38,344 nt of DNA from Candidatus Bathyarchaeota archaeon (GTDB lineage: Archaea; Thermoproteota; Bathyarchaeia; Bathyarchaeales; Bathycorpusculaceae): positions 1-38,344 of the forward strand of contig JADGNF010000017.1 in assembly GCA_017883615.1 (NCBI GenBank), given 5' to 3'. Made by a program: the position numbers and the translations under genes. The notes under the pieces were generated by a model, which worked only from the letters and a program-made list of their open reading frames with translations, made no database searches and was not told the DNA's origin. Of this stretch, positions 1 through 38,344 are shown one piece after another. Every line of letters starts with the position of its first letter. The first letter of the stretch is position 1.

Positions 1-74
1 CCATCGGACCCGCCACAACCTTTTCCGAAGTTTTTTGGTGTTTGGCTTTAGTCAAGAAACTTTGTGACAACGAA

Positions 75-84
75 TCTTTAAAAG
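75..84 (+). promoter_or_regulatory. TATA-like box upstream of the surface protein gene
   Basis: The sequence TCTTTAAAAG lies about 35-45 bases before the possible starts at 118 (TTG) and 127 (ATG), a reasonable distance for an archaeal TATA box. No BRE or transcription start can be verified by eye. Confidence 0.35.
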
Positions 85-126
85 AAGTCTCTTAAGTCAA
101 GTTAGACCTATAGTTGCTTGATTGCT

Positions 127-1212
127 ATGGGTAAGACATTCATGGCAGCAATCATCGTATGTACTATGTTGCTTTCAATTGCCGCAGGAATACAAACTGT
201 AAAGGTGGAAGGACAAAACTTCTATGTCAAGGTCACAATGACACTGATTACCCCAACTCAGAACAAAACCTACACAAATAACATGTATTGTGCCGTGAAC
301 CTAAAAGTTGAACCACAATTCTCTTATGTGTACGTAATTGATGAATCGGTCTTGTACAGGATAGATAACAACTCAAATGTCTTAATTACGACTGATGAGG
401 GATTAGGGACGGAAATTTATCTTGGCGATCTGCAAAATGGAACACATAAACTTACAGTAACAACTCAAGTGAAATATGTAATTTCTGCGTCTCCATACTC
501 TTCAAATTCAAACCAATACCGATATGCCACCGTTTACGTGCAGCAATTTCCCTCAATAAACTTTTCAGTTCTCAGCATTCCCGCAAGCATCCAAATCTTC
601 AGTCCCCAAAACCAAACCTACAATACGTCTGATATCACGCTTAATGCCGTAACTAGTTTCCCATTTTCTTATTACTATCACACTAATACAGCAGCAGTTA
701 GTTACAGCATAGATAACCAATCCGACCAACACTATGTTTACGGACCAGAAATCTTGCCAGGATGGACGGATGGCTCTCACAGCATAACAATTCATGCTTT
801 TAAAAATGATGAAACCGTTTTCTTCAGCGTTGACACAACACCGCCAAACATCTCAGATTTATCCATAGAAAACAGAACATTCATCTCCCCTGATGTTCCA
901 GTCAGGTTCAATGTGAACGAGACCTCACAGATTGCATACAGTCTAGATAATCAAGCTAATGTCTCCGTAAATGGGAACTTCACTCTTAACGGCTTAACAG
1001 AAGGCACACATAGCATAGTTATCTACGCAAATGACAATGTGGGAAACATGGGTAAAACTAACATTGCTTTCTTTACGGTAAACAAAGCAACACCCTCTCC
1101 TAGTCCTACTCCTAAAGCGAACTTCTCAGATTGGATTCCGTATGCAACGATAGCTGTAGCTGTTGGCTTGGGTGCAAGTGCTCAAGTTTACTTTAAGAAA
1201 CGTAAGAAGTAG
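127..1212 (+). CDS. Secreted, C-terminally anchored surface protein with Ig-like repeats
   Basis: Probable cell-surface protein of about 361 aa. I prefer the ATG at 127 over an in-frame TTG at 118. The N-terminus has a short basic start and a hydrophobic signal stretch (AAIIVCTMLLSIAAG). The body is rich in Ser, Thr, Asn and Tyr, with many N-x-S/T sequons, and contains two or three related modules carrying SIDNQS/SLDNQA and GTHS/GSHS motifs typical of Ig-like folds in archaeal surface proteins. A PSPSPTP linker follows near residue 330, then one membrane helix and a terminal KKRKK stop-transfer sequence. The architecture therefore predicts an exported, glycosylated and membrane-anchored protein. 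No enzymatic motif is visible, and ligand and function are unknown. Codon use is A/T-rich compared with the housekeeping genes downstream. Confidence 0.75.
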   Translation: MGKTFMAAIIVCTMLLSIAAGIQTVKVEGQNFYVKVTMTLITPTQNKTYTNNMYCAVNLKVEPQFSYVYVIDESVLYRIDNNSNVLITTDEGLGTEIYLGDLQNGTHKLTVTTQVKYVISASPYSSNSNQYRYATVYVQQFPSINFSVLSIPASIQIFSPQNQTYNTSDITLNAVTSFPFSYYYHTNTAAVSYSIDNQSDQHYVYGPEILPGWTDGSHSITIHAFKNDETVFFSVDTTPPNISDLSIENRTFISPDVPVRFNVNETSQIAYSLDNQANVSVNGNFTLNGLTEGTHSIVIYANDNVGNMGKTNIAFFTVNKATPSPSPTPKANFSDWIPYATIAVAVGLGASAQVYFKKRKK

Positions 1213-1220
1213 AAAGCTAA

Positions 1221-1246
1221 GAAAGAAAAGTTCTTCTTTCCTTTTT
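1221..1246 (+). terminator. Weak hairpin and T-tract after the surface protein gene
   Basis: GAAAGAA (1221-1227) can pair with TTCTTTC (1234-1240), followed by CTTTTT. The stem is A/T-rich and only 7 bp, but the T-tract directly after the stop codon at 1212 fits an archaeal terminator. Confidence 0.4.
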
Positions 1247-1295
1247 AGGCAACAAGTCTTTTAAGAAATTCTAAACAATAGGCTAATGGTTTAAA

Positions 1296-1490
1296 ATGAA
1301 AACCAGACAAGTGATCGGGATTTTATCTATTGTGTTAGGTGTCTATGTTGGAATTACTGCTGTTTTAGATTGGGTCGGCAGCTATCCATTTGCAAATATT
1401 GCTCCTTTTTTTGTATTCTTTGCTATTGCCATAAGTCTAATAATAGCAGGCGGATACCTTCTAAAACAAAAAGCGATTCCAATTATGTAA
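1296..1490 (+). CDS. Small membrane protein with two transmembrane helices
   Basis: A 64-aa protein with two predicted membrane helices, roughly residues 7-27 (IGILSIVLGVYVGITAVL) and 35-55 (IAPFFVFFAIAISLIIAG), separated by a short polar turn and ending in a short basic tail. It follows the surface protein gene in the same direction after an 83-base gap. No family is recognised. The two clean helices and a Lys-Thr-Arg start suggest a real membrane peptide rather than a chance reading frame, but function cannot be assigned. Confidence 0.5.
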   Translation: MKTRQVIGILSIVLGVYVGITAVLDWVGSYPFANIAPFFVFFAIAISLIIAGGYLLKQKAIPIM

Positions 1491-1642
1491 ATTTAGATTA
1501 ACTAAGAAAGCAAGTTTTCCTCAAGCCTTTCTATGGTTAGGACTTGGCTGCTAAAGTCTTTCCCATCTTCTCCCGATAACGTCTATCGGAAATGATTTGG
1601 GCACTCTACCCCGCTAAGTTACTACCCAAAGAGAAAAAGGGT

Positions 1643-2041
1643 CTATTTCTTTAGTGCTTCCCGCATCCGTTTGATTTTTTCCTCATCTTCCATATTCATT
1701 TCTCGCTCAAGCTTGTTTTCTTCCTCAATTCTCTTGTTGTGCTGCTGTACATGCTCGTTAGTTGAATACACGAGTTTTTTTACCGACTCGATGATATCGT
1801 TGATTTTGTCTGGTGTGCTCAGTACATAAATGCTTAGTCCTTCAAAATCGACTTCGCAATCTAACGGTATTGGGTTCTTTCGTAATTCATCATAAAAGAA
1901 ATCCTTCCAAACAGTATCTGGCACCATTTCCAATAATAAATTGAACTTGAATGTCTCTTTAGTTCCCGGCACTTTAATTATTTCCAGCTTGTCCGGATCT
2001 ATGGGTCTAAGGTTCACGACCAAAGTTTTTGTTTTCAACAC
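1643..2041 (-). CDS. Hypothetical cytosolic protein with charged C-terminal helix
   Basis: A 132-aa protein of unknown function. The first 90 residues look like a small alpha/beta domain, with beta-like stretches KTLVVNLRPID and FEGLSIYVLST. The last 40 residues are strongly charged (HNKRIEEENKLEREMNMEDEEKIKRM is split here only for description) and probably form a long helix or coiled coil. There is no signal peptide and no membrane segment. It is monocistronic on the minus strand, with a TATA-like stretch (minus-strand GCTTAAATTA) around 2073-2082. It could be a lineage-specific regulator or adaptor, but nothing in the sequence fixes this. Confidence 0.55.
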   Translation of the reverse strand: MLKTKTLVVNLRPIDPDKLEIIKVPGTKETFKFNLLLEMVPDTVWKDFFYDELRKNPIPLDCEVDFEGLSIYVLSTPDKINDIIESVKKLVYSTNEHVQQHNKRIEEENKLEREMNMEDEEKIKRMREALKK

Positions 2042-2199
2042 TAACCCTACCTAATCCTGAATAACTAACAGTTTTAATTTAAGCTTTTGAGCACCGAAAA
2101 ATCACATTACGATTGAGTAAGGGTGGCGATGCTTTTGATGTTAAATTGATAACCGAAGAATTCAGCTAAGGTTCGAAGATATTCCCTTGGAAGAGACCA

Positions 2200-2337
2200 T
2201 TATGGTTGTTTTATTCTTCCTGAGCCATTACATTTTGGGCAACGTCTTCTCGAATCCCCGGTACCTATTGTCCCCTCGCCATGGCATTCAGGGCAAATAA
2301 TTAGCCAATCTTCGTCGCGCTCATACCTTCGGGACAC
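2200..2337 (-). CDS. Zinc-knuckle microprotein with two CxxCxGxG-type motifs (45 aa)
   Basis: A GTG-initiated frame of 45 codons plus stop, found by reading the minus strand. It encodes two copies of the DnaJ-type zinc motif, CPECHGEG and CPKCNGSG, separated by 14 residues, with a short basic and acidic N-terminus (SRRYERDEDW) and a basic tail. Four cysteines in two CxxC pairs are exactly enough to bind one Zn2+. The frame is closed by a stop just upstream of the GTG, and a purine-rich GGAAAGTGA precedes it. It lies alone between two unknown genes. Archaea encode many such tiny zinc-ribbon proteins, often of unknown role. Assignment as a gene rests on motif conservation, not on length. Confidence 0.65.
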   Translation of the reverse strand: MSRRYERDEDWLIICPECHGEGTIGTGDSRRRCPKCNGSGRIKQP

Positions 2338-2496
2338 AAGAATTCACTTTCCAACGGTACTTTTCTGTCTTTTCGATTATTTAGATTTTCTTATTCCTCG
2401 CGTTTTGATGAGGCAACAGAAATGCCTGCAGATTGCTTAAGCTCTTAAGGCTTTTAGAGTAAAAAAAGAAATACTAGTAACCATTACATACTCTTC

Positions 2497-3351
2497 ATGA
2501 AATTGCTATTTGGAGAAGCCGCCCAAGGATGCTTCAACCCACCTGAGGAAAAAATCCAAAAACTAAACAAATGGGTTGAACTTGCAAACTCTGCAAGGAG
2601 CACAGGTAACTTAGAGCCAACTCCAAACCAGTACGACAAAGCTGAAGAATTGATTACATTTTACACCTTTGCGCCTTTTGTGCTGAGTCTAAATCGCGTC
2701 GGATTAACCAATAGAATTCTTGGTTTAGCAGGCATCAGTCCATTTGAAGAAAACGTGGTCGGCATAGGTCTAGAACGGCAATATCTACCCCCAGCGGGCT
2801 ATCTGCAATGGTTTAAGAAAGAAGTAAAAAGCCACCCAGTGAGGTACATTAGAGAACAGTCAGATGAGCATCTTAAAGCAAAAAAGCCATTGGAATCACG
2901 CACTCATGTTGACGCAGTTATTGAAACTGACAAGTTGATTATCTTTTTTGAAATAAAATATACTTCCGACATTTCTCACAGCACAACTTTTAATCCTTAC
3001 AGAAATCAACTGGCAAGGTTAATTGATGTTGGGCTAGAGGAAGCCAAATCCAGTGGCAAAGAGGTCTTAGTTATTTTGTCTACCCCGTCTACACTCTTTG
3101 AGAGGAGAAGCAGGCTCTATTACTATAAAGTCCAGGAATACTCGGACCCTTTGATGATTCAGAAAGACATTGGCTGGAGACCAGTAAAACAAATAGAAGA
3201 AAATCTTTTGGCAGTAAAATGGATTGCCTTGGAAGAAATATTCAATTTACTTTACAAAGACTTCAATCACCCTGACAAGAAAGAAGCACTGGAGTTCTTC
3301 AAAGAAAGAAATTTGGTGACTTCTGAAGTGAAAAACCAACTTATTTCTTAA
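2497..3351 (+). CDS. PD-(D/E)XK nuclease-like protein
   Basis: A 284-aa soluble protein. The central segment (residues about 135-175) has the layout of a restriction-endonuclease-like core: D139 in HVDAVIETDK, then a hydrophobic strand with E152 and K154 (FFEIKY), then a helix with Q171 (RNQLARL). This D-x12-E-x-K plus downstream Gln arrangement matches the PD-(D/E)XK superfamily, whose members cleave or bind nucleic acids. The N-terminal 120 residues and the C-terminal 90 residues do not match a family I know. No methyltransferase or other restriction partner is adjacent, so it is not an obvious restriction-modification enzyme. It is convergent with the histidine kinase gene, with 5 bases between stops. 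Function beyond the fold is inference. Confidence 0.6.
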   Translation: MKLLFGEAAQGCFNPPEEKIQKLNKWVELANSARSTGNLEPTPNQYDKAEELITFYTFAPFVLSLNRVGLTNRILGLAGISPFEENVVGIGLERQYLPPAGYLQWFKKEVKSHPVRYIREQSDEHLKAKKPLESRTHVDAVIETDKLIIFFEIKYTSDISHSTTFNPYRNQLARLIDVGLEEAKSSGKEVLVILSTPSTLFERRSRLYYYKVQEYSDPLMIQKDIGWRPVKQIEENLLAVKWIALEEIFNLLYKDFNHPDKKEALEFFKERNLVTSEVKNQLIS

Positions 3352-3356
3352 CTTTG

Positions 3357-5048
3357 CTATTTGGCTGCAGGAAGAAAAACCGTAAAATAGGTACCTTTTC
3401 CTTGAACGCTTTGGACTTCAATTCTTCCCCCATGAGCATTAATTATTCGCTTGCAAATTGACAGCCCAACACCCATGCCTTTGGCTTTGGTAGTGAAAAA
3501 GGGTGTCCATAACTTCTCCAAAACTTCTCTAGACATCCCCACTCCACTATCTGAGAAGGCTATCTTAACCTCATCACTCACTTTACCACTTGTTATTCTC
3601 AGTTCTCCACCGTTAGGCATGGCATCAAAAGCGTTCTTAATCAGATTACAGAATACACGCTCTATTTTCCCGTTATCAACAAATACGGAAAATTCCTCAC
3701 CTAACGCCTTTATTATCTGAACATTGTCTGGTACTACTAGAGTTGACAAAGAATCGTTCACCAACCTTTTCGGGTTGGTTATAATTTTATCTAGTTTTAT
3801 TTCACAAGAATACTCTAGGAGGTCTCTCACAATTTTGTCTGAATACTCAACACAATCATCAATTGTCCTAAGCTGGGCGTTTCCCTTTGCGCCCATCTTT
3901 GATCCGTAATTCTTCTTCAAAACGTATGAGGCGGCTTTGATTCCAGTTAAGGGGTTACGCAAGTCATGTCCTACCATTCTAGAAACTTCATTCATGCCTT
4001 CAAGTTTCTTATTCACGGTATCTCTTACCGCGTTTGTGAGAACTGCCAACTCTTCTGATGAGTGAATCAAGGTCTTAGGAACCGAAGCATCAGGATTAAG
4101 AGGCATTTCTGCGACATAGGTAGCTAGCTTAGTCATTGGTTTGACAATTTCCCTTTCAAGAAGTAAAAGAAAGCCCGCTCCAAACGATAATGCAAGTAGA
4201 ACGGAAGCAGCAAGAAAAATATCTCTAACCCATACTCCTTGTTGATACGCAATCCTATTTTGGGTAACTTGCAAAATGAACAAAGGATTTGAGTGAACAT
4301 CGTTAACTAGAGCGTACCCAGATACAGTTTCAGGATTATTTGGTTTCACAAAAACGGTTTGTTCATTTGATTGCAACGACCCAACAATTTGATTATTCCC
4401 TTTTTGAAGATTGAAATCTGTAATGGTTTCCAATGAAAAATTGAGATTCATGATTTTTGTTAACTGGCTAACTTCTTGGGAGTCAAGATATTTTCCAAAC
4501 AGCATGCCGCCCATCATTGGACCCTGATTCAAACTGGTCAAGATGGGCGCTGTAGCAACTAACATTGGTTGATCATCAACAAGCATGATACCTGCAACTG
4601 AGCCTTCTTGAGATGGAAATGCCCAAATGCAATCGTCAGACGTGAGCATATTTCTTGTCTCTTCCGAGGTTGTTACCTCTGTTCCATTGTTCAGATCAAT
4701 CGTTTGGCAATAAACCAGACTTCTGCTATTGTTAACAACAACTATTAGGTTTACGTTTAGGTTTTCAAATGTCGATTCTACAAAGTTGTTATTGACATAT
4801 TCTTCATTTCCATTTTGGACAAAGTTGTATGTGTCATCCCAAAATGAATAATCTTTCACTTTGCCCGACAATTCTGAGAGTCGATATCCTATTGTGTTTA
4901 ATGCTTGACTGATGCTTTGTGAACTTTCATGGTTTTCGAGATTGTCAAAACTAGGCTCAATAACAAAAACTGTTACGATTTGCAATGCTCCAAAAATTAG
5001 AACGGAAACAATGGAAATAGCAATAATAGTTTTTGTCCTCAACTTCAT
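3357..5048 (-). CDS. CHASE4-domain sensor histidine kinase
   Basis: A 563-aa membrane sensor kinase. TM1 is at about residues 8-30, an extracytoplasmic CHASE4 domain at about 35-200 (note YSFWDDTYNFV and the N-rich stretch after it, characteristic of CHASE4), TM2 at about 275-298, and a short HAMP-like segment follows. The H-box is GHDLRNPLTG with the phospho-acceptor at H361. The HATPase_c domain has an N box (NLIKNAFDAM), G1 (DSGVGM), F box (FFTTKAKG) and G2 (GMGVGLSI). It should autophosphorylate on binding an unknown extracellular signal. No receiver-domain gene occurs anywhere in the window, so it is an orphan kinase here. The ATG at 5048 is preceded on the minus strand by GGAAG. Confidence 0.9.
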   Translation of the reverse strand: MKLRTKTIIAISIVSVLIFGALQIVTVFVIEPSFDNLENHESSQSISQALNTIGYRLSELSGKVKDYSFWDDTYNFVQNGNEEYVNNNFVESTFENLNVNLIVVVNNSRSLVYCQTIDLNNGTEVTTSEETRNMLTSDDCIWAFPSQEGSVAGIMLVDDQPMLVATAPILTSLNQGPMMGGMLFGKYLDSQEVSQLTKIMNLNFSLETITDFNLQKGNNQIVGSLQSNEQTVFVKPNNPETVSGYALVNDVHSNPLFILQVTQNRIAYQQGVWVRDIFLAASVLLALSFGAGFLLLLEREIVKPMTKLATYVAEMPLNPDASVPKTLIHSSEELAVLTNAVRDTVNKKLEGMNEVSRMVGHDLRNPLTGIKAASYVLKKNYGSKMGAKGNAQLRTIDDCVEYSDKIVRDLLEYSCEIKLDKIITNPKRLVNDSLSTLVVPDNVQIIKALGEEFSVFVDNGKIERVFCNLIKNAFDAMPNGGELRITSGKVSDEVKIAFSDSGVGMSREVLEKLWTPFFTTKAKGMGVGLSICKRIINAHGGRIEVQSVQGKGTYFTVFLPAAK

Positions 5049-5554
5049 AAGCTGATTTCTTCCAATTGGGCACTTTGATTTCTTGTTATTAGACGTTCTA
5101 TGTAATTCAATTTAAGCTATGTGAATTCAAAATATGATCACACCATTCATTTTGGACATAGTGTCTTCCTCAAATGTTTAATGCTTCATTACAAACGTGT
5201 TTCTTCATTCAAATCATGAAAAACATCAATCAGTCAAAATCAAAGAGATCTTCAAAGTTTTCCCAAGTCATCATCCATTTTACTAAATCTGTATTTTCGT
5301 TTTTGTATTGGTTTGATCAACATTGCAATAAAATGAGCAAATACTGCGTATCTCTCAATCATCGACTTAGGTACAAAGAGATGAAGCCTTGTTACGTTTC
5401 TAAAGCTGAAAGTCCTGAAGCAAAATCTTTCGAACCAGCAATGACGTCTTTCAGAAAGCACCCATTGGTTTTTAACGGAAAATATAAATTGGCAAGCAAC
5501 ATTAAAGTGTTAATGTTTAGTATTTGACTTGTCGGTGTATAAAGAGGAATGAAT
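5049..5554. other. Intergenic stretch, A+T-rich, no convincing gene
   Basis: About 500 bases between the divergent histidine kinase and GfcR-like genes. A 117-codon frame (5174-5527, plus) and two shorter minus-strand frames are open, but they are basic, low-complexity translations with no domain motif or good ribosome binding site. The stretch presumably holds the two promoters. I saw no tRNA, repeat or strong palindrome. Confidence 0.5.
5544..5548 (+). promoter_or_regulatory. Ribosome binding site that selects the 5555 start
   Basis: GAGGA at 5544-5548 lies 6 bases before the ATG at 5555 but abuts the ATG at 5549. This spacing argues that translation of the GfcR-like gene begins at 5555. 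Confidence 0.55.
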
Positions 5555-6313
5555 ATGAGTACCCACGCGGAAGATTTGAAACTACGGTTAATGACCATCG
5601 AACTCCTACGAACAGCAAAATACAAACGCAACATCACCTACCGAGAACTCGCAAGCAAAACAGGCCTACCAGTAACCGTCCTAAGCCGCTACGCTAAGGG
5701 GCACGTGCTGCCAAACACCACCCGCGCCAAACAACTCTGGCGAGTCCTCACAAAGCTAGTGGGTTTAGAAACAGAGTTACGCAACAGAATAAAGTTCGAC
5801 GAAACAGGCTACTTCGACAACACCGAAATCGTCGGTGACTACAACATCTTGCAGCAGGCGGCGAACCATGCGTTGGCGAGTTTTGCTGGGAAACGCGTCA
5901 CTAAAGTTCTGACCGCAGCCACCGACGGAATTCCATTGGCCACGATGGTCGCGAACGCGTTGGGCGTAAACCTCATAGTGGCAAAACGCAACAAGGAAGT
6001 TGGCGTTAAAGCGTTCCTTGATGAAACCTTCATTTTAGGCAAAGATTCAGGTGTTACAGTCACGCTTTACATTCCCAAAGAAATCATAAAAAAACGCGAC
6101 AGCGTCCTAATCGTAGACGACATGATCAAGAGCGGCGAAACCCAAGAAGCCCTCGTTAACCTCGTTAAAAAAGCGAAGGCAGAAATTTCAGGCGTCTTTT
6201 CACTCATCGCCGTCGGGGACGACTGGAAGAAGCGAATCAAAGTCGGAAGCGATGCCCCAGTCGAGGTTGTGACTTACCTAAAGTCGCCTAATGATTCAGA
6301 AAGCCGCACTTAA
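5555..6313 (+). CDS. GfcR-type transcription regulator (HTH plus PRTase domain)
   Basis: A regulator of about 252 aa. Residues about 20-60 form a helix-turn-helix (ITYRELASKTGLPVTVLSRY), and residues about 110-240 a type I phosphoribosyltransferase fold. The PRPP-binding loop is VLIVDDMIKSGETQEAL, with the two acidic residues, Ser/Gly and Thr expected of a P-binding loop. Archaeal proteins of this layout include GfcR, which controls sugar and purine-related genes in haloarchaea. The domain architecture is certain, but the ligand and target genes are inferred. It lies 94 bases upstream of mtnA in the same direction, so it may regulate that gene or share its transcript. Confidence 0.8.
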   Translation: MSTHAEDLKLRLMTIELLRTAKYKRNITYRELASKTGLPVTVLSRYAKGHVLPNTTRAKQLWRVLTKLVGLETELRNRIKFDETGYFDNTEIVGDYNILQQAANHALASFAGKRVTKVLTAATDGIPLATMVANALGVNLIVAKRNKEVGVKAFLDETFILGKDSGVTVTLYIPKEIIKKRDSVLIVDDMIKSGETQEALVNLVKKAKAEISGVFSLIAVGDDWKKRIKVGSDAPVEVVTYLKSPNDSESRT

Positions 6314-6407
6314 CCAAGTTTTCTTATTATTTCCTTTTTGTTTTCGGCGAAATCTTAAACAGAACCCAACACTCATTTTAGCCTAACTACTTTCGAGGCT
6401 ACGCTAG

Positions 6408-7433
6408 ATGCGAATGATTAAGTGGCAAAATGGAACCGTCCTAACCCCCGACCAAACCAAACTTCCCCTCCAAGAAGTTACTTTAAAAATCACGACTGTT
6501 GACCAGATGTGTGAAGCCATTAAGGTCTTGCGCATTCGGGGGGCACCGTTGCTGGGGGCAGCAGCAGCTTTTGGCATAGCAATTGCAGCTTACCACTCTA
6601 AGACACAAAGCAAAGAAAAACTGCTATCGGAGCTTGAAGACGCCGCAACAAAAATTAAGCTACAAAGGCCAACAGCGGTGAATCTTTTTTGGGCGGCAGA
6701 CCGGGTTCTCGCAAAAGCCCGAGCATTTATTGGAACCACCGAGGAACTGAAGGCGGCTGTTGTTGAGGAAGCCCAGAAAATAGCCGACGAAGACGCCGCT
6801 CAGAACCGTGCAATTGGAGAAAACGGCGCTGCTTTAATCAAAGATGGGGACACCGTTTTGACTCACTGTAATGCGGGTGAGTTAGCAACGGTAGAGTATG
6901 GCACAGCACTGGGTGTGGTCCGTGCTGTTTGTGAACAGGGCAAAAAAATCAAGGTCATAGCCGACGAAACCAGACCGCTCTTGCAGGGCGCACGGTTGAC
7001 AACTTACGAGTTGATGCGTGACCACATCCCAGTAACGTTGATCACGGACAACATGGCTGCATACGTAATGAGCAAGGGACTCGTGAACCTCGTCGTGGTA
7101 GGCGCAGACCGGGTTGTGCAAGATGCGGTTTTCAACAAAATCGGCACCTACGGCGTAGCAATTCTAGCAAAAGAACACAATATACCGTTTTATGTGGCAG
7201 CCCCAAAATCCACCTTCGACTTATCCCGAAAAGCCGCAGAAATCGTCATCGAAGAACGCAAACCAGAAGAAGTCACACACATCGCAGGGGTGCAAATCGC
7301 GCCAACAGGCGTCAAAGTGTACAACCCAGCGTTCGACGCAACGCCGTTGAAGTACGTTTCTGGGATAATCTGCGAAAGCCAAATCTACTATCCCAAAGAC
7401 TTCGCCAAATTCGGACCAAACTTCCAGCTCTAG
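6408..7433 (+). CDS. mtnA: S-methyl-5-thioribose-1-phosphate isomerase
   Basis: A 341-aa member of the eIF2B-alpha/MtnA/ribose-1,5-bisphosphate isomerase family. Features specific to MtnA include RGAPLLGAAAAFG (residues 44-56), RPTAVNLFWA (87-96), THCNAGELAT with the catalytic Cys154, ADETRPLLQGARLT, and GADRV with the catalytic Asp234, followed by FNKIGTYG. It isomerises the ring-closed sugar phosphate 5-methylthioribose-1-phosphate to the ribulose form in methionine salvage. The related archaeal R15P isomerase lacks the RPTAVNLFWA signature, so MtnA is preferred, though promiscuity is possible. The segment VVQDAVFNKIGT departs slightly from the usual NGDVxNKIGT. GAGG at 6395 supports the ATG at 6408. 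Confidence 0.88.
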   Translation: MRMIKWQNGTVLTPDQTKLPLQEVTLKITTVDQMCEAIKVLRIRGAPLLGAAAAFGIAIAAYHSKTQSKEKLLSELEDAATKIKLQRPTAVNLFWAADRVLAKARAFIGTTEELKAAVVEEAQKIADEDAAQNRAIGENGAALIKDGDTVLTHCNAGELATVEYGTALGVVRAVCEQGKKIKVIADETRPLLQGARLTTYELMRDHIPVTLITDNMAAYVMSKGLVNLVVVGADRVVQDAVFNKIGTYGVAILAKEHNIPFYVAAPKSTFDLSRKAAEIVIEERKPEEVTHIAGVQIAPTGVKVYNPAFDATPLKYVSGIICESQIYYPKDFAKFGPNFQL

Positions 7434-7477
7434 AATCAGCAAACAGCTAAAACAAAAAAAGAAAAAACTGTGCAAGA

Positions 7478-8068
7478 TTACACGGTTTGGGATGAAGCAA
7501 TAAGGGACGGAGAATCCACAAACGTCGTGGACCTTAGTTCTTGGGAGTTTTGCTCGATAAGCACTTTGATGCTTCCCAAAAGTTCTCTGTGACGTATGGT
7601 GTCGTTTATCATTCTCGCAAACAGACTTCCGAAATTATCTAAACTTACATTGTGCAGAGGGTTCAGTTTTTTCTCCGATAGCTTTTGGGTTTTCGACTGC
7701 ACATACGCATATTTTTCGCCCAAAGTTTTTTCGAGAACATCAAGCTTCTCCGAGAGAGAAATCAATTCATCAGGAGTGAGTTCCTCTTTTGCGATTATAT
7801 CTCTAAAAATTGCGTAAGTTATGTTGAAGACTTCCTCAATCTTAGCACTGTCGCTTGGCTTATACTTGGATTTCGCCAATTTCTCGCACACTTCTCTGAG
7901 GAGATGGGCGTGTTTCTGGCTATCAAATGCAACGTCGAGCAGGATTGCCTTAGCTGAAGGCAAAGTTGCTCGCTCCGCCAAAGCTGTGTACAAGACGCCG
8001 GTGTTGCTTTCAAGCATGCTTAAGCAGTCAAGATATGATTCTGTATATTTGGAATTTTCATTTGCCAT
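7478..8068 (-). CDS. Ferritin-like four-helix protein with altered metal ligands
   Basis: A 196-aa helical protein resembling rubrerythrin/ferritin-like proteins. Helix 1 carries E20 (LSMLESNTGVLY), helix 2 D49 and H53 (FDSQKHAHLL), helix 3 E113 and E118 (LEKTLGEKY), and helix 4 D156 and H160 (NDTIRHRELL). The two-fold repeat of the pattern suggests a diiron-type bundle. However, both expected E-x-x-H motifs read D-x-x-x-H, so metal binding is uncertain. There is no C-terminal rubredoxin domain. The gene stands alone, convergent with mtnA, with an unusual palindromic element just upstream of its TATA box. A role in metal or peroxide handling is inference from the fold. Confidence 0.6.
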   Translation of the reverse strand: MANENSKYTESYLDCLSMLESNTGVLYTALAERATLPSAKAILLDVAFDSQKHAHLLREVCEKLAKSKYKPSDSAKIEEVFNITYAIFRDIIAKEELTPDELISLSEKLDVLEKTLGEKYAYVQSKTQKLSEKKLNPLHNVSLDNFGSLFARMINDTIRHRELLGSIKVLIEQNSQELRSTTFVDSPSLIASSQTV

Positions 8069-8105
8069 TATCCGACTTCCGATTTTGCGGTTAAAAATGA
8101 GAGAC

Positions 8106-8141
8106 TAAATAAAAACGTTATGAGCATAAAATCCATAACGT
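8106..8141 (-). promoter_or_regulatory. TATA box with an 8-bp inverted repeat upstream (operator candidate)
   Basis: On the minus strand TTTTATTTA (8106-8114) sits about 40 bases before the start at 8068. Immediately upstream, ACGTTATG (8115-8122) and CATAACGT (8134-8141) form a perfect inverted repeat with an 11-bp spacer. A further ATAACGT occurs at 8192-8198 inside the palindrome TAACGTTA. Placement against the TATA box suggests binding by a dimeric regulator. Confidence 0.5.
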
Positions 8142-8245
8142 ATGTAGCAGAAAATGGATTGAGCTCCGATTTTTGATGTGTCGTCGAAGTGATAACGTTA
8201 ATTAGCTAACTTCTCTAAAGTAAGCCTTCAGATAGTTGATTATTA

Positions 8246-8800
8246 ATGAGTGAAGACAAAGAGAACCTGCCACCAGGTGAGTTCAAGGCGCAGGGCATGC
8301 TTGGGGAGAAAGGCGTGAAAATAACCGAACGAAGCAGCATCGACGCGCTAAGCCAACGCGGATATGGCACTCCAGACAAAAACTTGCTCGCACTATCGTT
8401 TTACGAAGCCTTATTCCTGGTTGATAAGCAGATTCTCTGCGTCAAAAACAAAAAAAGCGTCCAACTGGATTTCCAAAGCCTGCTACAAGCGTATGAGGCA
8501 GCAGACAAAAACGCCTGGATGCATTACCTAGTTTATCGTGACCTACGAAGCCGAGGCTACGTCGTTCGCGAGGGATTTGGAACAGCGATCGACTTTCGAA
8601 TTTACGAACGCGGCACCTACGGGAAAGATGCCGCAGCTTCACTAGTTTTAAGCACCCAAGAAGGACAGCCTCTGTCCATGGAAAACTTATCTAACGCACT
8701 TAGCCAAACACAGAGCCTCAAAAAGGACCTCGTGTTAGCCGTTCTGAATCGACGCGGCGAAATAGTTTACTACTCAGTCTCTCCTTTAACGTTCAAGTAA
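8246..8800 (+). CDS. endA: tRNA-splicing endonuclease family protein, catalytic His missing
   Basis: A 184-aa homologue of archaeal EndA, of usual length. The C-terminal nuclease-like domain is clear: HYLVYRDLRSRGYVV (residues 93-107), DFRIYERG with Tyr120 of the catalytic triad, and SLKKDLVLAV with the Lys159/160 position. The usual G-H-x-K-Y-L-V segment reads GKDAAASLV, so the general-base histidine (around residue 129) is replaced by alanine. EndA removes introns from pre-tRNA. This copy may instead be the structural subunit of a heterotetrameric enzyme, with the catalytic subunit elsewhere. It is three bases upstream of the hisS frame and probably cotranscribed with it, placing tRNA splicing next to tRNA charging. 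Confidence 0.8.
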   Translation: MSEDKENLPPGEFKAQGMLGEKGVKITERSSIDALSQRGYGTPDKNLLALSFYEALFLVDKQILCVKNKKSVQLDFQSLLQAYEAADKNAWMHYLVYRDLRSRGYVVREGFGTAIDFRIYERGTYGKDAAASLVLSTQEGQPLSMENLSNALSQTQSLKKDLVLAVLNRRGEIVYYSVSPLTFK

Positions 8801-8802
8801 CC

Positions 8803-8807
8803 GGTGA
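8803..8807 (+). promoter_or_regulatory. GGTGA ribosome binding site of hisS
   Basis: GGTGA at 8803-8807 is complementary to the archaeal 16S 3' end and lies 5 bases before the ATG at 8813. The GTG at 8804 inside it could be mistaken for the start codon. Confidence 0.65.
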
Positions 8808-8812
8808 ACAAC

Positions 8813-10084
8813 ATGTCAACGTTTCAGCCTGTCCGCGGAATGAGAGACCTCTTAGCCCAAGACGCAGAAACCTTAACGTACGTCATAAGCAAAGCCAGAG
8901 AAAACGCACAATTGTATGGCTTCCAAGAAGTTATCACGCCAATTGTTGAACCTTTGGAGTTACTCAGTGCAAAATCAGGCGACGAAATACGCCAACGAAT
9001 GTTTATCTTTGACGATTTAGGCGGTCGAAGAGTAGCCCTTCGCCCCGAGTTTACGGCTTCAATTGCCCGCTTAGCAACAACCGCGCTTCGCAGCGAACCG
9101 AAACCGTTTCGACTGTTCAGCGTAGGCAGCGTATACCGTTACGATGAGCCACAGCGGGGACGTTACCGAGAGTTTTGGCAGGCAAACTTCGAACTGATGG
9201 GCTCCGCCAAACCCGAAGCAGATGCAGAAATCATCCTCTTGGCAAACAGTTTACTCAAGAACGTTGGGTTAACAGGCTACGCAATAAAGCTGGGGCACAT
9301 TGGTATCGTTAAAGCTATTCTCGCCCAAGAAGGAGTTGACGACAAAACCCAGAACGCCGTCTTCCAAAAGATGGACAAAAAAGAGTTCGAAGCCGCCTAC
9401 GCGCTCTTGAACGCAAAGTGCCGCGCCGTCCTCGAAGGGCTGGTTGCATTAAAGGGCGAAACCTCCGCCGAAACAGTGGAGAAGCTGCGCGAACACATTA
9501 AAGGTTACGAGGGAGCCGTGGCTTCAGTGGATAATCTAGCTGCAATCTTGAAACTAGTTACTGAGGCGGGCTGCTCAATTCAGAAAGTGGACCCAGCCTT
9601 CGCTCGCGGACTCGAATACTACACGGGCATAATCTTTGAACTGTACGTGCCGGAATTGGACATTGCGTTGGGCGGAGGCGGACGTTACGACAAGCTCATT
9701 GAAGCTTTTGGAGGCGAGCCCACACCAGCAATCGGTATGGCAGCGGGCCTAGACCGGATTGGATTAGCAATTCAAGCCCAGAAAACAGTCTTAAAGAAGC
9801 ACCAGCAGAAAAAGGTAATGGTTATCGCAATAAAGGAAGACCAGAAAGGCGACGCACTCAAAATCGCCCAGAAACTTAGAGACGAGGGAATTTCAGCAGA
9901 GTTCGAAGTTATGGGCAGAAAAATGGCAAAAGCACTGGAAGACGCGGACAAGAGGAATACAGATTACGCGGTCATCGTTGGTGAACGGGAACTGAAAGAG
10001 GGAAAAGTCGTTGTTAAAGACTTGGCGAACCGTACCCAAGCTGAAGTGGAAATTTCCGCTTTGGCACAGAAAATCAGAAGCTAA
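8813..10084 (+). CDS. hisS: Histidyl-tRNA synthetase
   Basis: Class II aminoacyl-tRNA synthetase of about 423 aa, the usual length for HisRS; it charges tRNA-His. Visible landmarks are RGMRDLL at the N-terminus, motif 2 around YRYDEPQRGRYREFWQANFELMG, the histidine-specific ARGLEYYTG (HisA motif), and GGGGRYDKLIEAFGG followed by PAIGMAAGLDRI (motif 3). The last 100 residues, from KVMVIAI on, form the anticodon-binding domain. I chose the ATG at 8813 rather than the GTG at 8804 because the GTG lies within a GGTGA ribosome binding site. It follows the endA-like gene closely and ends at a strong hairpin terminator shared with convergent glnA. Confidence 0.95.
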   Translation: MSTFQPVRGMRDLLAQDAETLTYVISKARENAQLYGFQEVITPIVEPLELLSAKSGDEIRQRMFIFDDLGGRRVALRPEFTASIARLATTALRSEPKPFRLFSVGSVYRYDEPQRGRYREFWQANFELMGSAKPEADAEIILLANSLLKNVGLTGYAIKLGHIGIVKAILAQEGVDDKTQNAVFQKMDKKEFEAAYALLNAKCRAVLEGLVALKGETSAETVEKLREHIKGYEGAVASVDNLAAILKLVTEAGCSIQKVDPAFARGLEYYTGIIFELYVPELDIALGGGGRYDKLIEAFGGEPTPAIGMAAGLDRIGLAIQAQKTVLKKHQQKKVMVIAIKEDQKGDALKIAQKLRDEGISAEFEVMGRKMAKALEDADKRNTDYAVIVGERELKEGKVVVKDLANRTQAEVEISALAQKIRS

Positions 10085-10103
10085 AAAGAAATAAAATTTT
10101 GGG

Positions 10104-10130
10104 AGCCTCAAAAAGAGGCTTGTTTTGGTT
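10104..10130. terminator. Bidirectional hairpin terminator between hisS and glnA
   Basis: AGCCTC (10104-10109) pairs with GAGGCT (10115-10120) around an A5 loop. On the plus strand it is followed by TTGTTTTGGTTT. On the minus strand T-rich sequence also follows (complement of 10082-10100). It sits between two convergent stop codons. Confidence 0.7.
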
Positions 10131-11494
10131 TATAGTCGTTTGATGTAGCGGTTAACTTCCCACTCGGTAACCTGCGTCCGGTACAGGTCCCATTCGCGGC
10201 GTTTCTCTTTAAGGAAGTTCTCAAACGCGGTTTCGCCCAAGGTTTCTTTCACGAGATCACTGGTTTCCATTTCGTCGAGGGCTTCTTTGAGCGATTCGGG
10301 CAGCGATACTATGTTGCGTTCTTTGCGTTCCTCGTAACTCATGTGGTAAACGTTTAGTTCCACTGGGTCGCCGGGGTCAATCTTGTTCTTGATGCCATCT
10401 AAGCCGGTGGCCAGGAGCACAGCGAATTGTAGATACGGGTTACCTGCGCCGTCTGGGCATCGGATTTCCATGCGTGCAGCATTCTTGCGCCCGCCAAAGT
10501 TAGGAACGCGAATTAGTGGACTGCGGTTTTTGTGCGCCCAAGCGAGGTAGACTGGAGCTTCGTATCCGGGAACTAAGCGTTTGAAGCTGTTGGGCCACGA
10601 GTTAAGGACAGCACACATTTTGCGTCCGTGGCTTAGTTGTCCACCGATGTAGTTGCGTGCGAGGTCCGATAGGTAACCGTTTTTGGCATCGTCGCTGTAG
10701 AAGAGGTTTTCTTTAAGGTCTTTGGTCCAGAGGCTCTGGTGGGTATGCATGCCGCTGCCGTTGATGCCGCCGAAGGGTTTAGGCATGTGGGTTGCGATGT
10801 AGCCATTTCGGGCTGCAACAATCTTGGTGATCATCTTCATGGTTATGGCTCGGTCTGCAGTGACGAGGGCTTCTCCGTATTTGAAGTCAATTTCGTTTTG
10901 TCCCAACGCGACTTCGTGGTGGCTGATTTCGATTTCTATACCGAAAGGTTCCGCCATATCCGCGATTTCGCGTCTTAGGTCGTCGGTTAAGTCGCCGGGG
11001 TGGAAGTCAAAGTAGCCGGCCATGTCGATTGGGGAGGGCATGCCGCCGGTTTCGCTTTCTTTAACGATAAAGAACTCGAGTTCGGGGGCGCAAACAAGCG
11101 CGTAACCAGCTTTGTAAGCTTTGTCAACAGCACGTTCCAAGATGTAGCGTGGGTCGCCATCGAAGCGTTTGTTTTGGGGTGTGTAGATGTCGCAGATTAG
11201 TCGGCAACTGGATTTCTCTTTTGGTCTCCAGGGGAGAACTGCGAAGGTGGTCGGGTCAGGGAAGAGGACCATGTCGGATTCTTCGATGGGTCGGTATCCG
11301 GTGATGGAGGAGCCGTCGAAGCTTTGTCCGTTTTCGAAGATAGTTTCGATGTTTTTGCTGTTTACGGCAAGGTTTTTTATCATGCCGTTTATGTCGGTGA
11401 ATTGGAGCCGGACAAACTTGATGTCTTGCTCCTGGATTTGTTTAACAACGTCGCTTACGTTCTTTTTCCACACTGCGTCTTTGAAGTTTTTCAT
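10130..11494 (-). CDS. glnA: Glutamine synthetase, type I
   Basis: A 454-aa GSI enzyme, which makes glutamine from glutamate, ammonia and ATP as a dodecamer. Visible signatures are FDGSSITGYRPIEESDM (ammonium and metal-site region), PELEFF (metal-ligand glutamates), HHEVALGQNEIDFKYG (ligand glutamates), NGSGMHTHQSL (metal histidine), KRLVPGYEAPVY (glutamate-binding Arg and the flap Glu) and NRSPLIRVP. The adenylylation-loop tyrosine context of bacterial GSI-beta (NLYDLPP) is absent, so control is not by adenylylation. The ATG at 11494 has GTGAG about 14 bases upstream, and a TATA-like minus-strand TACTTATACA lies at 11561-11570. It is the canonical member of the two glutamine synthetases here. 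Confidence 0.95.
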   Translation of the reverse strand: MKNFKDAVWKKNVSDVVKQIQEQDIKFVRLQFTDINGMIKNLAVNSKNIETIFENGQSFDGSSITGYRPIEESDMVLFPDPTTFAVLPWRPKEKSSCRLICDIYTPQNKRFDGDPRYILERAVDKAYKAGYALVCAPELEFFIVKESETGGMPSPIDMAGYFDFHPGDLTDDLRREIADMAEPFGIEIEISHHEVALGQNEIDFKYGEALVTADRAITMKMITKIVAARNGYIATHMPKPFGGINGSGMHTHQSLWTKDLKENLFYSDDAKNGYLSDLARNYIGGQLSHGRKMCAVLNSWPNSFKRLVPGYEAPVYLAWAHKNRSPLIRVPNFGGRKNAARMEIRCPDGAGNPYLQFAVLLATGLDGIKNKIDPGDPVELNVYHMSYEERKERNIVSLPESLKEALDEMETSDLVKETLGETAFENFLKEKRREWDLYRTQVTEWEVNRYIKRL

Positions 11495-11690
11495 GCTTTT
11501 CCACTCACACTAATCATGAAAGCAAGTTTTAAGGGTGCTCAGGTAGATTTTGCCTGAACATGTATAAGTATTTAGCGCATGAACCATTTCTCAAAACTAA
11601 ACAGGCGTTCAAATCAGTATACAAACCGGCGTCTAAGGTGAACAAACATCCAGAAATGCAACTTAAGGTCGAGCTTTACATTCAGAGAAG

Positions 11691-11726
11691 TTTTAAAAAA
11701 GGTGCGAGGTGAGGGTTTTTCCCTCA
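11691..11726 (-). terminator. Hairpin and T-tract terminator of the second glutamine synthetase gene
   Basis: TGAGGG (11710-11715) and CCCTCA (11721-11726) form a stem with a T5/A5 loop. On the minus strand it is followed, after a few bases, by TTTTTTAAAA (11691-11700). It lies 17 bases after the stop codon at 11743. Confidence 0.65.
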
Positions 11727-11742
11727 GTGCTGATTTGTTTGC

Positions 11743-13203
11743 TTAATAGTCTAGATACTTCATTATTTCCCATGGCGATACGTACAAGCAGTATTGGTTC
11801 CAGTCGTTTGTTTTGAGCTCGATGAAAGCCTCGAATATATGACTGCCAAGCGTTTCTTTAATAACGGAGTCTGTTTCCATCTCGTCCAATGCATCTTTAA
11901 GCGTTGTAGGCAACTCCTTGATGCCGAGTTCTTTGCGTTTGGCTTTGCTGAGTTTGTAAACATCTTGGTCAATTGGGTCGCCGGGGTCAAGTTTCTTCTT
12001 TATGCCGTCTAAACCAGCCTTCATGATGCAGCTGAAAGCGAGGTACGGGTTACATGAAGGGTCTACGCCGCGGTACTCGACACGTTTTTGGGCTGCGAAT
12101 CCTGCGCCTTTATAATAGAGCGGAATTCTTGCAAGCGAGGACCGGTTGCGCCGGCTCCACATAACGTAGATTGGTGCTTCGAAGCCCGGAACGAGCCGTT
12201 TGTAACTGCTCACGGTCGGGCAGCAAACAGCGGTTAAGGCTTTAGCATGTGCCAAAATACCACCCACGTAGTACCTGCCAATTTGGCTGAGTTCCGCGTA
12301 TTCGTCTTTGCCATCGTACATGACGTTTTCTTTGCCTTTCCAGAGGCTGCTGTGAACGTGCATGCCGCTTGCGTTGTCAAGGTAAATTGGTTTAGGCATG
12401 AAGGTTGCGATTAAGCCGTGTTTCTTTGCTATGTTTTTTGCAACGAACTTGTAGTAGAGGGCACGGTCGGCGGTATCGAGGAGCTCGCCGTATTTGTAGT
12501 CGATTTCGACTTGTCCTGCGGTAGCGACTTCATGGTGGTGCTTCTCGATGGTTAAGCCGAAGTTGTCTTCTAAGACTTGGCTAACTTCATTTCGGTATTC
12601 GACAGTTGTGTCTTCAGGTGGGGTGCGGTAGTAGGCTTCTTTGGGACGAATTACAAATCCACCGGGCTTAATTTCGGGGGAGTCAGGAACGACTCGTGGT
12701 GCGCCCCAAGCGTCGCCTTCGCCGCTTTTTGGAGCAGCCCAAAGGTCCCAAGTCATTTTGGTTGGGTCGATGCTGGTGAAAACGAAATGTTCCAATTCAG
12801 GGGCGAAAATGCCTGTATATCCCATGTCTTTGGCTGCTTTTACGGCGCGTTTGGCAACGTAACCTCTTGGGCAAGCGACTGAGGGTTCTTTGCCGCCGAA
12901 AGCCTCCAACGCATCGCCTAGTATGATCGCGCTTTTTTGCTTTTCGTCTGTGACCCAGGGCATTACAGCCAGAGTTTTTGGGTCTGGCATGAATATCATG
13001 TCGGATTCTTCGATGGATTTGAAGCCTCTTACTGAGGAGCCGTCGAAGCCTATGCCTTCTGTGAATGCTGCGCCGCTTAGGTACTCCCTTGCTGGCAAAA
13101 CCATGTCTTGGAGGATGCCGCGAACATCAACGAATGCGGAATGGACCCATCGAATATTGTTTGTTTTTAGAGTTTCTATTGCTTTTCTGGTTGTTTCGTC
13201 CAT
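11743..13203 (-). CDS. Glutamine synthetase-like protein, divergent paralogue
   Basis: A GSI-family protein of about 486 aa with start ATG at 13203 (MDETTRKAIETL), chosen because GAAGTGA precedes it and the further upstream frame is not GS-like. Signatures include FDGSSVRGFKSIEESDM, PELEHFVF, HHHEVATAGQVEIDYKYG, SGMHVHSSL, KRLVPGFEAPIY and NRSSLARIP. Catalytic metal ligands and the glutamate-binding Arg are kept. Three changes stand out compared with the neighbour: an insertion of about 34 residues after PELEHFVF with many Trp, Gly and Pro; EHF in place of EFF; and NASGMH where GSI has NGSGMH at the glutamate pocket. It may be a true glutamine synthetase isoform or a gamma-glutamyl-amine ligase. 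It has its own terminator and promoter, so it is not in an operon with glnA. Confidence 0.85.
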   Translation of the reverse strand: MDETTRKAIETLKTNNIRWVHSAFVDVRGILQDMVLPAREYLSGAAFTEGIGFDGSSVRGFKSIEESDMIFMPDPKTLAVMPWVTDEKQKSAIILGDALEAFGGKEPSVACPRGYVAKRAVKAAKDMGYTGIFAPELEHFVFTSIDPTKMTWDLWAAPKSGEGDAWGAPRVVPDSPEIKPGGFVIRPKEAYYRTPPEDTTVEYRNEVSQVLEDNFGLTIEKHHHEVATAGQVEIDYKYGELLDTADRALYYKFVAKNIAKKHGLIATFMPKPIYLDNASGMHVHSSLWKGKENVMYDGKDEYAELSQIGRYYVGGILAHAKALTAVCCPTVSSYKRLVPGFEAPIYVMWSRRNRSSLARIPLYYKGAGFAAQKRVEYRGVDPSCNPYLAFSCIMKAGLDGIKKKLDPGDPIDQDVYKLSKAKRKELGIKELPTTLKDALDEMETDSVIKETLGSHIFEAFIELKTNDWNQYCLYVSPWEIMKYLDY

Positions 13204-13255
13204 TACATTCACTTCTCTGTTTCCATGTGTTTTAGAATTCACATTAAACGTAAAC

Positions 13256-13263
13256 GTATATAA
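13256..13263 (-). promoter_or_regulatory. TATA box of the second glutamine synthetase gene
   Basis: On the minus strand GCTTATATACG centres on TTATATAC (13256-13263), 53-60 bases before the ATG at 13203. This places transcription start about 30 bases before the start codon. It is one of the clearest TATA boxes in the window and supports the shorter start. Confidence 0.6.
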
Positions 13264-13382
13264 GCATATCTCCAAATTATCTGGATAAATGTTCAGCAAA
13301 AACTCAAATCTATGAAAGGAAGAAAAGCCAAACTAATCAAGAAATGGAAAAACAAAACAACTGTAATCACAAAAACTCACCC

Positions 13383-13841
13383 TTAGAATTCCCGACGCAG
13401 AAAATCCCCCACATCCAACACGTTTCTAATGGCAACTTTTCCATCTTCCTCTAAGTTCCCCGTAACAACGCCAAATCCGAGGCACTCGCCAAACTCGTTC
13501 ATAACCAAAGTGTAGTCGCCCCGCTGCTGGGAACCCATCAACTTCACGATGCCTTTTCGAAAGATGTCTCTTCCGCAGATGAAAAGCCAAGCTGCCTTCC
13601 GATCTAAAACCACCTTGTTGGCTGCGATTGGCGCCAGTATGTTTAGGAAGTTGAAGCTCGGGAAGAAGATACCGTTTTTGACTTTGCCAAGATAAAAGCC
13701 CGCATAGAAGAAGTCGGCGCGGGTAACTTTTCGTAGGGTGGGATTCAGGAGGTAATACCTTTGAGCCCGCTCCAGCACAAACTCCGGATTCAAAGCTACC
13801 CTGCCTCCGAATCGGGAGCCGAAAACCGTCAGTGGCTTCAT
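13383..13841 (-). CDS. NIP7-like PUA-domain RNA-binding protein
   Basis: A 152-aa protein that resembles archaeal NIP7. The N-terminal half (YYLLNPTLRKVTRADFFYAGFYLGK, described in parts) matches the NIP7 pre-PUA domain. The C-terminal half from about residue 75 is a PUA domain, with GRDIFRKGIVK and DYTLVMNEFGECLGFGV. PUA domains bind structured RNA; eukaryotic NIP7 acts in large-subunit rRNA maturation. Its ATG overlaps the stop of the upstream m5C methyltransferase gene by 4 bases (ATGA), indicating translational coupling. The pair therefore probably acts on the same RNA, with the PUA protein contributing recognition. The methyltransferase itself has no recognisable PUA domain, which supports this reading. 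Confidence 0.75.
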   Translation of the reverse strand: MKPLTVFGSRFGGRVALNPEFVLERAQRYYLLNPTLRKVTRADFFYAGFYLGKVKNGIFFPSFNFLNILAPIAANKVVLDRKAAWLFICGRDIFRKGIVKLMGSQQRGDYTLVMNEFGECLGFGVVTGNLEEDGKVAIRNVLDVGDFLRREF

Positions 13842-14731
13842 TGTGACTCCTCCTTCTTTTTGAGTTTACAGGCAAAGAACCCCTGAGTCTTATCAGGCCA
13901 GATACGTTTGCAACGGGCAACGGAAGCATCAAGCTTTCTGCCGAAAACCTCCGTCAACCCATCGTCGCCGTAACAATCTACCACTTGAATTTGGAGACGC
14001 AGGTTTCTGATTGCCCAATCAATGTTCAATTCGTCTTCTTCCGGTTCCAAGGAACATGTGGAGTAAACGATTTCACCGTTTGGCGCCAGACATTTGACGG
14101 CTTCGGCGAGAATTTCCCTCTGGACCGCTGCGTTGCGTTCCACATCCTCTAGAGTTCGGCGGCTAAACCACTGCGGGTCAGCTGCAAAGTTGCCCGAGCA
14201 GGGAACATCAAGGAGAATACGACCAAACTTCAAATTCAAACCCGAAGATCGGCGCGCATCCAACCCATAAACGACGCAGCACCGAACATGGCACCGCTCT
14301 AAATGGTTGGCAAGGGCAGCTAAACGGTCTTTGTTAACGTCTAACGCAACGATGGTTCCGCAATTGTTCATCAAGTCGGCAAGTTGATTGGTTTTTCCGC
14401 CCGGTGCCGCGCACGCGTCCAGAACGGTTTTTCCTTTCAGGGCGGTGAAGAGGGTAGCGGGAATTTGGGCGGCGGTTTCCTGAATCGAATACAAGCCCAG
14501 CAGGTACTCTGCGGTTGCGCCCACGGAAACCCGGGTTTTCCCCACCCAGTAACCTGACACTAAAAACGGAACCTTTTCCAACTCAACGCCTAAACCCTCG
14601 AGGCGTTCGGGCAGATTTTTACCTTTCGCGTTGGCTTGGTTTAGACGGATTGCCTGTCTGGGCTCCACTTCCCTGAATCGCCAGCCGAGTTGACGGTAGC
14701 GGTTTACGAAAAACTCTTTGCCAGACATCAA
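13838..14731 (-). CDS. RsmB/NOP2/NSUN-type RNA m5C methyltransferase
   Basis: A 297-aa SAM-dependent methyltransferase making 5-methylcytosine in RNA. Motif I is DACAAPGGKTNQLADL, the SAM-binding acidic residue is in VALDVNKDRL, motif IV is LLDVPCSGNFAADPQW and motif VI is IVYSTCSLEPEEDE. Both signature cysteines are present (PCSG and STCS), the second being the nucleophile in this family. The N-terminal 90 residues form the small substrate-binding region, and no PUA domain is fused. The next gene, overlapping by 4 bases, is a NIP7-like PUA protein. rRNA or tRNA are both possible substrates; the NIP7 neighbour slightly favours rRNA. A TATA-like minus-strand TTTTTATTA lies around 14753-14761. 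Confidence 0.88.
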   Translation of the reverse strand: MMSGKEFFVNRYRQLGWRFREVEPRQAIRLNQANAKGKNLPERLEGLGVELEKVPFLVSGYWVGKTRVSVGATAEYLLGLYSIQETAAQIPATLFTALKGKTVLDACAAPGGKTNQLADLMNNCGTIVALDVNKDRLAALANHLERCHVRCCVVYGLDARRSSGLNLKFGRILLDVPCSGNFAADPQWFSRRTLEDVERNAAVQREILAEAVKCLAPNGEIVYSTCSLEPEEDELNIDWAIRNLRLQIQVVDCYGDDGLTEVFGRKLDASVARCKRIWPDKTQGFFACKLKKKEESQ

Positions 14732-14820
14732 CCCGTACAGTTGGTGGCTGCTAATAAAAAGCTTTCAAGCCCAAAAAAAGAACAGCTACCCTTATCAGTC
14801 AACGTACCTAAACTATATTC

Positions 14821-14825
14821 AGGTG
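14821..14825 (+). promoter_or_regulatory. AGGTG ribosome binding site of mdh
   Basis: AGGTG lies 7 bases before the GTG start at 14833. It confirms that GTG is the real initiation codon of the malate dehydrogenase gene, whose protein then begins with the dinucleotide-binding strand MITIIGAG. Confidence 0.6.
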
Positions 14826-14832
14826 TTCTTTT

Positions 14833-15744
14833 GTGATAACAATAATTGGCGCGGGTAGAGTAGGCAGCGAAGCCGCATACAACATTTTGGAAGACCGAAT
14901 CGGCGACGTTCTCCTAATCGACTTGCAAGCTGACATCGCCCGGGGCGAAGCGTTGGACATGATGCAGGCAGCACCCGCCATCGAGTTTGACGGAAAAATC
15001 CGCGGAAGCGGCGACTTCAAGGAGATGGAGGGTAGCGAACTCGTCATCGTCATGGCTGGTCAAGCCCGCAAACCCGACATGACCCGAATTGACCTGATGA
15101 ACAACAACGCCAAAACCGTCAGCAGCATCGTCAAAGAAGTCGCCAAATACGCGCCTGACTGCAAACTCATGATAGTCACAAACCCCGTAGACATCATGAC
15201 ATACATCGCGCGAAAAGAGTCGGGGCTGCCCAAGAACCATGTGTTTGGCATGGGAAACATCCTTGACACCATGCGATTTCGCAGCTACATAGCACAAGAA
15301 CTGGGCGTTTCTCGCGAAGACACCCACGCCATGGTCATAGGCGAACACGGCGACTCCATGGTTCCCCTCGCCGAATACGCCTGCGTCTCAGGCATTCCAG
15401 TCACCAACCTTCTAAGCAAAGACCAAATCGACAAAATCATCCACCAAACAATAACCAGCGGCGCAGACGTTATAAAACTCAAAGGCGCAACAACCTACGC
15501 ACCCGCAGCAGTCATTGCCCTAACCGCCGACGCCATCATTAAAGACCGAAAACGGGTCATGAGCGTCTCCACATGCCCAAGCGGCGAATACGGCTGCAGC
15601 GACTACTCCATCGGCGTCCCAGCGGTGCTAGGAAAAAATGGAGTCGAAAGAATTTTGGAACTCAAACTGTCCGCAGAGTCCCAGCAACGTTTTGCGAAAT
15701 CTCTGGACGCGGTAAAGCAGGCAATCACTCAACTCAAGTCCTGA
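14833..15744 (+). CDS. mdh: Malate dehydrogenase
   Basis: A 303-aa NAD-dependent enzyme of the LDH/MDH family, interconverting malate and oxaloacetate. The Rossmann loop is GAGRVGSEAA, and an acidic residue in LLIDLQ at the end of the second strand favours NAD over NADP. The substrate loop AGQARKPDMTRIDL has Arg at the specificity position, where lactate dehydrogenases have Gln, so malate is preferred. The catalytic His is in GEHGDSM and the NPVDIMT segment is conserved. Length is typical of archaeal MDH. It stands alone, divergent from the m5C methyltransferase. T-rich runs after the stop (15807-15820) likely terminate the transcript. Confidence 0.93.
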   Translation: MITIIGAGRVGSEAAYNILEDRIGDVLLIDLQADIARGEALDMMQAAPAIEFDGKIRGSGDFKEMEGSELVIVMAGQARKPDMTRIDLMNNNAKTVSSIVKEVAKYAPDCKLMIVTNPVDIMTYIARKESGLPKNHVFGMGNILDTMRFRSYIAQELGVSREDTHAMVIGEHGDSMVPLAEYACVSGIPVTNLLSKDQIDKIIHQTITSGADVIKLKGATTYAPAAVIALTADAIIKDRKRVMSVSTCPSGEYGCSDYSIGVPAVLGKNGVERILELKLSAESQQRFAKSLDAVKQAITQLKS

Positions 15745-15806
15745 CAAACGGCTGGCACCAAAAGTCTATCCGGTCATCTCGTTTTCCCAGATACCAAAAT
15801 AAACCA

Positions 15807-15820
15807 TTTTAACCCTTTTT
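15807..15820 (+). terminator. T-run terminator of mdh
   Basis: TTTT (15807-15810) and TTTTT (15816-15820) follow the mdh stop by about 65 bases without a strong hairpin. Archaeal termination often needs only such U-runs. Confidence 0.4.
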
Positions 15821-15931
15821 AAACCGTAGAAAAAACCAAAACTAAGCTCCGAACCATAAAAGCAGCCCAAAAGGGACTCTGCGGAAAAGGGGAGGGGGTA
15901 GAGGGCAGAGAACAATAGGACACGACACACC

Positions 15932-16006
15932 TACAATCCAACTACCTAAGAAAAACCACCCACAACTGGATTGTATATACATTTGTATATCAAAATGTAT
16001 ATACAA
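15932..16006. repeat. Nested, mutually exclusive inverted repeats
   Basis: First pair: TACAATCCA (15932-15940) with TGGATTGTA (15967-15975), 9 bp. Second pair: TTGTATATACAT (15971-15982) with ATGTATATACAA (15995-16006), a perfect 12 bp with a 12-base spacer that itself repeats TTGTATAT. Bases 15971-15975 belong to both pairs, so the two stems cannot form together. Confidence 0.65.
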
Positions 16007-16290
16007 CGACCACCCCCCTCCTCTGTTGCGCACACACACCCAACAGGCTGTTGAATAAGCCAACGCTTCCTCTTCTACAAAAAACCCAAAACACAACCCG
16101 ACAGAAGTAGTAATTTGCAAAAACACCCACTACTACTATTAACAAGAAATAGAAAAACGAAACCTAAGCCATCAAGAATAAATTAACGGCATCAACTTGT
16201 TTTTCAAATTCTTTGCGGATTCTTCAAAGTACTTATCTCACATAAACGTAAATTAATTAGCCTAAATCAAGAAGCAGACCAGAAACTTAC

Positions 16291-16319
16291 AAAACAAAAA
16301 ACTGAAAAAGAAAAGAAGA
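16291..16319 (-). terminator. U-tract terminator of the aEF-2 gene
   Basis: On the minus strand, immediately after the stop at 16327, the sequence has T-runs CTTCTTTTCTTTTT and then TTTTTTGTTTTG. There is no strong hairpin, as is usual for archaeal U-tract termination of a highly expressed gene. Confidence 0.55.
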
Positions 16320-16326
16320 GAGTTGA

Positions 16327-18543
16327 TTATTCGCTCTCGAAGTATTCTTCTGGCTTTGGTGGAAGCGGTGATAAGCCTCTGCGTTCACGAATCGAAGTGA
16401 TGGTGCTTGCCTGCATTTGCTCTGGGACTGGAGCCCAACGGCTGAACTGTGTTGCCCAGAAAGCTCTGCCCTGTGTGCTGCTGCGCAAAATGTCGGCTAT
16501 TCCGAAGCTTTCGGAAACGGGCATTTCTGCTTTGACGGTGATCATGTCTTCTTCTGAGGGCATGTCTAAGATTTTGCCTCGACGCTTGTTTAGCAGTGTA
16601 ATTACGGAGCTGACGAATTCGCTTGGAACTTTGCATTCGAAGCTCATCAGCGGCTCAAGCAGTTTCGGGTCGCTGAGCAGGATAGCGCAGTAGATTGGCC
16701 TCCAAGTCATTGGGATTGCTTGTGCTGGACCCCTGTGAACTGGATCTTCGTGCACGGTAACGTCTTCAAGATTAATCTTCAAACCGTAAGCAGGCTCCTT
16801 TGCAAGTGGCGACGTATGGACCGCTTCCCTGAAGCCAGTCTTTATGTGGTCAATGATTTCATCCACATATTGCCTGCCTCTAATGCGGTTAACTAAGATG
16901 TTATTTTCCTCAACGGCAACAGCACCTTTCGCATTATCTGCGTCCCAACCTAAGCTTCGAAGAGTCTTGGTTCGCTCGTCTTTGCTCTGCATGTCACTAA
17001 TCTTGTCCGACTTAATTGCTTCAATCACTTCGTCAGACAGCTTTTCGATAGTTATCCAAAGCTTGTTATGCTTGTTGGGGCTTTTACCCATGATTGCTGG
17101 ACCCTGATAATCGTGGCCGATGGTTTCGCGGTAAATCACAATGGGCTTGCTCAATTTCACTTTCAAACCTGCTTCCTGCAACCGGTACGCAGTGATTTCC
17201 AAGTGAAGTTCACCCATACCCGACAACAGAAACTCGCCACTTTCCTTGTTCATTATAAAGTGCAAGTTAGGGTCTTCGGTGGTAAGTTTGTGCATAACTT
17301 TGTCGAACAATGGTAGGTCTTTCACGTCTTCAGGTTCAACGGCAACTGTAACAACCGGGTCAGAAACGTACCGTAAACCTTCAAAAGAGTGCACTTCAAT
17401 GCCGTCTTCCGCGATGGTTTCGCCAACGTGAATGGAAGGCAAACCTGACATTGCACCAATGTTGCCTGCAGGAACACGGTCAATAATCACTCGATCAGTT
17501 GCCATACTCATGAAAACCTGCTGAATTTGACCCTTATTGTGACTGCTCACAAGCTGCACAGTCTTACCCTTTACGATTTCGCCGCTAAAGATTCTGCCGA
17601 TAGCGACAGTTCCGCTGTGTGGATCAACTTCGATTGTTGAGATGCACATAAGTAACGGTGCTTTGGGATCAACTTTTGCCATACCCTGACCTGTAGGACT
17701 GTCGACGTCGCCAGGCCAAATCTGAGGCTGCCTATATGGCTGAGCCTCATACGGGTTAGGCAAGTGTTTGCAGAACATGTCCAAAATTGGATCTGGCAAA
17801 GGAGCCCTCTTGGAGAGTTCATCAACTTTTCTGCCGACTTCAATGTTATCGCCAGTATACGCATCGATGATATCTTGGAAGGTAACTTTCTTAAGTTTCA
17901 TATGTTCAGCGTTCAAACCCCACTTGTGTAGAGCTGAACCAAAAGCCACACGTCCATCTTCAACGGTGACTTGCCAATCTTTCTTGTGGTCAGCAGGAGC
18001 ATATTTCTCAATTAATGTGTTAACGCGTAACAGAATCTTTGCGAATTTTCGCTGGATTTCCTGTGGAGTCAGCTTGATTTCCTTAATGAGCCGGTCCACT
18101 TTGTTTATGAACAGGATCGGTTTGACACGTTCCCGCAACGCCTGCATGAGGACGGTTTCAGTCTGAGTCATAGGTCCTTCAACTGCGTCAACAACGACGA
18201 GCGCACCATCCACGGCTCTGAGGCTTCTGGTTACTGCTCCTGAGAAGTCAATGTGTCCAGGTGTGTCGATGAGGTTGATGAGATAATCTTGATTGTCTAA
18301 GGTGTGAACTAGGCTTACGTTGGAGGCGAAAACGGTCATTTGACGCTTCTGTTCAAGATCCCACGAATCCAAGAACAGTTTCTGCCCCGCTGTTTGAGTA
18401 CTGATAATGCCTGCAGCTGCCAATAAACTGTCAGAAAGAGTAGTTTTTCCGTGATCTACGTGTGCGATGATGCTGGTGTTGCGTATCATCTTTGGGGTGT
18501 TCATCAGTTTGACAATTTCGTCTGTTTGTCTATAACGCGCCAT
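16327..18543 (-). CDS. fusA: Translation elongation factor aEF-2
   Basis: A 738-aa translocation GTPase that moves tRNAs and mRNA through the ribosome after each peptide bond, of usual archaeal length. G1 is IAHVDHGKTTLSDSL, G3 is DTPGHIDF and G4 is NKVDRL. Domain IV contains VHEDPVHRGPAQAIP, where the His of VHRG is the residue converted to diphthamide, so the protein should be a Dph-pathway substrate. The acidic C-terminus ends in EYFESE. The gene is monocistronic here, not next to ribosomal protein genes. On the minus strand GGAG lies about 11 bases before the ATG at 18543. Codon use is strongly biased, consistent with high expression. Confidence 0.97.
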   Translation of the reverse strand: MARYRQTDEIVKLMNTPKMIRNTSIIAHVDHGKTTLSDSLLAAAGIISTQTAGQKLFLDSWDLEQKRQMTVFASNVSLVHTLDNQDYLINLIDTPGHIDFSGAVTRSLRAVDGALVVVDAVEGPMTQTETVLMQALRERVKPILFINKVDRLIKEIKLTPQEIQRKFAKILLRVNTLIEKYAPADHKKDWQVTVEDGRVAFGSALHKWGLNAEHMKLKKVTFQDIIDAYTGDNIEVGRKVDELSKRAPLPDPILDMFCKHLPNPYEAQPYRQPQIWPGDVDSPTGQGMAKVDPKAPLLMCISTIEVDPHSGTVAIGRIFSGEIVKGKTVQLVSSHNKGQIQQVFMSMATDRVIIDRVPAGNIGAMSGLPSIHVGETIAEDGIEVHSFEGLRYVSDPVVTVAVEPEDVKDLPLFDKVMHKLTTEDPNLHFIMNKESGEFLLSGMGELHLEITAYRLQEAGLKVKLSKPIVIYRETIGHDYQGPAIMGKSPNKHNKLWITIEKLSDEVIEAIKSDKISDMQSKDERTKTLRSLGWDADNAKGAVAVEENNILVNRIRGRQYVDEIIDHIKTGFREAVHTSPLAKEPAYGLKINLEDVTVHEDPVHRGPAQAIPMTWRPIYCAILLSDPKLLEPLMSFECKVPSEFVSSVITLLNKRRGKILDMPSEEDMITVKAEMPVSESFGIADILRSSTQGRAFWATQFSRWAPVPEQMQASTITSIRERRGLSPLPPKPEEYFESE

Positions 18544-18905
18544 AACTATGCATTCTCCATTTTTAATGAATCATTATTAACCTGAAAGGTTTCTATTGTT
18601 ACTTGCTGAAGCATTTTCTGATTCTCTCTTAATGAGATAAGCTACATGGAAATTGAGCCTGTAGCCTATTAAGCTTATGGCACAGCTTTAAGGAAACACT
18701 TGGACACAAAAATCGTACTTTCCACCGAGAATTACCTGTCAATCCACCAAATAGCCGCGCATCCACTAACAAAACCTAGCTTCACTTGTTGAAAGCTTAA
18801 TAATTTAACCAATTTTGTGCGTTAGCGATAAAAGTTGTCCATCAAAACGCATTTCCCAGCCGATTGATTTAAATTGAGCTCTCCAAGAATTAAGTAGAAA
18901 ACAAA

Positions 18906-18915
18906 CCTTAAAAGG
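18906..18915 (+). promoter_or_regulatory. TATA-like box of the ATPase transcript
   Basis: CCTTAAAAGG is the best TATA match upstream of the P-type ATPase. It predicts transcription start near 18936, leaving a 5' leader of about 150 bases before the TTG at 19085, long for an archaeal mRNA. Confidence 0.4.
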
Positions 18916-18957
18916 TAAAACTCGTTGTAATACGAGGACTAATCGCTGAGGATAAGA

Positions 18958-19053
18958 ATGCTCACCAAAACAGGTTCCCTGCAAGGAAACAACCCAACTA
19001 AAGTTTTCTCGACACTACACAGACACTTTCGTCACTGGACATGGAGCTCCTAA
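18958..19053 (+). CDS. Possible 31-aa leader ORF upstream of the ATPase
   Basis: A short frame (ATG at 18958, preceded by GAGG) lies inside the predicted leader of the ATPase mRNA and ends 31 bases before the ATPase start. The predicted peptide is basic and ends in HRHFRHWTWSS. It has no family. It could be a translated leader that modulates ATPase expression or simply a chance frame. Confidence 0.25.
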   Translation: MLTKTGSLQGNNPTKVFSTLHRHFRHWTWSS

Positions 19054-19084
19054 CGGAACTTCATGAGGTTTTGGCGGAATTATA

Positions 19085-21883
19085 TTGGAAAAAGCTGCTT
19101 CTATGCCAATCGAGGAGGTATTCACAGACCTCGGTGCATCATCCAACGGTCTCAGCAGCGAAGAAGCTAAAAAACGACTAAAAAAATACGGCTACAACAA
19201 ACTCACAGAAAAACGCCAAATCCCCCTCATCCACAAGTTTGTAAAACATCTTAGAGATTTATTTGGCATACTCCTCCTCGTCGCCGCAGTTCTTTCCTAC
19301 ATAAGCGGCAGCCCAGAACTAGCCCTAATAATTTTGGGAGTTGTATTCTTAAACATCTTTGTAAGCATGTTTCAAGAATCACGCGCAGAAAAAGCCATGG
19401 AAACCCTGAAAAGCTGGATGCCTGAATACGCCAAAGTTATCCGAGACGGCGAACTTAAACGAATTCTCGTTAAAGAAATTGTTCCAGGCGACATAATTTA
19501 CTTGGAAGAAGGTGACCGCGTTCCCGCAGACGCACGCCTACTCGAAGCATTTGATTTATGGACGAACAATGTTCCTCTAACTGGAGAATCGGAACCTCAA
19601 CCGCGATCTGCGGAAACCGTGAAAACCGTCGAAAAAGCCTACCTATACTCTCCTAACCTAGTTTTTATGAGCACAAGCGTCGCGAAAGGTCAAGGCAAAG
19701 CAGTCGTTTACGCGACTGGCATGGAAACGCAGTTTGGGAAAATTGCAAGCTTAACTCAAACCATTCAAGAAGAAGACAGCCCACTCCAAAAAGAAATTGC
19801 TTTGACGGCCAAGTACGATTTCATCATAGCCGTAGTTGTAGGTGCAGGTTTCTTTTTGGCGAGTTTCCTCTGGTTACACGTCGAAATCGGAACAAGCATC
19901 TTGTTTATGATTGGTGTGATGGTTTGCTGCGTTCCCGAAGGATTGCAAGTGACTGTTTCCAGCGCTTTAGCCATCAACGTGCTCAAGATGGTAAAGCAGA
20001 ATGTTCTTGTTAAGAGGCTATCTGCCGTTCAAACCTTGGGCAGCGTCACGGTAATCTGCACCGATAAAACTGGCACCATAACAAGAGGCGAAATGACCGT
20101 TAACAAGCTATGGGTTCAAGATTACGTCGTGGAAGTTTCAGGCATAGGATACACCCCTGAAGGCGAATTCACTTCAAACGGTCAACCTCTTCTAGAGGGA
20201 CAAACAAGTTCTTTAGAAAAACTCCTTGAAATTGCCGCACTCTGCAACGGAGCCAAACTCGATCCACCTTCAGACCGCAACAAAAACTGGAGCGTAATAG
20301 GAGACCCAACCGATGGCGCACTGCTTGTTGCAGCGTTGAAATCAAATGTAAATATCCAAGATTGCCTTGCTGAGAAGCCGATAATCGACGTTTTGCCATT
20401 CAGTTTTGAGCGGAAACGAATGAGCACCATCCACAAGCTGAATGGCAACGTTTTCGTATACACCAAAGGTGCTCCAAGAACCATTCTAGACCTTTGCACA
20501 AAACTCCTCGTGGACGGCAAAGAAGAACCACTAACAGAAGACAAATTATCATGGATTGAATCACGAATCCACGAGTTCGCAAACCAAGGCTTACGTGTCA
20601 TAGCCGTGGCATACAAGAAACTGCCCAAAGCAGAATACACAAAAGGAGCAGACGTCGAAAAAGAACTAAGTTTCGTCGGATTAACCGGCATGCGCGATCC
20701 ACCAAGGATGGAAGTCAAAGATGCAGTTTTGAAAGCAAAACAAGCAGGCATTAGAACAGTAATCATCACTGGCGACTATGGTCCAACCGCAGAAGCCATC
20801 GCCAAAGAAGTCGGCATCGTCGACAAAGAATGCTGCCAAGTAATTCGGGGCGTAGATTTAGAAGAAATCAACGATCAAGCAGTAGTAGATGAAGTTAAGA
20901 AAGGCAATGTCATCTTTGCACGTGTTTCACCCGAACAAAAACTCCGAATAGTCACGGTTCTGAAGAAAAGCGGAGAAGTTGTAGCGGTTACAGGTGACGG
21001 CGCAAACGACGCACCTTCCCTTAAAGAGGCAGATATCGGTGTCGCCATGGGCGCTTCCGGCACAGACGTAGCTCGCGAAGCTGCCGACATTGTCTTGCTG
21101 GATGACAGTTTCGCGTCCATAGTAAAAGCAGTAGAGTCTGGACGAGCAATCTATGAGAACATTCGCAAGTTCATCGTCTACGTGTTTTCACATAACTGGG
21201 CAGAGTTGATTCCCTTCTTGCTCTACGCCGCATTAGGAATCCCTCTGCCGCTGCTTGTGGTTCAGGTTTTAGCAATTGACTTAGCCATAGACGTTATTCC
21301 GTCTTTGGCTTTGAGCCGCGAGCCACCTGAAGCCGGCATCATGGAAGAACCACCAAGAAGTATCAAAGAACGTTTGTTCACACGAAGAGTTCTTTGGCGT
21401 TCCGTTTTCGTCGGCGCCATAATCGCTGCAGGCGCCATGATTGGTTGCCTAAACGCTTGGGCAGCAGGAGGCTGGAATATTGGTATGCCAGTGCCAATTG
21501 ACTGGCACTTCGGGCAATCTTTGCCAAACAACAACCCCATTTACCTCAAAGGAGTAACAATGATGTTTGCAGGAATAGTTGTTGCCCAAGCAGGAAACGT
21601 TCTTGCGTGCAGAACAAGCAAGCAGTCTATCTTCAAAACAAGCCTTAAGAATAACAAGTGGATAATCATCGGCATAATTTCACAGCTGTCAATCTTGGCG
21701 TTTCTAGTTTATGTTCCGTTGATGCAGCAATTCTTCGGAACCGTTGCGCTCGGCTTAGGAGACTGGATATTCCTCCTGTCGCTGGCGGTTGTGGTAGTTT
21801 TGGCTGAAGAAATCCGCAAGTTTTTCAGCAGACGATTCACAAAGACTCAAGCTGACGATTTGAGTCGTCACGACCACACTTAA
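19085..21883 (+). CDS. P2-type cation-transporting ATPase (Ca2+ or Na+/K+-like)
   Basis: A 932-aa P-type ATPase that pumps cations across the cytoplasmic membrane. The actuator domain has PLTGES (residues 164-169), TM4 has VPEGLQVTV, and the phosphorylation site is CTDKTGTIT with Asp327. The hinge is TGDGANDAPSLKEADIGVAMG. TM5-TM6 include NWAELIPFLLYAALGIPLP and VLAIDLAIDVIPSLALSREPPE. The PEGL and IDLAIDVIPSLALS segments and about ten membrane helices place it in the type II Ca2+/Na+,K+/H+ group, not with heavy-metal pumps. The ion cannot be fixed by eye. The TTG start at 19085 is the only upstream option before a stop at 19064; ATG at residue 7 is an alternative. It appears monocistronic. 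Confidence 0.92.
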   Translation: MEKAASMPIEEVFTDLGASSNGLSSEEAKKRLKKYGYNKLTEKRQIPLIHKFVKHLRDLFGILLLVAAVLSYISGSPELALIILGVVFLNIFVSMFQESRAEKAMETLKSWMPEYAKVIRDGELKRILVKEIVPGDIIYLEEGDRVPADARLLEAFDLWTNNVPLTGESEPQPRSAETVKTVEKAYLYSPNLVFMSTSVAKGQGKAVVYATGMETQFGKIASLTQTIQEEDSPLQKEIALTAKYDFIIAVVVGAGFFLASFLWLHVEIGTSILFMIGVMVCCVPEGLQVTVSSALAINVLKMVKQNVLVKRLSAVQTLGSVTVICTDKTGTITRGEMTVNKLWVQDYVVEVSGIGYTPEGEFTSNGQPLLEGQTSSLEKLLEIAALCNGAKLDPPSDRNKNWSVIGDPTDGALLVAALKSNVNIQDCLAEKPIIDVLPFSFERKRMSTIHKLNGNVFVYTKGAPRTILDLCTKLLVDGKEEPLTEDKLSWIESRIHEFANQGLRVIAVAYKKLPKAEYTKGADVEKELSFVGLTGMRDPPRMEVKDAVLKAKQAGIRTVIITGDYGPTAEAIAKEVGIVDKECCQVIRGVDLEEINDQAVVDEVKKGNVIFARVSPEQKLRIVTVLKKSGEVVAVTGDGANDAPSLKEADIGVAMGASGTDVAREAADIVLLDDSFASIVKAVESGRAIYENIRKFIVYVFSHNWAELIPFLLYAALGIPLPLLVVQVLAIDLAIDVIPSLALSREPPEAGIMEEPPRSIKERLFTRRVLWRSVFVGAIIAAGAMIGCLNAWAAGGWNIGMPVPIDWHFGQSLPNNNPIYLKGVTMMFAGIVVAQAGNVLACRTSKQSIFKTSLKNNKWIIIGIISQLSILAFLVYVPLMQQFFGTVALGLGDWIFLLSLAVVVVLAEEIRKFFSRRFTKTQADDLSRHDHT

Positions 21884-22109
21884 GCAATAACCAGTGATTT
21901 TCTTCTCCAACTCCTACCTTCCTGCAAAGTCCATTTCAGGCTCATTTTTGTATTCTGGGCATGTTTTTGAGGTTTTCCCGTCCACAAAAAACGGGCTTAG
22001 TTGAATCAACAAGATATCGGAGCAGTCCATGACCTTTAAAGCAAAACCAAAACCAAGTTTTTGTATTTAGGAAGGCTTATGTGCCCAAATGAGTATCAGT
22101 TTTTGATGA

Positions 22110-22721
22110 ATGATTATGATTGTTGTTGGCGTATGCGGTAGCCCCCGAGCCCAAGCCACCGAACACATACTCAAAGAAGCACTAAACCAACTTGAAGCGA
22201 AAGGGCTGCAGACCCGTTTCTGGACCGTTAGAGGCAAACGTGTTGGCTTTTGCGCGCACTGTGACTACTGCCTCAAGAACAAGGAATGCGCCTTCAAAGA
22301 TGACATGCAGGAACTCTATGGACTTCTCAAAAACGCAGACGGCATCATTTTCGCCTCTCCAGTGTACAATGGGGGAATGAGCGCTCAAACAAAAGCCGTT
22401 ATGGATAGGTGCCGAGCTTTAGTTGCTGCGGATGTGCATTTCTTTCGGGGGAAAGTGGGCATGGGAATCGCTGCTGGCGGAGATCGAATGGGTGGGCAAG
22501 AATCCGCTTTAACTCAGATTCACACGTTTTACATTCTAAACGGTATGATACCCGTAAGCGGCGGATTTTTTGGCGCGAACCTAGGTGCGACTTTCTGGAA
22601 AAAAGACACGTTAGATGGCGCCAAGCAAGATGAGGAAGGTTTTAAAAGCCTAAAAAAAACGGTGAAAAGGTTCGTCGAAGTTCTCAGAGAACAAGAAAAA
22701 GGAGAAAAAAAACATGAGTGA
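22110..22721 (+). CDS. Iron-sulfur flavoprotein (Isf family)
   Basis: A 203-aa flavodoxin-like oxidoreductase. The N-terminal strand and FMN phosphate loop are VVGVCGSPRAQATE, and ASPVYNGGMSAQTKAVMDRC is the second FMN-binding region. Between them lie four cysteines, C48, C51, C54 and C60 (CAHCDYCLKNKEC), with the C-x2-C-x2-C-x5-C spacing that binds the [4Fe-4S] cluster in Isf proteins of methanogens and Archaeoglobus. It should shuttle electrons between ferredoxin and small acceptors such as O2, H2O2 or other flavoproteins. The stop overlaps the start of the AfpA gene by 8 bases, indicating a tight operon and probably a redox partnership. Confidence 0.85.
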   Translation: MIMIVVGVCGSPRAQATEHILKEALNQLEAKGLQTRFWTVRGKRVGFCAHCDYCLKNKECAFKDDMQELYGLLKNADGIIFASPVYNGGMSAQTKAVMDRCRALVAADVHFFRGKVGMGIAAGGDRMGGQESALTQIHTFYILNGMIPVSGGFFGANLGATFWKKDTLDGAKQDEEGFKSLKKTVKRFVEVLREQEKGEKKHE

Positions 22722-23298
22722 ACAAACTGTTGAAACAAAGAAGCGCAAAATTGCGTGGGGAATCACCGGTGCAGGAGACCGAATCGCCGAATATGTGCAG
22801 GTCATGAAGGAACTCAAACAGGAGTACGAGGCGACGGTTGAGATTCAGGTTTTTGTCTCCAAAGCAGGGGAAACGGTACTAAAATTCTACAATCTTGAAA
22901 ACGAAATTAGGCAGAATTTCCCCAAATTCATCATAGAACTAAACGCAAACTCGCCATTTTTGGCAGCGTGGATGCAGATTCACAAGTACGAGTTCTTGCT
23001 AATCGCACCTGCCTCGTCCAACACGGTGGCAAAAATCGCGTGTGGCATAGGCGACACAATGCTGACTAATGCCGCCAGCATGAGCCTGAAAGCCTTCGCG
23101 CCAGTCTATGTTGTGCCAGTAGATTACGAGGAACAAATCATACTCACCAAGCTCCCCAACGGCAAAGATATGAAATTGCGAATCCGCAAAGAAGACGCAG
23201 AAAACGTCCGCCGACTGGAACGTATGGAAGATATGCATGTGCTACCGGAGCCGCAGAAAATCCGAGAAATCTTCAAGGAATGGTTCAAAAAAGCTTAA
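22714..23298 (+). CDS. afpA: Archaeoflavoprotein AfpA
   Basis: A 194-aa flavoprotein of the HFCD (flavin-containing Cys decarboxylase-like) fold, matching the archaeoflavoprotein AfpA/DmrB group. Landmarks are AWGITGAGDRIAEYVQVM at the N-terminus, VFVSKAGETVLKFY, APASSNTVAKIACGIGDTMLTNAA (the FMN-binding region) and a C-terminal VRRLERMEDMHVLPEP. In Archaeoglobus, AfpA takes electrons from ferredoxin-linked CO dehydrogenase. Here it overlaps the iron-sulfur flavoprotein gene by 8 bases, so electrons may pass from Isf to AfpA. The DmrB function (dihydromethanopterin reductase) is an alternative, given the close similarity of the two groups. Confidence 0.82.
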   Translation: MSEQTVETKKRKIAWGITGAGDRIAEYVQVMKELKQEYEATVEIQVFVSKAGETVLKFYNLENEIRQNFPKFIIELNANSPFLAAWMQIHKYEFLLIAPASSNTVAKIACGIGDTMLTNAASMSLKAFAPVYVVPVDYEEQIILTKLPNGKDMKLRIRKEDAENVRRLERMEDMHVLPEPQKIREIFKEWFKKA

Positions 23299-23350
23299 AC
23301 GCCAAAGCCGGCAACAGAAACTGCCATATGCAGGAAGAGGATGACCCCCA

Positions 23351-23632
23351 GTGTTTAACCCATTCACTCTAGTTTATTTGAGTGTTCCACTGGTAATCGG
23401 AGTCGTACTGGGTTACCTGTTAAGAGATAGGAAACTACCAAAACTCGACAAAATCAGCCTCGCAGTTATTGTTGTTCTGATTTTCTCTTTGGGTTTCGGT
23501 ATAGGTTCAAACAACGAGTTGCTATCTTCGCTACCCCAAGTTGGCGCTCAAGGATTGGTTATTGCAGCGCTTGCGATTTTCTTCAGTATTGCTTTCATCA
23601 AAGCAGGAAAAAGGCTGGAACGGACCCGTTGA
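23351..23632 (+). CDS. LysO-type lysine exporter, N-terminal part
   Basis: A 93-aa membrane protein with three helices, at about residues 7-23 (YLSVPLVIGVVLGYLL), 34-52 (SLAVIVVLIFSLGFGIG) and 65-84 (GLVIAALAIFFSIAFIK). Together with the next gene it corresponds to the single LysO protein of bacteria (about 300 aa), which exports L-lysine. The GTG at 23351 has GAGGATGA 6 bases upstream. Its stop TGA overlaps the TTG start of the next gene (TTGA). The split at the boundary between the N-terminal domain and the DUF340 core leaves two complementary halves. Lysine as the substrate is by family only. Confidence 0.72.
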   Translation: MFNPFTLVYLSVPLVIGVVLGYLLRDRKLPKLDKISLAVIVVLIFSLGFGIGSNNELLSSLPQVGAQGLVIAALAIFFSIAFIKAGKRLERTR

Positions 23633-24237
23633 TAAAGTACATTTTAGCTGCTTTAATACTGGGATGCACCGCGGGCTACCTCAACAACAACTTCTTTATG
23701 GCCGTTCCCAACTCAGTGATTTCTGACCAGCTCTTCACGGTTGCACTTATCGCTTTGCTGTTCGTCTTCGGGTTCTCCTATGCCTTGGATAAGGATGTAG
23801 TGGCGAAAATGCGGAAAACAGGAATTCGACTTGTAACTTTCCCGCTTCTAGTTGCCTTAGGAAGTTTAGTAGGTGGCTTAGTTGCTGGGTTGATTTTACA
23901 GCTTAACTTGGCTGCAACAGCTGCGGTATCTTCGGGCTACGGGTGGTACACGTTGTCAGGTCCCGTGATGGGACAAATGCTAGGCATACAATGGGGAACG
24001 TTAGGGTTCACAGCGAACTTCTTTAGAGAGCTCTTCACCATCATTTTGATTCCGCTAATGGTTAAGGTGGATAAGCTGGCGCCCATCGCTTCCGGAGGCG
24101 GGACAACAATGGACACAACGTTAGGAGTAATAGTACGTTACTGCGGCAAAGACACTTTGATTATAGCTTTCTCAAACGGACTCATACTCTCAATCATCGC
24201 GCCTTTTGCAACCGTCGCCTTAGCTTCGCTAGCCTAG
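23629..24237 (+). CDS. LysO-type lysine exporter, C-terminal (DUF340) part
   Basis: A 202-aa membrane protein forming the DUF340 core of a LysO exporter. It shows GCTAGYLNN near the start, several helices, and the conserved SSGYGWYTLSGPVMGQMLGIQWGTLGFTANFFRE stretch (described here in parts: SSGYGWYTLSG and GTLGFTANFFRE), plus SGGGTTMDTTLGVIVRYCG. These match the signature of LysO. The start is a TTG overlapping the previous stop, so translation should depend on the upstream gene. The two halves probably assemble in the membrane. No lysine riboswitch or lysine gene is seen nearby. Confidence 0.8.
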   Translation: MIKYILAALILGCTAGYLNNNFFMAVPNSVISDQLFTVALIALLFVFGFSYALDKDVVAKMRKTGIRLVTFPLLVALGSLVGGLVAGLILQLNLAATAAVSSGYGWYTLSGPVMGQMLGIQWGTLGFTANFFRELFTIILIPLMVKVDKLAPIASGGGTTMDTTLGVIVRYCGKDTLIIAFSNGLILSIIAPFATVALASLA

Positions 24238-24244
24238 CCGCAGG

Positions 24245-25108
24245 TTAAAGGAAAAATCCTGCGATAAGGCCGAAAGCTATTCCCAAAGCAACTGGAAACG
24301 GCAGCCCCGGAAACACTTCCCGCCTCTCCAACGCCAGAAACGTCAGGTAACTTCCAACTAAAATGCCTACAACGGAAAACAGGCAAGCCGCCAAGCTGAT
24401 TTGAATGAACATAGTGCCAGTAAGCAGCGAATAGAACACAAGGTCACCAAGACCCATTTGGAAATCCTTGAACGAAAAACTAAGTCCCTTCATCTCATCA
24501 AACCCAGACGAAGTTGCAATTTTCCCGATTGGACCACGATAAACTGCGACTACGTCGAAAATCGCTAGAAAAACCAGAATTAACACTGAGTCGGTAACGG
24601 GGAGATTTGCGCCGAGAAAAACTCCTAATGCACCGCCTACGCCCAGGACCACAGCGTCGGCTACTTTTCCGCCGAACCGGAAGATGGCAAGGTCGGCCAA
24701 CACCGCAATTGTGATGCTAAGCGCGATGACTATTGGTATGTTGTTTGGAACATGAGAAAGCAAGGCTAACAAGTATACGAATGACACTAGCAAAAACGCA
24801 GCCGTCAAAGCAAACCCAGTCAGGAAACGCAAGATCCTACGACGTCGATATCTTATGATTAGGAAGATTATTGTAGCACCGACAGCAGCGATGACAACGA
24901 AATAGACCGCGTTGAAAAGTGACCCTCCTGGTGTTGTGGGGGAAATGGGTGTAACAGGGTAAACAGGTGGAGGAGTCGCGCCTGAAGCAATGGCAGCAGC
25001 AGAGGGCTTAACAAAGATGGAAGCGCACAACATACCGAATAGCATGCTTGCTAATATGGGAACTAAGTAGATGATTCGAGCTTTGAATTTTTCAGGTTGC
25101 TCAGTCAA
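24245..25108 (-). CDS. Presenilin-like A22 intramembrane aspartyl protease (second of two)
   Basis: A 287-aa membrane protein of the archaeal presenilin/signal-peptide-peptidase homologue family. The first catalytic Asp is D185 in AIFDVVAVY (FD here instead of the usual YD), the second is D222 in MGLGDLVFY (GxGD), and PFPVALG near the C-terminus corresponds to the PAL motif. All three active-site elements are thus present. A Pro-rich extracytoplasmic linker (TPPPVYPVTPISP) joins TM1 to the rest, a feature absent from the neighbour. The loop between the catalytic helices is short (about 30 residues). It is 26 bases downstream of a second A22 gene and probably cotranscribed. Substrates are unknown. 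Confidence 0.85.
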   Translation of the reverse strand: MTEQPEKFKARIIYLVPILASMLFGMLCASIFVKPSAAAIASGATPPPVYPVTPISPTTPGGSLFNAVYFVVIAAVGATIIFLIIRYRRRRILRFLTGFALTAAFLLVSFVYLLALLSHVPNNIPIVIALSITIAVLADLAIFRFGGKVADAVVLGVGGALGVFLGANLPVTDSVLILVFLAIFDVVAVYRGPIGKIATSSGFDEMKGLSFSFKDFQMGLGDLVFYSLLTGTMFIQISLAACLFSVVGILVGSYLTFLALERREVFPGLPFPVALGIAFGLIAGFFL

Positions 25109-25134
25109 CCTAGTGCACCTTTATTCACGATTTT

Positions 25135-26097
25135 TTAGAGCGCGAAACTTAACCCCACTAATCCACCCGTCAAAACCAAACTGGAAACTACGTAACCCAG
25201 TATTGCTCCGGGACAAAGAAACGGTAGTCCAGCTTGAGGCTTACCTTTAACAACAAACGTCATCAACGCCACGAAACCTACAAGTGTACCAACGATTACA
25301 GATAAACCCATAATAAGCCCCGTTTCGGGAATGCTGTTAGCAACACCATAATGAAATGCCGCAGCCGCCAAGATTCCGGGAATAACAATGTCGCCCACTC
25401 CCATGAAAAAGGCATCTCGTTTTTCGCCTTCCTTCAGCGACTCTTTCAGATGCTTTGTCTGTTTAACCAACGAGTATTCTCTGGACCGAGGAATAACGTA
25501 GAGTATGGGCAGTTTGAGGTCTATGAGGGTGTCGGCGAGGTCAATCATGTGTTTGGTTTTGTAGACCGAGATAGCGTCATAGAGTGCCATCCCTATGAGC
25601 AATACGAGGACAATAGAAATGGTCAAAGAAATTCCGATCATCGCTATGGCGCCTATGGCAGTTATGATACCGCTTATGTCAACCACGTACCATTCCGGAT
25701 ACTTAACGAGCAAGCCAACAATAACCGCCATAATAACAACGGAAATGCCAAACCCAGCTTGCCATGGAAGGTTAGGAATGTAGCCTAGCAAAGGGTAAAA
25801 CACATAGATTCCAAGCAGCCCAGTGGAGCCCAAGAAGAGAGCCTGAATGATCTTTGTTTTCCCAAGCTTCCCAATCAACAACACAATAGCTGTGAAAACG
25901 ATTAGGACAACAAAGAAGAAAACCAAGTTGAGAGGGTCGCTGGGATTGGTGAAAGCAACTTCGCCGGCAGCTTCGAATGGACCCGTTATCCAGAAAGCAA
26001 ACAAGTCAACTAACACAAACAACCCGCCCATTAGGACAAAAGGCAAAACGTCAGGGGCTTTCGACTTTGTTGTGTCGGCTGTCTTTTCTGCGGCCAT
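25135..26097 (-). CDS. Presenilin-like A22 intramembrane aspartyl protease (first of two)
   Basis: A 320-aa membrane protein with the A22 motifs: D174 in MALYDAISVY (YD), D236 in MGVGDIVIP (GxGD) and GLPFLCPGAILGY for the PAL-like segment. Between the two catalytic helices lies a charged cytoplasmic loop of about 45 residues (DTLIDLKLPILY through KEGEKRDAFF), longer than in the second copy and reminiscent of the presenilin loop. It is predicted to cut membrane helices within the bilayer. It is first in a two-gene unit; the pair are not close sequence copies, suggesting either a heteromeric enzyme or two proteases with separate substrates. Confidence 0.87.
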   Translation of the reverse strand: MAAEKTADTTKSKAPDVLPFVLMGGLFVLVDLFAFWITGPFEAAGEVAFTNPSDPLNLVFFFVVLIVFTAIVLLIGKLGKTKIIQALFLGSTGLLGIYVFYPLLGYIPNLPWQAGFGISVVIMAVIVGLLVKYPEWYVVDISGIITAIGAIAMIGISLTISIVLVLLIGMALYDAISVYKTKHMIDLADTLIDLKLPILYVIPRSREYSLVKQTKHLKESLKEGEKRDAFFMGVGDIVIPGILAAAAFHYGVANSIPETGLIMGLSVIVGTLVGFVALMTFVVKGKPQAGLPFLCPGAILGYVVSSLVLTGGLVGLSFAL

Positions 26098-26264
26098 ATC
26101 AATCTAAAAAAGGCGTTGCCTATTTATGGATGACTGGTTGAACGTTCCACTATTTCCACTACCAGTAAGATTTAGAGAAAAGGGACGAATAACTACTACC
26201 GTAAACAATCTTCCATGTCTTTGGTTAGCGAACCGACACCGCATAAGAGATGGAGTTCCGATGC

Positions 26265-27521
26265 CTAAATTTGGAAGGTTTCGCCGGTCCTTGGAGCAAC
26301 CGATTCCAAACCCAACTCGGTATTAGCCCACTTTGCGAGCAACTCGCAGTTTCCTTCTGCACCGTGAACGCAAAACACCTTGGGTTTGCCACCAACCTTC
26401 TTGAGGTTTTCCTTTAAATGGGTTGCACCACAATGGCTACTGAAATCAAAGTGCTGAACTTTGGCCTTAATTTTGCGAACTTTCCCATCGATTGTGCAGA
26501 TACCTTTGTCAAGAAGCTCCTTTCCAGGGGTTCCCGGAATTTGGAAGCTGACTAAGAAGACGGCATTGTTGGCTTTTTTGCCGACTTTGCTAATGTAGAA
26601 TTGGCTAGGACCACCTTTCAGCATCCCAGCAGGCGAAATTACAACACCAGGGTTTCTGAGAGCTCTTCGGCGGTCTCTCCATCCTTCAACCCAGTCAACA
26701 GAGTGCATAGCGTCTGTGAACAGTTTGGGGTCACGCAAGAACTCTTTGTCATTCATTATTACTCGACTAGCTTCCCGCGCCATGCCATCGAACACAACCG
26801 GATACTTGAATTTATTGCCATACAAAGTGCAGGCGATTTCCTGTGCTCTCCCCACACCAAAAGCAGGAATAAGAACGATCCCGCCCTTCGATACAACGTC
26901 GGTGCAGGCACCTACAAACCGCTCCTCCAATTCAGGACGAGGAGTGTGGTCTTCGCTTGCATAGGTACTTTCAGTTATGACGACATCTAAGTCGCCGCAA
27001 TCGAAGTTGGCACCTTTCAATAGCTTCGTATCTTCCATGTTAAAATCGCCTGTAAACAGAAGCCTTTTCCCGTCAGCTTCGACAAGCACCGACGAACTGC
27101 CAGGTGTGTGTCCGGCGTTGAGCAACTGAAAACTGGCGTCGCCAACGGTTTCGGATACGCCGTAGTCAAGGTGTTTGTTGCTCTTCATCATGGTTTTAAG
27201 CTCAATGTACTCAAACGGTAAGTAATATCCTGACAGGTGGATGAAATCTTGGATAAGGATCTGGGTTAGTTCAAGGTTCAGTTTGTTCGTGTATAGCGGG
27301 CGTTTGCCTTCGATGTAGAAAATCGGAATTGCGCCAGAGTGATCCAGGTGGCTGTGGGTAAGAATAAGGGCGTCAACTTCTTTTGGAGGAACATGCATGG
27401 GAAAACCAGGTTGCCGCTCCAGCATAACGCCGTAATCAAGAAGCAACTGGGTCGTTTTTGACTTAACAGATATGCCCATTCTGCCAACTTCGCGTGCTCC
27501 GCCTAAAAATCCAACTTGCAA
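26265..27521 (-). CDS. Beta-CASP metallo-beta-lactamase ribonuclease (aCPSF2-like)
   Basis: A 418-aa zinc-dependent nuclease. The metallo-beta-lactamase motifs are THSHLDHSG (motif 2), AGHTPGSS and FTGDFN (motif 4). The beta-CASP part has ITESTYASEDH (motif A), FSSHCGATHL (motif B region) and CVHGAEGNCE (motif C). There are no N-terminal KH domains, so it matches the shorter aCPSF2 type rather than aCPSF1. Such enzymes cut or trim RNA in 3'-end formation and decay. The start is a TTG at 27521 with GGTCCTGA just upstream. It lies 58 bases after the PHP-domain gene, in the direction of the tgtA unit, and may be the third gene of that transcript. Confidence 0.87.
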   Translation of the reverse strand: MQVGFLGGAREVGRMGISVKSKTTQLLLDYGVMLERQPGFPMHVPPKEVDALILTHSHLDHSGAIPIFYIEGKRPLYTNKLNLELTQILIQDFIHLSGYYLPFEYIELKTMMKSNKHLDYGVSETVGDASFQLLNAGHTPGSSSVLVEADGKRLLFTGDFNMEDTKLLKGANFDCGDLDVVITESTYASEDHTPRPELEERFVGACTDVVSKGGIVLIPAFGVGRAQEIACTLYGNKFKYPVVFDGMAREASRVIMNDKEFLRDPKLFTDAMHSVDWVEGWRDRRRALRNPGVVISPAGMLKGGPSQFYISKVGKKANNAVFLVSFQIPGTPGKELLDKGICTIDGKVRKIKAKVQHFDFSSHCGATHLKENLKKVGGKPKVFCVHGAEGNCELLAKWANTELGLESVAPRTGETFQI

Positions 27522-27579
27522 TCAGGACCAATCCTTTCTGTGTTTGTGACAGCTACGGCACATATGAACTGGCGGTGTT

Positions 27580-28185
27580 TTAAAAACGTACCGACTTCCC
27601 AATGGGGGAAACAGACACCAATCCTAGCTTTATCGCCTTCAAAATTTCTTCTACATCCAAGCTGGCTTGTACTTGGGTACAAACAGAAAACAATTGTGAA
27701 GGTTCGTGGGAATCACTACCTGCAACCTCTGGCAAACCTAATTCTTTTGCTAAAACCAGCGCCTTGTGATTCGCTTGGAGGGATGATGCCCCGTTGTACA
27801 CTTCGATTGCATCTACACCGCTGTCGGCCACCTCATCGCCTAGTCCAAACGCGCGGAATGGATGAACCGCGATGGTAATGCAGCCAGTCGCCCTAGCGAA
27901 GTCCACTATGTCTTCTACGTCCCAAGGTTTTGGCGGAAGCTCTTGAACGCCCAAAACTACGATGTCGCCTTGCCTAGTTGCTATTTCCACGCCGGGAATG
28001 ATCAGTATGTCTGAGTAAGGCTGCGCCAGTTCACGAACTGGGGTCAAACCTTTTATTGTGTCATGATCAGTCACGGCCGCCACTTTGACGTTGGGGTGAG
28101 CGACTAGTGCTTCCACGAGGTCTCTGGGTTTAGTTACAGAATCAGGAGAAAACGTTGTGTGGTTATGGAAGTCTGCCCAAATCAA
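27580..28185 (-). CDS. PHP-domain metal-dependent phosphoesterase
   Basis: A 201-aa PHP-family hydrolase. The metal-binding motifs appear in order: DFHNHTTFSPDS (H-x-H), VTDHDTIKG, IPGVEIATR, AVHPFRAFG and VAGSDSHEP. This set fits a trinuclear-metal phosphoesterase. Its ATG overlaps the tgtA stop by 4 bases, so the two are translationally coupled. PHP proteins include histidinol phosphatases, polymerase proofreading domains and 5'-3' nucleases, and the archaeal RNase P subunit Rpp30 has a related fold. The tgtA and aCPSF2 neighbours point to a nucleic-acid or nucleotide substrate, but this is inference. Confidence 0.8.
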   Translation of the reverse strand: MIWADFHNHTTFSPDSVTKPRDLVEALVAHPNVKVAAVTDHDTIKGLTPVRELAQPYSDILIIPGVEIATRQGDIVVLGVQELPPKPWDVEDIVDFARATGCITIAVHPFRAFGLGDEVADSGVDAIEVYNGASSLQANHKALVLAKELGLPEVAGSDSHEPSQLFSVCTQVQASLDVEEILKAIKLGLVSVSPIGKSVRF

Positions 28186-29813
28186 GCTGAGTCGCCAAGG
28201 TTTCTCTTGAGGATTGTTTCGAGGCGACCTAAGAACTCTTTAGTTCCCTGAGCACCCAAAGTCAACGGCTCAAAGGCGGCGGCCCGTTTCTTGCAGGCTA
28301 ATCTGCATTTTTGTTTCACGGTGTTGTCCCATGTGTTGGGGTCATTAATCAGCACGACTGCTTGGTAGCTTGACCGTTTTACGTATTCCGCTACGTGGGT
28401 TGCCACGTAATCTTTTACTTCACAATCCAGCGGCAACGCGGTTTCATGTTGGCTAAGGGGATAAACCTCGTCAAGCTCCATAGGAACGACACCAAACGGA
28501 GCAGCATAAAAACAAACATGAACCAGCGACACGTTTTCCGTGCCTAACCGGTTGATGACGCGACGTACATCCTTGAATTCCTCACTTCGGTGGAACGGCT
28601 TCTCGCGGGTTTGCGGTACTAGCACAACCACTTTAGCCTTTGTAGGTGGAGTGTACCGTTTGCTGAGGCGTTCTCGGTAATGCGCAATTTCCGGTCTGGC
28701 GAGCCCAACGTTGTCAAAGAAGAAGAAACCGCTCTGTTTTACGGTTGGGCTGCTTTTTTCGATGAAGCATTCGTAGTTTTTGACCCGTTTCAGGGCTGTC
28801 AGCAGTGCGGGGTGGGCGTGGGCACGCATTTCGACATGTTCCCAGAGTCTGCCGTCGCGAATAGCCTGCTTTATCCTTTTCAACTCTGCCACGCAAACAT
28901 GCAGGTTATGTTCAGCTAGGAATTGTTCCTGCTCGGCCTTGGGCAGCTCAAACACCTTTTTGGGTGTAGCGGATGAGCATTTGGGGCATTGGCAAGGAAA
29001 ATAATCCATCTCACCCAATCGCCAGGTCCCGTTTTCGGTCATGTAGCGGCCTTCTCTTGCATAGAGGACGTAGGCTGCACTGTCGAAGAGGTCGCATCCC
29101 AAAGCAACCGCCAGAGCCATCATGTGCGGGTGACCTGCCCCGAACAAGTGCAGCGGACGCTCGATGGGTAGGTTCATCTTCGCGGTCATTATCATGTCAA
29201 CTAAAACGTCGTATCGGTAGCTTTCCATAACTTCGGTTGGGCTGCCTAATGCGTGAATCTGGAACGGCAGTTTGCCCATAGCTTTGGCCGATTTGGAGAC
29301 CAGATCTAGATGGCGTCCGCCTTGGACGGGTCCAACCCAGAGAATATCTTGTCGCGTTTTGAGTTTGAAGAAAGCTTTAGCTCGTTTGAGGGTTTCTGCG
29401 ACAGTTTCCTGCGCTTGCTCTTTGGGAACGTGCCAGCCTGTTGGTATATCGAGGATGGTGGCGATGTCGCTTCCGATGCGTTCCTGGTAATCTACAATTT
29501 CCGCCTGGGTGACTTCGACGTTGCCGTATACGAGGATTTGGTAGGCGCCCGAATCCGTCATGACGGAACCGTCGAACTTGAGGAACTCGCGCAAGCCTTC
29601 GTTCGCGGGTTGGTCGCGGTAACGTTTCCAAAGGATGTAAGCGTTCGTGATTACCGCTTCGAAGCCAAACTCGTCCTTTAGCCTTTGGGGTGGAACCAGT
29701 TGGATGCTCGGGTTTATCACTGGAAAAAGCAGCGGCGTCTCCAATGTGCCGCTTTTGGTTTTGAGTTTACCGATTCTGCCCAGCAGGTCCTTTTCTTTTA
29801 CTTCGAAGCTCAT
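28182..29813 (-). CDS. tgtA: tRNA-guanine(15) transglycosylase (archaeosine pathway)
   Basis: A 543-aa enzyme that replaces guanine-15 of archaeal tRNAs by preQ0, the first tRNA step towards archaeosine. The catalytic domain has MTDSGAYQ with D87, DLFDSAAYVLYAREGRYMT with the nucleophile D244, and the zinc ligands C274, C276, C279 and H305 (FPCQCPKC ... HNLHV). After about residue 370 comes a second domain (VVVLVPQTREKPFH onwards), seen in archaeal TgtA proteins. I do not see a clear C-terminal PUA domain, which many euryarchaeal enzymes have. Translation of a PHP phosphoesterase is coupled at its 3' end. A TATA-like T-rich stretch lies near 29840-29851 on the minus strand. Confidence 0.92.
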   Translation of the reverse strand: MSFEVKEKDLLGRIGKLKTKSGTLETPLLFPVINPSIQLVPPQRLKDEFGFEAVITNAYILWKRYRDQPANEGLREFLKFDGSVMTDSGAYQILVYGNVEVTQAEIVDYQERIGSDIATILDIPTGWHVPKEQAQETVAETLKRAKAFFKLKTRQDILWVGPVQGGRHLDLVSKSAKAMGKLPFQIHALGSPTEVMESYRYDVLVDMIMTAKMNLPIERPLHLFGAGHPHMMALAVALGCDLFDSAAYVLYAREGRYMTENGTWRLGEMDYFPCQCPKCSSATPKKVFELPKAEQEQFLAEHNLHVCVAELKRIKQAIRDGRLWEHVEMRAHAHPALLTALKRVKNYECFIEKSSPTVKQSGFFFFDNVGLARPEIAHYRERLSKRYTPPTKAKVVVLVPQTREKPFHRSEEFKDVRRVINRLGTENVSLVHVCFYAAPFGVVPMELDEVYPLSQHETALPLDCEVKDYVATHVAEYVKRSSYQAVVLINDPNTWDNTVKQKCRLACKKRAAAFEPLTLGAQGTKEFLGRLETILKRNLGDSA

Positions 29814-29996
29814 TGCAACCTACACCTATCAGTTAAGGGGTAATAAAAAACGTTACCCACCCGCAATCGGGAACAGAGCGTGCACCACGAAAAGGCAAAG
29901 TTGGTTTTCATCATGCTATTGAGTGGTTTTTATCCAATAGACCTTACGCCCTGTAGGTTTCTGCATAGAGTCGCTATTAGGATCCAAACGTGTTGC

Positions 29997-32411
29997 TCAC
30001 GGATTTGCCCAACTTTGTTTAACATGAAGGTTTTTTGAGCGAAGAAAATGCCATGTTTTATGTGAGACCTGACATATTAAGGCGCTAATTGCTATGGCAA
30101 AAGCCGGGAAAGCTGGAAGGATATAATAGTAAATTTTTGTTTGGGCAACGGTAAAAACCAAAAGCACAATCACTATCCAAGTGATAACTAAAATGCCTCC
30201 TTTAGAACGCTTAATAGCCAAATATGCGCTAAGTCCAACTGCGAAAGGTAGAAATACTATCCAGAGCAAGTTTTCGCTGGTAACTAAATAGTTAAAGTAA
30301 TATAGGTAACTTCCAACGTGGCCTTCAACTGGGCTAATTGCACGGGCATAAGTTGAATATAGGAAATAGCTGTCCAAGAAACTAGTTCCGAAATGAAAAG
30401 ACATATAGATTAGCCAAGGAGCGAAAACCAGAAGTGCAACTCCCAAGAACAAAGCGAAGGTTTTTGTGATGAGAAACCTAATGTTCCTATTTGTCAGAAT
30501 GAGGTAAGTGATTACAATTACTGGAATAAGCAAAGCTTCCGTCTGTTTTGTCATTAATGCCAAACCAAAGCATAGGCCGCTTAAAGCTGCGTACAGATTA
30601 GTGTTTCTTTTGTCTTCGCTTGATAGCATGAAGTAGAGGCTAGTCAAAATGAAAAAGATGAGCGGGACATCAGTCATAGCGTGCGTTGCAAACGTGCTGA
30701 AAGTTGTGAATGTACCTAAAACTATAGCCGATAAGAAGCCCACTGACGTATTATACAACTTCTTTCCCAAATAGAAGACAGTCACTAATGCCAAAGTTCC
30801 GAATATCGGAACACAAAATCTTGAAGCAAAATTGGTTATTCCGAAGACTTGGTAGGAAAGAGATGTCAGCCACATTAAGAGCGGCGGCTTACCTGCCCAA
30901 ATTGCTATTTCGCCAAAAGCGGTAGGTGTTAAATAATCGCCAGTTTTAACCATATGAACTGCCATTTGAGAGTACGTTTGCTCGTCAGCAGCCCAGAGAA
31001 AATTGCCCCCTAGATTTATGAAGTATGACGCTGAAAAAATCAGAATTCCCAGCAGGCAAAGAGCTTCGGCGTGACTTGATAACCAGGAAAATTTTATGAT
31101 TGAAAATTTATTCATTTGAATGGCATTTTTTCGTTTATGGGTTGATTGAACGAACCGTACAACTGCAAAAACAAGGATGACCCCCGGAGCGATTGCGATC
31201 ACGTCGAACATGATGATAGTCCATGCTAACTGGTCGGAAGGCACGGAGGATACTGTTGCATTCGTCGAATTGCATAAAGAAAACGCGTAAAGGCAATGAT
31301 CGTAGGAGCCAATATACAACGTATCGTTTACGATCGTTGGGGAAGAATCCACATAATTTCCCGTTTGGTAACTCCATTGTATGGCTCCTGTTTGGGCGTT
31401 AAACGAATAGATGTTATAGTCTTCGGAGCCCACGTACAGGTTGCCGTCGGCAATTGTAGGAGAAGAACAAACCCAATACCCTGTTTTGGTTTGCCAAATT
31501 TCTTGGGCGTTTGATGCATTAATGCAGTAAACGCTATTGTCCTCTGAACCTACGTATACGCATCCATTAGCGATGGCCGGAGAAGAAGTAATGGTATCGC
31601 CTGTTTGAAATCCCCACACCCGGGCTCCATTGGAAGCATTCAAGCAAAAGACGTTACCTTCGTAGGAGCCGACATATACGCAACCGTCGTTTACACAAGG
31701 GGAAGATACACCGCTTCCTATCGAAGTATTCCAAATTTCATCACCTGTGGAGGCATTAATGGCGTAAAAGCAATTGTCGCCGGTGGCGATATATAATTTG
31801 CCGTTTAAGACCGCAGGTGAAGACATTACAGGGGATAGGGTTTTGTAGGTCCAGAGTATGGATCCGTCGGATTCGTTAAAACAATAAACATCGTGGTTTC
31901 CAGAACCCACGTATACTCGACCATCCGTAACGACGGGGCTAGACCTTACAGTAAATCCACCATTCCATCCGACCCATTTAATCCAAAAAGGCATGCCAGT
32001 GGTAATGTTTAAACAATAAAGCCAACCGTCATCTGAGCCGACGTATACACGATCACTGTCAATAGCCGGTGACGAGTCAACTTCTTCGCCAGTCTGGAAG
32101 TTCCAGACCAGCTGCCCTTTTGAGGCGTTAAAACAATAAATGTAGCCATCCTTAGAACCCACAAATACACAACCGCAGGCTACCGCTGGAGAAGACAAAA
32201 TCGCTCCGTTTGTAGTATAGTTCCATAAGAGTTTAGCTGAATTTGTTGTATTGTTACCATTTGAAACGCCGCTGTGGTTTGGTGTATGGCGAAACATTGC
32301 CCAGTCGTCTGTAATTGAAGAGGCATTGGTGCTTGAAGCAAATGGAATATACCATAATTGAACTAAAGTAAGCGCGATGAGGATGAATAGCATCCACTTA
32401 TATTTTCGCAT
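29997..32411 (-). CDS. PQQ-like eight-bladed propeller fused to a GT-C (GT39/ArnT-like) glycosyltransferase
   Basis: An 804-aa membrane protein. A signal-anchor helix (residues 7-25) is followed by eight repeats of about 40 aa at roughly 63-380. Each repeat has the PQQ-like pattern SSPxx..GxVYVGSxDGxxYCxNxxTG..xW, e.g. SSPAIANGCVYVGSED. They form a beta-propeller that should face outside. A helix at about 397-420 returns to the cytoplasm, and from about 450 comes a many-helix GT-C fold. Its DE motif (WAADEQTYSQMA, D476-E477) is the expected metal/catalytic site of dolichol-phosphate-sugar transferases, with KPPLLMWLTSL and a HAMTDVPL loop after it. Inferred role: transfer of a sugar from a lipid carrier to an extracytoplasmic acceptor. 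AAGGGG precedes the ATG. Codon use is A/T-rich. Confidence 0.85.
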   Translation of the reverse strand: MRKYKWMLFILIALTLVQLWYIPFASSTNASSITDDWAMFRHTPNHSGVSNGNNTTNSAKLLWNYTTNGAILSSPAVACGCVFVGSKDGYIYCFNASKGQLVWNFQTGEEVDSSPAIDSDRVYVGSDDGWLYCLNITTGMPFWIKWVGWNGGFTVRSSPVVTDGRVYVGSGNHDVYCFNESDGSILWTYKTLSPVMSSPAVLNGKLYIATGDNCFYAINASTGDEIWNTSIGSGVSSPCVNDGCVYVGSYEGNVFCLNASNGARVWGFQTGDTITSSPAIANGCVYVGSEDNSVYCINASNAQEIWQTKTGYWVCSSPTIADGNLYVGSEDYNIYSFNAQTGAIQWSYQTGNYVDSSPTIVNDTLYIGSYDHCLYAFSLCNSTNATVSSVPSDQLAWTIIMFDVIAIAPGVILVFAVVRFVQSTHKRKNAIQMNKFSIIKFSWLSSHAEALCLLGILIFSASYFINLGGNFLWAADEQTYSQMAVHMVKTGDYLTPTAFGEIAIWAGKPPLLMWLTSLSYQVFGITNFASRFCVPIFGTLALVTVFYLGKKLYNTSVGFLSAIVLGTFTTFSTFATHAMTDVPLIFFILTSLYFMLSSEDKRNTNLYAALSGLCFGLALMTKQTEALLIPVIVITYLILTNRNIRFLITKTFALFLGVALLVFAPWLIYMSFHFGTSFLDSYFLYSTYARAISPVEGHVGSYLYYFNYLVTSENLLWIVFLPFAVGLSAYLAIKRSKGGILVITWIVIVLLVFTVAQTKIYYYILPAFPAFAIAISALICQVSHKTWHFLRSKNLHVKQSWANP

Positions 32412-32687
32412 TGTGCCCCTTAAGAAAATAAGTGTAAAAGTAGATATTAAAGGTAAAATGTTTGGCGGTTTTTAGGCCTAACATTAGGCTAAGACCTGCT
32501 GAAGAATGAAATTAAAAAAGATAAAAAATGCCTATTTTTTTCAAATTAGAAATGCCGTGAAGGAGATACCGCAACCCATTTAATTAATGGCGACTTCTTT
32601 TCTGTAGGAACTGCTCGCTACAAATTAGCTTTGTAGAGGCATCAATGAGCTGCCAGTTTTTGCTTGAAAACTGCTGGAATGTTTCGT
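32412..32687. other. Divergent intergenic region
   Basis: About 275 bases between the propeller-glycosyltransferase and YihY-like genes. It is A/T-rich and contains a candidate minus-strand TATA element around 32431-32441 (complement of AGTGTAAAAGT). No RNA gene or repeat was recognised. Confidence 0.4.
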
Positions 32688-33899
32688 ATGAACCGCAAAG
32701 AGTTTTTGCAAATAGCCATATCGGCGCTACGTAAATGGCAAGACAACAACGCAACCCTACGAGCAGCCGCCCTAACCTTCTTCATAGTTTTGCCCCTTCC
32801 CTCGCTCCTACTAATCACAGTAGATATCTATTCGCAGCTTTACGGCCGAACCCAAGGAATCCAACAACTTATACAACAAATAAGCTCGCTTGCAGGACCA
32901 ACAATCTCATCACTCGTCAACACACTTCTTCAAGGCGCAACAAATCCGCTGAACTCTGTCTTCAACTCAATATTCACAATAGTTTTCGCCGTTGCAGGCG
33001 CAGTAGGCGCCTTCGCAGTGTTACAAGACACATTCAACGTACTATGGGATGTTAAATTACCCAAACGCCAAAGCCTCAAAAGCAGGATACGCCTAAGATC
33101 AGTCCCCTTCCTATTAGTCACAATCACAGCGATAGTTGCCGTTGGATGGCTAGGATTTACAGGCTTAGTCTTCGACGCGATCCAAAACGCCCTCGGAAAA
33201 AGCATGGGAGTATTTGCAGCGTCAGTGCTTCTGTTCATAATCCAAGCAGCATTCACGTTAGTTTTAGCCATCGTTTTATTCGCCATAATATTCAAAGAAA
33301 TTCCCGACACTCCAATTGAATGGGGAGACGTTTGGATAGGCGCCGTCATAACAGCAATAGTTTTTACAATCGCTAACAACGTGTTCAGGCTTTACCTACA
33401 AACGTTCCCAGTCACATCGCTGGCGGGAGCTGCAGGGTCTTTGATAATTCTGCTCTTGTGGGTCTTCGTTATAGTTCAAATCATGCTGTACGGCGCGCAA
33501 TTCTCACATTGCATGGCCGAAAACGTAGGTTCACACGCAATAAAAGCAGATAACCACCCACACCTATGGAAAAAACTCGAACTAAATAATGTGCTCGACG
33601 TACAAGAACGCATAGACAAAGAAATTCAAGACTACAGATTTGGAAAAGAAGAAAACATCAAGCCAAACACAACAACCGAATCTGCAAAAAATGAACCTGA
33701 AGAAACCACAACCGAGGAAACACCAACGTCAACCGCACAACCCAAAAAACAGCCCACTCCAAACATAGAAGAAAAGGTACAGGAACCAAACCCACAAATC
33801 GCTTTTTCCGAAAAACAATCAACTGACGTTTCAGAAAAAGAATACGACGTAAATCTGAAGTGGAAAACAAAAAAGAAGCTCCCGCCCAAAAAAGAGTGA
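32688..33899 (+). CDS. YihY/BrkB-family integral membrane protein with charged tail
   Basis: About 403 aa from the ATG at 32688; a TTG at 32664 and an ATG at 32679 are alternatives. The first 280 residues carry the YihY/BrkB fold (six helices), with DNNATLRAAALTFFIVLPLPSLLLI at the start, an FAVLQDTFNVLWDV segment and the TSLAGAAGSLIILLLWVFVIVQIMLYGAQFSH region (described in parts) characteristic of the family. The last 110 residues are a disordered, Lys/Glu/Pro/Thr-rich cytoplasmic tail (ENIKPNTTTESAKNEPEE ... KKKLPPKKE). The function of the family is unsettled; older claims of RNase BN activity are wrong. The tail may bind partners or nucleic acids. Confidence 0.85.
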   Translation: MNRKEFLQIAISALRKWQDNNATLRAAALTFFIVLPLPSLLLITVDIYSQLYGRTQGIQQLIQQISSLAGPTISSLVNTLLQGATNPLNSVFNSIFTIVFAVAGAVGAFAVLQDTFNVLWDVKLPKRQSLKSRIRLRSVPFLLVTITAIVAVGWLGFTGLVFDAIQNALGKSMGVFAASVLLFIIQAAFTLVLAIVLFAIIFKEIPDTPIEWGDVWIGAVITAIVFTIANNVFRLYLQTFPVTSLAGAAGSLIILLLWVFVIVQIMLYGAQFSHCMAENVGSHAIKADNHPHLWKKLELNNVLDVQERIDKEIQDYRFGKEENIKPNTTTESAKNEPEETTTEETPTSTAQPKKQPTPNIEEKVQEPNPQIAFSEKQSTDVSEKEYDVNLKWKTKKKLPPKKE

Positions 33900-33992
33900 G
33901 CAGAATAAAATTTCCTCCAAGAAACCCCAAACGCCCACTCGCTCTTTGCCAACTGTGAATCCAGAAACTCCTGCGCACCATAACTAGGCACG

Positions 33993-34000
33993 CTTATATC
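33993..34000 (+). promoter_or_regulatory. TATA box of the PAC2 gene
   Basis: CTTATATC, 48-55 bases before the ATG at 34048, predicts transcription start around 34023 and a short leader containing the AGGTGA site at 34034-34039. Confidence 0.5.
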
Positions 34001-34047
34001 TTATCATCAATCTAATACCCAACCGCTAACAACAGGTGAAGCAACAC

Positions 34048-34800
34048 ATGGTCTGCAGCATCCTAATCCACGAGAAACCTCAACTTAAAGACCCCGTTCT
34101 AATCGAGGGGCTGCCAGGCATAGGTTTCGTCGCTAACATCGTCGCGTTGCACCTGATTAACGAGTTGAAAGCCAAAAAATTTGCTGAAATCGTGTCCAGT
34201 AGTTTTCAGGATTTTGCAATTCTAACTGAAACTGGCAGTGCACGTTCGCCACTCAATGAATTGTACTATGTTAAGCGGGAAGATGGTGGACGCGATTTAG
34301 TCATTTGGTATGGGAACACGCAGGCGCTTACGACTCCCGGTCAGTACGAGCTTTGCGGCAAAGTCCTTGACATTGCTCAGGAGTTAGGTTGTCGATTCGC
34401 TGTTTCGCTGGGCGGTTTCAAGAAGGACGAAGTTAAGGGGGCACCGGGGCTTTACTGCGCAGCTTCAGATGAGGAGACGATGCAAGAAGCATTGGGGTTG
34501 GGACCAAAAGTTATGGTCGGACACATCTTTGGCATCGCGGGTCTTGTCGTTGGCTTGTGTAGACTGCGTGAAGTGAAGGCGTTTGCGTTGCTGGTGGACA
34601 CTGTTGGCTTGGTTCCTGATGTGGATGCGACTCGAGTTGTATTGGCTGTTTTGACAAAGTTTCTTGGGCTTTCGGTGGATTTGTCAGGGGTGGATGCGGC
34701 TGCACTTGAAACGAAGCGTATGCTGGAGTCTTTTGGCTTAATTAGAAACGTTGCGGAAGAAAAGAAGAAAGAGGAAGAAGCTCTGCGCTGGTATATCTAG
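34048..34800 (+). CDS. PAC2-family proteasome assembly chaperone
   Basis: A 250-aa protein of the PAC2 family (archaeal PbaA/PbaB, eukaryotic PAC2). The N-terminal region has VLIEGLPGIGFVANIVALHLI, followed by YGNTQALTTPGQYELCGKVLD and GGFKKDEVKGAPGLYCAASDE. The C-terminus ends in RWYI: hydrophobic-Tyr-any residue, the HbYX motif by which PbaB and proteasome activators dock on the 20S core. It should therefore help proteasome assembly or act as a proteasome regulator. The ATG at 34048 is preferred over the GTG at 34036 because the GTG is part of the AGGTGA ribosome binding site (34034-34039). It is convergent with the SmAP3-like gene, with only 6 bases between stops. Confidence 0.88.
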   Translation: MVCSILIHEKPQLKDPVLIEGLPGIGFVANIVALHLINELKAKKFAEIVSSSFQDFAILTETGSARSPLNELYYVKREDGGRDLVIWYGNTQALTTPGQYELCGKVLDIAQELGCRFAVSLGGFKKDEVKGAPGLYCAASDEETMQEALGLGPKVMVGHIFGIAGLVVGLCRLREVKAFALLVDTVGLVPDVDATRVVLAVLTKFLGLSVDLSGVDAAALETKRMLESFGLIRNVAEEKKKEEEALRWYI

Positions 34801-34806
34801 GCGTTT

Positions 34807-35229
34807 TTAGCCTTTGACTTCGCTCATGAAGAGATCATAGACTCTTTGGACGCGTTCTGCGGCTGGTCCTGAACCTTCAACGACGCCTTTCTCAGTTAGC
34901 TTAACTTTATCCATGACCCAGATTATGCCTTGTTCTTCGTAGAGCTTAACCATGGTTGGGAATACTTTTTCGAGTCTTGTGGCTAATGCCTTGAGGTCAA
35001 AAGGTTTTTCGGTGCTGGTCAGTTGGGCGACGACGTTGCCGTTGAGGAATATACGGCGGTAAACAACTCCAGTTTCATCTTTGGCTTCAGCCATACAAAG
35101 GCTTAGATTGTCGGGGTTAATGCCGACGAGCGTGCCGACAAATTTCTTGCCGGTAGTCGTGTTAACTGTGACGGGTTTATCAACCAACGCTGCAATTTCA
35201 GTGGCGAGTTTCCTCTGTGATACGGACAC
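34807..35229 (-). CDS. Sm-like archaeal protein with C-terminal domain (SmAP3-like)
   Basis: A 140-aa protein. Residues about 8-75 form an Lsm fold: Sm1 around VTVNTTTGKKFVGTLVGINPDNLSLCM and Sm2 around RIFLNGNVVAQL. After it lies a 65-residue C-terminal domain (FDLKALATRLEKVFPTMVKLY ... AERVQRVYDLFMSEVKG). This length and layout match SmAP3 of crenarchaea, which forms ring oligomers, rather than the 75-aa SmAP1/2 RNA-binding proteins. The GTG start at 35229 has GGAG 9 bases upstream on the minus strand. It is expected to bind U-rich RNA or assemble ribonucleoprotein rings, though SmAP3 function is not well established. Confidence 0.85.
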   Translation of the reverse strand: MSVSQRKLATEIAALVDKPVTVNTTTGKKFVGTLVGINPDNLSLCMAEAKDETGVVYRRIFLNGNVVAQLTSTEKPFDLKALATRLEKVFPTMVKLYEEQGIIWVMDKVKLTEKGVVEGSGPAAERVQRVYDLFMSEVKG

Positions 35230-35353
35230 CTATTTCAACTCCAGTATTAACGCATACGATTGTGCATTTCAACTATTTATCTGAAGCGGCTCTCGGAAAG
35301 GTACTTTTGAAAAAACAGTCTCCAATGTTGAGGAAAAAAAAACTCACAGCGTA

Positions 35354-35434
35354 ACAGACGCGGTTCACGTGCACATAACATTATTCCAAGAAGAAAAAAA
35401 AGGAAGACTCGGCAGTTTCCCAAACCGCGTCTGT
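35354..35434 (-). ncRNA. Stem-loop after the DUF4013-like gene (terminator or small RNA candidate)
   Basis: ACAGACGCGGTT (35354-35365) and AACCGCGTCTGT (35423-35434) are a perfect 12-bp inverted repeat enclosing 57 bases. Within the loop, GGAAGACT (35402-35409) and AGTTTCC (35414-35420) form an inner hairpin with a one-base bulge and a CGGC loop. On the minus strand the element starts 10 bases after the stop codon at 35444, and T-runs lie both inside the loop and after the stem (around 35331-35341). Sequence shows the repeat; function as RNA is inference. Confidence 0.5.
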
Positions 35435-35443
35435 CCGATCGAT

Positions 35444-36160
35444 TTATTGAACTGGAGCTTGCGGAACAGTAGCAGGTTGTGAAGAGGTGCCTACCGCATT
35501 GTCGTACATCAGTCCTATAGTTCTTGAAAAGAACAGCCCTTCCAGAACCGAAAGGAATGCACCAAGAACCCAACCTATTGGTCCCAATGCGCCAGTTAAG
35601 GCCCCCACTATTGCTGCCGCAATGAAAACCGCGACAAAAAATGCGAGGTAGCGAATCCAACCGATTTTGCCTATCCTCCTAAAGATTTCGCCAAACGTAA
35701 AGGCGTTTCCAAAAGAGTTTGTTTTGACCATGTGAATTATGCCCATGAATGCAAATATGCCCAGTAGAAACGTGATGATGCCAATGACTATGAGGAAACC
35801 TCCTAGTGCGAAAATTCCTCCGGCGCTAAAGAAGTGTGCAGGGTTTGTAAAATTGTTTAGGACTGCTGCGGCTATGAATGGTATTGCGATTATCACTGCG
35901 ATTATGGCTATGATGATTAGCCAAATTATTGTGACAACAAAGATTTTGAGGCCTTCAAAGAACATTTCGCCATATCTTTCGAGTTTTGGCGTATTCTTTG
36001 ATGCTGGACTATCGCGGATGATGCGTGCGTAGTATCCTAGCGCTATGAAATTAACGATTGGAATAATTGAAACAATGATCAGTATCAGTAATTCGCTTAG
36101 GCGCTGAAAAATGCTTCCAGTGTATTGCGCTGCCTGATTTAAGTCATCTGATAAACCCAT
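35444..36160 (-). CDS. DUF4013-like polytopic membrane protein
   Basis: A 238-aa protein with about six membrane helices and characteristic Gly/Ala/Ile-rich stretches (TIIWLIIIAIIAVIIAIPFIAAA and ALGGFLIVIGIITFLLGIFAF, in parts). It begins with QRLSELLILIIVSIIPIVNFIALGYYARIIRDS, which fits DUF4013 proteins, common in archaea and of unknown role. The ATG at 36160 has an excellent ribosome binding site, AAGGAGA, 7-8 bases upstream on the minus strand. It ends with a soluble tail SQPATVPQAPVQ. The gene is alone and is followed immediately by the long stem-loop element at 35354-35434. Confidence 0.8.
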   Translation of the reverse strand: MGLSDDLNQAAQYTGSIFQRLSELLILIIVSIIPIVNFIALGYYARIIRDSPASKNTPKLERYGEMFFEGLKIFVVTIIWLIIIAIIAVIIAIPFIAAAVLNNFTNPAHFFSAGGIFALGGFLIVIGIITFLLGIFAFMGIIHMVKTNSFGNAFTFGEIFRRIGKIGWIRYLAFFVAVFIAAAIVGALTGALGPIGWVLGAFLSVLEGLFFSRTIGLMYDNAVGTSSQPATVPQAPVQ

Positions 36161-36323
36161 TTCAAAAGTCTCCTTTATGATTATGTATTCTGTTTTGCTG
36201 GCAATTTAAGACTTTTCATTGGAATTTGAATCGCAAATAACGTTGCAAGAAGTGAGACTCTTAACGCGTGTGGTTAATTCTAAATATCACCTCAACCATC
36301 AACTTTCATCTGGAGAACATTAC

Positions 36324-37349
36324 ATGACCGTACACTTTGTTCCGTGGAGCACAAGCAATAACCTTCTGGAAGAAACCGGACGCCTCTACGAAGAAGCAGG
36401 CACCTTTGACTGCATCGGAAAAGGCGACTTAGTCGCGATTAAACTGCATGTGGGGGAGCTTGGCAACCCCAACTACGTGCAACCCGTCTTCGTACACGAC
36501 ATCGCCCGCCGAGTCACGGAAGCAGGCGGCAAACCCTTCCTAACCGACTCCAACACCTACTACCACGCGCAACGCCACAACGCAGTTGACCACATGAACA
36601 CTGCCCGAATGAACGGCTTCAACATGGCACCCTTCATTGTAGCTGACGGACTTAAAAGTGAAAACTACCGAACCGTAAAAACCAAAGGCATCCTTAGCGA
36701 AATCGAGGTTTCAGGAGCCATCGCAGAGGCAGACTCCATGATTGTCGTTTCGCACTGTAAAGGACATGAGCTTAGCGGTTTTGGGGGAGCCATAAAAAAT
36801 TTAGGTATGGGTTGCACTCCTCAGGCTGGAAAATTTCGGCAGCACCGGGTCGTTGGCATAGAGATTGACACTTCAAAATGCGTCGGCTGCGCCAAATGCA
36901 AAGCAGCCTGCCCAATGCACTTGCCCGACATTATTGAGGGGAAAGCCAGAAACACTTCGGCGGCTTGCATGCGGTGCCCCGTGTGCATCGGATCGTGCCC
37001 CATGGAAGCCATACACTTTGTCAATAAAGAGAACCTAAGCAAAGCACTCGCGTCAGCAGCATACGGTGTCCTCTCCACGTTTAAGCCAGATAAAGTTTCG
37101 TACCTGAGTTTCGCTAAAGACATCACTCAGTACTGTGACTGCCTGCCTAACCCCGGAGAAATCATGATGAAAGATATCGGCATCTTCGCCAGCGACTCAC
37201 CCGTCTCCGCCGACGGAGCTTTCCTCTCAATGGCAGACTACGAAGCCTTCAACGAAGCCTCCGAGGTGGACTGTATGATACAGGTTCAGGAAACGAAGGA
37301 TTTGGGCATCCAAGGCGACGTGAAACCGAAAATAAACAAACTCAACTAA
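36324..37349 (+). CDS. DUF362-family protein with 2x[4Fe-4S] ferredoxin domain
   Basis: About 341 aa from the ATG at 36324. An in-frame TTG at 36219 exists, but TGGAGA 7 bases before the ATG supports the shorter form. The DUF362 domain covers residues about 1-195 (VAIKLHVGELGNPNYVQPVF, VVSHCKGHELSGFGGAIKNLGMG, in parts). Two cluster motifs follow at about residues 220-265: CVGCAKCKAACPMHLPD and CMRCPVCIGSCPMEAI, each suited to one [4Fe-4S] cluster. The remaining 80 residues form a C-terminal domain with CDCLPNPGE. Members of the family are uncharacterised iron-sulfur proteins, often with redox partners. It is 27 bases upstream of a small ferredoxin gene in the same direction. Confidence 0.87.
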   Translation: MTVHFVPWSTSNNLLEETGRLYEEAGTFDCIGKGDLVAIKLHVGELGNPNYVQPVFVHDIARRVTEAGGKPFLTDSNTYYHAQRHNAVDHMNTARMNGFNMAPFIVADGLKSENYRTVKTKGILSEIEVSGAIAEADSMIVVSHCKGHELSGFGGAIKNLGMGCTPQAGKFRQHRVVGIEIDTSKCVGCAKCKAACPMHLPDIIEGKARNTSAACMRCPVCIGSCPMEAIHFVNKENLSKALASAAYGVLSTFKPDKVSYLSFAKDITQYCDCLPNPGEIMMKDIGIFASDSPVSADGAFLSMADYEAFNEASEVDCMIQVQETKDLGIQGDVKPKINKLN

Positions 37350-37376
37350 AAAGGCCCTGACTCAGGCAGGACGCGG

Positions 37377-37571
37377 TTGCCAAAAGCTTTCATCGACCCA
37401 GACAAATGCACCCGATGCGAAAACTGCCAGGCAGCCAAAGCCTGCCCCGTCAAAGCCATTTTCCGAATCGACTCCGAAGAAGCAGCCGTTGTTGAAACGC
37501 GGCTCTGCCGCGGATGTGGAGACTGTATTGCAAAATGTCCAGCATGTGCAGTTGTTCTTAAAGAAATCTGA
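37377..37571 (+). CDS. Small 2x[4Fe-4S] ferredoxin-like protein
   Basis: A 64-aa ferredoxin from a TTG start. First motif C-T-R-C-E-N-C then ACP: CxxCxxC with five residues (QAAKA) before the fourth Cys, instead of the usual three. Second motif CRGCGDCIAKCP is regular. Two clusters are thus likely, the first with an altered loop. It lies 27 bases after the DUF362 ferredoxin-like gene, which suggests it carries electrons to or from that protein. The length is typical of small archaeal ferredoxins. The AGGACGCGG before the TTG is a plausible ribosome binding site. Confidence 0.83.
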   Translation: MPKAFIDPDKCTRCENCQAAKACPVKAIFRIDSEEAAVVETRLCRGCGDCIAKCPACAVVLKEI

Positions 37572-37591
37572 AACCGGAAATTTTGGCGAGG

Positions 37592-38344
37592 TTACTTTTT
37601 CTTTTCTTGGTTTTCCCAGCTCTGCTTCAAGAACGCCATCGACTTCTCGGGCAAGTCCCGTTCCGCCATGAAACCGGGTCCCACCCAGCTGTCGTTGCCC
37701 ACCTTCACGCCTGGCATGAGCAGGACGCCGATTCCGGTCTTGACGTTATCACCCAAGATGGCTCCGAGTTTGCGCCTGCCCGTGTCCACCACTTTGTCTT
37801 TGATTTGCATTTTCACAGTTCCGTCGTCGAAGCGCAGGTTAGCGGTGATTGTGCCCGCGCCCAGATTGCAATTCTCGCACAGGATACTGTCGCCAACGTA
37901 TGAAAGGTGCCCGACATGGGTGGCATCCATGATTATAGTGTTTTTAACTTCGCAGCCGTTACCGACCCGAGCATTTTTGCCGATACTGGTGCAGGGGCGT
38001 ATGAAACAGTTGGGTCCTACGTCTGCGCCTTCGTCGATGAAGCATGGGCCTTCAATGTAAGCACCTGAGCGGACACGCGCGGTTTCAGCCACCGTAACTG
38101 GCCCCAAAAGGTGGGCACCTACCTCAACGTTCCCCAAAACCCGATGCTCCATACGCCGAAGTGCCCAAGCATTCGCCTCCAACAAATCCCACGGACGCCC
38201 AACATCAAACCAGTCGCTACGAGCAATTTCAGCAGGCACGACCGTTTTTCCCTCTTTCGCCAGCAATGTAACGGCGTCCGTGAGTTCCCATTCGCCTCGA
38301 ACGGACCTCTTAACCCGCCGCAAAACGTCAAAAACGTTTTTGCC
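37592..38344 (-). CDS. GlmU-like sugar-phosphate nucleotidylyl/acetyltransferase, partial at the window end
   Basis: Only the last 250 residues are in the window; the frame runs open to base 38344 and the N-terminus is cut. It starts in the end of a sugar nucleotidylyltransferase domain (WELTDAVTLLAKEGKTVV, DWFDVGRPWDLLEANAW) and continues into a left-handed beta-helix with hexapeptide repeats (VLGNVEVGAHLLGPVTVAE, ARVRSGAYIEGPCFIDEG, NCFIRPCTSIGKNARVG, in parts). CNLGAGTITANLRFDDG and KLGAILGDNVKTGIGVLLMPGVKVG resemble archaeal bifunctional enzymes like Sulfolobus ST0452, which make UDP-GlcNAc. The product feeds glycan or lipid-linked sugar pathways. It is convergent with the ferredoxin gene. 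Confidence 0.88.
   Translation of the reverse strand, partial: GKNVFDVLRRVKRSVRGEWELTDAVTLLAKEGKTVVPAEIARSDWFDVGRPWDLLEANAWALRRMEHRVLGNVEVGAHLLGPVTVAETARVRSGAYIEGPCFIDEGADVGPNCFIRPCTSIGKNARVGNGCEVKNTIIMDATHVGHLSYVGDSILCENCNLGAGTITANLRFDDGTVKMQIKDKVVDTGRRKLGAILGDNVKTGIGVLLMPGVKVGNDSWVGPGFMAERDLPEKSMAFLKQSWENQEKKK

Follow-up and report, generated by a model that had tools for sequence, protein, structure and literature searches.

The window analysed here, i.e. the whole stretch of 38,344 nucleotides from a contig of a Candidatus Bathyarchaeota archaeon, contains on its minus strand an open reading frame (29997..32411) that runs from an ATG to a stop codon with zero internal stops and encodes a protein of 804 amino acids. 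From the N- to the C-terminus, the frame includes a signal peptide, a beta-propeller, a transmembrane (TM) helix, a cytosolic linker and a GT-C glycosyltransferase domain; the preliminary description of this DNA had already read it as a fusion in one frame, and alignable relatives are indeed joined too. The hexamer AAGGGG, a possible ribosome-binding site by its resemblance, is found immediately 5' of the ATG. The gene is flanked by a tRNA-guanine transglycosylase gene, also on the minus strand, and by a BrkB-like gene on the plus strand; a DUF4013 protein is also encoded in the window (35444-36160, minus strand). The parts of the fusion protein are the following:

32331..32411, minus strand: signal peptide or N-terminal membrane segment, residues 1-27, MRKYKWMLFILIALTLVQLWYIPFASS; residues 4-18 are helical in the model
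31272..32240, minus strand: eight-bladed PQQ-like beta-propeller, residues 58-380, from Pfam, AlphaFold2 strands and the Foldseek match to Cake8
31140..31223, minus strand: connecting TM helix, residues 397-424; the helix of the model spans 397-433
31071..31139, minus strand: cytosolic linker, residues 425-447, with five K/R and no D/E
30057..31070, minus strand: GT-C glycosyltransferase domain of about 10 TM helices, residues 448-785, from the PMT_2/PMT matches, the ArnT alignment, the model and the Foldseek matches to 5ezm/5f15

The N-terminus is similarly hydrophobic in nearly all fused homologues, and in this propeller family many unfused members terminate in a single TM helix near the position of the connecting one.

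The N-terminal half matches the Pfam PQQ_2 model (E 3e-53), as well as a beta-propeller model. In the full-length AlphaFold2 model (mean pLDDT 81, pTM 0.76) a short N-terminal helix precedes eight four-stranded blades, followed by the helix 397-433 and a helical membrane domain; the ring is closed, with the N-terminal strand 58-66 completing blade 8. Foldseek comparison of the propeller with Cake8, an eight-bladed design, gave a TM-score of 0.95 on the target with an rmsd of 1.1, versus 0.74 for both Cake9 and Cake10; since the Cake8 match is far above the other two, the count of eight blades rests on more than a tally of motifs. Thus, what defines a PQQ-like eight-bladed propeller, namely eight four-stranded blades in a closed ring, is found both in the strands of the model and in the Cake8 match, and these data, together with Pfam, confirm the initial assignment. 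BamB structures match with TM-scores of about 0.8. BamB and other PQQ-like propellers (the Cake designs, YxaL) share the eight-bladed PQQ-like fold with the window propeller; however, the latter scores below the BamB equivalog cut-off (TIGR03300, 185.4 vs 285.2) and, differently from BamB, it is fused to a membrane enzyme. Scores for the PQQ-dependent dehydrogenase families are also far under their cut-offs (TIGR03075, 90 vs 480; TIGR03074, 18.5 vs 833), in line with the earlier statement that no PQQ-binding dehydrogenase residues were recognised, and a PQQ-cofactor role for the propeller was rejected on these scores.

The C-terminal half exceeds the Pfam cut-offs of both PMT_2 (PF13231; E 2e-24, 86.8 vs 26.1) and PMT (PF02366; E 1.5e-12, 48 vs 22.7). 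Modelled alone, it reaches a mean pLDDT of 87 and a pTM of 0.88, and its best Foldseek match is ArnT (TM-score of 0.78 on the query), ahead of AglB, Pmt4 and other GT-C enzymes; the GT39/ArnT-like polytopic domain proposed from the letters alone is therefore borne out. The GT-C(A) class is defined by a core formed by TM1-7, with the JM1 and JM2 helices between TM1 and TM2 (PMC12041299); this arrangement is present in the models, from helices 448-465 and 477-490 onward, and in the Foldseek matches. About 10 TM helices are counted for the GT half on our reading of the model and of the hydropathy profile, while ArnT has 13 TM helices and a C-terminal periplasmic domain. Indeed, the alignment to ArnT stops at chain residue 372 of 578, ahead of its last helices and C-terminal domain, and the score for the ArnT equivalog PRK13279 is 123.9 bits against a cut-off of 567.

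A survey of 257 genomes of the class returned 24 with matches at E <= 1e-95; one of them (G183) was left out, having a propeller match only, so the fusion is carried by 23 of the 257: 22 of the 91 genomes in the family of the window, plus a single genome from a different family of the order. Two carriers are seen in part, G024 to residue 379 only, where its contig ends with the GT half beyond the sequence, and G006 to residue 760, also a contig end. No further carriers were found among 398 genomes drawn from the phylum. A scan of public contigs yielded two fusion records, both Candidatus Bathyarchaeota and apparently from the same genomes as the carriers G139 and G019; 314 plasmid records had a match, none of them covering 80% of the query, and no relative was found in a viral scan with the GT alignment. 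The genome of the window has a second full-length copy (contig C78:3348-5687), 50% identical to the first. In total, 27 sequences, with 47-61% identity to the window protein, align end to end, through the junction helix. Purifying selection acts to a similar extent on the two halves: comparison of two closely related copies (about 90% identity) yielded dN/dS values of 0.20 for the propeller and 0.19 for the GT half. The preliminary description had named two ways in which the fusion could prove illusory, an assembly artefact joining adjacent genes and close homologues that are always split; when these were checked, the same frame was found in the 23 genomes and in the paralogue, and close homologues turned out to be joined except for one stop-interrupted tandem copy.

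This interrupted copy (G019:C58:40390-42748, seen in loci L046 and L039) lies beside an intact one and is either a pseudogene or a sequencing error; the same genome carries two intact fusion copies. Another genome carries a tandem pair of intact copies (G031:C5:19773-24500; identity to the window protein about 50%) and a third copy on contig C2. Phylogenetic trees were computed for each half with comparison sequences that were best hits, not an exhaustive set: in the GT-half tree, whose outgroup branches are long, all 26 fused copies are on one side of a branch with 92/99 support and the unfused L033 protein is the nearest to them, and in the propeller-half tree the 26 fused copies are grouped with 100/100 support versus 25 propellers that are unfused or joined otherwise. 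These data are most simply explained if a propeller-plus-TM gene and a GT gene were fused once, with duplication and loss afterwards. The closest unfused GT is 45% identical; its gene is flanked on one side by that of another membrane protein and on the other by a GT2 gene. The GT2 class includes polyprenyl-phosphate sugar synthases, which would agree with a polyprenyl-linked donor.

Residues with a role in ArnT were located in the fusion protein through a HMMER alignment to 5ezm, with an offset of three between chain and published numbering that was worked out by us. In ArnT, D55 and E56 are active-site residues, K85 and Y345 lie near the donor phosphate, D158 together with K203 is involved in acceptor contact and in a salt bridge, and R270 is described only at the edge of an unresolved loop (PMC7801869). 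The corresponding features are listed below, with their conservation among the fused sequences:

30981..30986, minus strand: DE motif, D476-E477 (ArnT D55/E56), invariant in 27/27
30882..30893, minus strand: GKPP motif, residues 507-510, in which K508 corresponds to the donor-phosphate residue K85 of ArnT; K in 27/27
30669..30671, minus strand: D581, aligned with ArnT D158, 27/27
30546..30548, minus strand: K622, aligned with ArnT K203, 27/27
30318..30359, minus strand: external loop 4, residues 685-698, with R690 (the ArnT R270 position), E696 and H698, each 27/27
30123..30143, minus strand: QTKIYYY, residues 757-763, with Y763 at the position of ArnT Y345, near the donor phosphate; QTK in 27/27, Y763 in 26/26

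The DE motif, which had been noticed at the outset, is therefore at D476-E477; its aspartate, aligned to ArnT D55, is placed at the tip of JM1, as is typical of the catalytic aspartate in GT-C(A) enzymes. R690 is better regarded as a conserved position than as a proven donor contact. The metal ligands of ArnT, E84 and H265/H267, are absent from the fusion family: at the E84 position, G507 in the window protein, 19 of the 27 sequences have G, five A, two S and one E, and at the H265 position 25 have Y and two F. Several GT-C enzymes have been reported to be metal-independent (PMC12041299), so these replacements weigh weakly against activity. Conversely, the six positions with a role in ArnT are invariant in all the sequences that cover them, which makes it likely, as far as residue conservation can tell, that the window protein is an active enzyme using a polyprenyl-phosphate sugar.

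As for topology, the linker and the C-terminus are both positively charged; if they are on the cytosolic side, a domain of about 10 TM helices would bring both the loop with the DE motif and the propeller to the outer side of the membrane. The model has low confidence at 384-395 and 431-441, which leaves uncertain how the propeller sits relative to the active site. An external location of the propeller is also suggested by its N-glycosylation sequons. Two features of the ring are relevant to this point and to its function:

32121..32129, minus strand: sequon N95-A-S, in the turn that follows strand three of blade 1, with equivalents at N135, N179, N219, N258 and N298
31464..31484, minus strand: TGYWVCS, residues 310-316, the most conserved inter-blade loop, joining blades 6 and 7, with a mean column identity of 0.89

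In the propeller part (residues 28-395) 15 N-x-S/T sites are observed against 6.5 expected, and none of 2000 shuffles had as many, while the GT half has one. Of the 27 fused homologues, 23-25 have the same-turn sequon in blades 1, 3, 4, 5 and 6, and 12 have it in blade 2. Three bacterial relatives of the propeller that were checked have no sequons in the matched part and two haloarchaeal ones have 1 and 5. Unfused propellers of the same archaea also have sequons at that turn, to varying extents; thus, the pattern is not special to the fusion. The same genome encodes, in a separate gene, a relative of STT3/AglB, which could use the propeller sequons. The pattern fits an exported, N-glycosylated domain, and a location of the propeller outside the cell is supported by these sequence features; the surface-facing position first suggested for the protein is probable, as sequon enrichment and charge topology agree.

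The eight blades are not conserved evenly. The D-A loop at 310-316 has a mean column identity of 0.89, versus 0.54-0.73 in the other seven D-A loops, and the conserved residues of the propeller are mostly structural. We take the turn with the sequons to be on the bottom face of the ring and the TGYWV loop to be on the top face. The scaffold role preferred in the preliminary description thus remains one option, but it does not stand as the only one, since the uneven conservation of the ring, with a peak at a single loop, is at least equally compatible with a binding surface.

The same propeller family is found in other contexts: unfused, with one TM helix, or joined to Ig, PKD, InlB-repeat and dockerin-like domains or to another multi-TM module; among its relatives in plasmid records, some proteins bear a Ser/Thr kinase annotation. 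The propeller behaves as a mobile extracellular module. In three loci, L102:1614-3623, L100:2153-4171 and L101:1554-3881 (all on the plus strand), the other multi-TM module, in frame with the propeller, is of about 240 residues, has a conserved G-S-x-G-L-A-M-C ... P-x-x-P-x-x-G-K pattern and occurs in two classes; it recalls site-2 proteases, without their HExxH, and Pfam gives no family for it. Two further propellers of this family, L041:1045-2829 and L047:988-2721 (both minus strand), come from another family of the order and have a weak dockerin-type C-terminus.

An acceptor was also sought in the gene neighbourhood, and this approach was dropped: among 21 fusion loci no conserved neighbourhood is present, with no cluster of neighbours common to more than 6. 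Recurring neighbours that could be identified are Lys-tRNA synthetase, an SPFH protein, ribosomal S3Ae, a class II tRNA synthetase, a PhoU-like protein, a PAS histidine kinase and a DNA polymerase of the IMS family, and they look unrelated to the fusion. The S-layer-like protein that had been indicated as a possible acceptor (118-1212, plus strand) gives a weak, sub-threshold bacterial Ig-like match in Pfam; this candidate was not upheld, considering also that it lies about 29 kb away and that the neighbourhoods are not conserved.

Taken as a whole, the protein is, in our judgement with slightly better than even chances, an active surface GT-C glycosyltransferase with the propeller as acceptor-binding module. 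The membrane half, GT39/GT83-like, would take one sugar from a polyprenyl-phosphate (dolichyl-phosphate) carrier at the outer face of the membrane, and the sugar would then be passed to an acceptor outside the cell; the propeller, also outside and tethered by its own TM helix, would hold or select this acceptor, which may be a surface protein or its glycan. What the data show is the fusion and its conservation, the predicted fold of both halves and the conserved catalytic and donor-site residues, and they support a propeller outside the cell; the enzyme activity, the kind of sugar, carrier and acceptor, and the binding role of the propeller are inferred from them. By analogy, the propeller could have the role of the MIR domain in PMT, of the TPR region in TMTC or of the C-terminal domain in ArnT; indeed, the ArnT match ends before the last helices and the C-terminal domain, so another soluble module could fill that place. 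A more specific and clearly more tentative proposal is that of a lineage-specific family of surface GTs, having an N-terminal tethered propeller as lectin-like or protein-binding acceptor module and a GT-C domain of about 10 helices without the metal site of ArnT.

In the main rival reading, which is the scaffold idea of the preliminary description, the propeller would have no part in acceptor choice and would serve for general adhesion or docking, anchoring the enzyme in the cell wall or in a complex: this is suggested by the recurrence of the same family unfused or joined to many other partners. It is rather unlikely, as the uneven conservation peaking at TGYWV points to one specific contact, although this contact could be with a docking partner. 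A sensor role, in which the propeller would respond to a ligand outside the cell and regulate the transferase, appears improbable; sensing is usually assumed for Ser/Thr kinase fusions such as those among its relatives, but no ligand pocket of a known type is shown by the window protein, and the segments that connect its halves around the one TM helix have low confidence in the model. Even less probable is that the propeller is the main acceptor itself, with a ring of N-glycans extended by the attached enzyme: the sequons recurring at the same turn of five blades in most homologues would agree with this, but unfused propellers of the same archaea carry them without any attached enzyme, and ordinary surface glycosylation explains them. 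Finally, the probability that two neighbouring genes were joined in the assembly or fused by chance is negligible, since nothing remains in its favour besides the stop-interrupted copy in G019, against the 23 genomes, the paralogue in the same genome, the alignable junction helix and the similar selection on both halves.

Returning to the acceptor-binding reading, known enzymes provide several terms of comparison. ArnT, the GT83 aminoarabinose transferase (PDB 5ezm/5f15), shares with the window protein the GT-C fold, the DE motif and the donor-phosphate lysine and tyrosine; however, its last helices, its C-terminal domain and the E84/H265 ligands are missing in the window protein, which has an added N-terminal propeller. 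The GT39 enzymes PMT/POMT share the Pfam PMT/PMT_2 match and a soluble, beta-rich outer or lumenal module on a GT-C domain; MIR domains of PMT bind mannose and affect processivity (PMC7759382), but they are lumenal beta-trefoils, whereas in the window protein the module is a propeller at the N-terminus, which has a TM helix of its own. The O-mannosyltransferases TMTC1-4 combine a shortened GT-C domain, with 11 helices aligned to ArnT, and a large lumenal domain of TPR repeats (PMC7801869); they resemble the window protein in this shortened GT-C plus a large soluble domain, differing in the C-terminal position of the repeats and in having 11 helices versus about 10. STT3/AglB oligosaccharyltransferases have the GT-C fold in common with the GT half; conversely, AglB moves whole oligosaccharides and its structural match is weaker than that of ArnT.

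Neither half of the protein is new; the open-licence literature searched has no example of the domain order propeller - TM - GT-C and nothing relevant on propellers plus GT-C in archaea, and going by it what would be new is this order. The sugars that each surface molecule receives are decided by GT-C enzymes, in some of which attached soluble modules affect the handling of the acceptor. The fusion comes from an uncultured archaeal group on whose surface glycosylation the literature searched has almost nothing, and the role of the module can be tested with the orthologues and paralogues of its conserved family and with the unfused forms of both halves.
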